From the NCBI GenBank assembly GCA_018262895.1, contig JADFDJ010000009.1, forward strand, positions 1 to 64,000: a DNA stretch of 64,000 bases, given 5' to 3'. Below the pieces are notes generated by a model. That model was not told the DNA's origin. It searched no databases and saw only the letters and a list, made by a program, of their open reading frames with translations. Position 1 is the stretch's first letter. Each line of letters begins with the position of its first letter. The DNA comes from Methanomassiliicoccus sp. Lineage in GTDB: Archaea; Thermoplasmatota; Thermoplasmata; Methanomassiliicoccales; Methanomassiliicoccaceae. Positions 1 through 64,000 of the stretch are shown here, in pieces. Position numbers and translations under genes: made by a program.

Positions 1-91
1 GTTAATCTGTAGCATGCTATATTCAATGATTTTTCAGCATCTGGTCAGGGGTGCAGATATTGGGGGAACGACAGGGATGACAAATGGAAGG

Positions 92-1079
92 AAGCTAGTT
101 GAAAAATTCCTCCCGTCGCATATCGCTCCAAGTCCAAAACTTGTTCTCGACCTCCGAGAACATTAGGTCGCGCTTGCGCGACCTTACGTCCGATCCCATC
201 GTTCGCTTCACCGCCGAGGACGCGTACTCAATCATCCAACGTAACGAGTAACCGTAACGTTTGTCCCAGAGCCACGTGCCGAGGAAGTTACGCTCGCGAA
301 CCGCGCGAGGACGTGCGTTAGTGAGACCACGAGACTTCGTGCTCGCGTCCTTGGAGAGCTTTATTCCTGCTTCGATATCATGACGGCCGAGCATATCGAA
401 GTCATCCAGCGTATCGTAAGCGCCGTCAGCAAGCACGCGCTTGATCGTGACGCCACGATCCAGCACCTGCTGGACGAGCGGTACGAACACGCCGTTGTCG
501 CCGACAGTGTCGTCCGTGACCACGACATCGAGTATGTCCAGCGTCTCGACGTCCACAGCGACGTGAGCTTTCACGAACCCTCGACGCTTATGCCACTTGT
601 CTCGTAACCACTCACCCCGTAACGACGTCGAGAAGCCAGTGGAGTCTACGGCGACGATGGCGTCGCGAGGTGGCACCACCGGTTCCGCATGGTCCTTTGC
701 CAGTCGTTTCTATATGATGGTGAAGTCCGGCGCCTTGACTTTGAGGTGGTCGATAAGCACGCCCTCGAGCACGCGCAGCGAGATGCGCATGCTCACGAGC
801 ATGCGTCTCACGATGGAGACCATGGTAGGCGGAAGAACATACTGTCGACCGCGCTTTCCGCGGTTAGCGCTTCTCAGAGTTCGGGGCCAGCGCTACAGCC
901 AGGTGCGCGCGAGCAGCTGACGTCCACGAGCGACATATCGCGCGTCGCTGTTGTGCCAACGGTTATTTACCTCCGAGCCCGATATCGTCCTGTCTGGCAT
1001 TGTTGTTCACGAACCGACGTGCCAACGCATGACGGATAAACTTTGCCAGACACATCTGTCCCATTTATGCAACTAGCTT
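92..1079 (-). mobile_element. IS5-type insertion sequence
   Basis: A unit of about 1 kb carrying a single leftward transposase frame (95-1000) and no passenger genes. Its edges are perfect 10-base inverted repeats: AAGCTAGTTG at 92-101 and its complement at 1070-1079. The CTAG inside each repeat fits the 4-base YTAR target used by the IS5 subgroup. The element proper could therefore run from 99 to 1072 with CTAG as target duplication, and the transposase stop would then lie in duplicated target DNA. I see no longer direct repeat outside. The boundaries are an inference; the family assignment rests on the transposase. Confidence 0.7.
95..1000 (-). pseudogene. IS5-family DDE transposase with two in-frame TAG codons
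   Basis: Read from an ATG at 998-1000, the frame is continuous for 301 codons except for TAG at codon 36 (893-895) and codon 97 (710-712); it also ends in TAG (95-97). The translation matches the IS5 layout throughout. There is an N-terminal DNA-binding region containing NRGKRGR, then a DDE catalytic domain with Asp119 (VDSTGF), Asp192 (LADGAYD) and Glu258. Both TAGs fall inside conserved stretches, and no frameshift or deletion is seen. Either two nonsense mutations have killed the copy, or TAG is decoded as pyrrolysine as in Methanomassiliicoccales. From a GTG at 677-679 the catalytic part alone (194 residues) would be open. After the last TAG the frame stays open 23 codons to TGA at 23-25. 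Confidence 0.75.
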
Positions 1080-1197
1080 GATGAAAACATACTCATTGCT
1101 CATTAGTCATTATTGCAGTAGGGTATCAGCACAGGTAGATACTATTCTTTCACTCGTATTATTTATCATATTAGATGCCGATAGCCTTTTGACCCTG

Positions 1198-1225
1198 CAT
1201 CATGCCTGTGAAAGATGGCATGATG
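1198..1225. repeat. 9-base perfect inverted repeat before the surface-protein gene
   Basis: CATCATGCC at 1198-1206 and its complement GGCATGATG at 1217-1225 flank a 10-base loop, about 80 bases upstream of the start at 1307. It could be a regulator site or an RNA hairpin. No T-run follows it, so a terminator is less likely. Function is not known. Confidence 0.4.
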
Positions 1226-1306
1226 AGCAGTGCTGATACTCAAAGGCCAATGAGGCCGGTCTTACTTAATTTAAAATGATAGGGAGTCCTTGTGGAGGTC
1301 CACAAA

Positions 1307-2332
1307 ATGCATGGGAGCTATAAGTGTGCGAAGGCTGTCTGCCCGGCCATTCTAGCTTCGATGCTGGTCCTTGCGGCCCTTGGAACCAGTGGTGTGAGGG
1401 CAGAAGAGGGAAGATTCATCATCTATGAAAATTTTGAGTCGTATTACGAAGGGGTAAGACCTCCTTCATTTCAATTGGTTGAAGAAGGAGCTGGCGTAAT
1501 CTATCAGACGGTGACCGATGATTATGCTTTTGGTGGCTCTAAGTCCCTGCGTTTGATCGGTACTGACGGCCTGTTCGGTAGCGTGAAGATCGATATTTCG
1601 AATCCTAGGGCAGACATGGGCCTGGCCGCTCACATGATGGCGGAGAACTTCACGTTCACGCAGAACTCAGAAGGATTCGATAATGTCAACATAGCTCTAG
1701 GATTCTCCTACTCGAGCTCAACGGATTATTATGGTAGCATCCTATTTAGCGAGACTGGCAATATCATCTTCGATTATGGAGAGGACCAGTCCATATTGAT
1801 GCCCTATGAGGCCAAGAGATGGTATCTGTGTGGTCTGTTGCTGAACTATACGACCGGTCAGATCGGTGCTTTCATCGATGGAAAGTTGATGTCTACAGCA
1901 TACCTCAGCATTGATCTCGGTCTACTCAGTTGCATCAGGATCTCGAGCGGTGAGTCGGGAGTCGCTGGCTATATCGATGATCTAAGCCTGTACACATATT
2001 CTGCCCCCTCCTCTGCCGTCTCAACAAAGGTTGACTACCCGCTATTCCTGATACCTGCCGTCATAGTAGCGATCGGCGTACCGAGCCTGCTCCTTGTCAG
2101 GTACCTCAGATCATCTATGGGGATGCCCCGACGGGCGCTGAGAATAGAGGAGATCATGAAGGCCATCGGATTGGGAGCCCCGTTGCTCTCCTTCGGCCTC
2201 ATCATAACATTGAACAATCGGGCATTTGGCGAACAATACCAGATGGTCATGATATCCCTGGGATCGACAATATTGATCATGACCGTGATCATCGTCACAT
2301 ACATGCTGAGCAAGTGGAAGACTGAGATATGA
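1307..2332 (+). CDS. surface protein with LamG/lectin-like domain and C-terminal membrane segments
   Basis: 341 residues. The ATG at 1307 is chosen because GGAGGT (1294-1299) sits seven bases upstream; a GTG at 1292 would add five residues. A signal peptide covers roughly residues 8-32 (hydrophobic core, Ala-rich end). A beta-rich region of about 190 residues then resembles concanavalin-A/LamG-type jelly rolls, with the typical strings YGSILF, RWYLCGLLLNY and IDDLSLY. The last 100 residues hold three hydrophobic helices, so the lectin-like part probably lies outside the cell on a membrane anchor. The ligand is unknown. The gene stands alone. A TATA-like TTAATTTAAAAT (about 1266-1277) lies close enough for a very short leader. 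Fold assignment is by eye. Confidence 0.6.
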   Translation: MHGSYKCAKAVCPAILASMLVLAALGTSGVRAEEGRFIIYENFESYYEGVRPPSFQLVEEGAGVIYQTVTDDYAFGGSKSLRLIGTDGLFGSVKIDISNPRADMGLAAHMMAENFTFTQNSEGFDNVNIALGFSYSSSTDYYGSILFSETGNIIFDYGEDQSILMPYEAKRWYLCGLLLNYTTGQIGAFIDGKLMSTAYLSIDLGLLSCIRISSGESGVAGYIDDLSLYTYSAPSSAVSTKVDYPLFLIPAVIVAIGVPSLLLVRYLRSSMGMPRRALRIEEIMKAIGLGAPLLSFGLIITLNNRAFGEQYQMVMISLGSTILIMTVIIVTYMLSKWKTEI

Positions 2333-2601
2333 GCAGACCATATCTAGGATATGGTCGCCCACGGTTATTTCCGGCATCGTCCACATTTTTTCAGGGAGTC
2401 TACAGCGATCATTGGCTGCTATTGCCTCGCAACAAGAGCCGAGAAGAACCCCCGCATATTCCTTTCCTCCACAAATGATCGGGGGTGGAGCGTGTTTTTT
2501 CTATCCAGGAGTGTGCCGAGCAGATCGATGCGTGGTCCTCTAACAAAGTGGGGCGCTGCCCCTATTTTTCACCATGTTCCCGTGAACACGAGTCAATCAC
2601 A

Positions 2602-3555
2602 TCATGGCTTCGAAGAACGGCACCATTCCCGTTGATCATGGGTCGCTTCTCCTTGACCGTGCAGGATCTTCGCTTTCTGCTGTGCAAGTTCGTCCTCTGT
2701 GATTATTCCCTTCTCCTTTAAGATGACCAGTCTTTCCAGGAGGTCGATCTCCTCTTTGGCCTCCCGCATATGGGATCTATGGTCCCTCTCCTCCTTTTCC
2801 TTGGCCTCATCGATGAATCCAGAAACAATTATGCCCGCTGGCATTGCTATCATGCCTACCCCCAGCATGGCAATGAAGGCACCAAGGAACTTCCCCAAAG
2901 GGGTGATCGGTACGATGTCACCATATCCAACCGTGGTGACAGTGGCCACCGCCCACCACATCGTGTCCGGGATGCTCGAAAATTTATCGGGCTGGACCTC
3001 ATACTCCACCTGCCACATGAGGCACGATGCGAACACGATGAGTATCACTATGAACAAGAGTGTAACGATCAAGGTTTCCTTCTGCCTTCTCACAACACGT
3101 GTCAACAACCCGACCGAATGAGAGTATCTGGCAAGCTTACCGATCCTCAAGAACCGGACCAGTCGCAGCGCCCTCAAAAACCTAGAATCGAACGTTATGA
3201 ATAGCGGTAGGTAGAATGGAAGTATGGCTAGCAGGTCAAGAATTAAGAAAACGGTCAGCGCATACTTCAATCGACCTATGATGGGGCGCTGGTACCGGGG
3301 ATCCACGGTGCACGACCACAATCTGAGGACGTATTCTATGGTAAAGGCCGCGACGACAATAAATTCACTGACCTTGAAAAAATCCTGGTATTGCTGATAG
3401 ATGGACTCTATAGATTCAATAATAACGCTCAGAACGCTAAAGATGATGAGGCCAGTGATGAGCACCATGACCAAAACGGTCGTCCTATCGCAATGGCCGG
3501 TCGGCTCGAGTATCTGATACACTCGAGATTTGAGCTTTGGTTGACCATTCACCAT
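2602..3555 (-). CDS. voltage-gated potassium channel (Kv/KvAP type)
   Basis: 317 residues with the six-helix plan of a voltage-gated K+ channel. S1-S3 span about 25-120. S4 at 125-143 carries seven basic residues at exactly every third position. S5, the pore helix and S6 follow, with the selectivity filter TTVGYGD at 207-213. After S6 comes a charged stretch and then a short helical pair at about 272-298 (LERLVILKEKGIITEDEL), which matches the SHOCT motif. An A/T-rich TATA-like box near 3572-3583 would give an almost leaderless transcript. It should pass K+ outward on depolarisation. It is a single-gene unit with no apparent partner; 269 bases without a supported gene separate it from the upstream surface-protein gene. 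Confidence 0.88.
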   Translation of the reverse strand: MVNGQPKLKSRVYQILEPTGHCDRTTVLVMVLITGLIIFSVLSVIIESIESIYQQYQDFFKVSEFIVVAAFTIEYVLRLWSCTVDPRYQRPIIGRLKYALTVFLILDLLAILPFYLPLFITFDSRFLRALRLVRFLRIGKLARYSHSVGLLTRVVRRQKETLIVTLLFIVILIVFASCLMWQVEYEVQPDKFSSIPDTMWWAVATVTTVGYGDIVPITPLGKFLGAFIAMLGVGMIAMPAGIIVSGFIDEAKEKEERDHRSHMREAKEEIDLLERLVILKEKGIITEDELAQQKAKILHGQGEATHDQREWCRSSKP

Positions 3556-3691
3556 CGGTGCACGGTAAGTAATATTCTTTTAATAACATGAATCTAGCGA
3601 GCCTTGCTGCCCATCCCGTTCGCCATGAGGGTTCATACTGCGTGATATCGCTATGTGGAAAAATCATACAATCGATTAGTAGGGGAGATGG

Positions 3692-3766
3692 CGCACACGG
3701 GGGGATTCGAACCCCCGACTTGCAGCTTAGGAGGCTGCTGCCATATCCAAGCTAGGCCACGTGTGC
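3692..3766 (-). tRNA. tRNA-Arg (anticodon CCT)
   Basis: A complete cloverleaf on the minus strand. The acceptor stem is GCACACG/CGTGTGC. The anticodon stem GCAGC/GCTGC has the loop CTCCTAA (anticodon CCT, codon AGG). The T arm is GGGGG-TTCGAAT-CCCCC. The discriminator is G, followed by an encoded CCA (3689-3691). No intron is seen. Confidence 0.95.
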
Positions 3767-3821
3767 TTGTGTTTTTTACCAGAAGAAGATTCAGTAGAAA
3801 AGGTTTGGGTCGGAGGTTACC

Positions 3822-4592
3822 TCACTGGTCCTGAGGTATCTCTTCCGGAGCTATCTCCTCGGGGGCTGGTTCCTCCTTGGAGGTCTCGGCCGGCTTAACG
3901 TACTCCTCAACGAAGCGGACCTTCTCAGCCTTCAAAGCCTCGCGGAGGTCGGCAACGATGCGGTACTTGGCGAGGAGCCACTTCTGGTCGTACTTGCAGA
4001 CGTCCGGAAGGACCATGCAGATGCTTTTGTCCTTCACGCGGATGTTGAAGTTGTCAGCGGAACCATAGTCCATTTCCAGGACCGCCTTGACCTTCTCCTC
4101 ATCGCCCTCGGCCTTGGACAGCACCTTGAAGTGGTACTTCAGGCTCTTCCCGGCGAGGCGGCGGTTGAAGTCCACGCGGACCCTGCCAGCGGTGACCGCG
4201 GTGACTATGCCCACGCGGTTCTTGATGTTGACCTCCATTCCCACGCGGGGCTCCACTTCCTGTCGGAGGAACTCGCGGAGGGCGATCATCTCAACAAGCT
4301 TGGGATCGCGAGGTCCAGCCGCCTTCTCAGGGGGGATCACGATGTCGTATTCCTTTCCGACCTCGACGTTCTCCAAGGCCTCGTCCAGACCGGGAAAGAC
4401 CCTTCCGCCACCGATGAGGACCGGTACAGGCACATACTGGACCTTTTCGTTGTACAGCCCTGCGTCCTTAGCGGTATCAGCGCTGGTGGTGTCGAACAGC
4501 TCATTGGTGTCCTCGACCCAGCCGTCGAAATCTATGCGTACGATATCTCCCTTCACTGCCTTATCGCCCTGGTTCTCGTCTCCACTTGACAT
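3822..4592 (-). CDS. FKBP-type peptidyl-prolyl isomerase, archaeal long (SlyD-like) form
   Basis: 256 residues, cytoplasmic (no signal peptide). The N-terminal FKBP fold begins with GDIVRIDFDGWVEDTNELFD. The usual flap insertion follows, then a SlyD-like extension (about 100-160) containing NRRLAGKSLKYHFKVL, the standard end of archaeal FKBP domains. A C-terminal alpha/beta part of about 70 residues and a Glu/Pro-rich acidic tail are typical of the archaeal 26-30 kDa class. It speeds prolyl isomerisation and acts as a folding chaperone. A TATA-like box (AGTATAAAAAT on the minus strand, near 4646-4656) precedes it. A second, membrane-anchored FKBP lies at 21889-22761. Confidence 0.9.
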   Translation of the reverse strand: MSSGDENQGDKAVKGDIVRIDFDGWVEDTNELFDTTSADTAKDAGLYNEKVQYVPVPVLIGGGRVFPGLDEALENVEVGKEYDIVIPPEKAAGPRDPKLVEMIALREFLRQEVEPRVGMEVNIKNRVGIVTAVTAGRVRVDFNRRLAGKSLKYHFKVLSKAEGDEEKVKAVLEMDYGSADNFNIRVKDKSICMVLPDVCKYDQKWLLAKYRIVADLREALKAEKVRFVEEYVKPAETSKEEPAPEEIAPEEIPQDQ

Positions 4593-4763
4593 GAAATCAC
4601 CTGAATGAATGGCGGAATATGGAGTGGTGTGATTAGTTCGTCATTTTTATACTTTTTGGTGATTCCCAGGCCGCTATCTGGCTAAAAAAAGGAAGGAAAA
4701 AGCCTATGTGGCTACAGCATTCCTTTATGGCCGTTGGTATTGGTCCTCCAGCGGTCCTGACCT

Positions 4764-4779
4764 CCAAATATATTATATG
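4764..4779 (+). promoter_or_regulatory. TATA box of tRNA-Thr
   Basis: The A/T-rich block CCAAATATATTATATG is centred about 30 bases before the 5' end of the tRNA at 4803, the expected spacing for an archaeal TATA box. Confidence 0.6.
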
Positions 4780-4802
4780 GGTGAGCTTTATCCTGGGCGC
4801 AA

Positions 4803-4876
4803 GCCACCATAGCCTAGCCCGGTAGAGCGGCTGACTTGTAATCAGCAGGTCGCGTGTTCAAATCACGCTGGTGGCT
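4803..4876 (+). tRNA. tRNA-Thr (anticodon TGT)
   Basis: A full cloverleaf: acceptor stem GCCACCA/TGGTGGC, anticodon stem GCTGA/TCAGC with loop CTTGTAA (anticodon TGT, codon ACA), and T arm GCGTG-TTCAAAT-CACGC. The discriminator is T and CCA is encoded at 4877-4879. Confidence 0.95.
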
Positions 4877-4976
4877 CCACTCCTTCTTCAAAAAGGCCGT
4901 TGAAGTGAATTCCTCTTATGGCCAACCGACGGTGGTCCTAGAAGGTATTTGGACGGGGTCGTCCGTCGCTGCTGGC

Positions 4977-5327
4977 TCACAGCCACACGGTGTCATCCTC
5001 TCTGTAGTTGATCTTGATCACCAGGAACCCGAAGTCCTCCTCCACCAGGGGCATTCCGTGCACCTCCCCTGGTTCGCAGACTATGACATCGCCTGCCTCC
5101 GCGTCGATCCGCCGGTCATCGATGGTTATCGAGCCCTTGGCAAGAACGAAGAATATCTCTGTCTGCTCCTTGTGATAGTGGGGCGGAATGGTCGACCCCT
5201 TCCTGAACCTCACCTCCTGAAGCAGGTCCACCTCCTGGGGGAAGAGATCGCCGGTCAGAAGCTTCCTCTTCGAATAGCCTGGTCCGTCCATCCACTGCAT
5301 CGATGCTGCCTTGAAATGCTTGATCAT
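4977..5327 (-). CDS. small cupin-domain protein
   Basis: 116 residues forming one cupin barrel. The metal-site motif is intact: PPHYHKEQTE supplies two His and a Glu, and GEVHGM supplies the third His. The ATG at 5325-5327 is chosen because it overlaps the end of the upstream aminotransferase gene and has a GGTGAG ribosome site. Upstream codons in the same frame would only run into that gene. Coupling to the aminotransferase suggests a shared small-molecule pathway, for example acting on the amino acid or its keto product, but the substrate cannot be told. Single-domain cupins include isomerases, dioxygenases and binding proteins. Confidence 0.75.
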   Translation of the reverse strand: MIKHFKAASMQWMDGPGYSKRKLLTGDLFPQEVDLLQEVRFRKGSTIPPHYHKEQTEIFFVLAKGSITIDDRRIDAEAGDVIVCEPGEVHGMPLVEEDFGFLVIKINYREDDTVWL

Positions 5328-5328
5328 C

Positions 5329-6654
5329 TCACCTCTCTTTCTCACGGAGCGCTCGATCGAGGATGTCCACGGCCTCATCGATGAACTCGCTGTCCACGAT
5401 CAACGGCGGGATGTAGCGGATCGCGGACCGTCCAGCCGGAAGGAGGATCAACCCGAGCTTAAAGCACCTCTCGATGATATCATCCCTCTCCCTGACCGCA
5501 TGCTCCTTGGTGCGCCTGTCCCTGACCAGTTCAGTGGCCTGCATCAGGCCCAGGCCCCGCACGTCTCCGATGATCTCATGATGCTGTTGGAGCTCTAACA
5601 ATCTTTGGTGCAGGTACGATCCCATCTTGGCGGCATTCTCCACCAGCCCCTCGGTCTCCAGCACCTCGAAGGTGGCCAGGGCGGAGGCGCAGGCCAGGAG
5701 GTTTCCCCCAAAGGTGTTGGAGTGGGCTCCGGGCCCAAGGTCCATGTGGGCAGGGAAGATTACGGCCCCGATGGGCAACCCGGAGCCCAGCGCCTTGGAC
5801 GTGCACAGGATGTCAGGAACGACGCCGAAATGCTCGATGGCCCACATCTTCCCGGTCCTCCCCATACCCGCTTGCACCTCATCGTCCACGAGCAGGATGC
5901 CGTTCTCCTTGCATATCCGTGACAGCTCCCTGACGAACGCCGCCGGGGGTACTATGTAGCCGCCCTCGCCCAGCACAGGCTCCAGGAACACGGCGGCGAC
6001 CTCGTCCGGCGGCAGTATGGTAGGAAAGTAGGTCTCCTCGATGACCTTGGCGCAGAGGGCGCCGCAAGAGCCAGGCTCCTGTTTGTAAGGGCAGCGGTAG
6101 CAGTCGGCGTAGGGGACGTGGGTCACCCCCGGCACCAGTGGAAAGAAGCGTGCCCGCTGCACGGTCTTGCTGGAGGTCAAGGAGAGGGCGCCCATGGTCC
6201 TCCCGTGAAAGCATCCCAGGAAAGCCAGGAACCTCTTCCGACCGGATTGCCAACGCACGATCTTCATGGCCGCTTCCACGGATTCCGTGCCGCTATTGGT
6301 GAAGAACACCTTCTTGTCACCGCACCCTGGTGCCATATCTGCCAGCTTCTTGGCCAATGCCACCTGCGCATCGTAGTAAAAATCCGTGCCCGCAAAGTGG
6401 AAGAGCCTGGAGGCCTGCTCCTGCACGGCCTTCACTACTCTAGGATGGGAGTGCCCAACGTTCATGACCGATATGCCGCTGGCAAAGTCGAGGAAGGTGT
6501 TGCCGTCAACGTCGGTGACCTTCCCACCCTCAGCATGGGAGACGACCACCGGGGACGCCTTGGTTGCGGTCGCAAGGTAACGATGGTCCGCGGCCACTAT
6601 CTCCCTCGCCCTGGGCCCGGGCGGTTCCGTGAGCATGTTGGCGATCTTTCCCAT
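5329..6654 (-). CDS. class III PLP aminotransferase / amino-acid racemase-like
   Basis: 441 residues from the ATG at 6652-6654, which has GGTGG six bases before it; a TTG at 6672 is possible but weaker. This is the fold-type I class III family (GABA, acetylornithine and similar), with the PLP Lys287 in TSKALGSG. A Cys-rich insertion (YRCPYKQEPGSCGALC) is characteristic of the archaeal branch that includes the broad amino-acid racemases and 4-aminobutyrate aminotransferase-like enzymes of Thermococcales. It is clearly different from the ArgD at 9050-10234. Racemase against transaminase cannot be decided by eye. It overlaps the cupin gene, so the two are cotranscribed and probably translationally coupled. 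Confidence 0.8.
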   Translation of the reverse strand: MGKIANMLTEPPGPRAREIVAADHRYLATATKASPVVVSHAEGGKVTDVDGNTFLDFASGISVMNVGHSHPRVVKAVQEQASRLFHFAGTDFYYDAQVALAKKLADMAPGCGDKKVFFTNSGTESVEAAMKIVRWQSGRKRFLAFLGCFHGRTMGALSLTSSKTVQRARFFPLVPGVTHVPYADCYRCPYKQEPGSCGALCAKVIEETYFPTILPPDEVAAVFLEPVLGEGGYIVPPAAFVRELSRICKENGILLVDDEVQAGMGRTGKMWAIEHFGVVPDILCTSKALGSGLPIGAVIFPAHMDLGPGAHSNTFGGNLLACASALATFEVLETEGLVENAAKMGSYLHQRLLELQQHHEIIGDVRGLGLMQATELVRDRRTKEHAVRERDDIIERCFKLGLILLPAGRSAIRYIPPLIVDSEFIDEAVDILDRALREKER

Positions 6655-6770
6655 TTTTCCACCTGATAACAAAATGGGCGACCTTGGTATTTTAACAGTG
6701 TAGCGTGCCCGCAGCCATGGCCGGACCTAAGTACAAATAGTTATTCCACCTCTTCGAACCTGGATCCCGG

Positions 6771-7934
6771 ATGAAAGGTCAGGGTTTCGGCCGCCTATGG
6801 ATCGTGGCATTGGGCCTCATCGGCCTGTTCGTCATAGCCACGGTGGTGGTTCCCGGCCTGACGGACCAGAACCAGACCGGGAACAACAGGGATGCCGACG
6901 ATCAGACGTCAAGAGAAGGGCTAAGGTTCAACGCTCCCACCACAACGCTGACCTCGCTGGTCAAGACAGTTGGCGAGTCAGTAGACTTCACCGTCAGCGC
7001 GTCACCGGTCTCCGCCACTACGGGAAAGGGCGGGGACTTCGCTTGGGTAATCGTTATGGACGGAACCGACATCAGGAACGGAGCGGCGATCCTTACCTTT
7101 GAGCAGCAGCTGGTACAGTGGTACTCTGGAGAAGGTACCTCGGCCATAGGGATGGGACCTCGGTTCACACAGGGCGCAGGTGCTACCTCCATGAACGTCA
7201 CCGCGACCTTCACCCTCACCATGATCTCCTCCGGAAGCTACACGTTCCGCATCTGGCTTGCTGATGCAAGGGATCTTCCGCTAACAGACCTGGGGAACCT
7301 GACAGCGGTCAGCCCTGCCCGCTGGGTCAGCTTTGAGGTGGACCCGGCCTCCAACCCCACGATAGACCTGGTCCAGACCCTCAGCTCTCCCGCGGGCAGC
7401 TTGGACCTGACCACCTGGTCCCCGGCGAGCGTGATCGACCAGGCAGTTACCAGCGGTGGGTGGACGGGGACTGTGGTAGATTACCTTGCGATATCCAAGG
7501 CGGGAATAGGCAGCGTCGACGTCCAGGTAAGGGTGCCTACATCCACCGGGTACTACTTCCTCAGCTGGAGGGATACTGGTGACCGCCTCGTTGGTGAGCT
7601 CACCAGAACCTCGTTGTCCGCGGCCGCCACGACGGATGTTCCACGGAACTGGTCGGTCAGCTTTGACCTGTACTTCGTCACCAGCGGCGATTACACCGTC
7701 GAGACCTGGGCGGCAGAGCTGTCCTCCGGCAGCGTTCTGAGCCAGATCAATGCCGCCAACATCGTGGTCTCTGACGACATCATAACGGGTGACGCTACCC
7801 CGGATGGCGAGCCTGCAGGTGGGAATGACGATATCGACGCTGGCAAGGGCATGGCTGAAGGGATCGATGGAACGCCGGAGGCGCCAGCACCTATCGATGA
7901 GGATGCTTATCTTTCCAGGGTCGATGTTGAATAG
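6771..7934 (+). CDS. secreted or membrane-anchored protein with two related beta domains
   Basis: 387 residues. An N-terminal hydrophobic segment (about 9-30) acts as signal or anchor, and the rest is Thr/Ser/Gly-rich and extracytoplasmic. Two similar blocks are visible, ending in SGSYTFRIWLADARDLP (about 155) and SGDYTVETWAAELSSGS (about 315). Each is preceded by strand-rich sequence, so it looks like a duplicated Ig-like domain. The tail is acidic and Gly/Asp-rich. I do not recognise a family. A TATA-like AAGTACAAATAGTTATT lies near 6729-6745, and the ATG at 6771 would then be almost leaderless. It ends in TAG, but the sequence beyond is antisense to the next gene, so this TAG very likely terminates. 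Confidence 0.6.
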   Translation: MKGQGFGRLWIVALGLIGLFVIATVVVPGLTDQNQTGNNRDADDQTSREGLRFNAPTTTLTSLVKTVGESVDFTVSASPVSATTGKGGDFAWVIVMDGTDIRNGAAILTFEQQLVQWYSGEGTSAIGMGPRFTQGAGATSMNVTATFTLTMISSGSYTFRIWLADARDLPLTDLGNLTAVSPARWVSFEVDPASNPTIDLVQTLSSPAGSLDLTTWSPASVIDQAVTSGGWTGTVVDYLAISKAGIGSVDVQVRVPTSTGYYFLSWRDTGDRLVGELTRTSLSAAATTDVPRNWSVSFDLYFVTSGDYTVETWAAELSSGSVLSQINAANIVVSDDIITGDATPDGEPAGGNDDIDAGKGMAEGIDGTPEAPAPIDEDAYLSRVDVE

Positions 7935-7967
7935 GCAAGATCATTGGTAGATTATGCCAGAGGGCGT

Positions 7968-8651
7968 TCAATCATCAGGGTTGAGCTTCTCCGCGGACTC
8001 GATGCACCTCGACAATATCGAGTATGCCTGCATCATGTCGTCCTCGTTGACGATGAAGATTGTGTCGGTGAAGACGCTCACCGATTCCAGCACGTTGATG
8101 CCACCGTCAGCGAGGTTGTTGGCTAGGAACGCGAACACCCCGCTGGTCTCGATGATCCTCTCCGGGGAGCGGACGGATATCTCCACGAGATCGGTACGTA
8201 TCTTCAGCACGTTCTCCTGCCCCACCGCGTTCACCACCTCGTTCTGCAGCTTCTCGTCGGCGATGATGGTGATGGCATGAGTGCCCTGGATGATCTGCAT
8301 GATGGTCTTCTCGTTGAAGAGCTTCTTGAGGACCGCCTCCAGGCGGTGGAGCACCGTCCAATCGTTCTTGGCGGTTATGATCGCGATCTTCGTCTTCAGC
8401 TCCAGGCGGGAGTTGCGCAGAACCTTCAGTATCTCCCGCTCATGGTCACGCCGGCCCAGCTTGACGGCGTAGCGGCGACAGGCGATCATCACCGCCTCCT
8501 CGTTGGCGATAGACAGGTCCTTCATTATCAGCCTGGCCAGCGATGAGTAGTTGATAAGGTCTTTGGAAATGCAGTCCTTGACGCTTGGATGAGCATCGAT
8601 ATAAAGACGGGTCCGCTCGGCGATGCTCTCCTTCTGCACTTCCTTCTTCAT
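7968..8651 (-). CDS. ACT-domain protein of unknown role
   Basis: 227 residues from the ATG at 8649-8651; a start six codons earlier is not supported by a ribosome site. The N-terminal half is helical, with a charged segment RRYAVKLGRRDHEREI resembling a small HTH-like bundle. The C-terminal 130 residues read as two ACT-type beta-alpha-beta units, with IIETSGVFAFLANNLADGGINVLE typical of ACT domains that sense amino acids. It lies just downstream of the leftward arginine genes and could be a regulator or sensor of amino-acid supply, but this is only context. Related proteins are annotated simply as ACT domain-containing in archaea. Confidence 0.6.
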   Translation of the reverse strand: MKKEVQKESIAERTRLYIDAHPSVKDCISKDLINYSSLARLIMKDLSIANEEAVMIACRRYAVKLGRRDHEREILKVLRNSRLELKTKIAIITAKNDWTVLHRLEAVLKKLFNEKTIMQIIQGTHAITIIADEKLQNEVVNAVGQENVLKIRTDLVEISVRSPERIIETSGVFAFLANNLADGGINVLESVSVFTDTIFIVNEDDMMQAYSILSRCIESAEKLNPDD

Positions 8652-8748
8652 GTTGCTGTCAAATAACAAGGGACAGTATAAAATTTATCCATCTAACAGA
8701 CCTGGGAGCCTGCCCCCTCAAGGCATGTGGATGTTCTAAGCCCTGACA

Positions 8749-9024
8749 TCACCGGGTCAGGAGGTAGGCCGCCAGGAGGATGTGCAGAAGCGCGAAGAGG
8801 TAGACCACGAGGAACTTGTTCTTCTTGGTCTTGTGGCGGAAGCTGCGCATGGCCACGAGGGCCCCGAAAGGGCCGATGAGGGCAACCAGCAGCAGTGTCC
8901 TCTCGGGTACCCTGCGCAGCATCCTGGATGCTGCCCTCTTGTCAGCGTAGTAGATGACCAGGGCGGCGACGTTGGCCATCAGGTAAGCTCCCAGGACCCA
9001 CAGGACGTCCCAACCCGCGTTCAT
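8749..9024 (-). CDS. DUF1294 membrane protein
   Basis: 91 residues. The ATG at 9022-9024 follows AAGGGTGGTGGCG. Helices at about 5-25, 38-57 and 68-90 surround the family signature DKRAA...RVPE and FRHKTKKNKF, which identifies DUF1294 (YsdA-like). Function is unknown. It follows argD by 25 bases in the same direction and so is probably carried on the arginine operon transcript, though nothing ties it to that pathway biochemically. Confidence 0.78.
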   Translation of the reverse strand: MNAGWDVLWVLGAYLMANVAALVIYYADKRAASRMLRRVPERTLLLVALIGPFGALVAMRSFRHKTKKNKFLVVYLFALLHILLAAYLLTR

Positions 9025-9049
9025 CGCCACCACCCTTGATGCATCATCG

Positions 9050-10234
9050 TCACCGGTCCAGGAAGTCCTTCAGGACATCGTTGGTCCTAGAGATAGAGGT
9101 GTCGCTCACGATAAGGGGAGGCACCATCCTCACTGTCCTCCCCCCTGTCACGTTGACCAGCACCCCCTCGCCAAGCGCGCGCTCCTGGAAGCGTTTGGCA
9201 TCCTCGCCCATCTCCAGGCCTATCATCAGGCCCTTTCCCCGGACCTCCTTGATGACGTCGCTGCCTACAGCTAAGGTGCGAAGCTGCTGCGACCACCTCT
9301 CACCGAGAGCTGCGGACCTTTCCACCAGGCCCTCGGCCTTGATGGTCTCAATGACCGTCCTGGCCACCGCGCAGGCCAATGGATTTCCGCCGAAGGTGGT
9401 ACCGTGCGCACCTGGCTTGAACGTGGCGGCGATGTCGCGGGAGGTGAGGCAGGCCCCTATGGGGAAGCCTCCCCCCAGGGCCTTGGCGAGGGTAACGATG
9501 TCGGGGACCACGCCCAGATGCTGGAACCCGAACCACTTGCCAGTGCGGCCTATCCCCGTCTGTACCTCGTCCACGATGAACAGGCTCCCGCGCTCATCGC
9601 AGAGGTCCCGGGCCGTCCTGAAGAACTCCTCCTTGGCCGCGATGATCCCGCCCTCTCCTTGGATGGGCTCGCAGATGAAGGCCGCGGTGTCGCGCGTTAT
9701 CGCCGACTTGAGCTGCTCCACGCTATTGAAGTCTATGAAGTCGAAGGCCTTGGAGACCAGGGGCTCGAAGCCCGATTGGTACTTCGGCTGACCGGTGGCC
9801 GAGAGAGGGATCATGGTCCGGCCGTGGAAGGAGTTCCTGGTCGACACGATGCGGGCGCGTCCCGTCGCCTTCACCGCCAGCTTGAGAGCGGCCTCGTTGG
9901 CCTCCGCCCCGCTGTTGCAGAACATGGAGACCCCCAGAGGCCCTGGGCACACGGAGGCAAGCGCCTCAGCGGCCTCGGCCTGCTCCCTGACAAGGTAAAG
10001 GTTGGAGACGTGCATGATGCGCCTTGCCTGCTCGCAGACCGTGCTGACTATCGCCGGGTGGGAGTAGCCGAGCACGTTCACGGCGATGCCCGCCACCAGG
10101 TCTATGTACCGCCTACCGTCCAGATCGTAGAGGAACTCCTTCTCCCCATGATCGAAGCATAAGTCCTGGCGCCCGTAGTTCTGGAACAGGAACTGATGGT
10201 CCAGGTCCCTCACTTTCTCTATGTCCATCTTCAT
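9050..10234 (-). CDS. argD: acetylornithine aminotransferase
   Basis: 394 residues, full length for ArgD. It converts N-acetylglutamate semialdehyde to N-acetylornithine with glutamate as donor, using PLP on Lys251 (LAKALGGGFPIG). Other signatures are the cofactor-binding FCNSGAEANE, the family string HGRTMIPLSATGQ and FIVDEVQTGIGRTG. The ATG overlaps the argB stop as ATGA, so the two are translationally coupled. In some organisms this enzyme also handles LysW-linked lysine intermediates, but no LysW gene is here and the neighbours argC, argJ and argB indicate arginine. Confidence 0.93.
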   Translation of the reverse strand: MKMDIEKVRDLDHQFLFQNYGRQDLCFDHGEKEFLYDLDGRRYIDLVAGIAVNVLGYSHPAIVSTVCEQARRIMHVSNLYLVREQAEAAEALASVCPGPLGVSMFCNSGAEANEAALKLAVKATGRARIVSTRNSFHGRTMIPLSATGQPKYQSGFEPLVSKAFDFIDFNSVEQLKSAITRDTAAFICEPIQGEGGIIAAKEEFFRTARDLCDERGSLFIVDEVQTGIGRTGKWFGFQHLGVVPDIVTLAKALGGGFPIGACLTSRDIAATFKPGAHGTTFGGNPLACAVARTVIETIKAEGLVERSAALGERWSQQLRTLAVGSDVIKEVRGKGLMIGLEMGEDAKRFQERALGEGVLVNVTGGRTVRMVPPLIVSDTSISRTNDVLKDFLDR

Positions 10235-11079
10235 CCCACAGTTATCTTGGTGCCGCTGTCCTGACCATGCACTAGCCTCTTGATCAGGGAGTGCGGCTCC
10301 TTCCCGTTCAACATGTACACTGTCCCCACACCGTTAAGGAGCGCGATGCGGCAGGCCTCTACCTTCGGCACCATGCCTCCGGTGATCACCTTGGCCTCTA
10401 TGAGGCGGTCGATCTCCGACAGGGTGGTGGAAGGTATAAGCTCCTTGCTGCCCTCCCCTCCACGCAGTATGCCGGGCACATCGGTCACAAGGACCATCTC
10501 CTTCGCCCCGGCCGCCCTGGCCACGTGGGCGGCCACCGTATCAGCGTTCACGTTCAGAGCGCTGCCGTGCTCATCGGCGCAGATGGGGTAGATGACGGGG
10601 ACGATGCCGTCGCCCATCAGCTCCTCCAAAAAGGACGGCTCGACGTGAGAGACCTCCCCTACGCTGCCAAGGTCGACATGCACCTCGTGGCCGCTCCCAT
10701 CCTCCGTAGTCACCGGAGGCATCTTCTGGGCGATGACCGTACCCTTCTCGGACCCGGCCATGCCGTGCGCGTCCACTCCAGCACGGGTCAGGGCCTCGAC
10801 GACCTGAGCGTTGATCCTCGATAGCACCTCTGCGGCCACCTGCAGGGCGCCGTCATCGGTGACCCTAAGCCCGGACACCTTCTTGACCTTGAGGCCGCGC
10901 CTCTCCATCTCCTGCGATATCTCCGGGCCGCCGCCGTGGACCAGGATGGGCTTGAACCCGGCGTTAAGAAGAGAGGATATGTCCCGGCCGAAGCGTTCTA
11001 GATCGCCCTCGCCGCTGAGAGCATTGCCGCCGAACTTCACCAGGACACGACGTCCGCTGATCCCCTGAGATTGTTCCAT
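10231..11079 (-). CDS. argB: acetylglutamate kinase
   Basis: 282 residues of the amino-acid kinase fold. VLVKFGGNAL is the N-terminal nucleotide/phosphate loop, VHGGGPEIS binds the acetylglutamate side, and VTDVPGIL and GGMVPKVEAC complete the active site. It phosphorylates N-acetylglutamate, the second step after ArgJ. It lacks a long N-terminal helix of the kind linked to hexameric arginine-inhibited forms, so feedback control at this step is uncertain. It starts 9 bases after argJ and overlaps argD by four bases. Confidence 0.93.
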   Translation of the reverse strand: MEQSQGISGRRVLVKFGGNALSGEGDLERFGRDISSLLNAGFKPILVHGGGPEISQEMERRGLKVKKVSGLRVTDDGALQVAAEVLSRINAQVVEALTRAGVDAHGMAGSEKGTVIAQKMPPVTTEDGSGHEVHVDLGSVGEVSHVEPSFLEELMGDGIVPVIYPICADEHGSALNVNADTVAAHVARAAGAKEMVLVTDVPGILRGGEGSKELIPSTTLSEIDRLIEAKVITGGMVPKVEACRIALLNGVGTVYMLNGKEPHSLIKRLVHGQDSGTKITVG

Positions 11080-11088
11080 GCCGATCCC

Positions 11089-12315
11089 TTAGGTGGTGTA
11101 CTCGGCGTTGATCTTGACGTACTCGTAGGTCAGATCACAACCCCAGGCCTCGGCCGCACCGTTCCCCACGCCCAGGTCTAGGTGCATGGAGATGTTGTGC
11201 TCCGAAAGGAGCTTGCGGGCCTTGACCTCCTCCTCGGAGCAAGGCTTCACCTGCGGAACCCCTCCCTCAAAGAGGATGACCTCCTCTCCGTTGCTTCCGA
11301 TTGTCAGGCGGACCTTGTCGATGTTGAACTCGCTTCCGGAGTTGCCCATCGCCGCCAGGACCCTGCCGAAGTTGGGATCGGCCCCGAAGATGGCCGTCTT
11401 CACCAGGCTGGATGATATAATCCAACGCCCGGTGGTCCTGGCCTCCTTGTCCGATTTGGCGCCGGTGACCTTCAGCTCGATGAGCTTGGTGGCCCCCTCC
11501 CCGTCCAGAACCACTTGCTTGGCCAGGGACTGAGATACGTAAAGGACGGCCTCCCAGAAATCGTGGTTGTCGTCAACGGGCTTACCGCCCGCGGCGCCGT
11601 TGGCCATCAGCACCGAGATGTCGTTGGTGCTCTGGTCGCCGTCGACGTTTATCATGTTAAAGCTCTTGTTGATGCATTCCTGCCACTTCCACTCCGGGGA
11701 CTTGCTGAGCACCGCGTCGGTGGTTATGAAGCTCAAGGTGGTGGCATGCTTGGTCCTCATGGACGGGGATATCATCCCCGACCCCTTGGCCATACCCGCG
11801 ATGGTGACCACTGTCCCGTCCTTTAGGGTGACCTGGCAGGCGGCCTCCTTGATCGTCTTGTCGGTGGTCAGGATGGCCATGTTGGCGCGGTGGTCGTACT
11901 CCCGCCCGGAGCCGAGCTTCCCGGCGATGTTCTTGATGCCCTGCTCCAGCTTGTCCATGGGCAGGTAACGACCGATCACCCCGGTGGAGGCGACCCCTAC
12001 CAGCTGGGGGTGTATGCCCAATGCCTTGGCAGCCGAATCCGACATGGCTATGGCGTCCTTCATACCCTGAGGACCGGTGATGGCGTTGGCATTACCGCTG
12101 TTGATGACAAAGGCCTGGATCTTATCGGTGTGGCGCTGGATCATGAGTTCTATGGGTGCCGCCCTCATCTTGTTCTGGGTATACGCACAAGCGGCTATGG
12201 CCGGCCTCTCCGAGTACAGCATCGCTAGGTCCAGCCTCTCCCTCTTGATCCCACAGTGGATCCCTTCCGCCTTGAAGCCCTTGGGGGTGGTCACCCCGCC
12301 ATCAATTATGTTCAT
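11089..12315 (-). CDS. argJ: glutamate N-acetyltransferase / amino-acid acetyltransferase
   Basis: 408 residues. ArgJ recycles the acetyl group from N-acetylornithine to glutamate and in many organisms also makes acetylglutamate from acetyl-CoA. The precursor cleaves itself before a Thr that becomes the nucleophile; the context GSGMISPSMRTKHATTL is present near residue 190. FGRVLAAMGNSG and the C-terminal region are typical. No separate argA or argE-like gene is nearby, which fits the cyclic pathway. Its ATG lies three bases after the argC stop, in the same frame as argC and separated only by TAG-GAG. AGGAG eight bases upstream is a good ribosome site, so independent initiation is expected. 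Confidence 0.93.
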   Translation of the reverse strand: MNIIDGGVTTPKGFKAEGIHCGIKRERLDLAMLYSERPAIAACAYTQNKMRAAPIELMIQRHTDKIQAFVINSGNANAITGPQGMKDAIAMSDSAAKALGIHPQLVGVASTGVIGRYLPMDKLEQGIKNIAGKLGSGREYDHRANMAILTTDKTIKEAACQVTLKDGTVVTIAGMAKGSGMISPSMRTKHATTLSFITTDAVLSKSPEWKWQECINKSFNMINVDGDQSTNDISVLMANGAAGGKPVDDNHDFWEAVLYVSQSLAKQVVLDGEGATKLIELKVTGAKSDKEARTTGRWIISSSLVKTAIFGADPNFGRVLAAMGNSGSEFNIDKVRLTIGSNGEEVILFEGGVPQVKPCSEEEVKARKLLSEHNISMHLDLGVGNGAAEAWGCDLTYEYVKINAEYTT

Positions 12316-12318
12316 CTC

Positions 12319-13353
12319 CTACACTCCTAATCCTGGGAAATCGAGACCTACGGTCTCATCCATGCCGAACATTATGTTCGCGTTCTGCACCGCTTGCCCG
12401 GACGCGCCCTTGACCAGGTTGTCCAGCGCGCCCATCACCACTACGGTGCCCATATCGGCCTTTTCCGCACCTACCTCCGCAAAGTTGGATGCCAACGTGG
12501 AGGGGATGGACGGAACGGCCACCCTCCGGACGAACCTGCGCCCGGAGTAGTATTTATCGTAGAGCGCCTGCAACTCGTCCTTGCTTTTATCCTTTTTCAA
12601 CGTAACATAGCTCGTTGTGAGCATCCCGCGTATTATGGGAAGCAGGTGGGGCGTGAACACGACGCCTACACCGGACCCGGCAACAGTGCTGAGGGTCTCG
12701 CTGATCTCCACGGTATGGCGGTGGCCCACTATCTTGTAAGGGGTGATGGTGGCCCCGCAGTTGGGGTGATGGGTCGCCTTGGTGGTCTCCGCCCCAGCCC
12801 CGGAGGTACCGCTCTTCGCGTCGATTATCACCTTCTCGTCCACCAGGCCGCTTGCGATCAGGGGGGCGAGGGACAGCACCGAGCAGGTTGGATAGCACCC
12901 CGGGTTGGCGATGAGATCGGCACGTGCGATGCGGTCTCGGAAGAGCTCTGTCATCCCATAGACGGCCTTCGACAGCCCTTCAGGATCGCTATGGGGATGG
13001 CCGTACCACTTCTCATAGACCTCGGGGCTTGATAAGCGGTAGTCGCCGCTGAGATCGATGACCTTTATGCCCCTGGACAGGAGGCCGGGGGCGATCTCCA
13101 TGGAGGCCCCATGTGGGGTGGCCAAGAACGCCAGGTCGATGTCCACATCGTCACTGAGCTGGGCCTCGAAAGAAAGGTCCGTGAAGCCCTGTAGGGACGG
13201 AAGGACCTTGGCCACCGGGATGCCGGCGTTCTGCCTGGAGGTTATGGCCTCTAGACTGATCTGGGGATGGCGACATAGTATGCGTCCGAGCTCGCTTCCG
13301 GTATACCCGGAGCCTCCCACGATGGCGGCCTTTATCATTCTGGTTGACCTCAT
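12319..13353 (-). CDS. argC: N-acetyl-gamma-glutamyl-phosphate reductase
   Basis: 344 residues. NADPH-binding GGSGYTGSELGR opens the protein, and the catalytic Cys sits in NPGCYPT near residue 150, with the usual HRHTVEI afterwards. It reduces acetylglutamyl phosphate to the semialdehyde used by ArgD. It is first gene of argC-argJ-argB-argD. A TATA-like box on the minus strand (near 13374-13383) lies about 25 bases from the ATG, implying a leaderless mRNA. The stop is TAG, and the next gene is in frame two codons later (see findings). A second possible ATG is five codons in (MIKAAIVGGSG). Confidence 0.93.
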   Translation of the reverse strand: MRSTRMIKAAIVGGSGYTGSELGRILCRHPQISLEAITSRQNAGIPVAKVLPSLQGFTDLSFEAQLSDDVDIDLAFLATPHGASMEIAPGLLSRGIKVIDLSGDYRLSSPEVYEKWYGHPHSDPEGLSKAVYGMTELFRDRIARADLIANPGCYPTCSVLSLAPLIASGLVDEKVIIDAKSGTSGAGAETTKATHHPNCGATITPYKIVGHRHTVEISETLSTVAGSGVGVVFTPHLLPIIRGMLTTSYVTLKKDKSKDELQALYDKYYSGRRFVRRVAVPSIPSTLASNFAEVGAEKADMGTVVVMGALDNLVKGASGQAVQNANIMFGMDETVGLDFPGLGV

Positions 13354-13483
13354 GCGCGATTTTTAAGGTCCGATGATAAAAAGGGTCGGATATTAAGCAT
13401 GATGACCCAAATGAGACAATCGAGTCCCCCGCTGTTACAAAAGGGACTATCTGGCCCTGGGGATTTCTGCATTGTCCGGTAGG

Positions 13484-13499
13484 AGACTCCGAGGAGTCT
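13484..13499. promoter_or_regulatory. palindrome in the argC-argG control region
   Basis: AGACTCC-GA-GGAGTCT is a perfect 7-base palindrome with a 2-base centre. It lies about 25 bases upstream of the argG TATA-like box (CTAAATAAT, 13525-13533) and about 100 bases before the argC box. The position suits a regulator of both divergent arginine transcripts. No regulator is adjacent, so this is inferred from position and symmetry. Confidence 0.4.
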
Positions 13500-13561
13500 G
13501 TTTGTCGGAGTTCGTTCGTCAACCCTAAATAATGTGTCCAATCTCAGCAGCCTCGATCCCA

Positions 13562-14860
13562 ATGGCATCCAGTAAGAAGAAGGTAAATGCTGCTCCCAAG
13601 TCTGAAAGGAAGAAGGTAGTACTCGCGTACTCTGGAGGTCTTGACACCTCCGTCGCGATCCGCTGGTTACAGGAAAATCATGACCTCGATGTGGTGGCCG
13701 TCTCCATAGACGTAGGCCAGCCTGGCGATATGGAGAAGAACATCGATCGCGCCAAGTCCATCGGATCGGTGGCCGCTTACGCCATCGATGCCCGCGAGGC
13801 GTTCGCCGAGGACTACGTATGGCCTTCCTTGAAGGCCAATGCGCTTTATCAGGGCATCTACCCTCTGTCCACCGCCATAGCCCGGCCGCTAATCGCCAAG
13901 CTGCTGGTGGATGTGGCAAAGAAGGAGGGGGCGGACTTCATCGCCCACGGCTGCACTGCCAAGGGGAACGACCAGGTCAGGTTCGACGTCAGCATAGCCG
14001 CCCTGGCCCCCAACATCAAGATATTGGCCCCCATGAGGGAATGGGTCATGACCCGTGAGGAGGAGATAGACTATGCCAAGAAGAACGGCATTCCTATCCC
14101 GGTGAAGAAGGCGTGCCCCTACTCCACTGACGAGAACCTCTGGGGCCGGAGCTGCGAGTGCGGTGTCATAGAGGACGCCTCGAAGGAGCCACCGGAGGAC
14201 TCCCACGAGTGGACGGTGTCCCCGCTGAAAGCTCCTGACAAGCCCACGTACGTGGAGATCGGCTTCGAGCGCGGGGTGCCGGTGTCTGTAGACGGACGCA
14301 AGCTTCCCCCCGTGGAGCTCATCGTAAGAATGAACAAGCTGGCAGGGGAGAACGGCGTGGGACGCATAGATCACGTGGAGGACCGCCTGGTTGGCATCAA
14401 GTCCCGCGAGACCTACGAGTGCCCGGGAGCGGTGACCCTCATCAAGGCGCACCAGTCCCTGGAAGGACTTGTCCTGACGCGTGATGTCCTGTCGTTCAAG
14501 AAGCTCGTCGAGCAGCGCTTCTCCGAGCTGGCATATGACGGCCTATGGTTCTCCCCCCTCATGGACGCCCTCAGCGCGTTCGTGGAGAGCACCCAGAAAT
14601 ACGTCACAGGCGTGGTCCGCGTCAAGCTGTACAAGGGCAGCGCGGAGGTCGTGGGACGGGAATCCCCGTACTCGCTGTACAACGAGGGTCTGGCCACCTA
14701 TGCCAAGGGCGACGAGTTCGATCACACCTCGGCAGAGGGCTTCATTTACGTCTGGGGCCTGCCGCTGAGGACCGTGGCCTCGGCCCACAAGGACAAGATG
14801 AAGGTGGTGGACGAGAAGGCTGAGAAGGCCAAGTCATCTCCCGCCAAGAAGAGAAAGTGA
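13562..14860 (+). CDS. argG: argininosuccinate synthase
   Basis: 432 residues. It joins citrulline and aspartate with ATP. The ATP-pyrophosphatase loop AYSGGLDTS is at residues 20-28. CTAKGNDQVRF and STDENLWGRSCE are conserved substrate-binding strings. The start at 13562 is preferred because the TATA-like box at 13525-13533 would place transcription start near 13553; an ATG at 13532 would lie upstream of it. A Lys-rich tail (SSPAKKRK) extends beyond the usual end. It is transcribed away from argC and followed by argH 85 bases later. Confidence 0.94.
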   Translation: MASSKKKVNAAPKSERKKVVLAYSGGLDTSVAIRWLQENHDLDVVAVSIDVGQPGDMEKNIDRAKSIGSVAAYAIDAREAFAEDYVWPSLKANALYQGIYPLSTAIARPLIAKLLVDVAKKEGADFIAHGCTAKGNDQVRFDVSIAALAPNIKILAPMREWVMTREEEIDYAKKNGIPIPVKKACPYSTDENLWGRSCECGVIEDASKEPPEDSHEWTVSPLKAPDKPTYVEIGFERGVPVSVDGRKLPPVELIVRMNKLAGENGVGRIDHVEDRLVGIKSRETYECPGAVTLIKAHQSLEGLVLTRDVLSFKKLVEQRFSELAYDGLWFSPLMDALSAFVESTQKYVTGVVRVKLYKGSAEVVGRESPYSLYNEGLATYAKGDEFDHTSAEGFIYVWGLPLRTVASAHKDKMKVVDEKAEKAKSSPAKKRK

Positions 14861-14945
14861 TGCTTGGCAAGCAAACTCCTTAACCCACCCCTTTTTTATT
14901 ACTATGTGTTTCTGGAGCTGATGAATTCCGCGGAGGTCTTGTAGT

Positions 14946-16397
14946 ATGAGCGGCGAGAAGAAGACTTTGTGGTCCGGTAGGTTCAGCGAGGGCGCCTCCC
15001 ACAGCACCTTGGCCTTCACCTCCTCCCTGCAGGACGACAGCCGCCTCGCCAGGTATGATGTCATCGGCTCCCTGGCCCACGTGCGAATGCTGGCCCGTCA
15101 GAACGTCATCGGAGCCAAGGACGCGAAGGACATCGAGGATGGCCTCAAAGAAATACTGGCGCAGGTGGAGGACCGGACCCTGCCCATCCAGCAGGACCTG
15201 GAGGATATCCACTCCAACATCGAGTTCATCCTGACCGACCGTATCCAGGATGCCGGTGCCAGATTGCACACCGGTCGCAGCAGGAACGATCAGGTGGTCA
15301 CGGACGTGCGCATGTTCCTCCGCGATGCCACCTTGGACACTATCGAGGCCATCATGATGCTGGAGAAGGGGCTGATGGAGCGGGCGGAGGCCTACCGCGA
15401 TGTCATCCTTCCGGGCTTCACCCACGTCCAGCACGCGCAGCCGGTTACCGTCGGGCACTGGATGATGGCCCATCTTCAGCGCCTGCAGCGTGACGCTGAG
15501 CGCTTCATCGATTCCTACAAGCGCCTCAACATCTGCCCCCTGGGATCGGCAGCTCTCGCCGGAACGACATACAGCATCGACAGGACGTACACAGCACAGC
15601 TGCTGGGCTTCGAGGCTCCATGCGCCAACTCCATCGACGGCGTGTCCGACCGCGATTTCGTGGCCGAGTACCTCTTCGCCGCTGCCCTGACGGTCGTTCA
15701 CCTCTCCTCCCTGTGCGAGGAGCTCGTGTATTGGTCCTCGCCGGAGTTCGGCTTCCTGGAGATGGCTGACGCGTACTCCACCGGAAGCAGCATCATGCCC
15801 CAGAAGAAGAACCCCGATGTCGCGGAGCTGACACGGGGAAGGGCCGGGGCGGCTTTGGGAGACCTCATTAACATCATGGTCACGATGAAGGGGCTTCCCA
15901 CCGCCTACAACCGGGACCTGCAGGAGGACAAACCTGCCCTATTCGCCTCCTATGATCGCCTGATACCCTGTCTGCGCATGACAACGTCCATGATCACCAC
16001 CATGAAGCTCAACTCTGAGAGGATGCTCCAGGCATGCCGGGAAGGCTTCCTCAACGCCACCGACCTCGCAGACTACCTAGTCGTCAAAGGCCTCCCCTTC
16101 CGCAAGGCCCACGAGGTGGTGGGAGCAGTGGTCCGCCACGCCATCGAGAGGAAGTGCAGGCTGGAGGACCTTTCGCTGAGGGAGCTGAAAGGGTTCTGCG
16201 ACCTCATAGAGGATGATGTGTTCGAGGTGCTGCCCATAGAAAGGTGCGTGGCCCGCAGAACCTCCCTGGGAGGCACCTCGCCCGAGGTCTTCCCACCGCA
16301 GGCGGAGCGGGCAAGGTCAGGTCTTAAGGCCCAGGCAGCATTCGCGGACAGGGAAAGGAAAAGGATAGCGAGCGCGTTCAGCGCCCTGCTGGCATGA
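14946..16397 (+). CDS. argH: argininosuccinate lyase
   Basis: 483 residues of the fumarase/aspartase superfamily. It splits argininosuccinate into arginine and fumarate, the last step. The signature SSIMPQKKNPDV carries the catalytic Ser loop, and HTGRSRNDQV and HVQHAQPVT are the other conserved regions. GGAGGT eight bases before the ATG is a strong ribosome site. A T-rich run (CCCCTTTTTTATT) ahead of it may end some argG transcripts or serve as a separate promoter. Confidence 0.95.
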   Translation: MSGEKKTLWSGRFSEGASHSTLAFTSSLQDDSRLARYDVIGSLAHVRMLARQNVIGAKDAKDIEDGLKEILAQVEDRTLPIQQDLEDIHSNIEFILTDRIQDAGARLHTGRSRNDQVVTDVRMFLRDATLDTIEAIMMLEKGLMERAEAYRDVILPGFTHVQHAQPVTVGHWMMAHLQRLQRDAERFIDSYKRLNICPLGSAALAGTTYSIDRTYTAQLLGFEAPCANSIDGVSDRDFVAEYLFAAALTVVHLSSLCEELVYWSSPEFGFLEMADAYSTGSSIMPQKKNPDVAELTRGRAGAALGDLINIMVTMKGLPTAYNRDLQEDKPALFASYDRLIPCLRMTTSMITTMKLNSERMLQACREGFLNATDLADYLVVKGLPFRKAHEVVGAVVRHAIERKCRLEDLSLRELKGFCDLIEDDVFEVLPIERCVARRTSLGGTSPEVFPPQAERARSGLKAQAAFADRERKRIASAFSALLA

Positions 16398-16491
16398 GGG
16401 CCTGTTCTCTCGATGATAGAATACTGAGATCAATGATGGAAATCTCGACGGCGCTCAGCTGAAGCATGGCACTATCGCACGAGGCCAGCCT

Positions 16492-16863
16492 TCAATCGTC
16501 GTCCTTGGGGCCCAGAGCGTTCCACTGCAGGGTATGCTTGACGCCGCTCTTCGTCAATATCTTGCTCACCTTTTCGCTGAGGCGGACGACCTCGCTGCCC
16601 GCGATGTTGGACTTAAGGTAGAACTGGTTGCTTCCCAGAGGGAAGATCATCCGCATGCGGCCCTTGCGGTTATAACCTTCAGGCTTCTCGTTCTTCTTCA
16701 GCGCCTGCTGGTTGATGAAAATGAACATCTGCATGACGTCATCATCGTCTGGCAACTGATCTGTCTCCTCCAAGAAAACCTTGAGTATCTCCGGGAACGA
16801 CTCCGCAAGGTCCTTGTATTGGAACTCGGGCCCGAACATGAAATGCCCGCTAGTCGCCTTCAT
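16492..16863 (-). CDS. uncharacterised small protein
   Basis: 123 residues, soluble and mixed charge, with no signal peptide or membrane segment. It has a helical first half (YKDLAESFPEILKVFLEETDQLP), an acidic DDDDV patch, then a basic RKGRMRM segment and a Lys-rich end. I recognise no family. A TATA-like AAATTATAAATAC on the minus strand (near 16888-16900) lies 25-30 bases before the ATG, so it is probably a real, leaderless gene. It is divergent from thiD-thiN across about 110 bases, and the two promoters sit almost back to back. Confidence 0.55.
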   Translation of the reverse strand: MKATSGHFMFGPEFQYKDLAESFPEILKVFLEETDQLPDDDDVMQMFIFINQQALKKNEKPEGYNRKGRMRMIFPLGSNQFYLKSNIAGSEVVRLSEKVSKILTKSGVKHTLQWNALGPKDDD

Positions 16864-16972
16864 CGTTTTTTGAAAGGGGGGTGCGTATTTATAATTTACC
16901 GCGTCCCGGGGAGACCCTCCATCTGGTGAGGGTCCATGGTGATTATATATGCCCTAATCTGGTCCAGGATGC

Positions 16973-18274
16973 GTGCTGGTGGCGCTCACAATCGCTGGCT
17001 CCGACTCCCTGGGAGGAGCGGGCATCGAGGCCGACATCAAGGCCATGGCATCGCAAGGCGTGCATGGAGCTGTGGCCATCACCGCTGTGACGGCCCAGAA
17101 CTCTTGCAGGGTGGCCAGGATTCTGCCCCTGCCCGTGGAGGACATTATCGGGCAGATGGATGCCGTCCTGGAGGACGTCCATATATCGGCGGCCAAGACC
17201 GGTATGCTGTACTCAGGGGAGATCGCCTCGGCCGTGGCCGAGAGGCTGGCCTCCACCGATCTTCCTCTGGTGGTGGACCCAGTATTGGTGGCTGGAGTGG
17301 GCGACTCCCTGGGACGGGATGGCCTGGTGGAGGCGGTGCGCGAAAGGATCGCACCGTTGGCGACCATTATAACTCCGAACATCCCCGAGGCCGAGGCCCT
17401 CACTGGGCTAAGAATATCGACGGATGATGACGTGCGGAGGGCCTGTCGAGCCCTGGCAAGGCTGGGGGCGGAGGCGGTCCTGCTCAAGGGAGGCCATATG
17501 GATGGGGACATGAGCGTGGATACGTTCTTCCATCAAGGTAAGTTCCTGCGCCTGGGGTCCCCTCGGGTGGAGGCACGCGGCCATGGTGGGGGCTGCATCC
17601 TGTCCTCGTACCTCACGGCCAACCTGGCGAAGGGGAAGGGAATGTGGGAGTCGTTCCTCGCGTCGCACGCTGCCATCATGGATTCGATAGCCTGCCGGTT
17701 CCAGGTAGGGAGGGGCGTACCTTTGGTGGAGCCGATGGCCGGCGTCATAAAGGATGCGCACCGATACCGAATCACTTCCCGACTAAGGGCCTCGGCGGAG
17801 AGGGCGGGAGACATCCTTCCTAAGAGCTGGATTCCTGCGACCGGTGCGGACATGGTGTTCTGCCTCCCCGGGGCCGCAGACATAATGGACGTTTGCGGGA
17901 TGAGCGTTCCCGTAGGTATCCGGGGGGGTGCGCGCTGTCCGTCCTTCGGAAGTGCCCCGCGCCTGTCCACGGCGGTCCTGGCGGCGATGAGGCACGATGG
18001 AGGGATAAGGGCCGGGATAAGCCTGAGGTGCACCAACAGCGTTATCACCTGGGCACGGCGCGCGGATATGGCCGTTGGGACCTATAGGAGAAGGACGGGG
18101 ACGGGGGACCTCGCCTGTTGGGAGGGAGAGAGGATGGAAGAGCTAATAAACGTCCTTGGATGTGTCCCTGATGTTGTCTGTGACCGGGGTGGCCCGGGAA
18201 CGGAGCCCCTGGTCCGGGTGCTAGCCTCCAGCCCCGAAGAGCTGGTCAGCAGGATCGAGAGAGCCCTAAGATGA
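16973..18274 (+). CDS. thiDN: bifunctional HMP(-P) kinase / thiamine-phosphate synthase (ThiD-ThiN)
   Basis: 433 residues with two domains. Residues 1-250 are a ribokinase-fold ThiD: LTIAGSDSLGGAGIEADIK at the start binds HMP, and the anion-hole/ATP region corresponds to the Gly-rich GHGGGC near 205. Residues 265-433 are archaeal ThiN, which joins HMP-PP with thiazole phosphate in place of ThiE. The start is a GTG; no good ribosome site precedes it, but a TATA-like ATTATATAT (near 16938-16946) fits a leaderless transcript beginning at about 16970. The glycosyltransferase gene begins nine bases after the stop, so the thiamine gene heads that run. No TPP riboswitch is evident in the 109-base upstream gap. 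Confidence 0.9.
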   Translation: MLVALTIAGSDSLGGAGIEADIKAMASQGVHGAVAITAVTAQNSCRVARILPLPVEDIIGQMDAVLEDVHISAAKTGMLYSGEIASAVAERLASTDLPLVVDPVLVAGVGDSLGRDGLVEAVRERIAPLATIITPNIPEAEALTGLRISTDDDVRRACRALARLGAEAVLLKGGHMDGDMSVDTFFHQGKFLRLGSPRVEARGHGGGCILSSYLTANLAKGKGMWESFLASHAAIMDSIACRFQVGRGVPLVEPMAGVIKDAHRYRITSRLRASAERAGDILPKSWIPATGADMVFCLPGAADIMDVCGMSVPVGIRGGARCPSFGSAPRLSTAVLAAMRHDGGIRAGISLRCTNSVITWARRADMAVGTYRRRTGTGDLACWEGERMEELINVLGCVPDVVCDRGGPGTEPLVRVLASSPEELVSRIERALR

Positions 18275-18283
18275 GGATGATCT

Positions 18284-19444
18284 ATGCGAATCGCCATGTT
18301 CACGGACACATATCTTCCAGCACGCGATGGTGTAGTTAGCTCCATATTGCTGACCAGGGCGCAGCTGGAACGCATGGGCCACGAGGTTTTCATCTTCGCT
18401 CCCGATCCCGGCAACGGCCACAAGGAGGAGGACGTCTACTACTTTCGTTCCCTCAACTACAAGAAGTACCCTGGCTACAACGCCGCGATCTTCCCTTCCA
18501 ACAAGTGTGAGATCCTCAGGGAGCTGAAGGTTGACATCATACATAATCACGGCCTGTTGTTCATGGCCGTGCGGTCGATGTTCGCGTCCCGCACCCTCCA
18601 CATACCGAACCTGGTGACGTTCCACACCATGCTCACGGACGCGGCCAAGTTCTACTCCCCCATCGATGTCCCCGACTGGATGCTTACCAGGCCGTTCTGG
18701 TTCTACCTGCGGGAGCTGTTGGAGAGGGCGGATGCGGTGGTCGCGCCCACGAACGCCATCAAGAACGAGCTGCTCTCCTACGCCCCCAGCATGAACCGTG
18801 TCGAGGTCATCCCCACAGGGGTGGACACCGCCCGCTTCAGTCCGACCGTGGACGGAACGGCCTACAGGGAACGATATGGTCTCAGGGACGAGAAGGTCCT
18901 CATGCACGTTGGGAGGATCGCCATGGAGAAGAACCTCGACCTCATCCTCGACGGCTTCTCCCTGCTTTCAAAGGAGGATCCCCAGGTGAAGCTCCTTCTC
19001 GTAGGTGAAGGGCCGGCGAAGAAGCACTACCAGCAAAAGGTCCATGACATGGGGCTGGAGAGCAAGGTCCTGTTCACCGGGTTCGTACCGGATGATGAGC
19101 TGCCGTCTGCATACGCTGCCTGCGACGCTTTCACCATCGCCTCCAAGTTCGAGACCCAGGGGCTGGCAGCGCTGGAGGCCATGGCCACAGGAAAGCCCGT
19201 GGCAGGCATCAACTTCCGAGCGGTGGCGGAGATGGTTAGGCCGGGGGAGAACGGATACCTGTTCGAGGAGGACGTTCGGTCCTGCGCGAGCGCCATGAGG
19301 GAGGCCTTGTTACATTCTCAGGAGCTCAGGGAGAGCACCAGGCGGTCCGCCCTCGATTACTCCCAGGAGAAGAGCGCTCTTAAGCTGGTCGAGCTGTACG
19401 AGGCCACCATAGAGCGTAAGAAGAGGTCGCTGAACGGAAAGTAG
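18284..19444 (+). CDS. family 4 glycosyltransferase, probably glycolipid-directed
   Basis: 386 residues of GT-B fold. The opening MRIAMFTDTYLPARDGVVSS and LVTFHTMLTD resemble the diacylglycerol/glycolipid glucosyltransferase branch of GT4. The C-terminal nucleotide-sugar site has HVGRIAMEKNLD and the E-x7-E motif within ETQGLAALEAMATGKPV. It would add a sugar from a nucleotide donor to a membrane lipid on the cytoplasmic face; donor and acceptor are not known. It is followed by a DedA protein, a second GT4 and a PAP2 enzyme, a set consistent with surface glycolipid assembly. It ends TAG-TTC-TAA. Confidence 0.78.
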   Translation: MRIAMFTDTYLPARDGVVSSILLTRAQLERMGHEVFIFAPDPGNGHKEEDVYYFRSLNYKKYPGYNAAIFPSNKCEILRELKVDIIHNHGLLFMAVRSMFASRTLHIPNLVTFHTMLTDAAKFYSPIDVPDWMLTRPFWFYLRELLERADAVVAPTNAIKNELLSYAPSMNRVEVIPTGVDTARFSPTVDGTAYRERYGLRDEKVLMHVGRIAMEKNLDLILDGFSLLSKEDPQVKLLLVGEGPAKKHYQQKVHDMGLESKVLFTGFVPDDELPSAYAACDAFTIASKFETQGLAALEAMATGKPVAGINFRAVAEMVRPGENGYLFEEDVRSCASAMREALLHSQELRESTRRSALDYSQEKSALKLVELYEATIERKKRSLNGK

Positions 19445-19473
19445 TTCTAAGACATACGGATTATCTGAAGAAA

Positions 19474-20082
19474 ATGACCGACATAGGTACGATGGTCTAT
19501 GATCTGTTCCAGCCGTTAGGGCTCTATGGCGGTCTGGTGTGCATTTTCCTACTGTTCTATGTCGATGCCATACTCTTCCCCACGGTGCCGGAGCTGTTCA
19601 CGGTCATCATCTTCACCACCGTGCCGCTGAACCCCGGACCATCCCTGCTCATGTACGCCGGGGGGGTGCTGGCCACAATCGTGGTGGCGGAGATCACCGG
19701 CGTCCTGACCCTGTACATGATAGTAAAAAGGGCCAAGGTGCCGGAGCGCATCTGCGAGGTCATCCGCCGTTACCAGGCGTTCCTGTTCTGCCGGGACGAG
19801 CGCATGATCCTGGTGAACCGAATCGCGCCTGTGGTGCCATTCCTGGGGGCGTTCATCGCGGTGACGCGATGGAGCTTGAAGAGATCCCTTGCCTTCGTGG
19901 TCATCGGGGGGGTGATAAAGTACGGGATCATCCTTGCCCTCAGCGGCATGTTCGTCGTCTATTTTTCCCAGGGTACGGCCAGGATAGCTACGGTGGTGAT
20001 GGTGCTGCTGATCATCCTGCTGAGCGTGATCGTCTCCTATTACCGGAAAAGGAAGTCGCAAGATGCGTGTGGTACTGCTTAA
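19474..20082 (+). CDS. DedA / SNARE-associated-type membrane protein
   Basis: 202 residues with four to five membrane segments. The central region VNRIAPVVPFLGAFIAV matches the DedA/VTT re-entrant-loop motif, in which Arg and Pro are conserved. Members of this family scramble or flip lipids, including lipid-linked sugar carriers. Its 3' end overlaps the next gene by 20 bases, so it is coupled to a glycosyltransferase. A lipid-carrier recycling or flipping role is inferred from family and context. Confidence 0.75.
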   Translation: MTDIGTMVYDLFQPLGLYGGLVCIFLLFYVDAILFPTVPELFTVIIFTTVPLNPGPSLLMYAGGVLATIVVAEITGVLTLYMIVKRAKVPERICEVIRRYQAFLFCRDERMILVNRIAPVVPFLGAFIAVTRWSLKRSLAFVVIGGVIKYGIILALSGMFVVYFSQGTARIATVVMVLLIILLSVIVSYYRKRKSQDACGTA

Positions 20083-21127
20083 CCCATATCATTACCCCTA
20101 CATGGGGGGCATAGAGCACCGGCTGCATGAGATATCCTGCCGGCTGGCCGGAAGGCATGAGATGATCGTCCTAACCTCCCAGCTGCCAGGCACCCCCTTG
20201 GAGGAGGAGCGCGACGGCTATCGCATCGTGCGCCTTCCCTCAAGGTTCATCGATATCTACAACCCTCCATTCGTCAGCACGCCCGGGGTTCTGGAGGCAC
20301 TGCAGAGGCTGGACCCGGACGTGGTCGACTTCCACTACCGGTGGGCCCCGTCCTACACCAAGGCCATGAAGAGATACCGGGGCAAATGGGTGTTCACCTT
20401 CCATAATACATATGGAGAAGGTCACGGACCCAGCCGCGTCCCCAGCCTGATCAATGACGCCCTGTTCTGCCGCATCATACGGAAGCGCCGGGTGATATGC
20501 ATCACTGAGTTCATTCGAGGGGACCTTTTAAAGAGGGGGTTCGACCCGGCCCTGCTGGATGTCATCCCTCCCGGGATCGAGGTCCCCGCGGAGGTAGGCA
20601 AGGAAGGGGACTACATACTCTTCGTCGGACGCCTGGTCGGAACCAAGGGCATACCGTACCTTATCAGGGCCATGGATCAGGTCGACGGGCGCCTCATCGT
20701 TGTGGGGGATGGGCCCGAGAGGGAGCGCCTGGAGTCGGTGGTCCGATCGGCGGGTGTGAGGGAGAAGGTCACCTTCACTGGCCGGGTCAGCGAGGAGAGG
20801 AAGATCGAGCTGCTCTCCAACTGCAAGGTGTTCGCCATGCCGTCCCTGTTCGAGTCCTACGGCCTGGCGGTGGCGGAGGCCATGTCCTGGGGCAAGCCGG
20901 TGGTGGCATCCCGGGTGGGGGGCCTGCCGGAGGCCGTGGGCGACGGCGGGGTTCTCACACCCCCCAGGGACAGCAAGGCCATCGCCGCGGCCCTCAACCT
21001 GCTGCTTGAGGACGATGAGGTCCGAAGGGCCACCGCCCAGAGGGCCCGGGAGCACATCCTGAGGTTCTCATGGGACAACATCGTGCATGACGTGGAGACC
21101 GCCTACCGCAAGGTGGCGGAGGAATAG
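20063..21127 (+). CDS. family 4 glycosyltransferase
   Basis: 354 residues, GT-B fold. NPYHYPYMGGIEHRLHEI opens the acceptor domain, FVGRLVGTKGIPYLIRA starts the donor domain, and the E-x7-E pair lies in ESYGLAVAEAMSWGKPVVAS. It resembles PimB/WbaZ-like enzymes more than the GT4 at 18284, with which it shares only the fold. Its start lies inside the DedA gene (20-base overlap), giving a tight translational unit. It ends in TAG seven bases before the PAP2 start, and that gene is in a different frame. Confidence 0.82.
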   Translation: MRVVLLNPYHYPYMGGIEHRLHEISCRLAGRHEMIVLTSQLPGTPLEEERDGYRIVRLPSRFIDIYNPPFVSTPGVLEALQRLDPDVVDFHYRWAPSYTKAMKRYRGKWVFTFHNTYGEGHGPSRVPSLINDALFCRIIRKRRVICITEFIRGDLLKRGFDPALLDVIPPGIEVPAEVGKEGDYILFVGRLVGTKGIPYLIRAMDQVDGRLIVVGDGPERERLESVVRSAGVREKVTFTGRVSEERKIELLSNCKVFAMPSLFESYGLAVAEAMSWGKPVVASRVGGLPEAVGDGGVLTPPRDSKAIAAALNLLLEDDEVRRATAQRAREHILRFSWDNIVHDVETAYRKVAEE

Positions 21128-21134
21128 CTGCTCG

Positions 21135-21917
21135 ATGTCCACCACTTTTATCGCGCTCGTGCTTCTGGTGGCCTGCACCATCGCCTTCATGGCCCTGAGC
21201 TTGGGGAGGAAAGGGGCGGTCGATGTTCTCAGGAATGCCAAGGAGGAGTGGCCTTTCATCGTTCTACTGTTACTAGCGCTGGGCGGAAGGGCCTGGGCAG
21301 AGAGGTCGATCGTGACATCCGCGCCTCCCCTGCTGTTGCCCGATGCCTTCCATATCCTCGGAAATGAGGTCGCGGCGATGCAGTCGTGGTTTCCAGGAGG
21401 GCTCGTGTCCTTGTTCTCCTTCCTGTATGTGTTCCTCTTCCCCCTGACGCTGGTAGCGGCCGCCCTGTGGCTATTGTCCAGGGACCCCAGCAGGTTCCGG
21501 ACCTATTGCGCATCCGTCGCCATCGCCAGCACCATCCTGCTGTTGGCTCACATGCTGATACTCTCGCCCCGTCCTGCCCTGGACCCCACGTCAGGAATAA
21601 TGCCGCTGCTGTACCAGGACCCTTTATGGGGGCCTCTCTCCGGCGATCTGATCCCACGCGGTCAGAGCTTTCCCAGCGGCCACACCGCCCTCCTGACCGT
21701 GGTCGTCCTGTCACTGCAGGGGAAGGAGAGAGCAGCAGTGATCGCCCTCTCCATTCTCTGCCTCACCATGCTGGGTTTGCTCTACCTCGGACTCCACTGG
21801 CCTGTAGACGTGGTCGTCGGCCTGCTCCTGGGATGGTTCAGTATCCTCTCTGGACGGTCTCTGGTGAGGTTGTACGTAGGAGGCTGTCCTAGCCGATGGA
21901 GACGAGGGTCACTATGA
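21135..21917 (+). CDS. PAP2-family membrane phosphatase
   Basis: 260 residues, six hydrophobic helices. The three PAP2 motifs are present: SPRPALDPTSG (weak first motif with Arg), PSGHTALL (second) and LYLGLHWPVDVVVG (third, with the catalytic His-Asp). It probably removes phosphate from a lipid pyrophosphate or phosphatidate on the outer face, as in carrier-lipid recycling. The ATG at 21135 is chosen because the upstream in-frame sequence is inside the glycosyltransferase gene. Its last 29 bases overlap the convergent FKBP gene. Confidence 0.82.
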   Translation: MSTTFIALVLLVACTIAFMALSLGRKGAVDVLRNAKEEWPFIVLLLLALGGRAWAERSIVTSAPPLLLPDAFHILGNEVAAMQSWFPGGLVSLFSFLYVFLFPLTLVAAALWLLSRDPSRFRTYCASVAIASTILLLAHMLILSPRPALDPTSGIMPLLYQDPLWGPLSGDLIPRGQSFPSGHTALLTVVVLSLQGKERAAVIALSILCLTMLGLLYLGLHWPVDVVVGLLLGWFSILSGRSLVRLYVGGCPSRWRRGSL

Positions 21918-22761
21918 AGGTCAGCTCCTTCCCTGCCACCTCTCTGTCATGATTGATGACGGCCGTCCCGTTGGTCTCGTCCACGCTCTCCACGTAGATC
22001 TCAGAGCCGTTGTAGTCTAGACCTTTCTTGTCGAACGCGCTGGAGGCGTCAAGCTGGTGATGCACCGTAATGTTATCACCTGTGCTGTCGTAGGTGGCAT
22101 TGATCTGCCATCCGTAGCTGGGGTCTGATGAGCTTCCATACGCTCTGTATTCAGCGCCACCAGCAGGTATGTCGTTGAGTATCCGGACGTTCTCACCGTC
22201 GACGAACAGCACCTGCACGTTCCAACCATAGACCGGGTCGGTGTAGAGCATGAAGCCCGTGGGAGTCGCGCTGAAGTAGTCTTCGAAATCACTTATGGAC
22301 ATCGTCCTCTGGACCGGCACCGACTCTGTAAGCTGGAGCGTGGTCAGCTTGCTCTCGTTGAGCGTGTATCCCTCGCCAGCGGGTATGACGATCGTCCTCG
22401 TCTCACCCTTCTTCATGCCCACAATCCCATCGCTGAACCCGGCCAGTGTGCCCTGCGAGCCAAGAACGAACTCGTAGGGCTTGTAGACGGTCTCGTTGCC
22501 CCTTACGGTGAAGGAGAGCGACTTAGGATAGGTGGCGTTGTCCGCGGCCACCGAGTAGATCGAGGTGTCGAAGACCCTTCCATCCGCCAGCTTCCCGATG
22601 TAGTCGACCTTGACGGTATCTCCTTTCTGCGCAGCCCGGCTCTCTCCGGTGAAGAACAGGAAAGCCCCTATCGATGAAACCACCAACACAAGTACGATAA
22701 TGAGGGCGATGAGAGCGTTCTTACCATCACGATCCTGGGATAATGTAGACCTCGACCTCAT
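21889..22761 (-). CDS. membrane-anchored FKBP-type peptidyl-prolyl isomerase
   Basis: 290 residues. A single N-terminal anchor (about 16-38) is followed by an FKBP domain. GDTVKVDYIGKLADGRVFDTS is the first strand pair, and LGSQGTLAGFSDGIVGMKKGETRTIVIPAGEGY is the substrate-pocket region (residues about 98-130). An insertion and a beta-rich C-terminal part follow, ending with GKELTFIVTLVSIG. It is expected to assist folding of proteins outside the membrane. A TATA-like box (ATTATAAAT on the minus strand, near 22795-22803) precedes it. It ends in TAG, with an in-frame TGA 17 codons later. Confidence 0.88.
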   Translation of the reverse strand: MRSRSTLSQDRDGKNALIALIIVLVLVVSSIGAFLFFTGESRAAQKGDTVKVDYIGKLADGRVFDTSIYSVAADNATYPKSLSFTVRGNETVYKPYEFVLGSQGTLAGFSDGIVGMKKGETRTIVIPAGEGYTLNESKLTTLQLTESVPVQRTMSISDFEDYFSATPTGFMLYTDPVYGWNVQVLFVDGENVRILNDIPAGGAEYRAYGSSSDPSYGWQINATYDSTGDNITVHHQLDASSAFDKKGLDYNGSEIYVESVDETNGTAVINHDREVAGKELTFIVTLVSIG

Positions 22762-22989
22762 AGGACCACCAGGCCAGTGATTCTGTTCGCCCGATTTATA
22801 ATGTGTGGTCCAAAAGGCAAAGATTACACCATGTTAGGTAAAGGCCAGGATGGCTTTGGACCTTTGAACTAGTTCGATCCTCGAGCCTAATTTCATTTTT
22901 CTAGCTATCTCCGAGAAGGCCAGTTAGGATGCGTTAGCCATATTTTCCGGAGAAACCGTAAATATGCGACAGGTATTAGGAGCGGCCTG

Positions 22990-24717
22990 ATGAAGACCCT
23001 TTACATTCACTCTGACTACCTGGAGTACACCGTTAAGAAGCCTACTCCCGTCGCCGACCAGATCACCGAGGACGAGAAGCAGGGTCGGTTCGAGGAGGTC
23101 CTGGTAGCCTTCATCAGCGTGGAAAAAGAGGATGAGGGCGATCCCGAGGCCATAGCTGAGAGGGTCACCGAGGACCTGGCTCAGGTCTCCAAGAAGGTCG
23201 GGGCGAACACCATCGTTCTCTACCCATACGCTCACCTGTCCTCCTCACTGTCCTCGCCGGACACAGGGAAGAAGATGCTCCGGACCATGGAGTCGATGCT
23301 CCAGGAGAAAGGTGTAAAGGTCCATCGTGCGCCATTCGGCTGGTATAAGTCCTTCAAGATCAGCTGCAAGGGGCACCCCCTATCTGAACTGTCCAGGGAG
23401 ATGCGCCTCGAGGCCAAGAAGGTCGAGGTGGAGAAGTACGACCCATCGGTCATGCTAAAGCAGATATCCAAGACCAAGCTGAGCAAGGGCGATCTCAAGG
23501 AGAACGATCACCGCATCATCGGCCAGAAACTGGACCTGTTCAGTTTCTATGACGTTGCGCCGGGAATGGTGTTCTGGCATCCCAAGGGGCTGGTGATACG
23601 CAACGCCCTCATCGATTTCTGGAGGGCAGAGCACAGGAAGGCCGGTTACGTGGAGATAAAGACCCCTCAGGTGATGAGCGACGTCCTGTGGAAGACCTCC
23701 GGACACTGGGAGCATTACAAGGATAACATCTTTCTCACCAACTACGATGACCGCCAGTTCGTGGTCAAGCCCATGAACTGTCCCGGCGGCATACTGGTGT
23801 TCAACAGCAAGGACCGCAGCTACCGGGAGCTTCCCATGAGGGTAGGGGAGATTGGAGAGGTGCACAGGGTGGAGCTTTCCGGCGTGCTCTCAGGCCTCTT
23901 CAGGGTCATCCAGTTCACCCAGGATGACGCACACGTCTACTGCACCGAGGAGCAGCTGGAGTCCGAGATAAACGGCATAATCGAGCTGGTCAGCATGTTC
24001 TACAAGCTCTTCGGGTTCCAGTACCGCATGGAGCTGTCCACCAGGCCGGAGAACTACATGGGGCAGCTAGAGCAGTGGAACAAGGCAGAGAGCCTCCTAC
24101 GTAAGGTCCTGGACGACAGGGGCGTCAAGTATGAGGTCAATGAAGGCGATGGTGCGTTCTACGGGCCCAAGATCGATTTCAAGATAAAGGACTCGCTGGG
24201 AAGGGAGTGGCAGACCGCCACCATCCAGGTGGACTTCCAGATGCCTGAAAGGTTCCAGATTAAGTACGTGGGGGATGATGGCAAGGACCACCGCCCCATC
24301 ATGCTTCACCGTACCATCTACGGCTCCCTGGAGAGGTTCATCGGCATCCTCATCGAGCACTACAATGGCAACTTCCCTCTCTGGCTGGCCCCAGTGCAAC
24401 TGCGTGTGATCTCCTTCAAGGATGATAATGCCAAGACTGCCAAGGCCATTCACGATAAGCTGTTCGACCTCGGTTACCGTGTCGAGCTGGACCTCAGCTA
24501 TGGTACCGTGGAAGGTAAGATCAGGGATGCGGAGCTGCAGAAGATACCTTACATCATCGTGATCGGGGACAAGGAGGAGCAGAACGGCACCTTGGCAGTC
24601 AGGAGGCATGGCGCCAAGGGCGCTAGGTTCGGCGTAAGGTTCGAGGACTTTGTTGCCCAATTGAACGCCGAGAACAGCCCCTCGGGGGCCTCTGTCCACG
24701 AGAACTTGCCACGGTAA
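22990..24717 (+). CDS. thrS: threonyl-tRNA synthetase, archaeal type
   Basis: 575 residues. The first 140 residues form the archaeal editing domain, related to D-aminoacyl-tRNA deacylase, beginning MKTLYIHSDYLEY. The class II catalytic core follows: motif 1 around SGHWEHYKDN, the zinc Cys in MNCPGG, and a later His in MLHRTIYGSLERF. The C-terminal 100 residues are the anticodon-binding domain (FPLWLAPVQLRVI). It charges tRNA-Thr such as that at 4803. AGGAG seven bases upstream sets the ATG. It is a single gene. Confidence 0.95.
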   Translation: MKTLYIHSDYLEYTVKKPTPVADQITEDEKQGRFEEVLVAFISVEKEDEGDPEAIAERVTEDLAQVSKKVGANTIVLYPYAHLSSSLSSPDTGKKMLRTMESMLQEKGVKVHRAPFGWYKSFKISCKGHPLSELSREMRLEAKKVEVEKYDPSVMLKQISKTKLSKGDLKENDHRIIGQKLDLFSFYDVAPGMVFWHPKGLVIRNALIDFWRAEHRKAGYVEIKTPQVMSDVLWKTSGHWEHYKDNIFLTNYDDRQFVVKPMNCPGGILVFNSKDRSYRELPMRVGEIGEVHRVELSGVLSGLFRVIQFTQDDAHVYCTEEQLESEINGIIELVSMFYKLFGFQYRMELSTRPENYMGQLEQWNKAESLLRKVLDDRGVKYEVNEGDGAFYGPKIDFKIKDSLGREWQTATIQVDFQMPERFQIKYVGDDGKDHRPIMLHRTIYGSLERFIGILIEHYNGNFPLWLAPVQLRVISFKDDNAKTAKAIHDKLFDLGYRVELDLSYGTVEGKIRDAELQKIPYIIVIGDKEEQNGTLAVRRHGAKGARFGVRFEDFVAQLNAENSPSGASVHENLPR

Positions 24718-24922
24718 CCTCTTTGGAGATATGCGGGGCCTCCCCTGCACTACCTTTTTCCCGTCATGGAACGACGTTGCATGATCTGAGTCCGTTATAG
24801 CCGCAAGGATAAATGATGAAAATGCTGTTGGCGCACAAGTTCGATTATTGTATTTAATAAACTTATTAAGATTTAACAACATCCGGCTAAAATATTATTA
24901 GGCTCTGGGTTGATTCCACCGC

Positions 24923-25315
24923 ATGCGTAAGATGGCGGTCATCAGCGTCTCCTTGAACGAGAAGAACCTCGAGGTGCTTGATAAGATGGAGAAAGAGCTG
25001 GGACTGGCAGGCAGAAGCGAGGCCATCAGGGCCTGTCTCAGAGCAGCGGAGGCTGAACTGAAGGAGAGGGCATCCCTCACCGGAGAGGTGGAAGGCGTTT
25101 TGATAACCGTCCATCGCAAGAGGGATGAGCAGAGCTTCGAGGAGTCGGTGCATCATCATACAGACATCATTTCCACGCAGCTCCACTCCCACCTCAAGAA
25201 CGGAAAGTGCCTTGATGTCATCCTCATCAAAGGGAGCGCGGAGAGCGTCAAGAGCCTCATGGACGAGTTCCACAAGGAAAAGGACCTCGAGTATCTCAAG
25301 TTCATTCAATCGTGA
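24923..25315 (+). CDS. nikR: NikR-type nickel-responsive repressor
   Basis: 130 residues. An N-terminal ribbon-helix-helix (ISVSLNEKNLEVLDKMEKELGLAGRSE region) binds DNA, and an ACT-like C-terminal domain senses nickel. The four metal ligands of known NikR proteins are all present: one of His77-79, then His88, His90 and Cys96 (QLHSHLKNGKC). It is expected to repress nickel uptake or nickel-enzyme genes when Ni is plentiful. It lies about 1.7 kb before the [NiFe] hydrogenase operon, which suggests a link with nickel supply. The upstream 200 bases are very A/T-rich with several TATA-like stretches. Confidence 0.88.
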   Translation: MRKMAVISVSLNEKNLEVLDKMEKELGLAGRSEAIRACLRAAEAELKERASLTGEVEGVLITVHRKRDEQSFEESVHHHTDIISTQLHSHLKNGKCLDVILIKGSAESVKSLMDEFHKEKDLEYLKFIQS

Positions 25316-25430
25316 TCCTGTCCCTTTTATCCCGGCATGGATCATATCAGCATTGCAGCGACCAGTATGGGGTCCTTGGGCCTATCATCATGCAGAAAAG
25401 ATTTTGTCCTGACAATAATATTGGGAGCGG

Positions 25431-26363
25431 ATGGACGAAAAGGACCTGAGGCTCTTTCAGCTACTGCTCATCAACAACAGGATCACTCATCGGGAGATGG
25501 CCCAAGAACTGAGGATCTCTGTGCCCTCGGTCTACAGACGCCTTCAGAACCTGATAGACCAGGGGATCGTCACCAAGTTCACAGCCAACATATCCGCTGG
25601 CTACCTCAAGGCCGTTCCGGTTAAGGTCATGGGGGTCAGCGAGTCCCAGTCCATAAACGGCCATATGAAAGAGCCGACAGGAAGGAGCTGCACGGAGAAG
25701 ATATACCAGTTCGGATCGAACGCCCTGGTCATAACCCTGTTGCTGAAAGGTCTGGATGATCTTGGCCCCTCCGTGGAGCGCATCCGCGAGAGCTTGGAGA
25801 TCAAGGAGCTCAGCGTGGTCATACCCTCCAGGGTGACCTCGGCCAACGTACCGGTCCACCACAAGTATGCCGGCACCAAGCCGCTCACAATGCTGGATTA
25901 TCGTATCATTGCGGCACTGCACGAGGATGCGAGGAAGCCCCTGAACGAGGTGGCAGATGATCTCGATGTCTCCGTGAAAACGGTCAGGCGTCACTTTGAC
26001 ACCATGGTGGAGCAGGGGTCCATCGAGCTCAGCACCAACTGGATGCCGGAGAGGACATCTGGCATCTACTCCCTTGTGCATGTCGAGCTACGGCCGGGTG
26101 AGAACAAGGGCCGATACATCGCCCGCCTTAACGATAGGTTCGGCCCACGTATTCTCGTGGCGCTGGAATCCAGCAACCTTCCTGACCTGGTCGTCCTCAG
26201 CTGCTGGTCTCCCACCATGGACAGGCACATGGAGCTGGTGGAGGAGATATCCGCCGACGAGGAGACCGCTCTCACCTTTTCCAGGATCATTCGTAGCACC
26301 TGGTTGTTCAAGACTTGGAGGAACAAGCTGCTGCAGGAGAGGATAGCCGGGCCTTGGCACTAG
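25431..26363 (+). CDS. regulator with two AsnC-type winged-helix domains
   Basis: 310 residues. Two similar HTH units are visible: residues about 3-50 (DLRLFQLLLINNRITHREMAQEL...) and about 153-205 (DYRIIAALHEDARKPLNEVADDL...). Each is followed by an alpha/beta segment of about 100 residues, so the protein looks like a tandem duplication of an Lrp/AsnC-like unit. Effector and targets are unknown. It stands between nikR and the ech operon in the same direction and may control the latter. GGGAG just before the ATG supports the start. It ends in TAG. Confidence 0.7.
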   Translation: MDEKDLRLFQLLLINNRITHREMAQELRISVPSVYRRLQNLIDQGIVTKFTANISAGYLKAVPVKVMGVSESQSINGHMKEPTGRSCTEKIYQFGSNALVITLLLKGLDDLGPSVERIRESLEIKELSVVIPSRVTSANVPVHHKYAGTKPLTMLDYRIIAALHEDARKPLNEVADDLDVSVKTVRRHFDTMVEQGSIELSTNWMPERTSGIYSLVHVELRPGENKGRYIARLNDRFGPRILVALESSNLPDLVVLSCWSPTMDRHMELVEEISADEETALTFSRIIRSTWLFKTWRNKLLQERIAGPWH

Positions 26364-26649
26364 CCCGCCCTGTTGTTTGCTGGCTTGCGTTCATCCCTTC
26401 CCTTTTTTAATTGACATAGTAAAAAAAGAGCAATCCTCCCCAAATTTTGTTCCTCTTCTTATTTTCCGCGGCTAACACGAGTATATGCTCGGTCAGATCG
26501 ATGAAAGCCTCGAGGAATAGGAATGACCCGAACACGGGAACACCAATCCTTCCATCGCCTTGAGGGAGCTTCGTCGATGGGAGAGCCAGCGGTTGACGGT
26601 CAGACGGTCTTGGAGGGGACAGAAGATAGTTCAGGGACGGTGAGCTGCT

Positions 26650-28521
26650 TTGGATGAGCCTATCGTCGACCTGCTTGTTGGTTTTCTCGTCGTTGCTCCT
26701 GTCGCGGTAGCTCTCTTTTGCCTTTTCCTGAGGAAGCTGCCAGCGATCGGAAAGGCGGTCGGAGCGGTCTCCGTGCTCATGACAATGTTTGCTATGGCCC
26801 TCCTAACGATCGTGGTGACAGCTGGACCGATCGTCCGGGAGGCGCATGATCTTGCCTCGATCACCACGGCCATCACGGTCCTGGACCTTGCCCTCATGCT
26901 CACATTCGTATACATATCCTGGAAGGCAAAGAGCGCTCTGGCGGGGGTCTTCGCAGCCCTGCAGCTCATTGTCCTGGCTACCATGGAGATAGGCGGCGTC
27001 AGTGAGCACGGGGCAGCGATCTACGTGGATCAGCTCAGCGTGATGATGGCGTTCGTCACCTCGGTCATTGGGTCCATAATATGTGTTTACGCGGTCAGGT
27101 ACATGGCTCACTATGAGGGCCACGGACGGTTCTTCGCCGTTATGCTGCTGTTCCTGGGGGCGATGAACGGTGCGGTCTTCTCCAACAACCTGCTGTGGCT
27201 GTTCTTCTTCTGGGAGGTCACCACGCTGTGCTCGTACCTGCTCATAGGGCATGCCGGCACGATGGAGGCCAGGAGGTCCGCGGTCACCGCTGCAGAGTAC
27301 ACGCTGGGAGGTGGAGTCTCGCTCGCCGTGGGGATAATGCTGTGCGAGCACCACTTCGGCACGGTATTCCTCGATCAGTTACCTTCGGGGGCGGCCATCG
27401 GCGGGCTGGCCCTCCTTCCGCTGGCGCTCATGGCCGTGGCGGCGTTCACCAAGTCGGCCCAGATCCCTTTCCAGAAGTGGCTGCTGGGCGCCATGGTGGC
27501 GCCTACGCCGGTCTCGGCCCTTCTGCACTCGGCCACCATGGTCAACCTGGGGGTCTACCTGCTGCTCAGGCTGGCTCCCAGCCTGCAGGGCAGCGGAGCC
27601 CTTTCAGGCATGGTGGCGCTGGCGGGGGTCGCATCCTTCCTCATCACGGCCGTTCTTGCCATGACCCAGAGCAATGCCAAGCGCGTCCTGGCCTACTCCA
27701 CCATAAGCAACCTTGGCCTGATCGTGGCGTGCGTGGGCCTGGGAACGTCCATGGCCATGACGGCGGGCATGCTGCTTCTGGTCTTCCACGCCATCTCCAA
27801 GGCCCTACTGTTCATGTCGGTCGGGGCCATCAAGGAGGGGACAGGATCGGAGGACATCGATGCCATGGAGGGCCTCCGCGACCGCATGCCACTGGTGTCA
27901 GGGGCAGTGCTGGTGGGAGTGTCCATGATGGTAATGCCTCCCTTCGGGATGTTCGCGTCAAAGTGGCTGCTCAGCGAGGCTGTCGCCTCCCATCCCCTGA
28001 TGGCGCTCTTCCTGGTCCTGGGCTTCGGGGCCACCTTGGTCTACTACGCGAAGTGGCTGGGGAGAATCTTTACTGGCGGCACCGATAGGGACGCTCTCTG
28101 CAGGGACGGGACACCTCGTACCTATGCGGCGACCCTGATGGCGACGGCTGTGGTCGGGATCCTCGCGACGGGCCTGATGGGGCAGCTGCTCGAGGGCCTG
28201 ATCAACCCCTATGTGTCCAAGGTCTTCGACCCCGTCCTGCAGACGGGCGGGTGGGGGCTTTCCACTACCGTGGGTCTGTTCCCCCTCGTAGCCCTCATCG
28301 TCCTGGCATCGCTGCTTTCCGTTGCGGCCCTGTACCGCGGGAGAGCGCCGCCTACCAGCGAGGTCTACACCTGCGGCGAGGGCAGCGAAGTGCAAGTGGG
28401 AACGTTCTACTACTGGACGGAGGCGAGGGTGGCAAGGCTCATGAGGACGGCCAACATGCTGATGGCGCTCCTTGTGATCGCCCTGGTGTTCGCTCCGGTC
28501 ATCCAGGAGGTGGCAGCGTGA
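26650..28521 (+). CDS. echA: Ech-type hydrogenase subunit A (NuoL/antiporter-like)
   Basis: 623 residues, about 16 membrane helices. It is homologous to the H+/Na+-pumping NuoL/MrpA subunits: IPFQKWLLGAMVAPTPVSALLHSATMV carries the conserved Lys/His of the proton channel. Size is close to EchA of Methanosarcina. It would translocate ions, driven by electron flow from ferredoxin to H2 (or the reverse). The start is TTG: GGTGAG lies five bases before it, the first membrane helix starts at residue 4, and no nearby ATG is in frame. The 286 bases upstream hold an A/T-rich promoter-like stretch (CTTTTTTAATTGACATAG, about 26402-26419). Confidence 0.88.
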   Translation: MDEPIVDLLVGFLVVAPVAVALFCLFLRKLPAIGKAVGAVSVLMTMFAMALLTIVVTAGPIVREAHDLASITTAITVLDLALMLTFVYISWKAKSALAGVFAALQLIVLATMEIGGVSEHGAAIYVDQLSVMMAFVTSVIGSIICVYAVRYMAHYEGHGRFFAVMLLFLGAMNGAVFSNNLLWLFFFWEVTTLCSYLLIGHAGTMEARRSAVTAAEYTLGGGVSLAVGIMLCEHHFGTVFLDQLPSGAAIGGLALLPLALMAVAAFTKSAQIPFQKWLLGAMVAPTPVSALLHSATMVNLGVYLLLRLAPSLQGSGALSGMVALAGVASFLITAVLAMTQSNAKRVLAYSTISNLGLIVACVGLGTSMAMTAGMLLLVFHAISKALLFMSVGAIKEGTGSEDIDAMEGLRDRMPLVSGAVLVGVSMMVMPPFGMFASKWLLSEAVASHPLMALFLVLGFGATLVYYAKWLGRIFTGGTDRDALCRDGTPRTYAATLMATAVVGILATGLMGQLLEGLINPYVSKVFDPVLQTGGWGLSTTVGLFPLVALIVLASLLSVAALYRGRAPPTSEVYTCGEGSEVQVGTFYYWTEARVARLMRTANMLMALLVIALVFAPVIQEVAA

Positions 28522-29390
28522 GCTCCATGTTCGAACAGGCGGCCCTCCTGGCCCTGTGGGCGGCGGTTCCGCTGCTGGTCGGTGTGTTGCTGGGCCTGGA
28601 CCGGGTGCTGACGGCCCGCCTTCAGGGTCGCCGGGGTCCCTCGGTCCTGCAGTCCCTGCGCGACCTGACGAAGCTGCTGCACAAGAAGGGAAGCTACGTG
28701 AACAGGTCCCAGGTCCTGTTCGCCTACGGGGCCCTGGCCCTTCAGGCCGCGGCAGCCCTGGTGCTGATAATGGGGAGCGATGTCCTCACCGCTTTCCTCC
28801 TGTCAGGCGTGGGCTGCTTCCTCATGGTCATGGCGGCCCTATCGGTGCGATCCCCATACTCCCACCTAGGGGCCCAGCGCGAGCTGGTCCAGATGATGGC
28901 CACGGAGCCGGTGGTGATGATGGTGGTGCTGTCCCTGGCGTACGCCAGCGGCTCGTTCCTGGGTGCGGAGATGGAGGGCATGCTGGTCCTCGCCCTGCCC
29001 CTGGCAGCGGCGGCCATGGTGCCGGTGCTCCTCATCAGGCTGGAGAAATCGCCGTACGACATAGCCACCGCGCATTCGGAGATCGTCTCCGGACCCTACG
29101 TGGAGTTCTCGGGCAGGGGCCTGGGGATCACCAAGCTGGCGCACTGGTTCGAGCTGGGGGTGATGTTCGGCATCCTGCTGCTCTTCTTCCGCCTGTCCGA
29201 CCCCGCGCTGGACCTGGTGGTCAAGGGATTGGTGGTGCTGGCCGTGGTCCTTACGACGGCCGTGATCGACAACACGACTGCAAGGCTTACCCGTTGGAGG
29301 ATGCTACGCTTCAGCCTCACCCTCTGCCTGGGAGCGGTGATGCTCAATCTGATCGTCCTCTATCTGGTCGATTCAGGGGTGATACTGTGA
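28518..29390 (+). CDS. echB: Ech-type hydrogenase subunit B (NuoH-like)
   Basis: 290 residues, about eight helices. This is the membrane anchor of the peripheral arm, related to NuoH/HyfC: LQGRRGPSVLQSLRDLTKLLHK is the family's cytoplasmic loop, and EKSPYDIATAHSEIVSGPYVEFSG the second loop with acidic residues. The GTG start is preferred because AGGAGGT lies six bases before it and it overlaps the echA stop (GTGA). An ATG nine bases later is possible. Confidence 0.9.
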   Translation: MSSMFEQAALLALWAAVPLLVGVLLGLDRVLTARLQGRRGPSVLQSLRDLTKLLHKKGSYVNRSQVLFAYGALALQAAAALVLIMGSDVLTAFLLSGVGCFLMVMAALSVRSPYSHLGAQRELVQMMATEPVVMMVVLSLAYASGSFLGAEMEGMLVLALPLAAAAMVPVLLIRLEKSPYDIATAHSEIVSGPYVEFSGRGLGITKLAHWFELGVMFGILLLFFRLSDPALDLVVKGLVVLAVVLTTAVIDNTTARLTRWRMLRFSLTLCLGAVMLNLIVLYLVDSGVIL

Positions 29391-29833
29391 ATGGAAGAAG
29401 GGAGGCGAGATCGCCGTGGATACTGCACTTTGACACGGGCTCGTGCAACGGGTGCGATATCGAGATATGGGCGCTTCTGACGCCGAAGTACGATGTGGAG
29501 AGGTTCGGGATGATGAACAAGGGCAACCCCAAGCACGCCGACATACTCCTGGTCACCGGTCCGGTGACGAAGAAGTGCGCTTCACGGTTGAAGAACCTCT
29601 ACGAGCAGATGCCCGACCCTAAGCTGGTGGTGGCCTGCGGTGACTGCGCCTCCACGGGCGCCCCCTTCGTGGGCTGCTACAACACCTGCGGGGGCGTGGA
29701 CTCGGTCATTCCCGTGGACGTGTACGTCCCGGGCTGCGCCTGCCGCCCCGAGGTCCTCATAGACGGAGTGGTCATGGCCGTGGACAAGTGGAGGGAGATC
29801 ACCGGCGCCTCGTCCGAGGGGGCGAGATCATGA
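29387..29833 (+). CDS. echC: Ech-type hydrogenase small subunit (NuoB-like)
   Basis: 148 residues. It binds the single [4Fe-4S] cluster next to the NiFe site: GSCNGCDIE supplies two Cys, ACGDCASTG and the PGCACRPE region the others. The start is GTG, overlapping the echB stop by four bases (GTGA). It is soluble and peripheral on the cytoplasmic side, and passes electrons from EchF to EchE. Size matches Methanosarcina EchC (about 150-160). Confidence 0.92.
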   Translation: MNGRREARSPWILHFDTGSCNGCDIEIWALLTPKYDVERFGMMNKGNPKHADILLVTGPVTKKCASRLKNLYEQMPDPKLVVACGDCASTGAPFVGCYNTCGGVDSVIPVDVYVPGCACRPEVLIDGVVMAVDKWREITGASSEGARS

Positions 29834-30165
29834 GCGGGCGCTCCAACACCGAGACTGTCGCGAGGGTCGCGGCGATGATGAGGGAGAAGGAGACGAGGCT
29901 GGTCACCATCGTGGCCGCGGACGAGGGGGGCGGCGAAATGGAGCTCATCTACGTCCTGGACAGGGACGGTGAGCTCATTACCCTCCGCGCCCGCGGCCGC
30001 CGGGACGAGGAGCTGGAGAGCCTCTCACCGGCATACAAGGGAGCGGAGAACATGGAGAGGGAGATCATCGATCTGGTGGGCCTCAGCTTCCATGGGGTCC
30101 GCGGAGGTCTGTTCCTGGGGCCGGGAGATGATCCGCCCCTGAGGAAGGATGATAAAGGAGCGTGA
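29830..30165 (+). CDS. echD: Ech-type hydrogenase subunit D (NuoC-like)
   Basis: 111 residues, a short NuoC-related structural subunit without cofactor. The conserved core is DRDGELITLRARGRR...LSPAYKGAENMEREIIDLVGLSFHG, where EREIIDLVG(L/I)xFxG is the NuoC signature. The ATG overlaps the echC stop (ATGA). It should join small and large subunits. Confidence 0.88.
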   Translation: MSGRSNTETVARVAAMMREKETRLVTIVAADEGGGEMELIYVLDRDGELITLRARGRRDEELESLSPAYKGAENMEREIIDLVGLSFHGVRGGLFLGPGDDPPLRKDDKGA

Positions 30166-30169
30166 TGAG

Positions 30170-31237
30170 ATGAGCAGAACGACGATCATACCGTTCGGAC
30201 CGCAGCATCCTGCGTTCCTGGAGCCGCTCAACCTCAGCCTGAAGCTGAGCGAGGAGACGGTCATAGGGGCGGAGATCAACTACGGCTACAACCACCGCGG
30301 GCTGGAGAAGGCGCTGACCAGCGATTTCCGCAGGAGCATCTACATGTGCGAGAGGGTCTGCGGCATATGCTCATTCTTCCACTCCACCGCCTACTGCCAG
30401 TCCCTGGAGTCCCTGTTCCAGGTCCAGGTGCCGGAGAGGGCACGGTACATTCGCACGATCATGATGGAGAGCCAGCGCCTGACATCACACCTTCTGGCCC
30501 TGGGCCACACGGCCGAGGCCATCGGGTTCGAGAGCCTGTTCATGCAGCTCTTCCGGGAGAGGGAGTCCATCATGCGCATGGTGAATGACATATCTGGGAA
30601 CCGGGTGCATTACAGCATGAACGCCATCGGAGGTGTCAGGAGGGACATCTCGGCACAGCAGCGGTCGGACATCGTCTCGAGGATGGACGGGCTGGAAGTT
30701 CGCTTCGAGGAGCTGGCCAAGATCTTCGAGAAGGACCCGACCATAAGGGCGCGCACGGTCGGCAAGGGTGTGCTCACCCCGGAGATTGCCCGCAGCTACG
30801 GCGTCGTTGGTCCCGTGGCCCGGGCCAGCGGCATCGCCCAGGACCTTCGGGAAACGTACTGCCAGGGCCTGAGCTTCCGTCCCGTTGTGAGGGAGGAGGG
30901 CGATGCCTATGCCCGCAGCATGGTGAGGGTAGAGGAGATCCTCCGATCGATCGACCTTATCCGCCAGACGGCATCGGAGCTGCCGGGCGGGGCTCTGAAT
31001 ATCCCGTTCAGGGGGAGACCCACGGGTGAGACCTTCACCCGGCTGGAGGCCCCCCGCGGGGAGCTGCTCTACTATGTCCGGGCCAAGGGAACTACGGACC
31101 TGGAGCGCATCAAGATCAAGACCCCAGCGTTCGTTAACGTCGCCGCGTTGTCGGCAATGGTCCCCGGCTGCGAGATGGCGGACATACCCGTGATCACTGT
31201 GTCTGTGGACCCCTGCATATGCTGCACGGAGAGGTGA
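30170..31237 (+). CDS. echE: Ech-type [NiFe] hydrogenase large subunit
   Basis: 355 residues. Both NiFe-binding pairs are intact: Cys64/Cys67 in RVCGIC and Cys349/Cys352 in DPCICC. It is therefore a catalytic hydrogenase and not a NuoD-type protein that has lost the metal. The protein ends three residues after the last Cys, with no cleavable C-terminal peptide, as known for EchE/CooH, so no maturation protease step is expected. The start at 30170 is set by AAGGAG nine bases upstream; an earlier in-frame ATG at 30149 lies in the echD end. It catalyses H2/2H+ exchange with ferredoxin electrons. Confidence 0.94.
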   Translation: MSRTTIIPFGPQHPAFLEPLNLSLKLSEETVIGAEINYGYNHRGLEKALTSDFRRSIYMCERVCGICSFFHSTAYCQSLESLFQVQVPERARYIRTIMMESQRLTSHLLALGHTAEAIGFESLFMQLFRERESIMRMVNDISGNRVHYSMNAIGGVRRDISAQQRSDIVSRMDGLEVRFEELAKIFEKDPTIRARTVGKGVLTPEIARSYGVVGPVARASGIAQDLRETYCQGLSFRPVVREEGDAYARSMVRVEEILRSIDLIRQTASELPGGALNIPFRGRPTGETFTRLEAPRGELLYYVRAKGTTDLERIKIKTPAFVNVAALSAMVPGCEMADIPVITVSVDPCICCTER

Positions 31238-31241
31238 GCCC

Positions 31242-31607
31242 ATGGCCATGCTATCCATAGTGCTGAGGAACCTGATCACCGGACCGGTAACGACAAGGTA
31301 CCCTGAGGGACCTGCGGACATTCCCGAGGGCAACAGGGGCAGGGTCGATTGGAACATGGAAGCTTGCACCCTCTGCGGCCTCTGCCAGAAGCGCTGTCCC
31401 ACCCTCGCCCTCAAGGTCGACAAGAAGGCCGGGACCATCACCCTGGAGGTGTTCCGCTGCATCGCCTGTGGGGTCTGTGTCGATGCCTGCCCCCAGGAAG
31501 CGATAGGCATGATCGCAGAGACCTCACGACCGGGATATTTCAAGGATGTTCGGATTTACCAGAAGGAGGTGACGGAGGAGCGGGACGAAGGCCCCCCGCA
31601 GCCCTAG
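31242..31607 (+). CDS. echF: Ech-type hydrogenase ferredoxin subunit (NuoI-like)
   Basis: 121 residues with two [4Fe-4S] motifs, CTLCGLCQKRCP and CIACGVCVDACP. It is the entry point for electrons from soluble ferredoxin. GAGGTGA lies just before the ATG (or an ATG two codons later). The last gene of echABCDEF, with the same order and sizes as the Methanosarcina operon. It ends in TAG, and the frame meets another TAG eight codons on. Confidence 0.92.
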   Translation: MAMLSIVLRNLITGPVTTRYPEGPADIPEGNRGRVDWNMEACTLCGLCQKRCPTLALKVDKKAGTITLEVFRCIACGVCVDACPQEAIGMIAETSRPGYFKDVRIYQKEVTEERDEGPPQP

Positions 31608-31674
31608 GACGTGTCGTATTGCACAAGGTAGCGCTGGTCCCTGCAGCACGACATTGGGGATCTCTCTCTTGCGC

Positions 31675-31691
31675 TCCCTAACATTTTTTTT
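31675..31691 (+). terminator. T-run after the ech operon
   Basis: CTCCCTAACA followed by eight T (31684-31691), about 75 bases after the echF stop. Archaeal transcription commonly ends at such U-runs without a hairpin. Assignment is by position only. Confidence 0.35.
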
Positions 31692-31899
31692 CATCGACCG
31701 GTCTAGGCAGCCCCATATCGCCCCTTGAACAGCGAGTGTTCATATATTCCAGGCCCTAGGCCATTGGATCGCATCACTCCGGTGATGGGTCCTTTGAAGA
31801 AGTTGGTTATCTTGGGTCAGAGGTTGCCAACATCCACCTTATCATTTATGACGTACCCAACTGAACAATGCTCCGCTATTTTACGAACGGCCGCATTGC

Positions 31900-32748
31900 C
31901 TACCCCATCTCGAAGCTGCTTACGCCGAAGACATGGTCCAGCTGGACGGCGGGCGGGTCCTTGGTGTATATGCGCACGGTCCTGAAGACCTCGGCCAGGT
32001 GGAGGATGTTCGCAAGGGCCATGCCCTCATGGTTGTAGTCGGGGACATCAAGGAAGTACTTCTCCCCGGGGATCGTGGATATGAGGCCGCGCAGCACCTT
32101 CTCCGCTGTGCGGCGGCTATCGGCGAACAGCGGCCCTATCTTGTGGCCGGTCCTGCATGGCCTGATGGCCCCGTAGCCGGTTATCGTCTCATCGTGGAGC
32201 GACACCAGCACCGCGGTCCCTTCCTGGGAGAGAAAGGATTTTAAGAAGTCATCCCGGGGGGCGGAAAAGATCCGGGTATCGTATGCAGATAGATCGTCCC
32301 AGGGGACCTCGGTCCCGAGCACAAGGTCTGGGTCATGGTCCCCGCCCCCCCATCCCCGGAACCTGTGGTTCCAATAAGCGGGTCGGAATCCCATCCGCTG
32401 ATAGTGCGGGAGCATGTTGGGAACGCCGTCGGCCCCGATGTTGCGTCCCTTCCCCTTCTCCAGAACGTGCTCCACCATCCTTCTGCCGATGCCCTGGCCA
32501 CGCATGTCCTTGCGGACTATGTTGAACCCAAAGAAGCTGAGATCGCCAGGGTAATCGACCAGTGATACAGAGGATACCATCTCCCCTGCTATCTCGCCGG
32601 CGAAGAAGGCGTTGGGCGCTGCATCATAGAACGCCTCGGCATCATGTAGGCCGGGGTTCCATCCCTCTTTGTCGGCCCAGTCCACGGCCGTACAGACCTC
32701 TTCCCTGGTCATGTTCCTGATCGTAAGCGGTCCGGTCGGGCGGTACAT
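31900..32748 (-). CDS. two-domain GNAT acetyltransferase
   Basis: 282 residues. The N-terminal GNAT domain has the acetyl-CoA loop in VRKDMRGQGIGRRMVEHVL (about 85-105) and HYQRMGFRPAYW afterwards. A second alpha/beta domain of about 120 residues (VLVSLHDETITGYGAIRPC...) resembles the YitH-type C-terminal half. The substrate is unknown. It is a stand-alone gene facing the end of the ech operon, and it ends in TAG. Confidence 0.8.
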   Translation of the reverse strand: MYRPTGPLTIRNMTREEVCTAVDWADKEGWNPGLHDAEAFYDAAPNAFFAGEIAGEMVSSVSLVDYPGDLSFFGFNIVRKDMRGQGIGRRMVEHVLEKGKGRNIGADGVPNMLPHYQRMGFRPAYWNHRFRGWGGGDHDPDLVLGTEVPWDDLSAYDTRIFSAPRDDFLKSFLSQEGTAVLVSLHDETITGYGAIRPCRTGHKIGPLFADSRRTAEKVLRGLISTIPGEKYFLDVPDYNHEGMALANILHLAEVFRTVRIYTKDPPAVQLDHVFGVSSFEMG

Positions 32749-32860
32749 TTTTTATCGGTGATTACCGTCCTGATATGAATATCAAGTTTTTTCTATAAAA
32801 ACCATCGATGATAACACCATTGAGGGTGAAAGGAAAAGAGAAGGAAGAGATTTCCGTGGA

Positions 32861-33976
32861 TCAACCAGAGGCTCGTATGAGCTCCACGATGGCGTCCCCG
32901 GCCTGCTGTGTGCTGAGCTTGCCCCCCATGTCCGCGGTCACCAGCTTCTGGTCCATAGCCCTCTTGACCGCCCACTCGATCTGCTTACCGAGGTCCGGGC
33001 GGCCCAGCTGGTCGATCATCATCTTGGCCGCGAGGATGGCGGCGATGGGGTTGGCCTTCCCCTGTCCCGCGATATCGGGTGCGGAACCATGCACAGGCTC
33101 GAACATGGATACTCCATGGGGGTTGATGTTTCCCGATGCGGCCACTCCCAGCCCTCCCATGATCTCCGCGCCCAGGTCCGTGAGAATGTCGCCGAACATG
33201 TTGGGGCAGGCCACTATGCCGAATCGCTCTGGGGACCTCACCAGGGCCATGGCCATCGCATCGACGTACATGAACTCTACGGGGATACCATATTCCTCTG
33301 ACTTCTGCTTGAATATCCTTCTCCATAGGTGGTACAGGTGTGTGCATATGTTGGCCTTGTCCGCAGCGGTGATCTTTTCCATCCCCCTGTTCTTGGCCAT
33401 CTCGAACGCGAAATCGGCGAAGCGCTCTATACCCTTGCTGGACATTATCCCGACCTCATAGGCGAACTCGTAGTCGGTTGAGGATACGGCCTCGACCTTG
33501 AGGTCCAGATCATAGAGCTGCCGCCTTATCTTGATCGTGGAGGTCGGTTCCTTCTTTTGGAAGGAGCCTCCCGCCCCCATATAGAAATCCTCGGTGTTCT
33601 CCCTCAGGAAGGTGATGTCAAAATCCCGTTCTCTCTTGAGGGGAGTGTAGGGGTGCCAGGATCTTGATGGACGCATGTTGACATACTGGTCGAAACGGGT
33701 CCGCATGGTGATGAGGATCCCCTTCTCGAGGATGCCGGGAGCGACCCGCGGGTCACCTATCGCACCGAAATAAATAGCATCGTTCTTACCCAGGCGATCG
33801 ATGTCCTCCTCGGTGAGCAGATCCCCCGTTCGTAGGTACCTCTCCGAACCGATGGGGAACCACTCCCACTCAATGGAGAGCGATTCGACCTCCGCAGCCG
33901 CATTCAGGACCTTGACCCCTTCAGCTATCACTTCTGGTCCGATCCCATCTCCAGGTACCACCGCAATTTTGTACAT
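32861..33976 (-). CDS. beta-decarboxylating dehydrogenase, LeuB/AksF-like paralog
   Basis: 371 residues of the isocitrate/isopropylmalate dehydrogenase family. It opens with VVPGDGIGPEV; RENTEDFY is the substrate loop; VDAMAM, NMFGDILTDLGAE and FEPVHGSAPDIAGQGKANP form the metal and NAD sites. It is a close paralog of the LeuB at 34295-35407, lying 318 bases further along the same strand. One of the two should serve leucine. This one may serve the 2-oxoacid elongation that makes the coenzyme B side chain in methanogens (AksF, homoisocitrate dehydrogenase), or isoleucine by citramalate. Sequence by eye cannot separate these. Confidence 0.82.
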   Translation of the reverse strand: MYKIAVVPGDGIGPEVIAEGVKVLNAAAEVESLSIEWEWFPIGSERYLRTGDLLTEEDIDRLGKNDAIYFGAIGDPRVAPGILEKGILITMRTRFDQYVNMRPSRSWHPYTPLKRERDFDITFLRENTEDFYMGAGGSFQKKEPTSTIKIRRQLYDLDLKVEAVSSTDYEFAYEVGIMSSKGIERFADFAFEMAKNRGMEKITAADKANICTHLYHLWRRIFKQKSEEYGIPVEFMYVDAMAMALVRSPERFGIVACPNMFGDILTDLGAEIMGGLGVAASGNINPHGVSMFEPVHGSAPDIAGQGKANPIAAILAAKMMIDQLGRPDLGKQIEWAVKRAMDQKLVTADMGGKLSTQQAGDAIVELIRASG

Positions 33977-34148
33977 GCAATTTCCTCTGAAATGTGACCC
34001 TCAATGTCCAGCTCCTATAATTTTCTAGTGGGCCGATTGCATAGGACGATGGCGGACCCAAGACATTCGGTCCCCTTGATCACGGTTCACGCATGATCCT
34101 TCAAGCCTTATGCAGCAAGGACGGGAGCTGATACTGGGTGGTGCCTTC

Positions 34149-34214
34149 ATGAGGAGGGCTGCGGCTAGCTGCCCTCATCTTTCCGTTGCCGGTCCAGCCA
34201 TGTACGGGGACCGG
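34149..34214. repeat. two hairpin-forming repeats between the paralogous dehydrogenases
   Basis: The 318-base gap (33977-34294) holds no convincing gene. Two inverted repeats lie in it. The first is ATGAGGAGGGC pairing, with a small bulge, with GCCCTCAT (34149-34178). The second is a perfect CCGGTCC/GGACCGG pair with a 12-base loop (34189-34214). They could end the leuB transcript or be an RNA leader for the next gene. No T-run is adjacent on either strand. Confidence 0.35.
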
Positions 34215-34294
34215 TCATTCAGGGTGACACGTGTCGCCAGCAAGCGCCGGCGGCCCCGACCCCACTAGCGTTCTCACCTCGGCCAGCTTGGACC

Positions 34295-35407
34295 TCAGAT
34301 CCTGCGGATCTCCGCGGCCACCGCGTCACCGACCTCATGGGTCTTGGCATTCCCGCCGAGGTCCTGGGTATAGATGCCCTTGTCCAAGGTGGCTCGCACC
34401 GCCTTCGTCACAATGTCCCCGAGGTCCCTGCGGCCCAGATTGTCCAGCATCATCTTACCCGCCAGGATGGTTGCCAATGGATTGATCTGGTCCAGGCCTT
34501 TGTACTTCGGCGCGCTGCCATGGACCGGCTCGAACATGGAGATGCCGTGGGGGTTGATGTTCCCACCAGGCGCTAGGCCCAGTCCCCCCGTGACCTCTGC
34601 CAAAAGGTCCGTGAGGATGTCACCGAACATGTTTGGAGTGGCCACGATCCTGAACTTGTCAGGGTTCTTGACCAAGGCCATGGACATGGCGTCCACGAAC
34701 ATGAAGCCGAATCCCATGTCAGCCTGGCGGCACTTCTCCGTCCAGACGTCCCTCCACATACCGTATATGTCGCTGCAGACGTTGGCCTTGTCGATTATGG
34801 TTATGTAGTTCTCACCGACCATCTTCGTATAGTCGATCACGAAGTCCGCAAAGCGTTCGGTGTTCTTCCTGGAAAGAAGGCCCACCTGGTACGCATACTC
34901 GTCCTCGACGCTGGAGGAGGCCTTGACATCGATGCTCATGTGGTAGAGCTGCCGGTCAATATCGAGCGTCTTCGAGCCCACCTTGTCCTTGAACCTTCCA
35001 CCAACTCCCACGTAGAAGTCCTCGGTGTTCTCCCGGAACACATCGATGTTGAAGTCCACATCCCTCTTCAGTCTCCCGAACGGCTTCCACAGGGGGGCCG
35101 GACGGTGATTTATGTATTGGTCGAAGGTGAAGCGCAAGGCCAAGAGGATTCCTTTCTCCAGAACTCCTGGTTTGACCCGATCGTCTCCGGTCGCGCCCAG
35201 GTATATGGAGTCGAACCTCCTCAGCCCCTCAACGTCCTCTGAGGTGAGGAGCTTACCCGTGCTCAGATAACGTTCCGCATCGATCTGGAACTCTTGAAAG
35301 TCGAACTGGATGGAGTGGTTCTCGGCCAGTGCGTTCAAGACCTTCAATCCTTCATTGATCACCTCGGGTCCGATCCCGTCGCCCGGTATCACGGCTATTT
35401 TATGCAT
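34295..35407 (-). CDS. leuB: 3-isopropylmalate dehydrogenase
   Basis: 370 residues. It has the same family signatures as its neighbour: VIPGDGIGPEV at the start, RENTEDFYVGV, VDAMSMAL, NMFGDILTDLLAE and FEPVHGSAPKYKGLDQINP. It oxidatively decarboxylates isopropylmalate to 2-oxoisocaproate with NAD. The ATG at 35405-35407 is chosen because it begins the conserved MHKIAVIPGDG and overlaps leuD by 13 bases. An upstream in-frame extension of 28 residues falls inside leuD and is not family-like. Clustering with leuA, leuC and leuD supports the leucine assignment, though citramalate or coenzyme B chemistry is possible. Confidence 0.88.
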   Translation of the reverse strand: MHKIAVIPGDGIGPEVINEGLKVLNALAENHSIQFDFQEFQIDAERYLSTGKLLTSEDVEGLRRFDSIYLGATGDDRVKPGVLEKGILLALRFTFDQYINHRPAPLWKPFGRLKRDVDFNIDVFRENTEDFYVGVGGRFKDKVGSKTLDIDRQLYHMSIDVKASSSVEDEYAYQVGLLSRKNTERFADFVIDYTKMVGENYITIIDKANVCSDIYGMWRDVWTEKCRQADMGFGFMFVDAMSMALVKNPDKFRIVATPNMFGDILTDLLAEVTGGLGLAPGGNINPHGISMFEPVHGSAPKYKGLDQINPLATILAGKMMLDNLGRRDLGDIVTKAVRATLDKGIYTQDLGGNAKTHEVGDAVAAEIRRI

Positions 35408-35889
35408 CTCTTCTCCTCCCTTATCTTGGCCATTAGCCCCCCTCTCTCCATCAGGTCCTTGATGAACGGAGGGAACGGGGCGAAGCGCCATTCCATCCCT
35501 TTGGTCTCATTCACGATCTTACCGTTCTGAACATCGATAGCGAGGATGTCTCCCTCATCAGCCTCTATCTTGCACTCTACCGGCAGCATGCCTACGTTGA
35601 TGGAGTTACGATAGAATATCCGAGCAAAGGACTCTGCGACCACGCAGGTGATCCCTGCCTGTTTGATGGCGCGGGGCGCATGCTCCCTCGAGGACCCGCA
35701 GCCAAAGTTCTTTCCGGCCACGATGATGTCGCCCTTGCTCACGTTCTTGGACATCTCTGGGCGGACCCTCTCGAAGAGGAAATCGCCCAGGCAGTTGTTG
35801 TTCTGGCTGATCAGCCTTTCCGCGGGTATGATCTGGTCGGTGTCCACATGGTCATTGAAGCGCCATGCCCTGCCCCTTATCTCGTTCAC
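35395..35889 (-). CDS. leuD: isopropylmalate/citraconate isomerase small subunit
   Basis: 164 residues, the usual archaeal length. FNDHVDTDQIIPAERL starts the swivel domain; GKNFGCGSSREHAP is the substrate-binding loop. It forms the aconitase-like dehydratase with LeuC. The GTG start at 35887-35889 overlaps the leuC stop (GTGA) and has GGAGG seven bases upstream. The loop after the first strand (FERVRPEMSKNV) varies among LeuD, citraconase and homoaconitase and could decide substrate. It ends in TAG and overlaps leuB. Confidence 0.9.
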   Translation of the reverse strand: MNEIRGRAWRFNDHVDTDQIIPAERLISQNNNCLGDFLFERVRPEMSKNVSKGDIIVAGKNFGCGSSREHAPRAIKQAGITCVVAESFARIFYRNSINVGMLPVECKIEADEGDILAIDVQNGKIVNETKGMEWRFAPFPPFIKDLMERGGLMAKIREEKRCIK

Positions 35890-37142
35890 TGTATCGCCTC
35901 CGGTGCCACGATCCTTCCGGCCACCGCGCTCGCCGCCACCACCGCCGGCCCGGCGAGGTACACCTCTGAATCCTTGTGCCCCATGCGGCCGATGAAGTTG
36001 CGGTTCGTGGACGACACGCACCTCTCCCCTTTGGCGAGTACCCCCATATGCCCCCCCAGGCAGGCCGCGCAGGTAGGTCCGGAGACAAAAGCCCCCGACC
36101 GCACGAACTCGGCCAGCAGCCCTTCCTCCATGGCCTGCTGGTACACCTGCGTCGAGGCCGGGACCACCACCATGCGCACGTCCTTATGCACCTTCTTGCC
36201 CTTCATGACCTGGGCAGCGGTGCGGAGGTCCTCGATGCGCCCGTTGGTGCACGAGCCCAGAAATGCCTGGTCGATGACCACGTCAACCTCTGCCGCCGGC
36301 TTGCCGTTGCTAGGGAGATGGGGTAGGGCGACCATATAGTCAAGATCGCCGAGGTCGTACTCCAGCGTTCGGCTGTAAACCGCCCCGGGATCGGGCGCCA
36401 CCGGCGTATACTCACCTCGGACCCGGCCTTGAATATAAGAGACGGTGTGCTCATCGCACGGGAAGATCCCCGCTTTTCCCCCGGCCTCGATGGCCATGTT
36501 GCTGACCGTGAGGCGGTCGGATACGGGGACGTTGGCCACTCCGGCACCGGAGAACTCGAAGGCTTTGTAGTTCGCTCCGTCGACGCCGATGTCGGTGATG
36601 ATCTTGATTATCAGGTCCTTGCCTGACACGAGGCCACGGAACCTCCCGCTGAGGCGGACGTCGATGGCCTCGGGCACCTTGAACCACAGGCGGCCCTCGG
36701 CGAAGACAGCGGCCGCCTCGGTGCTGCCGATGCCGGTGGAGAAGGCGTTGATGCCTCCATAAGTGCAGGTGTGCGAGTCTGCCCCCACGATCAGCCGGCC
36801 TGGAGCAGCGAACCCCTCGTCCACCATGACCTGGTGGCATACCCCGCCCCTGCCGACCTCGAAGTAGTGGGGAAGGGAGTACTTCTGGACGAAGCGCCTC
36901 ATCTCCGCGGCCTGCTCGGCGGAGGCGACGTCCTTGTTGGGAACGAAATGATCGGGTATGAGCACGATCTTGTCCCTCTTCGGCTCGCATTCCAGGGCCT
37001 CGAACTCCTGGAACGCCAGGGGGGCCGTCACATCGTTGGCCATCACATAGTCTATCTCCGCCTCCACGATCTGGCCGGCTTGGGCTTCCACCCCGGAGTG
37101 GGCGGACATGATCTTTTCGGAAATGGTCTTAACGCTTGACAT
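35886..37142 (-). CDS. leuC: isopropylmalate/citraconate isomerase large subunit
   Basis: 418 residues of the archaeal HacA/LeuC class. GADSHTCTYGG and SCTNGRIEDLR, together with the PTCAACLGGHMG Cys pair, bind the [4Fe-4S] cluster. It isomerises 2- to 3-isopropylmalate; archaeal members may also act on citramalate or, in methanogens, on homocitrate analogues (AksD). AAAGGAG seven bases before the ATG sets the start. It sits 13 bases after leuA and overlaps leuD. Confidence 0.92.
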   Translation of the reverse strand: MSSVKTISEKIMSAHSGVEAQAGQIVEAEIDYVMANDVTAPLAFQEFEALECEPKRDKIVLIPDHFVPNKDVASAEQAAEMRRFVQKYSLPHYFEVGRGGVCHQVMVDEGFAAPGRLIVGADSHTCTYGGINAFSTGIGSTEAAAVFAEGRLWFKVPEAIDVRLSGRFRGLVSGKDLIIKIITDIGVDGANYKAFEFSGAGVANVPVSDRLTVSNMAIEAGGKAGIFPCDEHTVSYIQGRVRGEYTPVAPDPGAVYSRTLEYDLGDLDYMVALPHLPSNGKPAAEVDVVIDQAFLGSCTNGRIEDLRTAAQVMKGKKVHKDVRMVVVPASTQVYQQAMEEGLLAEFVRSGAFVSGPTCAACLGGHMGVLAKGERCVSSTNRNFIGRMGHKDSEVYLAGPAVVAASAVAGRIVAPEAIQ

Positions 37143-37155
37143 CGGAATTCTCCTT

Positions 37156-38742
37156 TCAATGGCTGAACAGACGGTCCAGAGCTTCCATGGTCGAGTCCAC
37201 GCTGGTCTGGACGATGTCCGTACCCACGGCCTTGCCTATAGACATGGTCTTCTTCCCGCCGTTCCGTGCGATCCTGACGGTCACCTCGCAGAGGGAGTCG
37301 CTCCCGCCAGTGATGGCACTGAGGCGATATTCCTCCAGGGATATGTCACTACCCATGACCGTCTTGATGGCGTTTATGGCCGCGTCCACGGGCCCGATCC
37401 CGATGGCGGTTCCGGTCTTCTTCTCCCCGCGGACATCGATGGACACTACCGCGGTGGGTGTGGTGTTCATGCCGGTGAACACCGCGAACTCCTTGAGCTT
37501 GACCTGGTGGGCCTCCCTCTTCCCCACAATATGCGAGGCCAGGGCCACCAGCTCGGCATCATCGACGTCCTTTCCACCGTCGGCAAGCTTCTTCACCTTG
37601 TCCACCACTTGGGTGACCTGCTCGTCGCTGAGCTCCATGCCGTACTCGCGGAGCTTCTCCTTCACGGAATGGGCGCCAGTATGCTTCCCGATAACGATGC
37701 TCCTCTGCACCCCCACCATCTCTGGCCCGAAGGCCTCGTAGGTGGAAGGATCGCCCAGCACTCCGTGGACATGTATCCCGGACTCATGGGCGAAGGCATT
37801 GTTGCCAACGATGGCCTTGTTCCCAGGGATGGCATAACCGGTCAGCCGGCTGACCAGCTTGGAGGTGGGGCCTATCTTGCGGGTGTCGATGGACATGTCC
37901 GTCTCGTAGAAGGCCATGAGGGCGAGGACGGCCTCCTCGAGAGCGGCGTTTCCAGCCCTCTCTCCCAGCCCGTTGATGGTCACATGGATCTGCTGTGCCC
38001 CCTGTCGGACGGCCGCGATGGAGTTCGCCACGGCAAGACCGAAATCGTCATGGCAGTGCACAGAGATGGGGACCTTGGTCACGGTCATGAGCTCCTTGAT
38101 AAGGTACTCCATGGCCGAGGGCGATATTGTCCCTACGGTGTCCGGGACATTGATCTTGTCCACTCCCGCCTTCTGAACGGCCACGTGCATCTCCTTGAGG
38201 AAATCCAGGTCCGTACGTGTGGCATCCTCGCAGGAGAACTCCACCGTGAGGCCTCGTGACTTGGCGTACTCGATGGACTCCACCGCTCGGGCCATCACCT
38301 CGGGACGGGTCATCTTCAGTTTGTGCTTGAGATGGATGTCCGAGGTGGCGATGAAGGTGTGCACATAGTCGAGGCCACAGTCCGCGGCCACGTCGATGTC
38401 CCGCTTCACGCACCTCGCCAGACCGCATACCCGGGATTTCAGGCCGAGCTTGGCGATCTTCCCTACGGCCTCTTGCTCCCCTACCGAGGCCGCGGGGAAG
38501 CCGGCCTCGATGACGTCCACCCCCAGCTCGTCCAGGGCCTGCGCTATGAGGATCTTGTCCTCAGTGGAGAGCGCAATACCGGGGGTCTGCTCCCCATCAC
38601 GGAGGGTGGTGTCGAGCACCATGACCCTCGACGGTAGGGTATCGGCCCTGACCATGTTGTTGAACTGGCTGGTGTACACTCTCTTTCGGTCCAGCGGGGG
38701 ACGGAGGGCTCTAGTTTGGACTGCAGCACTTTGGTCGACCAT
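37156..38742 (-). CDS. leuA: 2-isopropylmalate synthase family (LeuA/CimA/AksA)
   Basis: 528 residues. A TIM-barrel condensing domain (about 35-290) begins VMVLDTTLRDGEQTPGIALS, with the metal-binding SVHCHDDFGLAVAN, and is followed by linker domains. The last about 135 residues (KLKEFAVFTGM to the end) form the LeuA dimer allosteric domain. Presence of that domain favours LeuA or CimA over AksA, which normally lacks it. It condenses acetyl-CoA with a 2-oxoacid. The ATG at 38740-38742 has GAGGCGA five bases before it; a TTG eleven codons earlier is less likely. First gene of leuA-leuC-leuD-leuB. Confidence 0.88.
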   Translation of the reverse strand: MVDQSAAVQTRALRPPLDRKRVYTSQFNNMVRADTLPSRVMVLDTTLRDGEQTPGIALSTEDKILIAQALDELGVDVIEAGFPAASVGEQEAVGKIAKLGLKSRVCGLARCVKRDIDVAADCGLDYVHTFIATSDIHLKHKLKMTRPEVMARAVESIEYAKSRGLTVEFSCEDATRTDLDFLKEMHVAVQKAGVDKINVPDTVGTISPSAMEYLIKELMTVTKVPISVHCHDDFGLAVANSIAAVRQGAQQIHVTINGLGERAGNAALEEAVLALMAFYETDMSIDTRKIGPTSKLVSRLTGYAIPGNKAIVGNNAFAHESGIHVHGVLGDPSTYEAFGPEMVGVQRSIVIGKHTGAHSVKEKLREYGMELSDEQVTQVVDKVKKLADGGKDVDDAELVALASHIVGKREAHQVKLKEFAVFTGMNTTPTAVVSIDVRGEKKTGTAIGIGPVDAAINAIKTVMGSDISLEEYRLSAITGGSDSLCEVTVRIARNGGKKTMSIGKAVGTDIVQTSVDSTMEALDRLFSH

Positions 38743-38771
38743 AGTAATCGCCTCAGGTTGCCCAGGATTCA

Positions 38772-38831
38772 GCAATGTGTCTAGTACTTACGCAAAATCA
38801 ATGCCAGTTTAGTGGCGATGACACACATTGC
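38772..38831. promoter_or_regulatory. inverted repeat in the leuA upstream region
   Basis: The gap between leuA and the radical SAM gene (38743-39072, 330 bases) contains GCAATGTGT at 38772-38780 and its exact complement ACACATTGC at 38823-38831, centred about 60 bases before the leuA start. Two half-sites 51 bases apart would suit a looping or cooperative regulator. A/T-rich blocks near 38875-38890 may hold a promoter. Nothing else is seen in the gap. Confidence 0.35.
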
Positions 38832-39072
38832 TTCGGGCCTCGTTTTCGGCGACTATCGGAACCTCATATCGGTATATAATCTTTAGTTTCTATGATGGAG
38901 GGAGACGAGGGGAGGACTTTGGCCTTTGTGTCAGTTGATAAATGTCCGGTAGATCGCTCTTCTGAGAACTTATCATGTGAGCGTTTCTTTTCAAAGCGCC
39001 ACTCTATTGCAGGCCAATAGGCGATGAGATGGTCTGAATGATTAATAACGTAGAGATGCCTGGGATTTTTGA

Positions 39073-40017
39073 ATGGACGCTTTGGTCTTCGGTCCTGTTC
39101 CCTCCCGCCGGTTCGGGAGTTCCCTGGGTGTGAATCCTGTACCCTTCAAGACATGCAACTACTCATGCGTCTACTGCCAGTTGGGAAGAACAAGACCCCT
39201 GCGGACGGAAAGGCGAGAGTATTACCCTACATCACAAGTGGTCGAAGAGATACGCGCTGCCCTCGAATCCAGTAAAGGTCAGGTGGACTTCGTTACGTTC
39301 ATGGGTGAGGGGGAGCCTACCCTAGCCTCCAACCTGGGGGATATGGTGAGGAGGGTCAGCGAGTTCTGGGAAGGGGGGGTCTCTCTGATCACCAACGGCT
39401 CCCTGTTCTCCCTGCCAGACGTCAGGGAGGATGCCATGGGGTTCGATGTCATCTCACCCACGGTCTCCGCCGGGGACGAGATGACCTTTCGGAGATTGCA
39501 CCGCCCCCATCGTCTGTTCACGCTCCGCAGGACGCTGGATGGCCTTGTCGATCTCCGAAGGACCTTCCCTGGTGAGATCTGGGCGGAGGTCATGCTTGTG
39601 CGTGGTATCAATGATTCCCAAGGGTCCATTGACAGTATCCGAGAGGCGATACGATCCATAGGTGCGGACCGTACATACATCACCGTCCCTACGCGCCCTC
39701 CGGCGGAGTGTCGCATCTCTGCTCCGGAACCAGATGTCCTGAGACGGGCACTTGATTCATTACCCGGTGCCTTGGACATGACCGGCCCGGAGGCCGGCGA
39801 GTTCGAAGCTTGCTCCGAAGATCCGATAGCCCATCTACTGGCCATCGCTGCGAACCATCCCTTGCGTGAAGACCAAGTTGCGGGCATCCTATCAAGCCGG
39901 TTTCCCGAGAACCATGTGGCCGATGCCATAAAGCTATTGGTCGATGAGAAGAGACTGGAGAGAAAGCAGTATGGGAGGACCGTTTTTTACGTCTCACCAC
40001 CATCGGGAGGCCGCTGA
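39073..40017 (+). CDS. radical SAM protein with C-terminal winged helix (COG0731-like)
   Basis: 314 residues. The radical SAM triad is Cys28, Cys32 and Cys35 in TCNYSCVYCQLG, preceded by the subfamily string GPVPSRRFGSSLGVNP. The barrel runs to about 215. The last 75 residues (LLAIAANHPLREDQVAGIL...VDEKRLERKQYGRTVFYV) look like a winged-helix domain. Function is unknown for this subgroup. Unlike TYW1 it has no flavodoxin domain. It is a single rightward gene divergent from leuA. Confidence 0.82.
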   Translation: MDALVFGPVPSRRFGSSLGVNPVPFKTCNYSCVYCQLGRTRPLRTERREYYPTSQVVEEIRAALESSKGQVDFVTFMGEGEPTLASNLGDMVRRVSEFWEGGVSLITNGSLFSLPDVREDAMGFDVISPTVSAGDEMTFRRLHRPHRLFTLRRTLDGLVDLRRTFPGEIWAEVMLVRGINDSQGSIDSIREAIRSIGADRTYITVPTRPPAECRISAPEPDVLRRALDSLPGALDMTGPEAGEFEACSEDPIAHLLAIAANHPLREDQVAGILSSRFPENHVADAIKLLVDEKRLERKQYGRTVFYVSPPSGGR

Positions 40018-40140
40018 TGCGCACGAAGGAAGCGCAGGGTCCTTTGACCGGCGATAAAACGCCCCTATCGCTGAGAACGTTGACCTTTCCGCATGGGGGC
40101 TTGTCCGTTGCCGTGACTCTGTGCTCAGGTAAGGCTCCGA

Positions 40141-40770
40141 TCACACCCCGCGCCTCTCGCCCCAGATGATCTTGTGGAGCTGCGGAAGCACACGCACCCA
40201 TAGCTTATCGGTAAGGATCCATTCCGCCAGTGGGAGCATATCGATCCCCCCTGCAGGGGTCATGATCACCGGGGCGTTCACGTCGTGCTCTACCAGTACC
40301 TTCTTCGCGAACAGGTAGTCCACTCGGTCCGCGATGACGAACTTGAGCTGGTCCCGGGGCGACAGGAAATCCAGGTTCTCGTAGTGGTTATGGCCGCTCA
40401 TGCCCGAGCTGGGGCACTTGATGTCCATGGATATCATGATCTCCTCGGAGGTGGGAAGACGGTCCAGGGGCAGTGAGCCGTTTGTCTCGATGGTTATATG
40501 GTACCCATCCTCAAGAAGCATCCCCACAAGCAGGTTTATATCGCTCTGGATGAGGGGTTCACCGCCCGTCAGGCTCACAAAGGGCGCACCGATCTTGTCC
40601 ACGGCGGCGCTGACCTCCTCCGCTGTCATGTCCTTACCGCCCTCACGTGCGTAGCGGGTATCGCACCAGGAGCAATCCAGGTTGCATCCCACGGTCCTAA
40701 CGAAGGTCGTCGGCGTCCCTATCAGAACGCCCTCGCCCTGGATGGAGAAGAATATCTCAGAGATCCTCAT
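40141..40770 (-). CDS. queE: 7-carboxy-7-deazaguanine synthase
   Basis: 210 residues, the compact radical SAM enzyme that contracts 6-carboxy-tetrahydropterin to CDG. Cluster Cys29, Cys33 and Cys36 lie in GCNLDCSWCDT, and FFSIQGEGVLIGTPTTFVR is the family opening. The ATG overlaps the queC stop (ATGA). In archaea the product feeds preQ0 to tRNA-guanine transglycosylase for archaeosine at position 15 of tRNAs. Confidence 0.94.
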   Translation of the reverse strand: MRISEIFFSIQGEGVLIGTPTTFVRTVGCNLDCSWCDTRYAREGGKDMTAEEVSAAVDKIGAPFVSLTGGEPLIQSDINLLVGMLLEDGYHITIETNGSLPLDRLPTSEEIMISMDIKCPSSGMSGHNHYENLDFLSPRDQLKFVIADRVDYLFAKKVLVEHDVNAPVIMTPAGGIDMLPLAEWILTDKLWVRVLPQLHKIIWGERRGV

Positions 40771-41453
40771 GCTCGGTCCTCGTATGGAACAGGGTCCTGG
40801 AGATCGTTGTCGCGGAAGCCCTTTAACCGCAGGAGGCAGGAGTCGCAGTGACCGCACGCTTTCTCGCCGCCGTTGTAGCAGGACCAAGTGAGATGTAACG
40901 GCGCCTTCAGCTCGGTGCCCAGCCTGACGATCTCGGCCTTGCTCATCCTGAGAATGGGGGCCTCCACGCGGATGGGGCGGCCCTCTACCCCCGCCTTGGT
41001 GCCCACCTGCAGAACCTTCTCGTAGGCCTCGAAGAACTCGGGGCGGCAGTCAGGATAACCCGAAAAGTCGATGGCATTGGCGCCGATGAATATGGCATCG
41101 CCGCCCTCGGTCTCGCACAGGCCTGCCGCCAGGCTGAGGAGAATGATGTTCCTGGCCGGGACATAGGTCACAGGTATCTCGTCCCCGATGCCCTCAGGAG
41201 AATCGTGGAGCGGCACCTCGACCTCCTTGGAGGTGAGCGCGCTCCCCCTCAGGAAGCTGAGATCAAGGTCCATCACGATGTGCTGCCTCAATCCGTAATG
41301 CCTGACAACAGATCTCGCCGAGTCCAGTTCTCGGGAGTGCCGCTGTCCGTATCCCACTGTAAGGGGGATGACCTCATAGCCCTGGGACAGCGCATAGGCC
41401 AGGACCGTAGTGGAGTCCAATCCTCCGGACAGGAGAACGACCGCTTTGCTCAA
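40767..41453 (-). CDS. queC: 7-cyano-7-deazaguanine (preQ0) synthase
   Basis: 228 residues. The N-type ATP-pyrophosphatase loop LLSGGLDSTT opens the protein, and the C-terminal zinc site is SCYNGGEKACGHCDSC. It converts CDG to preQ0 with ammonia and ATP. The TTG at 41451-41453 is preferred: it overlaps the queD stop (TTGA) and has GAGGTG a few bases before it. A GTG at 41477 would add eight residues and also begins inside queD. Confidence 0.93.
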   Translation of the reverse strand: MSKAVVLLSGGLDSTTVLAYALSQGYEVIPLTVGYGQRHSRELDSARSVVRHYGLRQHIVMDLDLSFLRGSALTSKEVEVPLHDSPEGIGDEIPVTYVPARNIILLSLAAGLCETEGGDAIFIGANAIDFSGYPDCRPEFFEAYEKVLQVGTKAGVEGRPIRVEAPILRMSKAEIVRLGTELKAPLHLTWSCYNGGEKACGHCDSCLLRLKGFRDNDLQDPVPYEDRA

Positions 41454-41926
41454 TCGTTCACCTCGCGCTTCACCCACGCCGTCTGACCCCTCTCCTCGTC
41501 CAGGCCGACCTCTATTATCTTCACGTTGGCCGGCGGGTCGAGCTCACGGATCAGGCGGCCCAGGATCAGCTCTGCGAGCTCCTCGGCGCTGGTCTGGGAT
41601 ACGTCCAGTATGGTGACGTCCTCCTGGGGGAGCACATACCTCTTTCCGCCGACCAGGACCTCTACCTCTCGTCCTTTCTTGATCGCTATTTCCCGCGAGC
41701 GGCCTGGAAGCAGGATCCGGTGGTCCAGCTCCTCCACGATGCTCCTGAGGGAGCGCTTCAGATCGACAAAGTCCATAACCATGCCGTCCTCGGCCTTATC
41801 ACCATACAGCACCAAGCGCAGAGTGTAGCTGTGGCCGTGGAGCCTGCCGCACTTGGCGTGACCTGGTATGAAATGAGAAGCGGAGAACTTTATCCCCGAG
41901 TACTCGCCATCTATCTCGATCCTCAT
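41450..41926 (-). CDS. queD: 6-carboxy-tetrahydropterin synthase
   Basis: 158 residues of the PTPS/QueD family. Zinc ligands are His18, His30 and His32 (SASHF, LHGHSY), and the catalytic Cys26 is in KCGRLHGH, the QueD pattern CxxxHGH. A basic insertion (RSREIAIKKGREVEVLVGGKRY) is longer than in bacterial QueD. It makes CPH4 from dihydroneopterin triphosphate. First gene of queD-queC-queE. A GTP cyclohydrolase and the transglycosylase are not in the window. Confidence 0.92.
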   Translation of the reverse strand: MRIEIDGEYSGIKFSASHFIPGHAKCGRLHGHSYTLRLVLYGDKAEDGMVMDFVDLKRSLRSIVEELDHRILLPGRSREIAIKKGREVEVLVGGKRYVLPQEDVTILDVSQTSAEELAELILGRLIRELDPPANVKIIEVGLDEERGQTAWVKREVND

Positions 41927-42026
41927 GATTATCGGACATGTATCGAGTTCTTAAGCATTTACATTTGACGCTGGTCCTTTATTATATGCCTGAACTTACA
42001 TTCGGCACTGACCTAGAACATAGTGA

Positions 42027-42077
42027 GGACGGGGGAGTAAAACCAATACTTGGGGAAGTTGGAGAAGCCCCCCGTCC
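42027..42077. repeat. G/C-rich hairpin between mtxX and queD
   Basis: GGACGGGGG at 42027-42035 is exactly complementary to CCCCCGTCC at 42069-42077, with a 33-base loop. It lies just beyond the mtxX stop and about 100 bases upstream of queD, both on the minus strand. It may terminate mtxX or be part of a queD leader. No T-run is next to the stem. Confidence 0.4.
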
Positions 42078-42121
42078 CCATTATAATTACCGGCTTATGG
42101 TTAATAATTCTATGCCCTGTT

Positions 42122-42886
42122 TCATCGCGTGCCATTGCTTGACAGGGCCGCGGCGAGTATGATGGAGTCGACGTAGCTCTCCTTGGCCCTCGATGTATCT
42201 ATGTACGTCCGCGGTATGTTGAGCACAGGGGCCCCCAAGGCCTTACCCCCGCCAAGGAAGTGCAGCGTCCTGAAGATGAGGTTTCCGGAAATGCCGTCAG
42301 GAGCGATGAGTACATCGCATTCCCTGACCGCGCTTTCGATCAATATCTGTACGTCCCGGGCATCGATGCCTTCTTCTTTCAGACGCTCGACGACAATGAC
42401 GGCATCGTCCAGGGTGCGGTCCACGGCGACCATGCGTCCTCTGTCGGAGGAGCGGCCTCCCGACATTATGCCCACCACGGGCTCAACGCCGAGGCGGCGG
42501 AGCACCCCCGCCCCCAGCCTGGCCAGCTCGAACTTCTCATCGGCCGTCCAGCCCTCATCGATCCCCACGGGCGCAAGCAGGAACATGCTCCCGTGGAGCG
42601 GTTCCAGAAAGGCTGCGCGCAGTACTCTCTTGACCCCGAACGCCGCCCTCAACGCGGCCATGGCCTCGTTGGAGTCCATGTCTCCCCGGACGGCCGCGTC
42701 CAGCTTTCCCTCCTGAAGGTCCTCCGCCAGCTGCCGGGCATCGTGATACATGACGATCTCGCCCAAGCCCAGGGGCTCAGCCTGATCGCAGCTTAGCCTG
42801 ACCTTGTGATCGTCCTCGGCGGTGCCGATGCCTATGCGCAGACTCCGGCCCTTGATCTGGGACAGCAGGAGGTCCGAGGTCATCAT
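42122..42886 (-). CDS. mtxX: MtxX, methanogenesis marker protein 4
   Basis: 254 residues, resembling phosphate acetyl/butyryltransferases. The signatures of the methanogen-specific MtxX family are present: DAAVRGDMDSNEA, FLLAPVGIDEGWT, SGGRSSDRGRM, VDRTLDD and APDGISGNLIFRTLHFLGGG. The biochemical role is unproven; the family occurs in methanogens and is used as a methanogenesis marker, so it supports the lifestyle inferred here. An ATG at 42884-42886 (or the next codon) is favoured because a TATA-like ACTATTAATC (minus strand, near 42909-42918) lies 25-30 bases away. A TTG six codons earlier is the alternative. Confidence 0.85.
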   Translation of the reverse strand: MMTSDLLLSQIKGRSLRIGIGTAEDDHKVRLSCDQAEPLGLGEIVMYHDARQLAEDLQEGKLDAAVRGDMDSNEAMAALRAAFGVKRVLRAAFLEPLHGSMFLLAPVGIDEGWTADEKFELARLGAGVLRRLGVEPVVGIMSGGRSSDRGRMVAVDRTLDDAVIVVERLKEEGIDARDVQILIESAVRECDVLIAPDGISGNLIFRTLHFLGGGKALGAPVLNIPRTYIDTSRAKESYVDSIILAAALSSNGTR

Positions 42887-43239
42887 AAGAGGGTCATGGC
42901 CCAAGGTTAGATTAATAGTTCATGCCCATGCTACCAGATGTTGGCTCATTGTAGGGAGGCGGATCGAGGTGAAGAACGCGATGGGTGAGCTGGATAGGAG
43001 GCTCCGGCGCCGTAACTCGGCCCAACATCTTGACCGCCGATGCTCCCGGTCCTCGCTTAAAGAGGTTTGGGACATGGAGGCCGCTGAAGAATGGAGAACA
43101 TCTCTCCCTGTCGGTATTGTCCTTCTACCATCTGCCACTGCCAGCGATGGATGGTCTGCAGGGAGAGGCCGAGCGGATAGTTGACCTCAGGGGATCGGAG
43201 CTTGCAGAGGCAAGGCCGTCCGAACCCCTTCGTTCGTGA
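42887..43239. other. intergenic region without a supported gene
   Basis: 353 bases between mtxX and dph2, which run in the same direction. It holds the mtxX promoter-like box near 42909-42918. Open frames exist on both strands but none shows a family signature. One 29-codon frame at 43091-43180 encodes five cysteines (CRYC, CHC, then C) and ends in TAG; it is too short to call. Some of the segment may be decayed coding sequence. Confidence 0.4.
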
Positions 43240-44226
43240 TCATCCCTGGATGCTGTCCAGAGAGTAGTCGGTCCACTTCTTCCGGCCTAGGACGATCTCC
43301 AACTCCACCGGTGTGAGGATCGGTTTGGGATACCGCAGGTAATCGTCTATGGCGATGCGGGGGCAGGCAGTGGACACGTACGCGTCGGCCTGGTATGGAA
43401 GGAGCCTGTCAGGGTGGAACTCCTCCAGTAGTACTATGTCAGCGGAACGGCCGTTCTCCTCCGCAAATCTCCGAAGCCTCATTGCCAGGCTCATCCTCTC
43501 CTGCCCCACCTTGGTGGACACGAGGATGAGGAAGCGGCTTGCTGTCTCAGCCCTGGTGATTGCTGCGTGCCTCTGCCTTAGAATCCTCTCCTTCAGATGG
43601 TCGATCTCTCTCACCTCGTTCAAGAGGGGGTCCAGGACCAGCACCTGCTTGTCCGACTCGATGGCCACCATCAAAGGATGGAAGTCACCGCTCCCGATGT
43701 ACAGGAACTGGTCCACCTCCTCTAAGAGGGGATCGACGGAACTGATGTTGCACCCCAGAACCTGGCCTTCGAACTTGATGCGGGGATCTCCCCGCCCTAT
43801 ACGGGCCTCCTTTCCGTGAGACGTTAGCCACTCCTTGATTTTCGGTAGCTGGTGCACGTGCTGTACAGTGGTCAGCAGCCCTACACGGTCCCGGAGCATA
43901 GGCAACACCCTTTCGAGGAGCATGGTAACATCAAGGTCGATGAAGACCTCAACGAACAGGACGTTCGAGGGAGAGGCCATGGACGGTATCTCTGCGTGAC
44001 CGAACTGCACCAACGCGTCCGCGTATCGGGAGAAGGACGGGGCATAGTCGCAGGCCCCGTAACACGGATCCCCTAGGATGAGGATGTCGGCGCCTGTCCT
44101 CTCCCGGAGTTCGCGGGCGATGCTCTGGGCATGGACCTTGAGGCCCTCAGGGAGCTGGACCGCCACCGTGCTTGCGTCCATGTTCACGATCCATTCGGCG
44201 ACCTCGTTCAATCTGAAGTCGAACAA
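43240..44226 (-). CDS. dph2: diphthamide synthase Dph2 (3-amino-3-carboxypropyl transferase)
   Basis: 328 residues. The three cluster cysteines of archaeal Dph2 are in place: Cys55 (GDPCYGACD), Cys159 (LGCNISS) and Cys288 (STACPRIAIDDY). It is an unusual radical SAM enzyme that transfers aminocarboxypropyl from SAM to a His of elongation factor 2, first step of diphthamide. The start appears to be TTG at 44224-44226 with GAGGT seven bases upstream; no ATG is available in the right place. The ribosomal gene L10e lies just upstream. Confidence 0.93.
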   Translation of the reverse strand: MFDFRLNEVAEWIVNMDASTVAVQLPEGLKVHAQSIARELRERTGADILILGDPCYGACDYAPSFSRYADALVQFGHAEIPSMASPSNVLFVEVFIDLDVTMLLERVLPMLRDRVGLLTTVQHVHQLPKIKEWLTSHGKEARIGRGDPRIKFEGQVLGCNISSVDPLLEEVDQFLYIGSGDFHPLMVAIESDKQVLVLDPLLNEVREIDHLKERILRQRHAAITRAETASRFLILVSTKVGQERMSLAMRLRRFAEENGRSADIVLLEEFHPDRLLPYQADAYVSTACPRIAIDDYLRYPKPILTPVELEIVLGRKKWTDYSLDSIQG

Positions 44227-44278
44227 TGACAGACCTCTTCTGGAGAATAAGAAATGAGGGGGGGTTTAAAGAAGTTGT

Positions 44279-44797
44279 TTAGGTGAGGAGCTCAGCGCCC
44301 TTCTCGATCTCCATGTAGCATGGGGACGGGAGCTTCATGGAGGCCTTCCACATCGCCTCCTTAGCGGCGTTGAATGCCTGGGGGGTGACGCGGATGGTCA
44401 TAATGGTGTCCCCGCTCTGGACCCTGGCAGCGGTTCCCACGGCCTTGCCGAAAGCCCCGCGCATACCTCCGGACACACGGTCCGCACCGGCGCCGGTAGC
44501 CATCTTGTGCTCCCTCAGAACGATGTGGGGGAAGATGCGGATCTTGAGGTGGAAGGAAGCACTGGTCGTTCCCTTGGACAGAGCCCTGTTGGCTGCGATA
44601 CGCGCGGCCTCAAGGGCGGAGTGACGTACCTGGCATGGCTCCTTGATCCTGAGGTTCAGGACCACCGGGAAATCACCGTTGATGGTACCTAGGTCGAAAG
44701 TGTTGATGCGAGGAGCGGGCACACCACCCATGTATTCCCTGCGGGTGTAGGCCTGGCCCCTTATCTGGCGGTACATTCTTCCGGGCTTGCGCGACAT
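44279..44797 (-). CDS. rpl10e: ribosomal protein L10e (uL16 family)
   Basis: 172 residues, full length. It begins with RKPGRMYRQIRGQAYTRREYMGG, and the tRNA-binding loop region VSGGMRGAFGKAVGTAARV is intact. It sits near the peptidyl-transferase centre and binds the 5S rRNA region of the large subunit. GGTGA six bases before the ATG and a TATA-like CCTTAAATACAAAAAC (minus strand, about 44850-44862) mark the start. The dph2 gene follows 52 bases later, so the two may share a transcript. Confidence 0.95.
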   Translation of the reverse strand: MSRKPGRMYRQIRGQAYTRREYMGGVPAPRINTFDLGTINGDFPVVLNLRIKEPCQVRHSALEAARIAANRALSKGTTSASFHLKIRIFPHIVLREHKMATGAGADRVSGGMRGAFGKAVGTAARVQSGDTIMTIRVTPQAFNAAKEAMWKASMKLPSPCYMEIEKGAELLT

Positions 44798-44926
44798 AAA
44801 GGTTCACCTGTGAAATTCAACTTGGAGGGTGGGTTACATTATTGTTTTTGTATTTAAGGGTGATGGCCCAGAAGGGTATAGTGACAGGGCGCAGAAAAAC
44901 GTCTGGATATGGACCTCAACTGAGGT

Positions 44927-45253
44927 CTAGCTCCTCACCAGGCTTAGGTCCTCGACCTTACCGTCGATTAGCTCCAGCTTGACCCTTACCTCTCCTCTCT
45001 CCATAAATATGGATGCCTTGCGAAGCATCGATTGATAGACGGCGATCCTCTTGCCGGAGGCGGACATCTTCATCTCCACGCACTTCAGCAATCCCAGGCC
45101 TTCCAGCATGCGTATCCTGTTGTAGCAGGCAGAGATAGGGATCCCCAGGTTCTCGCTCATTTCGGAGGCGGTCCTCGCTTTATCGATCGACCAAACAAGT
45201 ATGCGAGCCGCATATTCATCATTCATGACGCCTGAGGCGGTTATTGCATCCAT
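44927..45253 (-). CDS. small winged-helix regulator
   Basis: 108 residues. An ArsR/MarR-like HTH occupies about 10-70: YAARILVWSIDKARTASEMSENLGIPISACYNRIRMLEGLGLL. A beta-rich C-terminal end follows (VYQSMLRKASIFMERGEVRVKLELIDGK). No metal-binding Cys pair is seen, so it does not look like a classic metal sensor. The ATG at 45251-45253 is favoured because a TATA-like CTTATATATTGG (about 45282-45293) would start RNA near 45262. A GTG eight codons earlier is the alternative. It ends in TAG. It is divergent from the gene at 45413, with a palindrome between them. Confidence 0.65.
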   Translation of the reverse strand: MDAITASGVMNDEYAARILVWSIDKARTASEMSENLGIPISACYNRIRMLEGLGLLKCVEMKMSASGKRIAVYQSMLRKASIFMERGEVRVKLELIDGKVEDLSLVRS

Positions 45254-45322
45254 GCCATCCCCGGGAGTGGGAATCACTTACGACCAATATATAAGATTGC
45301 ATTGGACTCCATCGAGATAATG

Positions 45323-45340
45323 AGAATCAAGAATGATTCT
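45323..45340. promoter_or_regulatory. candidate operator between the regulator and the CMD-like gene
   Basis: AGAATCA-AGAA-TGATTCT is a perfect 7-base inverted repeat with a 4-base centre. It lies about 30 bases upstream of the regulator's TATA-like box and about 70 before the divergent gene at 45413. Size and location suit a dimeric winged-helix protein controlling both genes. Confidence 0.45.
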
Positions 45341-45412
45341 AAGTGAGACATAAAAAACGGAACTGGAACACATCATTTTTTACACCCCGCCGCATATTGG
45401 CGGTGGGAGAGC

Positions 45413-45778
45413 ATGAACGAGGCAGAGGTGGAGAAGGAGATAGAGAAGCGGTTAAAGAGGATCGCTAAGCACTACGGACAAATGCCGTTGGTCTGCAGCA
45501 CCCTTGCCGAGAAGCCTGACCTGTTCGTGCCCTATACAGATCTGTCCAGACGCCTTCTGCTGGAGCCGGAGAACCTCAGCAAAAGGGAGGCTGAGCTGGC
45601 CGCCGTGGCCGCCGGCGCCGCTCTGGCCAGCGAACATTGCCTGGACCTGCACATATCCCAGGCCTTAAAGTCCGGAGCATCCAGGGAGGACATCCTGGAG
45701 GCCATCATGATCGGTACGTTCATGGCCATGACGTGCGGACTATCCGTAGGTCTCAGGAAGCTGCAGGAAAAGGATTGA
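45413..45778 (+). CDS. carboxymuconolactone decarboxylase/AhpD-like protein
   Basis: 121 residues, all helical, of the CMD fold. The typical region EAELAAVAAGAALASEHCLDLHISQALKSGASREDILEAI is present. The usual CxxC redox pair is reduced to a single Cys with the following His (EHCLDLH), so a thiol-peroxidase-partner role as in AhpD is doubtful. GGGAG before the ATG supports the start. It is divergent from the small regulator and could be its target. Substrate unknown. Confidence 0.72.
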   Translation: MNEAEVEKEIEKRLKRIAKHYGQMPLVCSTLAEKPDLFVPYTDLSRRLLLEPENLSKREAELAAVAAGAALASEHCLDLHISQALKSGASREDILEAIMIGTFMAMTCGLSVGLRKLQEKD

Positions 45779-45978
45779 GCTGGTAGGGTCCCAAGCATAC
45801 ATGGTGCGCATCTCATCGACCTCGATCCTGGGCGATGGACATATTTGCTATCGTCATCCCCTGGTTGGAAGCAGGACCGGCAAGCATCGGACCACATCCT
45901 TACAGTGCAGCAACCCAGGGAGGTAAGCAAACATATTTCATCCCCCTCCCACTGTCGATGGACGGATAAGGGCGGCAA

Positions 45979-46491
45979 ATGGCCAAGAAACGTCTGAGCA
46001 ACAGGGAGGTGAAGGGCATCGCTCGTCGCAGGATGAGGAGGCTCATGGACCTGGCCGCTGTGGAGGCCAAGAGCGGTGACCAGGCCCGCAGCCGCCGGTA
46101 TGTGGGCCTGGCCCGGGCGATCGCCATGAGGACCAACACCCCCATGCTGAAGGAGCGCCTCTATTGTCCCGAGTGCATGTTGGCCCTGGTCCCTGGCCTA
46201 AATTGCCGAGTACGATTGCGGTCGAACCGCGTCAGCGTGCACTGCCTTGCATGCGGACATGTAAGGCGCGTGCCTTATCTGAAGGAAAAAAGAGGTGTCG
46301 AAATTGCCAGTCAAGATGAGCAAGAAGGAACTGATCAAGAAGGGGTCGGAGCTCGATCCCACCATCCATGTGGGAAAGGAGGGGTTGAGCGAGGGCATCA
46401 TCGAGGAGGTGAAGGCCCAGGTAAAGAGAAGCAAGCTGGTCAAGGTCAGGGTGCTACCTGCGGCGGACCAGGACAAGGACGAGGTAGCTGA
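45979..46491 (+). CDS. rnp4: ribonuclease P protein component 4 (Rpp21), with an odd long 3' overlap
   Basis: Residues 1-105 are typical Rnp4: a Lys/Arg-rich helical start (REVKGIARRRMRRLMDLA), then a zinc ribbon YCPEC...HCLACGHVRRVPYL. It binds the RNase P RNA for tRNA 5' processing. Family members end at about 110-120 residues. Here the frame stays open to TAG at 46489-46491 (170 residues), and the extra 57 residues are a Gly/Glu/His-rich translation of the next gene in another frame. One more A in the run of six at 46286-46291 would end the protein at 113 residues with TGA at 46317-46319. The real 3' end is therefore doubtful. First gene of rnp4-yhbY-serS. Confidence 0.82.
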   Translation: MAKKRLSNREVKGIARRRMRRLMDLAAVEAKSGDQARSRRYVGLARAIAMRTNTPMLKERLYCPECMLALVPGLNCRVRLRSNRVSVHCLACGHVRRVPYLKEKRGVEIASQDEQEGTDQEGVGARSHHPCGKGGVERGHHRGGEGPGKEKQAGQGQGATCGGPGQGRGS

Positions 46492-46588
46492 GGAACTGGC
46501 CCAGAGAACGGGCGCCAAAGTAGTGGAGACCCGTGGTTTCACCGTCCTCCTCTGTGAAGCAAGCCTTTTTGATGAGAAATCACGTTAG
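46295..46588 (+). CDS. YhbY/CRM-domain RNA-binding protein
   Basis: 97 residues. One CRM domain: ELIKKGSELDPTIHVGKEGLSEGIIEEVKAQVKRSKLVKVRVL, with the GxxG-like HVGKEGLS loop. These proteins bind structured RNA and are associated with large-subunit assembly. The GTG at 46295 is chosen (GAAGGA eight bases before it); an ATG at 46316 without a clear ribosome site is the alternative. It overlaps the rnp4 frame. It ends in TAG at 46586-46588, and the same frame continues openly into serS. Confidence 0.85.
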   Translation: MSKLPVKMSKKELIKKGSELDPTIHVGKEGLSEGIIEEVKAQVKRSKLVKVRVLPAADQDKDEVAEELAQRTGAKVVETRGFTVLLCEASLFDEKSR

Positions 46589-46609
46589 GGCGATAAGGAG
46601 ATACTGGCC

Positions 46610-47875
46610 ATGCTCGATATCGATCTCATCCGGAAGGACCCAGAGTTCGTACGCACATCCCTTAGGAACAGGAACTACTCCGAGGAGATGCTCGATGAGT
46701 TCCTCAGGATCGACGGGGAGTGGCGGAAGCTCGTTGATGAGGGTAACCGCCTCAAGTACGAGAGGAACAGGGCGTCCGAGGCGATCCCTGGTCTGAAGGG
46801 CGATGAGAAGCAGAACATGATCGCGGAGATGCGAAGGGTCTCTGAGAGGATCAAGCAAATAGACGCAACGGTGTTGGAGCTGGACGCCAGAAGGGCGGAT
46901 GTGGTGCTCAACCTTCCCAACATCCCGGACGCCAGTGTCCCCATTGGCTCGTCCTCGGAGGACAACCAGACCATCAGGACCTGGGGCGTGAAGGGCAGAC
47001 GTTTCGATTTCGTACCAAAGAAGCACTTCGAGCTGGCCGAGGACCTGGACATCATCGACTTCGTCCGCGGGACCAAGATCACAGGAAGCGGTTTCTTCGT
47101 GTTAAAGGGCGACGGCGCTCGACTGGACCGCGCTCTCACCCAGTACATGCTGGACCTGCATCATAAGCAGGGCTACACGGAGATCTTCCCGCCCGCCATC
47201 GTGAACAAGGCCGCCGTCATCGGCACTGGCCAGTACCCTAAGCTGAAGGACGATATGTACTGGTGCGAGAGGGACGACCTGTGGCTGAACCCCACCGCCG
47301 AGGTGCCTGTGACCAACCTGCACCAGGACGAGATCTTCGAGAAGGATCAGCTGCCGATATCCTACACCGCTTATCTCCCCTCGTTCCGCCGGGAGGCGGG
47401 GAGGAACGCCGATACCCGCGGCATAATACGGGTACACCAGTTCAACAAGGTGGAGCTGGTCAAGTTCGTCCTGCCTGATAACTCGTTCGAGCTGCTGGAG
47501 GTGCTAAGGGACGACGCCGAGGCAGTGCTGCAGGGCCTGGAGATACCGTATAGGGTGCAGCTGCTGTGCACCGGGGACATGGGCTTCGCCAGCGCTAAGA
47601 CCTATGATCTGGAAGCGTACGCTCCAGGTCAGGAACAGTGGCTGGAGGTCTCGTCATGCTCCTGCTTCACTGACTTCCAGGCACGCCGGGCCCGCATCAA
47701 GTATCGGCCTGAGCCGCACCTCAAGAGCGAGTTCGTGCACACCCTCAACGGTTCCGGCCTGGCGCTACCACGTACCATGGTGGCGGTCATGGAGAACTAT
47801 CAGAACGCGGACGGCACCATAACCATACCCCAGGTCCTGCGCCCCTACATGCAGGGCCAGGAGATCATCGGGTGA
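46610..47875 (+). CDS. serS: seryl-tRNA synthetase, common (non-methanogen) type
   Basis: 421 residues. An N-terminal two-helix arm (about 28-105) grips the tRNA-Ser long arm. The class II core follows: motif 2 in the FRREAGRNADTRGIIRVHQFNKVELV region, the serine-binding TAEVP, and motif 3 near GSGLALPRTMVAVMENYQ. This is the widespread SerRS, not the divergent SerRS2 found in some methanogens. AAGGAG nine bases before the ATG fixes the start. Last gene of the rnp4 operon. Confidence 0.95.
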   Translation: MLDIDLIRKDPEFVRTSLRNRNYSEEMLDEFLRIDGEWRKLVDEGNRLKYERNRASEAIPGLKGDEKQNMIAEMRRVSERIKQIDATVLELDARRADVVLNLPNIPDASVPIGSSSEDNQTIRTWGVKGRRFDFVPKKHFELAEDLDIIDFVRGTKITGSGFFVLKGDGARLDRALTQYMLDLHHKQGYTEIFPPAIVNKAAVIGTGQYPKLKDDMYWCERDDLWLNPTAEVPVTNLHQDEIFEKDQLPISYTAYLPSFRREAGRNADTRGIIRVHQFNKVELVKFVLPDNSFELLEVLRDDAEAVLQGLEIPYRVQLLCTGDMGFASAKTYDLEAYAPGQEQWLEVSSCSCFTDFQARRARIKYRPEPHLKSEFVHTLNGSGLALPRTMVAVMENYQNADGTITIPQVLRPYMQGQEIIG

Positions 47876-48021
47876 TTGAATGAGGGGACTTACCCTGCCT
47901 TATACTTCCGATAGGCCTACATCGCCCGCCTGAGGTGGTTCATATTAATGGATGGCCGTTCCAATACTCCTTATCCCAGGCATTATAACGAAGTTGTTCC
48001 ATCCGGGAAGAGGTAGTCACC

Positions 48022-49308
48022 ATGGAGATGTCGATAGAGGCCGTCCTTCTGCAACTGTTCGCCCTGTTCCTCCTCGCCAAACTCTTCGGTATGGTGTGCG
48101 AGCGCCTCGGCATCTCAGCGGTGATCGGGGAGATATCAGCAGGTATCCTGGTGGCCACGACCATTCCCTTGAGCGTCCTGGGCCTGGGGCCGGACATCTC
48201 CTTGTTCAACATCTTGGGTCTTGACCAGGACATCTCGTTCTTCGAGATCCTCAGCGAGCTGGGCGTCATCTTCCTCCTGTTCGCAGTGGGTTTGGAGACC
48301 CCGTTCTCAGAGCTGCGCAAGGTGGGAATGACCGCCACGTTGGTTGCGGTCCTCGGTGTCATCCTCCCTTTCTTCGCAGGATTTGCCCTCATACTCGGTT
48401 TCGGCCATGGTCAGACCGAGGCGCTTTTCATCGGTGCGGCAATGGTGGCCACCAGCGTGGGCATCACCGCCAGGGTCATCAGCGACATGAGCCTCATGCA
48501 ATCCGTTGAGGCCCGGGTGATCATTGGGGCTGCGGTCATAGATGATGTTCTCGGCATGATAGTCCTGGCCATAGTGGTAGGGGTCGCCTCCGGAGGCAAC
48601 ACCGGGATACTGGACATCATCCTGGTCTCTGCCTCGGGGATTGCTTTCGTCCTGGCGGTGATCTTTATCGGCTCCATAATGATGCCTCATGCGCGCAGAA
48701 GAGTGGAAGATCGCAGGAACCGCAGGACGGGCGATGATCAAGAAGAGGACATCCTTTGCGTGGAGAAGAAGAAGCCAGTGCTTTCCCCCCTTCCCTTGGC
48801 GTTGCTCATTTGCTTCGGCCTATCCTTCGTCGCCTCCTACGTGGGCCTGGCGGCCATCATAGGTGCCTTCCTCGCAGGGATGGCCTTCGCCGAGTTCAAG
48901 GACAAGTGGCCGTGCGAGCACGACTTTAATTCCATTAATGAGTTCCTGGTCCCCTTCTTCTTCATATACACTGGCATGCTGGTCGACATCTCGTCATTCG
49001 GCGACGTCCTCTTCCTGGCCATACTGGTGACCATACTGGCCGTGGCAACGAAGGTGATCGGATGCGGCCTGGGAGCGCTGAAGATGGGCAAGAAGACCAG
49101 CACAATCATCGGGGTGGGCATGGTCCCCCGGGGAGAGGTGGGAATCATCGTTGCCTCGATAGGGTTCAGCCTGCAGGTCGTATCTCAGGACATGTTCTCC
49201 GTTGTTGTGTTCATGTCCATGGCCACGACCATAATAGCGCCGTTCCTGCTCATTTGGGCCTTCCGCAGGAAGTACGGGGAGTGCAAGCTGCCGGAACAAC
49301 CTGCGTGA
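48022..49308 (+). CDS. CPA2-family monovalent cation/H+ antiporter
   Basis: 428 residues, 12-13 membrane helices (Kef/NapA type). The unwound-helix and ion-site strings are GAAMVATSVGITARVISDM (about 133-155) and AVIDDVLGMIVLAI with the essential Asp pair. IIGAFLAGMAFAEF and MVPRGEVGIIVASIG are also conserved. It lacks the C-terminal TrkA-N domain of Kef channels, which favours Na+(K+)/H+ exchange. A charged cytoplasmic loop (RRRVEDRRNRRTGDDQEED) splits the protein. GAGGT seven bases before the ATG supports the start. Convergent with the MscS gene. Confidence 0.88.
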   Translation: MEMSIEAVLLQLFALFLLAKLFGMVCERLGISAVIGEISAGILVATTIPLSVLGLGPDISLFNILGLDQDISFFEILSELGVIFLLFAVGLETPFSELRKVGMTATLVAVLGVILPFFAGFALILGFGHGQTEALFIGAAMVATSVGITARVISDMSLMQSVEARVIIGAAVIDDVLGMIVLAIVVGVASGGNTGILDIILVSASGIAFVLAVIFIGSIMMPHARRRVEDRRNRRTGDDQEEDILCVEKKKPVLSPLPLALLICFGLSFVASYVGLAAIIGAFLAGMAFAEFKDKWPCEHDFNSINEFLVPFFFIYTGMLVDISSFGDVLFLAILVTILAVATKVIGCGLGALKMGKKTSTIIGVGMVPRGEVGIIVASIGFSLQVVSQDMFSVVVFMSMATTIIAPFLLIWAFRRKYGECKLPEQPA

Positions 49309-49401
49309 GGGGCTTCTGACGGCCAATATTGCCAGGGTCAGGGCGATGGCTCTCTGTATGAGAAGGGGGACCCACGTGGCGACAAGCGGCGAACCAGTGC
49401 C

Positions 49402-50772
49402 TCAGGCTCCTATGAACTTGTGCCCCTCGGTGTGGAATATGTCCTGGATGCGCTGTATCACGACCGAACGCAGGGTTGCCTCGCGCTGCACGTCCTTGGT
49501 GAAGAACACCAGTTTGTAGCGGATAACGCGACCTTTGATATCCTCGGCCTGCAGGGAGGGCTTGGGATCGTTGAGGATGCCCTCGACGCCCTGCAGCGCC
49601 TCCTTGACATAGCTCTCCACCCGCTCATGAGGGATCTCGAAGGAGACGTCGAAGTTCAGCACCACCCCATGGGAAGGGAGCCGGGAGAAGTTGGTTATCT
49701 CCTGCCTTATGACCTTGCTGTTGGGTATGTCCACGATCTCCCCCGTAAGCGTCTTGACCTTTGTGAACACCAGCCCCTTCTCGAAAACGTCACCCACCAT
49801 GTCGTTCATGATGCGGATGCGGTCCCCCACCTCGAAGGGGCTTATGTCCATGAGCACCAGTCCAGATATGATGTTCTGGACCGTTGTATAGGACATTACG
49901 ATGCCCAGGATGATGAAGATGAGCGTGACCAGGACCAGCAGCACGCCCACGTCGCCCATCTCGATTATGTAGAACAGGTTATAGAGGACAATAAGCACAC
50001 CGATGATGGTTAGTATGTACCTTATACCCACCTGGATGAGGTCTATGACCTGGGGATTGAACTTGCGGGAGCGGAACTTGACGTCCTCGAGTATGGTCTC
50101 CTCCATCTTTATGGCGAGGTAGATGCCCACTATCACGGCGATGGTTCCCAATATGGCTGGGTTCTTATCGGAGATGAACGTCCCGATATTGCTGAAGAGC
50201 AGGTCCAGGTCCTTGGTGAATATCGAGACCGCAAGAAGCAGCACCACGATGGATGAGACGATGTAGATGATGTAGCTCAGGATAACGGCGGAGTACTCCA
50301 GGGCTGCAGGCATCTTCTTTCCAGCAGCCGTTTCGGTGCCATGCTTGCGCGCCATTCGGTTGAGCACCATGACCACCAGCCTGGCCGCGAGAATTATGAT
50401 GAGCATGGCGAACAATTTGAACAGGGCACTGGTCACCTCCGGCCATTGGGGGTGGGTGGTCAGGTGGAACACCAGGGACACGACCACGTAGCAGCAGAGG
50501 AAAAGAAGGGACACGATGAAGATGAGGGCCATTCTCCTTGAGGCTTCCAGCACCTCGAAGTCGAAGTATCGGCCCTCATGAGCCTTCCAGATCTCATAGT
50601 TCTTGCTGAGGTATGACCACAGGTATAGGGAAACGGTCAATACTCCCACGAGGGCAAGGATCGGCCACCCCACGTCGTTCATCCATTCGGCATCTCCCAC
50701 CTCGAACGTGGGGAGCGCTGGCATCCATACCATAGGCCGGAATATCGACGACCCCGATATTGAACTTTGCAT
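49402..50772 (-). CDS. MscS-family mechanosensitive channel
   Basis: 456 residues. Six or so membrane helices cover the first 290. The pore-lining helix is followed by the beta domain with the MscS signature SPFEVGDRIRIMNDMVGDV and IVDIPNSKVIRQEITNFSR, then an alpha/beta C-terminal vestibule. It would release solutes on membrane tension. The ATG shares a base with the stop of the upstream 1384-residue gene (TAATG), so its translation is coupled to that giant surface protein. Earlier in-frame codons fall inside that gene. Confidence 0.9.
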   Translation of the reverse strand: MQSSISGSSIFRPMVWMPALPTFEVGDAEWMNDVGWPILALVGVLTVSLYLWSYLSKNYEIWKAHEGRYFDFEVLEASRRMALIFIVSLLFLCCYVVVSLVFHLTTHPQWPEVTSALFKLFAMLIIILAARLVVMVLNRMARKHGTETAAGKKMPAALEYSAVILSYIIYIVSSIVVLLLAVSIFTKDLDLLFSNIGTFISDKNPAILGTIAVIVGIYLAIKMEETILEDVKFRSRKFNPQVIDLIQVGIRYILTIIGVLIVLYNLFYIIEMGDVGVLLVLVTLIFIILGIVMSYTTVQNIISGLVLMDISPFEVGDRIRIMNDMVGDVFEKGLVFTKVKTLTGEIVDIPNSKVIRQEITNFSRLPSHGVVLNFDVSFEIPHERVESYVKEALQGVEGILNDPKPSLQAEDIKGRVIRYKLVFFTKDVQREATLRSVVIQRIQDIFHTEGHKFIGA

Positions 50773-53700
50773 TACTCCGTCCTCAGCACCCCCTTCAGCA
50801 GCCACACGTCATAGCTGTCCTCAGCCGCCAGTCCAAAAGGTGTCCTAATACTCCCACCGGGGAAGCCTCCGGCGACCAGTCCGAAGTGGACGGCCGAGCC
50901 CATGTCCTGGCAGATGTGAACGACCGTTCCGATGTTCACCCTTACCACCGCCTTAACAGTGATCTTGATCCCCACGATGTCCTCCAGCAGGTCCGGGGCG
51001 CTGACCTGAACATAGCCCCCCGCCTCGACGAACACATGGTCTGCCAAAGTGGTGATGGGTACAGGAACGCGCGATCCCGCTGCCTGGGGATTGAGAGGGT
51101 CCCTAAGCACCTCCCCGATCATGTCCACGAACCATTCCAGGCAGTCGCGGATGGCCTTCCCGTCATAAACGAGGGCTGCGAACAGCCCCCCTCCCAGGGA
51201 CCCGGTGACGTCATCAAGTCCCAGTTCCAATGAGAACCGGAGGGAGGAGATGGCCTTCTCCATAGAATCCAGCATACGGTCCTCGAGGCAGTACAGGGCA
51301 TCGGCGACCAGTTCCCTGAGGGTGGTTACGTCCATGCCCGAGCCGATATACTTTTGCGCCGACCTCTGGAAGCAGTCGACCACAAGGGCGGTCACGTCCG
51401 CAAGGTCCGCATCCGCCGAGAGGACCCTGCCGTTCGTCTCTCCCCTGCTGCCCTCCCGCATCTCCCAGCTTGACGAGCCATCGTAGGTTCGCTGCCATGT
51501 CCATCCGTCATCCTTCAGGTCCTGGAGCCATGGGGCGGAGTCCACTCTATTGCCATCTTCATCGAGCAGGGCCAGCGATTCCTGCAGAGGGAAGCCTTCG
51601 ACATCTCCATTGTCGAGAGCCTGCCCGGTGAACTGGTGGACCCGCATGCCGTGGGCCTCCAAGGTCCCGCTAAGCATTTCCACGTGAGCCTGCCCCCGCG
51701 ATGAGACCAGGGTCCAGCCGTTCAGGTCCACTGCCTCGTCGGTGGGATTGATGAGCTCCACCCATTCCCGGGAGCGGTCCTGTCCCTGAGGGTTCAGCTC
51801 GACCTCGTTTATCATTACCCCCGTTCGATGGGGGACGTTGAAGCTCAGCTCCATGCTCGCATCGATGTGGAACTTTGTACCCGGAAGAGGAGAGGGGATG
51901 CATTTCAGGAGCTGGGACATACCCGGAATGTCGCTCAGAGCAAGGGAGATCTTCTCGCTCCGCTCAACCTCTGGAAAGAAAACCTCGAGCACGCTGCCTC
52001 CGAGATAGCCGCGGACCTCCACCTCATGGGAGAACACCCTGCACGAGGGGTCGATGGTGATGCCGACCCTCCAATCTTCCTCGCCCAGGGATACCGCCGC
52101 CGCCATGGCGTGGTCGCCGCTGGCAAGCCGGAGAACCCTGAGCGAGGATACCAGGGTGATGCCCATGAGGGATTGTTCAATATCGACCCTTATCAGGTCC
52201 TTGACCCCTGCCAGGACCGAGTCCTGGGGTGCGATGTGGATGCTCAGGTCCAGGCCTAGAACGCTCAGGTCTATCACCGTCCCTCCCCATAATGCCAGGA
52301 AGCTCTCCGCCACCAGACCCACCATGCTCGCCAGGAAGCCGCTGATGGCGCCCGTCATCCTTTCGATGATCTCCGTGAACAGATCGTTCAGCGCCTCCAG
52401 GCCCTGAGTGGAGAAGGACAGTAGGCCCTCGACGAGCCAGTTAAAGATCTGGAAGGCGTTCCCCATCGTTCCCCCGACGGCCAGCACTGCCGCCTCGAGG
52501 AAGTCCCAGGCCTTCAGGAGGAATCCCTGGATATCCCCTATCAGGGTGGCGGTAGGTTCGTAGGAGACGCCTTTCAGCCCCCATCCGCTGAAGGCCACGA
52601 TGTTGAAGCAGGAGCCAAGTGATATGGTGGCCGAGCAGCTCGTGTAGGGAATGTCCGCAGAGCCGGACCTGATCACTATCTCCAACTGCCCCTCGTACTT
52701 GATGCCCCACTGTGTCAGATATGGGGAGGAGGTCAGGTTCATAACCTCGGTAACATGGCGGTTGGGGTAGGTGGTGTTGCGCTTGAAATCCCAGGGTAGG
52801 GTCATGTCCACGTCCAAAGAACTGGCCTGCCCCATGCTCGCAGAGCGAAGCGTAGAACGGTCAACAACGATGCTCTCTGTCCGCTGCTGCCCGTCAGCAA
52901 GGGTCAGAACCAGGCCGCCTGGGACCAGGGGCATACGTAGCTCTCCTCCCTGCGCGGCCAGTCCATCGGCCATCCCTCCAACGGTCTCCATGACCGAAAG
53001 GGACGTGAGGGTGCCAAGCCCGGGCAGGAATGTCAGACCGTTCGCGAGGAGACCGAGATAGGGGTCGACCTCGGCATATCTCTTGGACAGCCCTCTGTTG
53101 AGCATATCGAGCATAGGGTCGGCACGGTCAAGGACCCCTTCCCTAAGGACCTCCCGGGCCCCCCAGGCGTCCCCCATCAGAAAAAGCAGTATCGTCTCCT
53201 GAGCCTCGGCTATGGATGCGGATGAGAACCCCGGCCGGCCCTCCAGCTGGGAGGCGAGGGTGACGCTGAGCTCCTGGGCGGCAGCATACACCGACCTGTT
53301 GACCTGCATGAGCTCGATCCAGTGCTCATCGATGAAATCGATCACCGCTTGTGCCAGCCCATCGCGGACCTTCCCTATCTTCTCTATACTCTGCAGGGCA
53401 GGATCCAGCCATGAGGAGCGGTCCTTGAACGCTTCCTGCAGCTGCCTGTCTATCTCCTGGACATAGTTGAGGCCGTCCTCAGGGTCCATCTCCAGCTGCA
53501 TCATGGGAAGGTTGCAATGAGAAGCGATGCCCTGGGCAATGGCCTCTATGTATCCTCTCATCCCCTCTGCAAGGATGTGGGTCTCGGAACGATAAGTGTC
53601 AAAGAGCTCACCCCACTCCTCAGAGGCGAACAGGTCGACGCTGGGCAGGTCGACCGCATAGGAGCCCTCGAAGTAGGGACAGACCATCTTTCCTGCATCA

Positions 53701-54926
53701 TCGTACAGGCAGATGCGGTAGCTGGGAAGCGTTACGATGATATCCCCACCGCCATAGTTGTGCCACCGGTAGTTCGCCTCGGCGAAGCCCGCGTCAGTCA
53801 TCGCCTGGGAAATGTAACTTAACATGCTGGCCTGGTCCCTATCGCCACCGGTCACGAGGTCGACAACGGACCACAGTCCCCCCTCGACCTCCTTGCCTAT
53901 GTCCTCGGCAAGATCGGCCAGCTCCAGGAAGCCGAGGTACTCCATCCACCTGAGCACTATGGCATCGGCCCGTGCATACAGGGACTGTGCCACAAGCGAT
54001 GTCAGGTCGATGCCGTCATTACCGTAGGAGCGCAGGAAGAGGTCTGCGGGATCGATGTATCCCTCCTGCCCAAGCACCCTATCGTCGACGGCCTCCCAGG
54101 CGGAGCCTGTGGATGTGGGGAGGTCGTGGAAGAGCCTCAGCTCCTCGAGCAGTAGTGCCATCTCCACAGCCCGGATCACATCCTCGGAGGTGAGTATCGC
54201 CTCCGTGCTCATGGGCCCGGTCTTGGCGTAAGAGCCGTAACCACGGAGCACCCGGTCCTGCGCCAGAGCTGCCAGCTCATACTTTACGATGCTCTCCAGT
54301 TCCCCCCGACAGTCCATGGATGCTGACATCTGACCTAGGCGATAGGCAAGCAGCGGCATCGGTATGTAGATGTCTTGCTCAAGCTCCGTGGTCTTAGTCA
54401 GCATTCCCTGGGGACAGTGAACCTCGATGGTGTAGTTCCCGACCAGGGCTACGTAGGCCGGTATGCTCCCCATCTCCGACGAGGAGAGGCCATGGCTGCG
54501 CTGCGGAAGGGGGTCGGCCATGCATCCGTCCAGGTAGACCAGGGATAGATTCGGCATCACCTCCACCGATATGCCTTCTTCGGCCGAGGAGAACGCGGTC
54601 TCGAGGGATAGGGCCAGGGCAGAGACGAACCTCTCCTGGACCTCAGTGCTGTTCAGGGAGCGGACGGCGAGGACCGTATCCGCCGCGGCGGAATATGCCA
54701 GGCGAACAACTTCCTCGCAGCCCTCATCCATGGCCCGCATCATGTCCTCCAGGGTCTCCTGGGGGATCCTTGCCCTTTCCTTTTGCATGTCCGAGCCGTA
54801 GATCAAGGCGATGCTTGCTGAGGATAGTAGTAGGAGGAGCACCGCCACGATGGAGAACGGCATCTGAGCCTTATTGCCGGCCACCGACCAGCGTTTCCCT
54901 GTGCAGCCCTGAGGATATCGTGTCAT
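50772..54926 (-). CDS. giant surface protein with pilin-like N terminus and lamin-tail domain
   Basis: 1384 residues. The ATG at 54924-54926 is chosen because a TATA-like box (TTTTAATT on the minus strand, near 54948-54956) lies about 26 bases away, giving a leaderless mRNA. A short N-terminal basic stretch is followed by one membrane helix (about 23-43, KAQMPFSIVAVLLLLLSS), which resembles archaeal pilin/TadE-type signals. The long exterior contains helical regions and a hydrophobic amphipathic zone at about 800-880. A lamin-tail domain lies at about 1030-1130 (INEVELNPQGQD...WVELINPTDEAVDLNGWTLVS), and a beta-rich end follows. I recognise no family for the whole. It probably forms part of the cell envelope and is coupled to MscS. 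Confidence 0.65.
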   Translation of the reverse strand: MTRYPQGCTGKRWSVAGNKAQMPFSIVAVLLLLLSSASIALIYGSDMQKERARIPQETLEDMMRAMDEGCEEVVRLAYSAAADTVLAVRSLNSTEVQERFVSALALSLETAFSSAEEGISVEVMPNLSLVYLDGCMADPLPQRSHGLSSSEMGSIPAYVALVGNYTIEVHCPQGMLTKTTELEQDIYIPMPLLAYRLGQMSASMDCRGELESIVKYELAALAQDRVLRGYGSYAKTGPMSTEAILTSEDVIRAVEMALLLEELRLFHDLPTSTGSAWEAVDDRVLGQEGYIDPADLFLRSYGNDGIDLTSLVAQSLYARADAIVLRWMEYLGFLELADLAEDIGKEVEGGLWSVVDLVTGGDRDQASMLSYISQAMTDAGFAEANYRWHNYGGGDIIVTLPSYRICLYDDAGKMVCPYFEGSYAVDLPSVDLFASEEWGELFDTYRSETHILAEGMRGYIEAIAQGIASHCNLPMMQLEMDPEDGLNYVQEIDRQLQEAFKDRSSWLDPALQSIEKIGKVRDGLAQAVIDFIDEHWIELMQVNRSVYAAAQELSVTLASQLEGRPGFSSASIAEAQETILLFLMGDAWGAREVLREGVLDRADPMLDMLNRGLSKRYAEVDPYLGLLANGLTFLPGLGTLTSLSVMETVGGMADGLAAQGGELRMPLVPGGLVLTLADGQQRTESIVVDRSTLRSASMGQASSLDVDMTLPWDFKRNTTYPNRHVTEVMNLTSSPYLTQWGIKYEGQLEIVIRSGSADIPYTSCSATISLGSCFNIVAFSGWGLKGVSYEPTATLIGDIQGFLLKAWDFLEAAVLAVGGTMGNAFQIFNWLVEGLLSFSTQGLEALNDLFTEIIERMTGAISGFLASMVGLVAESFLALWGGTVIDLSVLGLDLSIHIAPQDSVLAGVKDLIRVDIEQSLMGITLVSSLRVLRLASGDHAMAAAVSLGEEDWRVGITIDPSCRVFSHEVEVRGYLGGSVLEVFFPEVERSEKISLALSDIPGMSQLLKCIPSPLPGTKFHIDASMELSFNVPHRTGVMINEVELNPQGQDRSREWVELINPTDEAVDLNGWTLVSSRGQAHVEMLSGTLEAHGMRVHQFTGQALDNGDVEGFPLQESLALLDEDGNRVDSAPWLQDLKDDGWTWQRTYDGSSSWEMREGSRGETNGRVLSADADLADVTALVVDCFQRSAQKYIGSGMDVTTLRELVADALYCLEDRMLDSMEKAISSLRFSLELGLDDVTGSLGGGLFAALVYDGKAIRDCLEWFVDMIGEVLRDPLNPQAAGSRVPVPITTLADHVFVEAGGYVQVSAPDLLEDIVGIKITVKAVVRVNIGTVVHICQDMGSAVHFGLVAGGFPGGSIRTPFGLAAEDSYDVWLLKGVLRTE

Positions 54927-54998
54927 CGCCCATGGCACGCCCCCGCGAATTAAAAGGGAGAGAACTAACTGCAAGCTACGCTCGTGACCGGGGTACCC

Positions 54999-55745
54999 TC
55001 ACCTCATCGTGTCCATCGGCCTTTCCAAGGACATCTGGAAGAAATTGTCCAGGTGCGCAGCGAGGAAGGAGTTGTCAGTGAAGCCGCAGATGCTGAGGTC
55101 CGGAGTGGCCATCAGCGCCACCTCGCTGTCCATGACCACGTCCGTTGCCAGAAGGTCCTTCTTTCTTATGACCTCGGTAGCGTCGGGTACCCGGGCCGAT
55201 GGCTCTGCCACCACGGTGACCCTCACCCCGCGCTTAAGGGCGTTGGAGAACTTCGTGGCGAACGAGTTGTTGATCTCCAGGAGCTCCGGCGATGACAGGA
55301 AGAACCTCTCCTTGCATTGGTCCAAAAGGTCCCCGATCTTGGATAGTATCTTCTCCTTTCCCACAATGGTGTATACTAGCTGGGGGGTTCCCTTGTCGGT
55401 AAGGGTCCCCCTGATCCTGTCCAGGCTGGTGAAGGTACGCTCCAGTTCAGCGGACATGCGGTCCCTTATCTCCAGGGGAGGTACGGGGTGGAAAACCGCC
55501 GGACGGCCTCCCCTGGAGTTTACGAAGTTTTTCCTTTGCAGCGACTCCAGTACCTTGTAGGCAGAGGTCCTGGGGATCTCCGCAACGTCAGCTACATCCT
55601 CCGCGGAGCCGTGGGAGCGCCGGACCAGCGCCAAGTACGCCTTCGCCTCATAGTCAGACAGCCCCGTCTTCTTTAGGAGGATTATCATGTCCTCCTTCTC
55701 CAGGGTGTCGGGACCCCCCGGTGTCAGAACAGTTTGATCGATCAT
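54999..55745 (-). CDS. TrmB-family transcriptional regulator
   Basis: 248 residues. The N-terminal TrmB winged helix (about 20-85) is LLKKTGLSDYEAKAYLALVRRSHGSAEDVADVAEIPRTSAYKVLESLQ. A short coiled coil and a PLD-like regulatory domain follow, as in TrmB proteins that bind small ligands. It lies back to back with the Tes-ferredoxin-GGR operon, across 80 bases, and is the obvious candidate regulator of those lipid genes and of itself. The effector is unknown. Confidence 0.85.
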   Translation of the reverse strand: MIDQTVLTPGGPDTLEKEDMIILLKKTGLSDYEAKAYLALVRRSHGSAEDVADVAEIPRTSAYKVLESLQRKNFVNSRGGRPAVFHPVPPLEIRDRMSAELERTFTSLDRIRGTLTDKGTPQLVYTIVGKEKILSKIGDLLDQCKERFFLSSPELLEINNSFATKFSNALKRGVRVTVVAEPSARVPDATEVIRKKDLLATDVVMDSEVALMATPDLSICGFTDNSFLAAHLDNFFQMSLERPMDTMR

Positions 55746-55825
55746 TTCCCATCCTTGTCGCTTTATAGGCTACAATAGTATTAAATTATCTCATGGGCAA
55801 TCTCCGCCCGCGGGATGACACTCAT
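55746..55825. promoter_or_regulatory. divergent promoter of the TrmB regulator and the tetraether lipid operon
   Basis: 80 bases separate the two divergent starts. An A/T block TATTAAATTA (55779-55788), readable on both strands, lies about 40 bases from each start codon, giving short leaders both ways. A single bound regulator could govern both genes. An in-frame ATG at 55793 falls only ten bases from the box and is thus an unlikely start for the rightward gene. Confidence 0.5.
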
Positions 55826-57379
55826 ATGATCGCAAAAGAGAGTATGTTGAGGAAAGGATTGCCCAAGGAGACGCAATCCCTGTGTCCAGAGTGCAAGAAG
55901 GTAGTTCCGGCCAGGATCTTCGAGTCCGAAGGCAAGGTCTTGATGGAGAAGACCTGCCCCGAGCACGGTAAGGTGACCGATGTCTATTGGTCCAATGTCG
56001 GCCTGTACACTAAAGCCGAGAAGTTCGCCTACGACGGCATCGGGGTCAGCAATGCCCTCATCCAGAACGCCAAGACCTGCCCCGACAACTGCGGCCTGTG
56101 TAACCTTCACCTTAGCCACACTGGCCTGGCCAATCTTGATCTCACCAACAGATGCAACATGAGATGTCCCATATGTTTCGCTAACGCCAACCAGGCCGGT
56201 TACGTCTATGAGCCCACATATGAGGAAGTGGTGAAGATGCTGGAGACATTGAGGGCGGAGAAGCCCGTCCCTTGCACCGCTGTGCAGTTCTCCGGCGGCG
56301 AGCCCACTGTCTATCCCCGAATATTCGACGTCATAAGAAAGGCCAAGGAGCTGAAGTTCGCCCAGGTGCAGATGGCCACCAACGGCATCAAGCTCGCCGA
56401 GGACCCAGAGTTCGCGAGAAAGTGCGCGGAGGCGGGCCTCAACACCATCTACCTGCAGTTCGATGGTGTGACCGACGATATTTACATGAAGACCCGGGCC
56501 AGGCCCATGGTGGAGGTTAAAAAGAAGGCCATCGAGAACGTGCGCAACCTCAAGGAGCACCGCCCCTCCATCGTCCTGGTCCCCACCCTGGTCAAGGGAT
56601 TCAACGACCACCAGATCGGCGATATCATCAGGTTCGCCATCGAGAATCGTGATGTTGTAAGAGGCGTTAACTTCCAGCCCGTGGCCTTCACCGGCCGCAT
56701 AGATCAGAAGGAAAGGGAGGAGGGCCGTTACACCATCCCCGACCTGGTCCGGGACGTGGATAGCCAGACCGGCTACGCCAAGGAGGATGACTGGTACCCT
56801 GTTCCAGTGGTCGTGCCCATCTCCACCTATGCCTCCGCCCTGCTGGGCCATGAGAAGGTGACCTTCACCCCCCATCCCCATTGCGGCATGGCCACCTACT
56901 GGTTCGTCAAGGAGGACAAGACGGTCGTGCCTCTGACACAGTTCGTGGACGTGGAGGGATTGTTCAAGGAGCTGTACGATCTCTCCAAGAAGACGGTAGA
57001 TTCCAGGTTCCCTAAGCTCTCCCTGCTCAAGGCCAGGAAGATCCTCAAGGACCACCTGGACGAGAGCAAGATGCCTGAGGGACTTACCACCAATCAGTTC
57101 CTGAACGTTCTCACCAACGTTTTCAGCAACAACACCAAGGAGGGGCTGGCCAAGTTCTCATGGAGCATGATGCTGATCTCCTCGATGCACTTCCAGGACG
57201 ACTATAACTATGACATCGAGCGGGTCAAGAGGTGCGTCATCCACTACGTGGTGCCTGATGGGCGCATAATACCCTTCTGCGCGTACAACGGTGGTCCGAC
57301 CTACCGCACCGAGGTGGAGAAGAAGTTCTCCGTGCCCTTGGTTGAGTGGAGGAAGACGAAGGGCGAGGAATATACCTGA
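55826..57379 (+). CDS. tes: tetraether lipid synthase (Tes/GDGT-MAS) radical SAM enzyme
   Basis: 517 residues. The layout is that of MJ0619-type Tes. A Cys-rich N-terminal module (CPEC about 20-23, CPEHGK about 44) may bind a metal. CPDNCGLCNLHLSHT (85-99) follows, then the radical SAM triad Cys110, Cys114 and Cys117 in RCNMRCPICFANAN. The barrel has QFSGGEPTVYPR, and a long C-terminal region includes RCVIHYVVPDGRIIPFCAYN. Tes joins the phytanyl chain ends of two archaeol lipids to make tetraethers using SAM. Start chosen from the TATA spacing; the ATG at 55793 would add 11 residues. A ferredoxin and geranylgeranyl reductase follow in the same operon, which fits lipid maturation. Confidence 0.85.
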   Translation: MIAKESMLRKGLPKETQSLCPECKKVVPARIFESEGKVLMEKTCPEHGKVTDVYWSNVGLYTKAEKFAYDGIGVSNALIQNAKTCPDNCGLCNLHLSHTGLANLDLTNRCNMRCPICFANANQAGYVYEPTYEEVVKMLETLRAEKPVPCTAVQFSGGEPTVYPRIFDVIRKAKELKFAQVQMATNGIKLAEDPEFARKCAEAGLNTIYLQFDGVTDDIYMKTRARPMVEVKKKAIENVRNLKEHRPSIVLVPTLVKGFNDHQIGDIIRFAIENRDVVRGVNFQPVAFTGRIDQKEREEGRYTIPDLVRDVDSQTGYAKEDDWYPVPVVVPISTYASALLGHEKVTFTPHPHCGMATYWFVKEDKTVVPLTQFVDVEGLFKELYDLSKKTVDSRFPKLSLLKARKILKDHLDESKMPEGLTTNQFLNVLTNVFSNNTKEGLAKFSWSMMLISSMHFQDDYNYDIERVKRCVIHYVVPDGRIIPFCAYNGGPTYRTEVEKKFSVPLVEWRKTKGEEYT

Positions 57380-57388
57380 GGTGTGTGG

Positions 57389-57556
57389 ATGATAGTATCG
57401 ATAGAGAAGTGTCATCATTGCGGCGCCTGCGTGGGCTCCTGCCCCCAGAACGCCATCTTCCTGAACGACCTGGTATTGGTCTTCAGCGAGGAGTGCAACC
57501 GTTGCGGTCGCTGTGTGAAGGTCTGCCCCGTCAGCGCCATCACCATGGAGAGATGA
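57389..57556 (+). CDS. small 2x[4Fe-4S] ferredoxin
   Basis: 55 residues with two cluster motifs, CHHCGACVGSCP and CNRCGRCVKVCP, and almost nothing else. It lies nine bases after tes and four before the GGR gene, so all three are translated from one mRNA. In Methanosarcina a ferredoxin next to geranylgeranyl reductase serves as its electron donor, and Tes also needs low-potential electrons. This ferredoxin probably feeds both. Confidence 0.92.
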   Translation: MIVSIEKCHHCGACVGSCPQNAIFLNDLVLVFSEECNRCGRCVKVCPVSAITMER

Positions 57557-57560
57557 GAGG

Positions 57561-58751
57561 ATGAAGCGCGTAGAGCATGACGTAGTGGTAGTGGGCGCAG
57601 GCCCGGCAGGTAGCATGACCGCCAAGTGGGCGGCCCAGGGCGGTGCGGACGTCCTGATGATCGAGAAGCGCCAGGAGATAGGGTCTCCTGTCCGCTGCGG
57701 GGAGGGCATCTCCAAGCAATGGCTGGAGGAGGTGGGCATCACCGTGGACCCCAAGTGGGTCGCCCGGGAGGTCCGAGGCGCCAAGATAGTATCGCCCTCG
57801 GGGCACACCTTCCTGGTGGACGAGAAGAACGCCGGCAACGAGGTAGGCTGGGTAGTGGACCGCGTGTTCTTCGACAAGGCCCTGGCCCGGGACGCGGCGA
57901 GGGCTGGCGCGGACATCATGCTTAAGACCTCCGCCACATCCCTTATCAAGGAGGACGGCAAGGTCGTGGGCGTCAGGGCCCAGTCGTACGGCGAGCCCAT
58001 CGAGATACGCGCCAAGTGCGTGGTGGGCGCCGACGGGTACGAGTCCCAGGTGGGCCGCTGGGCAGGGATCGACACCAGCCTGACCCCAGGGGACATCGAC
58101 ACCTGCTATCAGTACCGCCTCACCAACATTGACTACGATCCGGACTATTGCGAGTTCACCTTGGGCTCGGCCGCCCCCGGCGGCTACGTGTGGGTGTTCC
58201 CCAAGGACGAGGATACCGCCAACGTAGGCATCGGGGTGCAGCTGTCCAAGGTAAAGACCCCAGGCGATCCCAAGATGTACCTTGACAAGTTCATCGCCAA
58301 GAACCCGGGACTGAAGAAAGGGAAGCCCCTTGAGGCTGTGGCCGGAGCAGTGTCCATATGCGCACCGCTGGACTCGGTGTGCGTGGACAACCTACTACTG
58401 GTCGGGGACTCGGCCCGGATGATCGACCCCATAACCGGAGGGGGCATCTCCATGAGCTGCATCGCTGGTATGTGCGCTGGTAAGGTCCTGGCGAAGGGCG
58501 TGAAGGCAGGGGACCTGTCGATGAACGTCCTCCAGGAATACGAGAAGGCCTGGAGGGACCGCCTCGAGAACAAGCTTTGGAGGAACTGGATGGCCAAGGA
58601 GAAGCTGACCACCCTCAGCGACGAGGTGCTGGACCAGCTGGTCCACACCCTGACGGAGGTGGGCGTGGAGAAGCTCTCGGTGCAGAACCTCCTGGCAGTG
58701 GTGAAGGCCCACCATCCAGACCTGGTCAAGGAGTTCGAGGACCTCATCTGA
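57561..58751 (+). CDS. geranylgeranyl reductase (digeranylgeranylglycerophospholipid reductase)
   Basis: 396 residues. An N-terminal Rossmann FAD site VVVGAGPAGSMTAKWAA (9-25), the conserved Cys46 in SPVRCGEGIS, the substrate-cavity motif GGYVWVFPKDEDTANVG and a second FAD-binding block LLVGDSARMIDPITGGGI identify the archaeal GGR family. It saturates the isoprenoid chains of membrane lipids using reduced ferredoxin through FAD. Saturated chains are the substrate form for Tes, so the operon covers consecutive steps. Other archaeal paralogs act on different polyprenyl compounds; operon context favours membrane lipids. Confidence 0.92.
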   Translation: MKRVEHDVVVVGAGPAGSMTAKWAAQGGADVLMIEKRQEIGSPVRCGEGISKQWLEEVGITVDPKWVAREVRGAKIVSPSGHTFLVDEKNAGNEVGWVVDRVFFDKALARDAARAGADIMLKTSATSLIKEDGKVVGVRAQSYGEPIEIRAKCVVGADGYESQVGRWAGIDTSLTPGDIDTCYQYRLTNIDYDPDYCEFTLGSAAPGGYVWVFPKDEDTANVGIGVQLSKVKTPGDPKMYLDKFIAKNPGLKKGKPLEAVAGAVSICAPLDSVCVDNLLLVGDSARMIDPITGGGISMSCIAGMCAGKVLAKGVKAGDLSMNVLQEYEKAWRDRLENKLWRNWMAKEKLTTLSDEVLDQLVHTLTEVGVEKLSVQNLLAVVKAHHPDLVKEFEDLI

Positions 58752-59079
58752 GCGTTTAACCGTCTCAGAACGAGCCTCCTTCTCTTTCATCTTTTTTCTA
58801 ATCTTTTTATATTTATTAATTTTATTCTCTCACTTTCCACCATTACGTGGCTTGGACCTAGTTATGATGCTACGTCTGCCTTGAATGATGAAATGACAAC
58901 TGGTGAAAGCGAGTGATCTACGCCCATTGTCTTTTACCAGCCTTATTTGGAGTATTATTTGACAGGATCCTTAAGTTGGGCATGAAGGGGCATCGACGGA
59001 CCTAGTTTGGGGGTGGGCGCCTCAGGCCACCTTATCGACATGGGCATCGGAAAAATAGGGGCTCAGGAGAGGTGACAAA
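58752..59079. other. intergenic region after the lipid operon
   Basis: 328 bases. T-rich blocks (58788-58826, with TCTTTTTTCTAATCTTTTTA) directly after the GGR gene look like an archaeal U-run terminator. The rest shows no supported gene. Confidence 0.45.
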
Positions 59080-59200
59080 ATGGCCAACTTGAGCATCCCC
59101 CATCATTGGATTATTTCACTAACTCCAATAATGGTAGGACATTATTTCCTATCCAGATTAAATAAAAATAGATGGTATAACTATAGTATTCTGAGGTAAT
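59080..59200 (+). CDS. possible 39-residue peptide
   Basis: An open frame from ATG at 59080 to TAA at 59198, preceded by the unusually good ribosome site GGAGAGGTGACAAA. The product is hydrophobic in the middle (WIISLTPIMVGHYFL) and basic near the end. It ends four bases before the next ATG, which has a similar leader (GAGGTAATAAAA). No homolog is recognised, and the 3' half coincides with A/T-rich promoter-like sequence for the next gene. Weak call. Confidence 0.25.
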
Positions 59201-59204
59201 AAAA

Positions 59205-59396
59205 ATGGTAACATTGCCCCAGGTAGCACAGCTCACAGTGGGAAATTTGAGCAAGGTAAAGAAGCTCGAACAAGAGCTTGGCGTGGTCCTCATTGCTTAC
59301 AAACCAACCGAGTTCGCAAACCTCACCGAGGCACAGGTCAAGGAGCTTCAGAAGGTCGAGAAGGACCTAAAGGCAACGGTAATAGCCTACCAGTGA
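59205..59396 (+). CDS. uncharacterised 63-residue protein
   Basis: 63 residues, rich in Lys, Glu, Val and Leu, predicted mostly helical. Two similar ends (GVVLIAYKP near 27-35 and ATVIAYQ at the C terminus) suggest an internal near-repeat with LSKVKKLEQELG and AQVKELQKVEKDLK before them. It has no signal peptide. GAGGT eight bases before the ATG and an A/T-rich upstream region indicate a well-expressed gene. I recognise no family; a small soluble dimer or a structural protein is possible. Confidence 0.6.
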   Translation: MVTLPQVAQLTVGNLSKVKKLEQELGVVLIAYKPTEFANLTEAQVKELQKVEKDLKATVIAYQ

Positions 59397-59562
59397 GCAG
59401 ACGGTTTTCCCTGTGAAAAACGAGGACCCCGGTCCTCTCCTTCCCTTTTTCTGTCCATAATGAAATTAGAATATAATGGCCTTGAGGCCATCTTTCAGTG
59501 AATGTGTATGCCTGTCTGTGTGTCGAGAATCCAGGAGCATCCATCCATCAACGAGAAGATAA

Positions 59563-60342
59563 TCATGCGGAGCTTTCGGGCTGTGAGGTGATGGGAGGGG
59601 GGATGCAGGATCGGGCGTCCTCGACCTTCTTTGACCTCCCGAACTCCACGTGGAACCGTTTCTTGTATCTCGTCAGCACGGTCAGCATCTGGGAGCCGAA
59701 CAGCCCGAAGAAGACCACGTTGGCGATGCTGTGCGAGAGGTCGTAGACGAAGCTCATGATGACCGTGGCGATCCAGGTGTCCAGATTTAGGGGGAAGACG
59801 AACAGGACCCAGAACCAAACGTTCATCAACCAGCCGTATATGAAGCCCCAGGCGATGCCCCAGACCATTAGGCCGGTCATGCCCACCTTGTACCTTCCCA
59901 GGATGGCCGAGCTGGCGCCGACAAGTCCCCAGCACAGCATCTGGAACGGCGTCCATGGCCCCTGGCCGATGAAGATGTTGGAGACGAGCGCGGTGGTGGC
60001 CCCGGTCATGAACCCTGCCACCGGTCCGAATACGTACCCGGTGCAGATTATGATGAAGGTGCAGGGCTGGAAGCTGAGGAAGCCGGCGAAGGGGATCCTG
60101 CTCACGGAAGCCACCGAGCTGAGGACGGCGATGAGCGATACTTCCTTCGCACCTATGTTGGCGCTCTCAAACTCCAGAACGAAGGCCCCCAGTATCCCTA
60201 CTACCACCAGGACCAGGAGGATGAGCCAGTTGCCCAAGAACCCCAAGGCACTGTCCGGATACATCAGCCCATATATTGCCAGGGCGAAAAGGGCCAATAA
60301 AGGGATAAGGAGCCACCTCCCGCCCTTCAACGCAGACCGCAC
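59563..60342 (-). CDS. ECF transporter substrate-binding (S) component
   Basis: 259 residues with six or seven helices. SFQPCTFIIICTGYVFGPVAGFMTGA and GQGPWTPFQMLCWGLVGA match the S-component group linked in bacteria to cobalamin (CbrT-like) or related uptake. A soluble tail of about 40 residues follows the last helix. The GTG start overlaps the end of the ATPase gene and has AGGAG five bases upstream. It would bind the vitamin outside and toppled-in delivery would be driven by the A-A'-T module of the same operon. Substrate inferred, not shown. Confidence 0.8.
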   Translation of the reverse strand: MRSALKGGRWLLIPLLALFALAIYGLMYPDSALGFLGNWLILLVLVVVGILGAFVLEFESANIGAKEVSLIAVLSSVASVSRIPFAGFLSFQPCTFIIICTGYVFGPVAGFMTGATTALVSNIFIGQGPWTPFQMLCWGLVGASSAILGRYKVGMTGLMVWGIAWGFIYGWLMNVWFWVLFVFPLNLDTWIATVIMSFVYDLSHSIANVVFFGLFGSQMLTVLTRYKKRFHVEFGRSKKVEDARSCIPPPITSQPESSA

Positions 60343-61994
60343 ATCATCTCCTCCAGGGTGAGGATGTCCCCCGGGACCCCCATGCTCTCGAACGGCTGCA
60401 CCAGGCGGTTGATCTGGGGGGAGAAGTGCAAGGACCGTGCCAGTATCTCCCTCCTGGTACCATCGGCGACGATCCTGCCCTCTCCCATGAGGACAACCCT
60501 CTCCACCGGCTCCTGAGCCACGAGCTCCATGTCGTGGCTGATGAGGATGACCGTACCTCCCCTATCGTGGTAGTCCTTGAGATAGTCCATCAAACGCCGC
60601 TTCCTCCGGTACTCCATTCCCCTGGTGGGCTCGTCCAGCAGCAGGACCTTGGGGTCCCCCACCATCACCGAGGCCAGGGCGACTCGCTGCCTCTCCCCTC
60701 CCGACAGGTCCCGGGGGTATGTGTCCAGGTAGCGTGTCAGCTCGAAATGATCGATGATGCCCCGGACCTTAGTATCTATCTCCTCCTCCGGAACCTTGTG
60801 GTTGTGGAGGACGAAGGCCACCTCGTCGTACACGGTGTCCGCGAAGAGGTGGACGTTGGGGTTCTGGAAAACCATGCCCACATCCTTCGATAGTTCCACG
60901 GTGCTCGTGCTCCGCGTGTCCTTGCCCATGACCATCACGTTCCCCTTGGTGGGGAGAAGGGTCGCGTTCAGGTGCTTGGCGAGGGTGCTCTTCCCGGAAG
61001 CGTTGCGGCCGACGATGGCCACGAACTCTCCCGGAAAGATGTTCATGCTCACGTCCTTGAGAGCGGTAGCTCCCTTATCATAACGGAAGGAGACGTTCTG
61101 CAGGCTGATGAGCGCGTTTCCGTTCCTGGTCCTAACCTCCGGCCTCAGCTCCAGTCCGGTCCAGTGCTTGGCGAACACGTCCGATAGCTTCTGCCGGCCC
61201 TCCTTCACCGACAAGGGCACGTCCTTCAGGTACCCTTTATGATTGAGAAAACGGCCCAGCTCCATCATCTGAGGCAACCCGTACTCCGCCTCGTTCACCG
61301 AAGTTATCCACTCCCGGGGAGTGCCATCGAAGCACAACCTGCCACCGCTCATGTACAGCACACGGTCCACGAAGGGGACCACCCGATCGATGCGGTGCTC
61401 GGTCAGGATGACCGTCAGTCCGAACTCGTGGTTCAGGTCCTTGACCACACGGAGCACCTCGTCCGCGCTGATGGGGTCCAGCGAGCTCGTGGGCTCGTCC
61501 AGAACGAGAACCTCGGGGTGCATGGCCATTACCGAGGCGATGGCCACCTTCTGCTTCTCACCGCCGGATAGCTCGTCCGTGCCCATCTTACGGAGGTCCG
61601 CTATCCCGACGGTGTCTAGCATCTCCTCCACGCGCTTGGCGATGGTCATCTTGGGCATGCCGAGGTTCTCCAGCCCGAAGGCGATCTCCCTCTCCACCGA
61701 TGAGGTGACGATCTGGTTCTCGGGGTCCTGGAACACCATCCCCACCTTGGTGGACATCTTCCTGGTGTCCGTCCGCAGGGGGTCCATCCCGCACACAGAA
61801 ACGCTGCCCGCGACCTTTCCGCCGTAGAAATGGGGTATGAGGCCGTTGAACACCCTGCACAAGGAGGACTTGCCGCTCCCTGAGGGGCCGGTGAGGAGGA
61901 TGAAATCCGAGGGATCTATATCGAGGCTCACGTCCTCCATCGACGGGATGGGGGAATCGGAATACGAGAACGTTAGGTCCTTTGCGCTTATCAT
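60327..61994 (-). CDS. ECF transporter ATPase, two ABC domains in one chain
   Basis: 555 residues. Domain 1 has Walker A GPSGSGKSS (about 36-44), signature ELSGGEKQKVAIAS and Walker B VLVLDEPTSSLDP. Domain 2 has GRNASGKST (about 330), signature DLSGGERQRVALAS and VLLLDEPTRGMEY. The usual separate EcfA and EcfA' are thus fused. The ATG overlaps nothing upstream except the EcfT stop (ATGA). It powers the S/T complex by ATP hydrolysis in the cytoplasm. Confidence 0.93.
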   Translation of the reverse strand: MISAKDLTFSYSDSPIPSMEDVSLDIDPSDFILLTGPSGSGKSSLCRVFNGLIPHFYGGKVAGSVSVCGMDPLRTDTRKMSTKVGMVFQDPENQIVTSSVEREIAFGLENLGMPKMTIAKRVEEMLDTVGIADLRKMGTDELSGGEKQKVAIASVMAMHPEVLVLDEPTSSLDPISADEVLRVVKDLNHEFGLTVILTEHRIDRVVPFVDRVLYMSGGRLCFDGTPREWITSVNEAEYGLPQMMELGRFLNHKGYLKDVPLSVKEGRQKLSDVFAKHWTGLELRPEVRTRNGNALISLQNVSFRYDKGATALKDVSMNIFPGEFVAIVGRNASGKSTLAKHLNATLLPTKGNVMVMGKDTRSTSTVELSKDVGMVFQNPNVHLFADTVYDEVAFVLHNHKVPEEEIDTKVRGIIDHFELTRYLDTYPRDLSGGERQRVALASVMVGDPKVLLLDEPTRGMEYRRKRRLMDYLKDYHDRGGTVILISHDMELVAQEPVERVVLMGEGRIVADGTRREILARSLHFSPQINRLVQPFESMGVPGDILTLEEMMCGLR

Positions 61995-62914
61995 ATGTCG
62001 AACCTCCTTTTAAGCGGGGATACGATCAGCACTGCCAGAACGGACAGGGCTATAGCAGCCAGTGTCAAGATATAATCCGGGTCGATCTTAATGGGCTCCA
62101 GCCGAGGGTAGTATGAATATGGGGTCAGGCCGCCGATGTATAGTAAGGCGGCCAAGGCTACTGGCAGCAAGGAGCATGCCACGACCGACCGGTCGTACCT
62201 TGTAAGAGGTGCGTCAAAGAATTGGGTCCTCCCCTTCATGGAGCCGAAGGCCCTGGACTCCATGGCCTCGGCCTTCTGTATGGCCCGCTCCAGCGAGTTG
62301 GCGAGCAGGGGCATGACGATGGTGGCCTTCCGCTTCAGGTAGCTCAACCTCCTGCTCTCCTCGAAAGCGTAGCCTCTCGAGCTTAGGGAGATTTGGATGT
62401 CATCCATGTCCTTCATGAGCGTGGGGACGTAGGTCGTCGCCAGGGAGGTGCTGAACGCCGTGCGGGAAGGCAGCTTCGCCTTCATGAAAAGGTCCAGGAG
62501 GTCGTCCGGGCACACCGCGTAGGTGAGGACCGCGAACACCGTCAGTATGGCCAGGATGCGGACGAGCATGGCCAGGCCATAGTAGATGGCCTCCAGGGTG
62601 AAGTATACCCTGCCCAATGTGGGTATGCTGATGGGCAGGGAGAACAGAACCGTGGCCCCGGTCCTCACGAATATGGTGGTGAAGAATATTATCACCACGC
62701 CCATGAGCACCCCTATCTTCACGAAGGTTATCCAGTTCGGGTAGATGCGTGATATGAAAACGTAGGGGATGGTCGCCAGGAGGATCACCGTCAGCATGAT
62801 GGGCTCGCTCACGATAACGGCCAGCACCATGCAGCTGAGGGCCCAGGTCGTCACTGCTGTAGGGTGTAGGTGATGAACGGGGGTGTCCTGGAACCGGTAG
62901 GCGTACAGCTTCAT
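61991..62914 (-). CDS. ECF transporter transmembrane (T) component
   Basis: 307 residues with five to six helices. The cytoplasmic coupling helices carry the family motifs, including AMESRAFGSMKGRT. The start overlaps the DUF4430 gene stop (TGATG), and the stop overlaps the ATPase start. It links the ATPase pair to the S component. Confidence 0.88.
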   Translation of the reverse strand: MKLYAYRFQDTPVHHLHPTAVTTWALSCMVLAVIVSEPIMLTVILLATIPYVFISRIYPNWITFVKIGVLMGVVIIFFTTIFVRTGATVLFSLPISIPTLGRVYFTLEAIYYGLAMLVRILAILTVFAVLTYAVCPDDLLDLFMKAKLPSRTAFSTSLATTYVPTLMKDMDDIQISLSSRGYAFEESRRLSYLKRKATIVMPLLANSLERAIQKAEAMESRAFGSMKGRTQFFDAPLTRYDRSVVACSLLPVALAALLYIGGLTPYSYYPRLEPIKIDPDYILTLAAIALSVLAVLIVSPLKRRFDI

Positions 62915-63954
62915 CAGAAGACCTCATAGATCTCACCGTTAGCGATGGCGAAACCCCCGAACTTGTCGCTGAGCACGTGGGGATCATTGATCAGGGTGTC
63001 CAGTGCTGCCTGCACATCCGACCGGGTGACCCCCGTGGCCATCCAGCACAGGTTCATGGCGTTCCACACCCCCAAGGGGTTCCACGGGTCCTTGGCGCTG
63101 GCGATGATCCCGCAGTGCTCGAACGTTTGCGTTGGCGAATCGCTCACCGGGTCGAAGAGATATACCTCCTCACCATCGTAGTGGTAGAACAGCCCCATGC
63201 CCTCGTAGTTGTCGTTCACGTAGGATGTCAGGTTGCTGTCGAAGGTGCCGACCAGGAACAGGTTGGCCTTCTTCTTCTCATCCTCGCTTAGGTCGCTCCA
63301 TAATCTCACTGTGGCATTGAGGCCCCAGCCATCAAAGGCCTCCTTAAGTTGCTGAGCCTCTGCTGTAAAACCACCGCAGTCAACTATGTAATTAGGCCAG
63401 ATGCCGCCGTTCTCCACACCCCTGTACCCGTAGGCGAACCCGGCAAAGAGGTCGGTGGCGATGCATCCGCTGGTGCGATCTAGGGCCCACCAGTGGTAGT
63501 CCCACCGCAGTATATCGCCTGGCTGCATCTCGTAGAATATGGCGTATACGGTGGCGAAGATGCCGTTGACATAGTAGAACCAATCGACCGGGTCCCCGCT
63601 GCCCTCCCCGCTGTATTCGGACCTGAGCCCGTCGATGGCCCACACAAAGCCCCCCTGCTCCTCCACCTCGGCCGCCGCCTGTAGAGCCTTAAGCGCCGTC
63701 ATTCCGTTAGAGTAGTTCACGGTGACCTGCTTGAGGTTCGTCTCGCCGAAGTCACGGGATATCACTACGGTGATGTTGTTGGCGTCCCCGAAGACATAAC
63801 CGGTAGAGGCCGCCACTTCCGGGCCCTTGGCAAAGAAGACCAAATACGATGCGTAGAATGAGGTTATCAGGACCGCGAGTATCCCCAGAACGATGGCCGC
63901 CCTGATGATCCCCTTCCGAGGGGACTCCTTCCTGTTGCGATAAGGGCTCACCAC
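62914..63954 (-). CDS. membrane-anchored DUF4430 (transcobalamin-like) protein
   Basis: 346 residues. One N-terminal anchor helix (about 17-40) is followed by an exterior DUF4430 domain at about 50-140 (VNYSNGMTALKALQAA...GDPVDWFYYVNGI...DILRWDYHWW). This is the fold of the C-terminal domain of animal transcobalamin/intrinsic factor. A second region of about 190 residues with a prenyltransferase-like or novel fold follows. First gene of the ECF operon. Such proteins often accompany ECF systems for corrinoids, so it may capture cobalamin at the cell surface. The start is one of two adjacent GTG codons (63954 or 63951); the promoter is close to the window edge. Confidence 0.75.
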   Translation of the reverse strand: MVSPYRNRKESPRKGIIRAAIVLGILAVLITSFYASYLVFFAKGPEVAASTGYVFGDANNITVVISRDFGETNLKQVTVNYSNGMTALKALQAAAEVEEQGGFVWAIDGLRSEYSGEGSGDPVDWFYYVNGIFATVYAIFYEMQPGDILRWDYHWWALDRTSGCIATDLFAGFAYGYRGVENGGIWPNYIVDCGGFTAEAQQLKEAFDGWGLNATVRLWSDLSEDEKKKANLFLVGTFDSNLTSYVNDNYEGMGLFYHYDGEEVYLFDPVSDSPTQTFEHCGIIASAKDPWNPLGVWNAMNLCWMATGVTRSDVQAALDTLINDPHVLSDKFGGFAIANGEIYEVF

Positions 63955-64000
63955 CGAGTATCACCGACCATACCCGCGTTAAGTTCGCTACCTTTAGTGA

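Follow-up and report, generated by a model that had tools for sequence, protein, structure and literature searches.

The element and its transposase frame

Near the left end of the window (the whole 64,000-nucleotide stretch of Methanomassiliicoccus DNA that was analysed), and preceded by 91 bases of contig C30, lies a mobile element with a transposase frame on its minus strand (Table 1). Translated from 1000 to 95, this frame is 301 residues long; TAG stands at codons 36 and 97 and once more as the terminal codon, and none of the 301 codons is TAA or TGA. The first-pass annotation had described an IS5 frame broken only by the two internal TAG codons and free of frameshifts, and the translation confirms this. 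The read-through protein matches PF01609 in a profile search (E 2.5e-19) and scores 160.7 bits against NF033579 (transpos_IS5_2), above the cut-off of 140; on sequence criteria, the frame belongs to an insertion sequence of the IS5 family. Its catalytic motifs are intact: VDSTG, LADGAYD and Y-2-R-3-E-6-K, the last as YSLRWMIEYASSAVK. The window copy is like the NF033579 family in exceeding the cut-off and in having DDE motifs and terminal inverted repeats, but it differs in its two internal TAG codons, in the loss of the proline of a GRP motif and in the absence of a target duplication.

Table 1. Features of the element, in window coordinates
Feature	Position	Strand	Basis
IS5-family element, 988 bp, single genome copy	92..1079	-	perfect 10-bp terminal inverted repeats
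Terminal inverted repeat at the 3' end of the transposase, AAGCTAGTTG, includes the terminal TAG	92..101	+	sequence
Terminal TAG within the inverted repeat; TGA in the G014 copy, TAA in the G012 copy	95..97	-	
194-aa open frame past the second TAG, nearly all of the DDE domain	95..679	-	sequence, PF01609
Transposase frame, 301 codons plus stop, two TAG inside	95..1000	-	translation, PF01609, NF033579
In-frame TAG, codon 97; L021 has TGG, most close homologues Trp and the decayed copy of G009 TGA	710..712	-	
In-frame TAG, codon 36; column variable, with AAG (Lys) in the nearest fragment (G012)	893..895	-	sequence comparison
Leader stem-loop that involves the start-codon region (TCTGGCA pairs with TGCCAGA); two mismatches in the inner stem	993..1050	-	
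Terminal inverted repeat at the 5' end of the transposase, AAGCTAGTTG	1070..1079	-	sequence

The element is present once in its genome and was not found in six genomes of the same genus. The target site duplication of the ISH1 group is 8 bp. No 8-bp duplication surrounds the window copy, whose flanks read TTTTCATC and CCTTCCAT, as expected of an old or rearranged insertion, and when the unoccupied site was sought with the right flank, no relative proved to share that flank. The nearest intact relative, L021, comes from a genome of the same family of archaea (G014) that has the pyrrolysine (pyl) genes. Its inverted repeats and leader hairpin are similar to those of the window copy, but it has no internal stops, ends in TGA and is flanked on both sides by a perfect 8-bp duplication, CGACAGTA. 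Judged by this duplication, the element appears to be ISH1-group-like.

The leader stem-loop is kept in copies from three genomes (the window copy, L021, L032, L009 and L007), with one compensatory change among them (TCTGGCA/TGCCAGA as against CCTGGCA/TGCCAGG). It pairs the start-codon region and may limit translation of the transposase. Two pairs of the inner stem are lost in the window copy only, and its predicted fold is weaker, at -21.3 kcal/mol as against -27.8 to -31.9 kcal/mol in the others.

The open frame beyond the second TAG is unlikely to be a separate gene. Since it covers almost the entire DDE domain and could start at a GTG at 679, it might yield a fragment with the DDE domain only, which could, for instance, inhibit related transposases; but no homologue seen has such a start, the host genome holds no related active copy to inhibit, and this reading is extremely unlikely.

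Relatives and the two TAG positions

The first-pass annotation had proposed that TAG at the same two positions in several copies would support decoding. When relatives are aligned, none of those found has TAG at codon 36 or codon 97. L021 is 61% identical to the window frame over its whole length and has sense codons at both sites; relative to L021, the window frame has in-frame indels (+2 codons near 29-30 and -3 near 82). The codon 97 column holds Trp also in L023, L024, L025 and L026, Arg in L022 and Phe in more distant relatives; the decayed copy with TGA there is L041. Codon 36 falls in a column that varies among the other relatives too. In genome G197, one copy (L118) has TAG at another, conserved Trp, where its sister copy L106 is intact. 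A scan of genome contigs gave one distant verrucomicrobial relative as the sole match, and a scan of viral contigs found none.

The window copy departs from conserved sites 11 times and L021 12 times, so the number of departures speaks little for decay. Their kind is more suggestive of it: the window copy has lost the GRP-motif proline, found in 23 of 24 relatives, and a phenylalanine found in all 24, both of which L021 keeps. Silent and replacement changes assigned to each lineage (4-6 and 4-7 for the window copy, 2-4 and 0 for L021) hint at relaxed constraint, but such counts are too small to lean on. The pairwise dN of 0.32 and dS of 1.14 between the two copies mirror the history before the stops arose and do not tell decay from readthrough. 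A codon-usage score of segments of the frame was uninformative.

Pyrrolysine machinery of the host

The first-pass annotation had suggested that the host decodes TAG as pyrrolysine, and had taken an absence of pyl genes from the genome as the result that would speak against decoding of the frame. The genes are present. Contig C26 of the host genome carries a tRNA-Pyl (anticodon CUA) that adjoins pylS; next come pylB, pylC and pylD, which all exceed their NCBIfam cut-offs. PylS passes the model for its catalytic domain, and an absence of the pyl system from the host is rejected on the strength of this match, PylD and the tRNA. The N-terminal model PylS_Nterm (TIGR03912) has no match in the genome, which was not taken as a sign of pyl absence because the PylS of this order is a shortened form (PMC3941956). 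Beside the cassette lie a RamA-like activase and the methylamine methyltransferase genes mttB and mtbB, each with one in-frame TAG and a full-length profile match across it. Given a complete cassette and these two genes, the host can decode TAG.

Two further observations concern the cassettes. The pylS gene of the host (G000:C26, L082 10355-11183, minus strand) has TAG as its own stop, at the last position of the profile, and the next in-frame stop lies 46 codons on. Elsewhere, two pylS matches each in G009 (C23:63606, C4:81213) and G003 (C4:402808, C14:7385), with pylD near each, suggest that those cassettes are duplicated.

TAG as an everyday stop

An ability to decode TAG does not make it a sense codon throughout the genome. 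In 385 kb of host genome stretches, TAG ends 61 of the 308 open reading frames that reach 120 aa and 31 of the 194 that reach 250 aa, figures that are estimates, the frames having been chosen by length and not by a gene caller. Complete reassignment of TAG to pyrrolysine is contradicted by the latter count and by the domains that are complete before TAG. TAG is modestly under-used as a stop, making up 16% of ends as against 24% of stop triplets, and in the same 385 kb the open frame past a TAG is no longer than that past a TGA or TAA.

Ten TAG-ended host genes with long extensions were also scanned for domains. In five the domain is complete before the TAG (a glycosyltransferase, a semialdehyde dehydrogenase followed by a separate ArgJ, FolE2, a HAD hydrolase and LMWPc); the other five have no domain and are uninformative, and in none does a domain span the TAG. 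Of the TAG-ended genes examined, mttB and mtbB are the only ones in which the protein continues past the TAG. A list of 99 frames joined at TAG, compiled mechanically, held too many spurious frames and was dropped. The host does not decode TAG generally, and in its genome TAG often serves as a true stop.

In its use of TAG stops the host genome resembles Methanomassiliicoccus luminyensis, in which 11% of stops are TAG (PMC3941956) and no pyrrolysine protein is predicted beyond the methyltransferases (PMC4153887); the figure for Ca. M. alvus is 1.6% (PMC4153887). Counted by the same script among frames of 250 aa or more, those that end in TAG number 9 of 72 in G035 and 14 of 71 in G012, both of which have pyl genes, and 18 of 61 in G036, which has none. 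G091, also with pyl genes, has no TAG among 77 ends (stretches L143-L151), as against a 17.5% share of TAG among stop triplets, and seems to shun TAG as a stop.

Decay or readthrough

The element is very probably a lone IS5 copy that has undergone ordinary nonsense decay, in an archaeon that happens to be capable of using pyrrolysine. The transposase would have been inactivated by two nonsense substitutions, both TAG by chance. At codon 97 the change would most simply be a single transition from a Trp codon, TGG to TAG, and at codon 36 the TAG may have come from lysine or another codon. Because the host also uses TAG as a regular stop, translation of the frame would mostly end at codon 36. The stops themselves, their absence from the relatives, the pyl cassette and widespread termination at TAG are observed; that the stops are mutations, and in what order they arose, is presumed, and little or no full-length protein would be made.

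Several lines of evidence favour decay: the common use of TAG as a stop, by pylS among others; the completeness of domains before it; the single copy without a target duplication; the lost proline and phenylalanine; the two hairpin mismatches; and the codons that relatives carry at the two sites, sense codons in L021, AAG for codon 36 in G012 and another stop, TGA, for codon 97 in G009. The first-pass annotation had held that sense codons in sister copies together with other disabling mutations would count against decoding, and this is largely what is seen, with L021 supplying the sense codons and the window copy showing the residue, hairpin and duplication losses. Some features fit decay less well. 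The frame has suffered no TAA, TGA or frameshift, its catalytic motifs and terminal repeats are intact, its host decodes TAG, and L021 strays from conserved sites about as often.

The earlier argument had been that random decay should give TGA and TAA as well. All single-base changes that make a stop were enumerated with transition weights from 1 to 4. Whether the start is the window sequence or L021, one step to a stop most often yields TAG (49-60%), and the probability that two random nonsense mutations are both TAG is 0.24-0.36. The argument is weak for that reason, and the chance pair of mutations that the first-pass annotation had also allowed is quite possible.

Alternatively, tRNA-Pyl may read both TAG codons, so that a full-length transposase is made whenever the pyrrolysine system is active. 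The cassette, its CUA anticodon and the in-frame TAG of mttB and mtbB provide the means; all stops of the frame are TAG, the catalytic motifs are intact, and some other members of the order with pyl genes have transposases that are open but for a single TAG. There is a precedent in Methanosarcina acetivorans and M. mazei, where a family of transposase copies carries one conserved amber codon (PMC2933860). Such readthrough is nevertheless very unlikely here, though conceivable at a low level, and the full 301-residue product that the first-pass annotation envisaged lacks support. TAG usually stops translation in this genome, every protein would need two suppressions, no relative shares either TAG, pyrrolysine at codon 97 would replace a mostly aromatic residue, and the frame ends in a third TAG. 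The element gives no sign of recent movement, since it is single-copy.

The Methanosarcina transposases, like that of the window, have an in-frame TAG in a methanogen with pyl genes, but their copies share one conserved amber codon whereas the window offers one copy with two unshared TAG codons (PMC2933860). Similarly, mttB and mtbB have an in-frame TAG in the very genome that carries the window transposase, but they have one each, belong to curated families of pyrrolysine enzymes and lie beside the pyl cassette. If readthrough were true, a mobile element would be coupled to methylamine metabolism. Gating of this transposase by pyrrolysine supply, with movement only when the methylamine/pyrrolysine system is on, is very unlikely, and even if real it would not be the first of its kind, because the conserved-amber transposases of Methanosarcina are on record (PMC2933860).

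Between these two readings lies a biased form of decay, in which partial suppression makes TAG milder than TAA or TGA and lets it accumulate by near-neutral drift, with no selection for readthrough. Across the order, most stop-bearing PF01609 matches in genomes with pyl genes carry TAG, and in-frame amber mutations have been argued to be stable in a strongly suppressing relative (PMC4153887). However, the order-wide counts are small and uncorrected for base composition, TAG is already the likeliest nonsense product, the host under-uses TAG as a stop only modestly, and a copy in G004, of the same genus, has a TGA besides three TAG. We consider drift of this sort very improbable as an account of the window copy, and return to plain nonsense decay as the preferred one.

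A pyl cassette and a frame that is open but for TAG are insufficient for a pyrrolysine protein to be called, because TAG is both the likeliest nonsense product in such sequence and a normal stop in the lineage.

Transposases elsewhere in the order

Pyrrolysine-dependent transposases elsewhere in the order are conceivable, although the counts that would bear on this are small and uncorrected for composition, and have little bearing on the window copy. The contrast in TAG stops within one order (0 of 77 in G091, 31 of 194 in the host) shows that there are better genomes in which to seek them. Two transposase frames from relatives of different genera that have pyl genes, L136 (G063:C4) and L142 (G035:C1), have TAG at an equivalent codon (NRPLTA*E and NRPLTV*K, respectively) and are better candidates for pyrrolysine decoding than the window copy. 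A third frame, L132 (G088), has CCG at that codon and a single TAG elsewhere.
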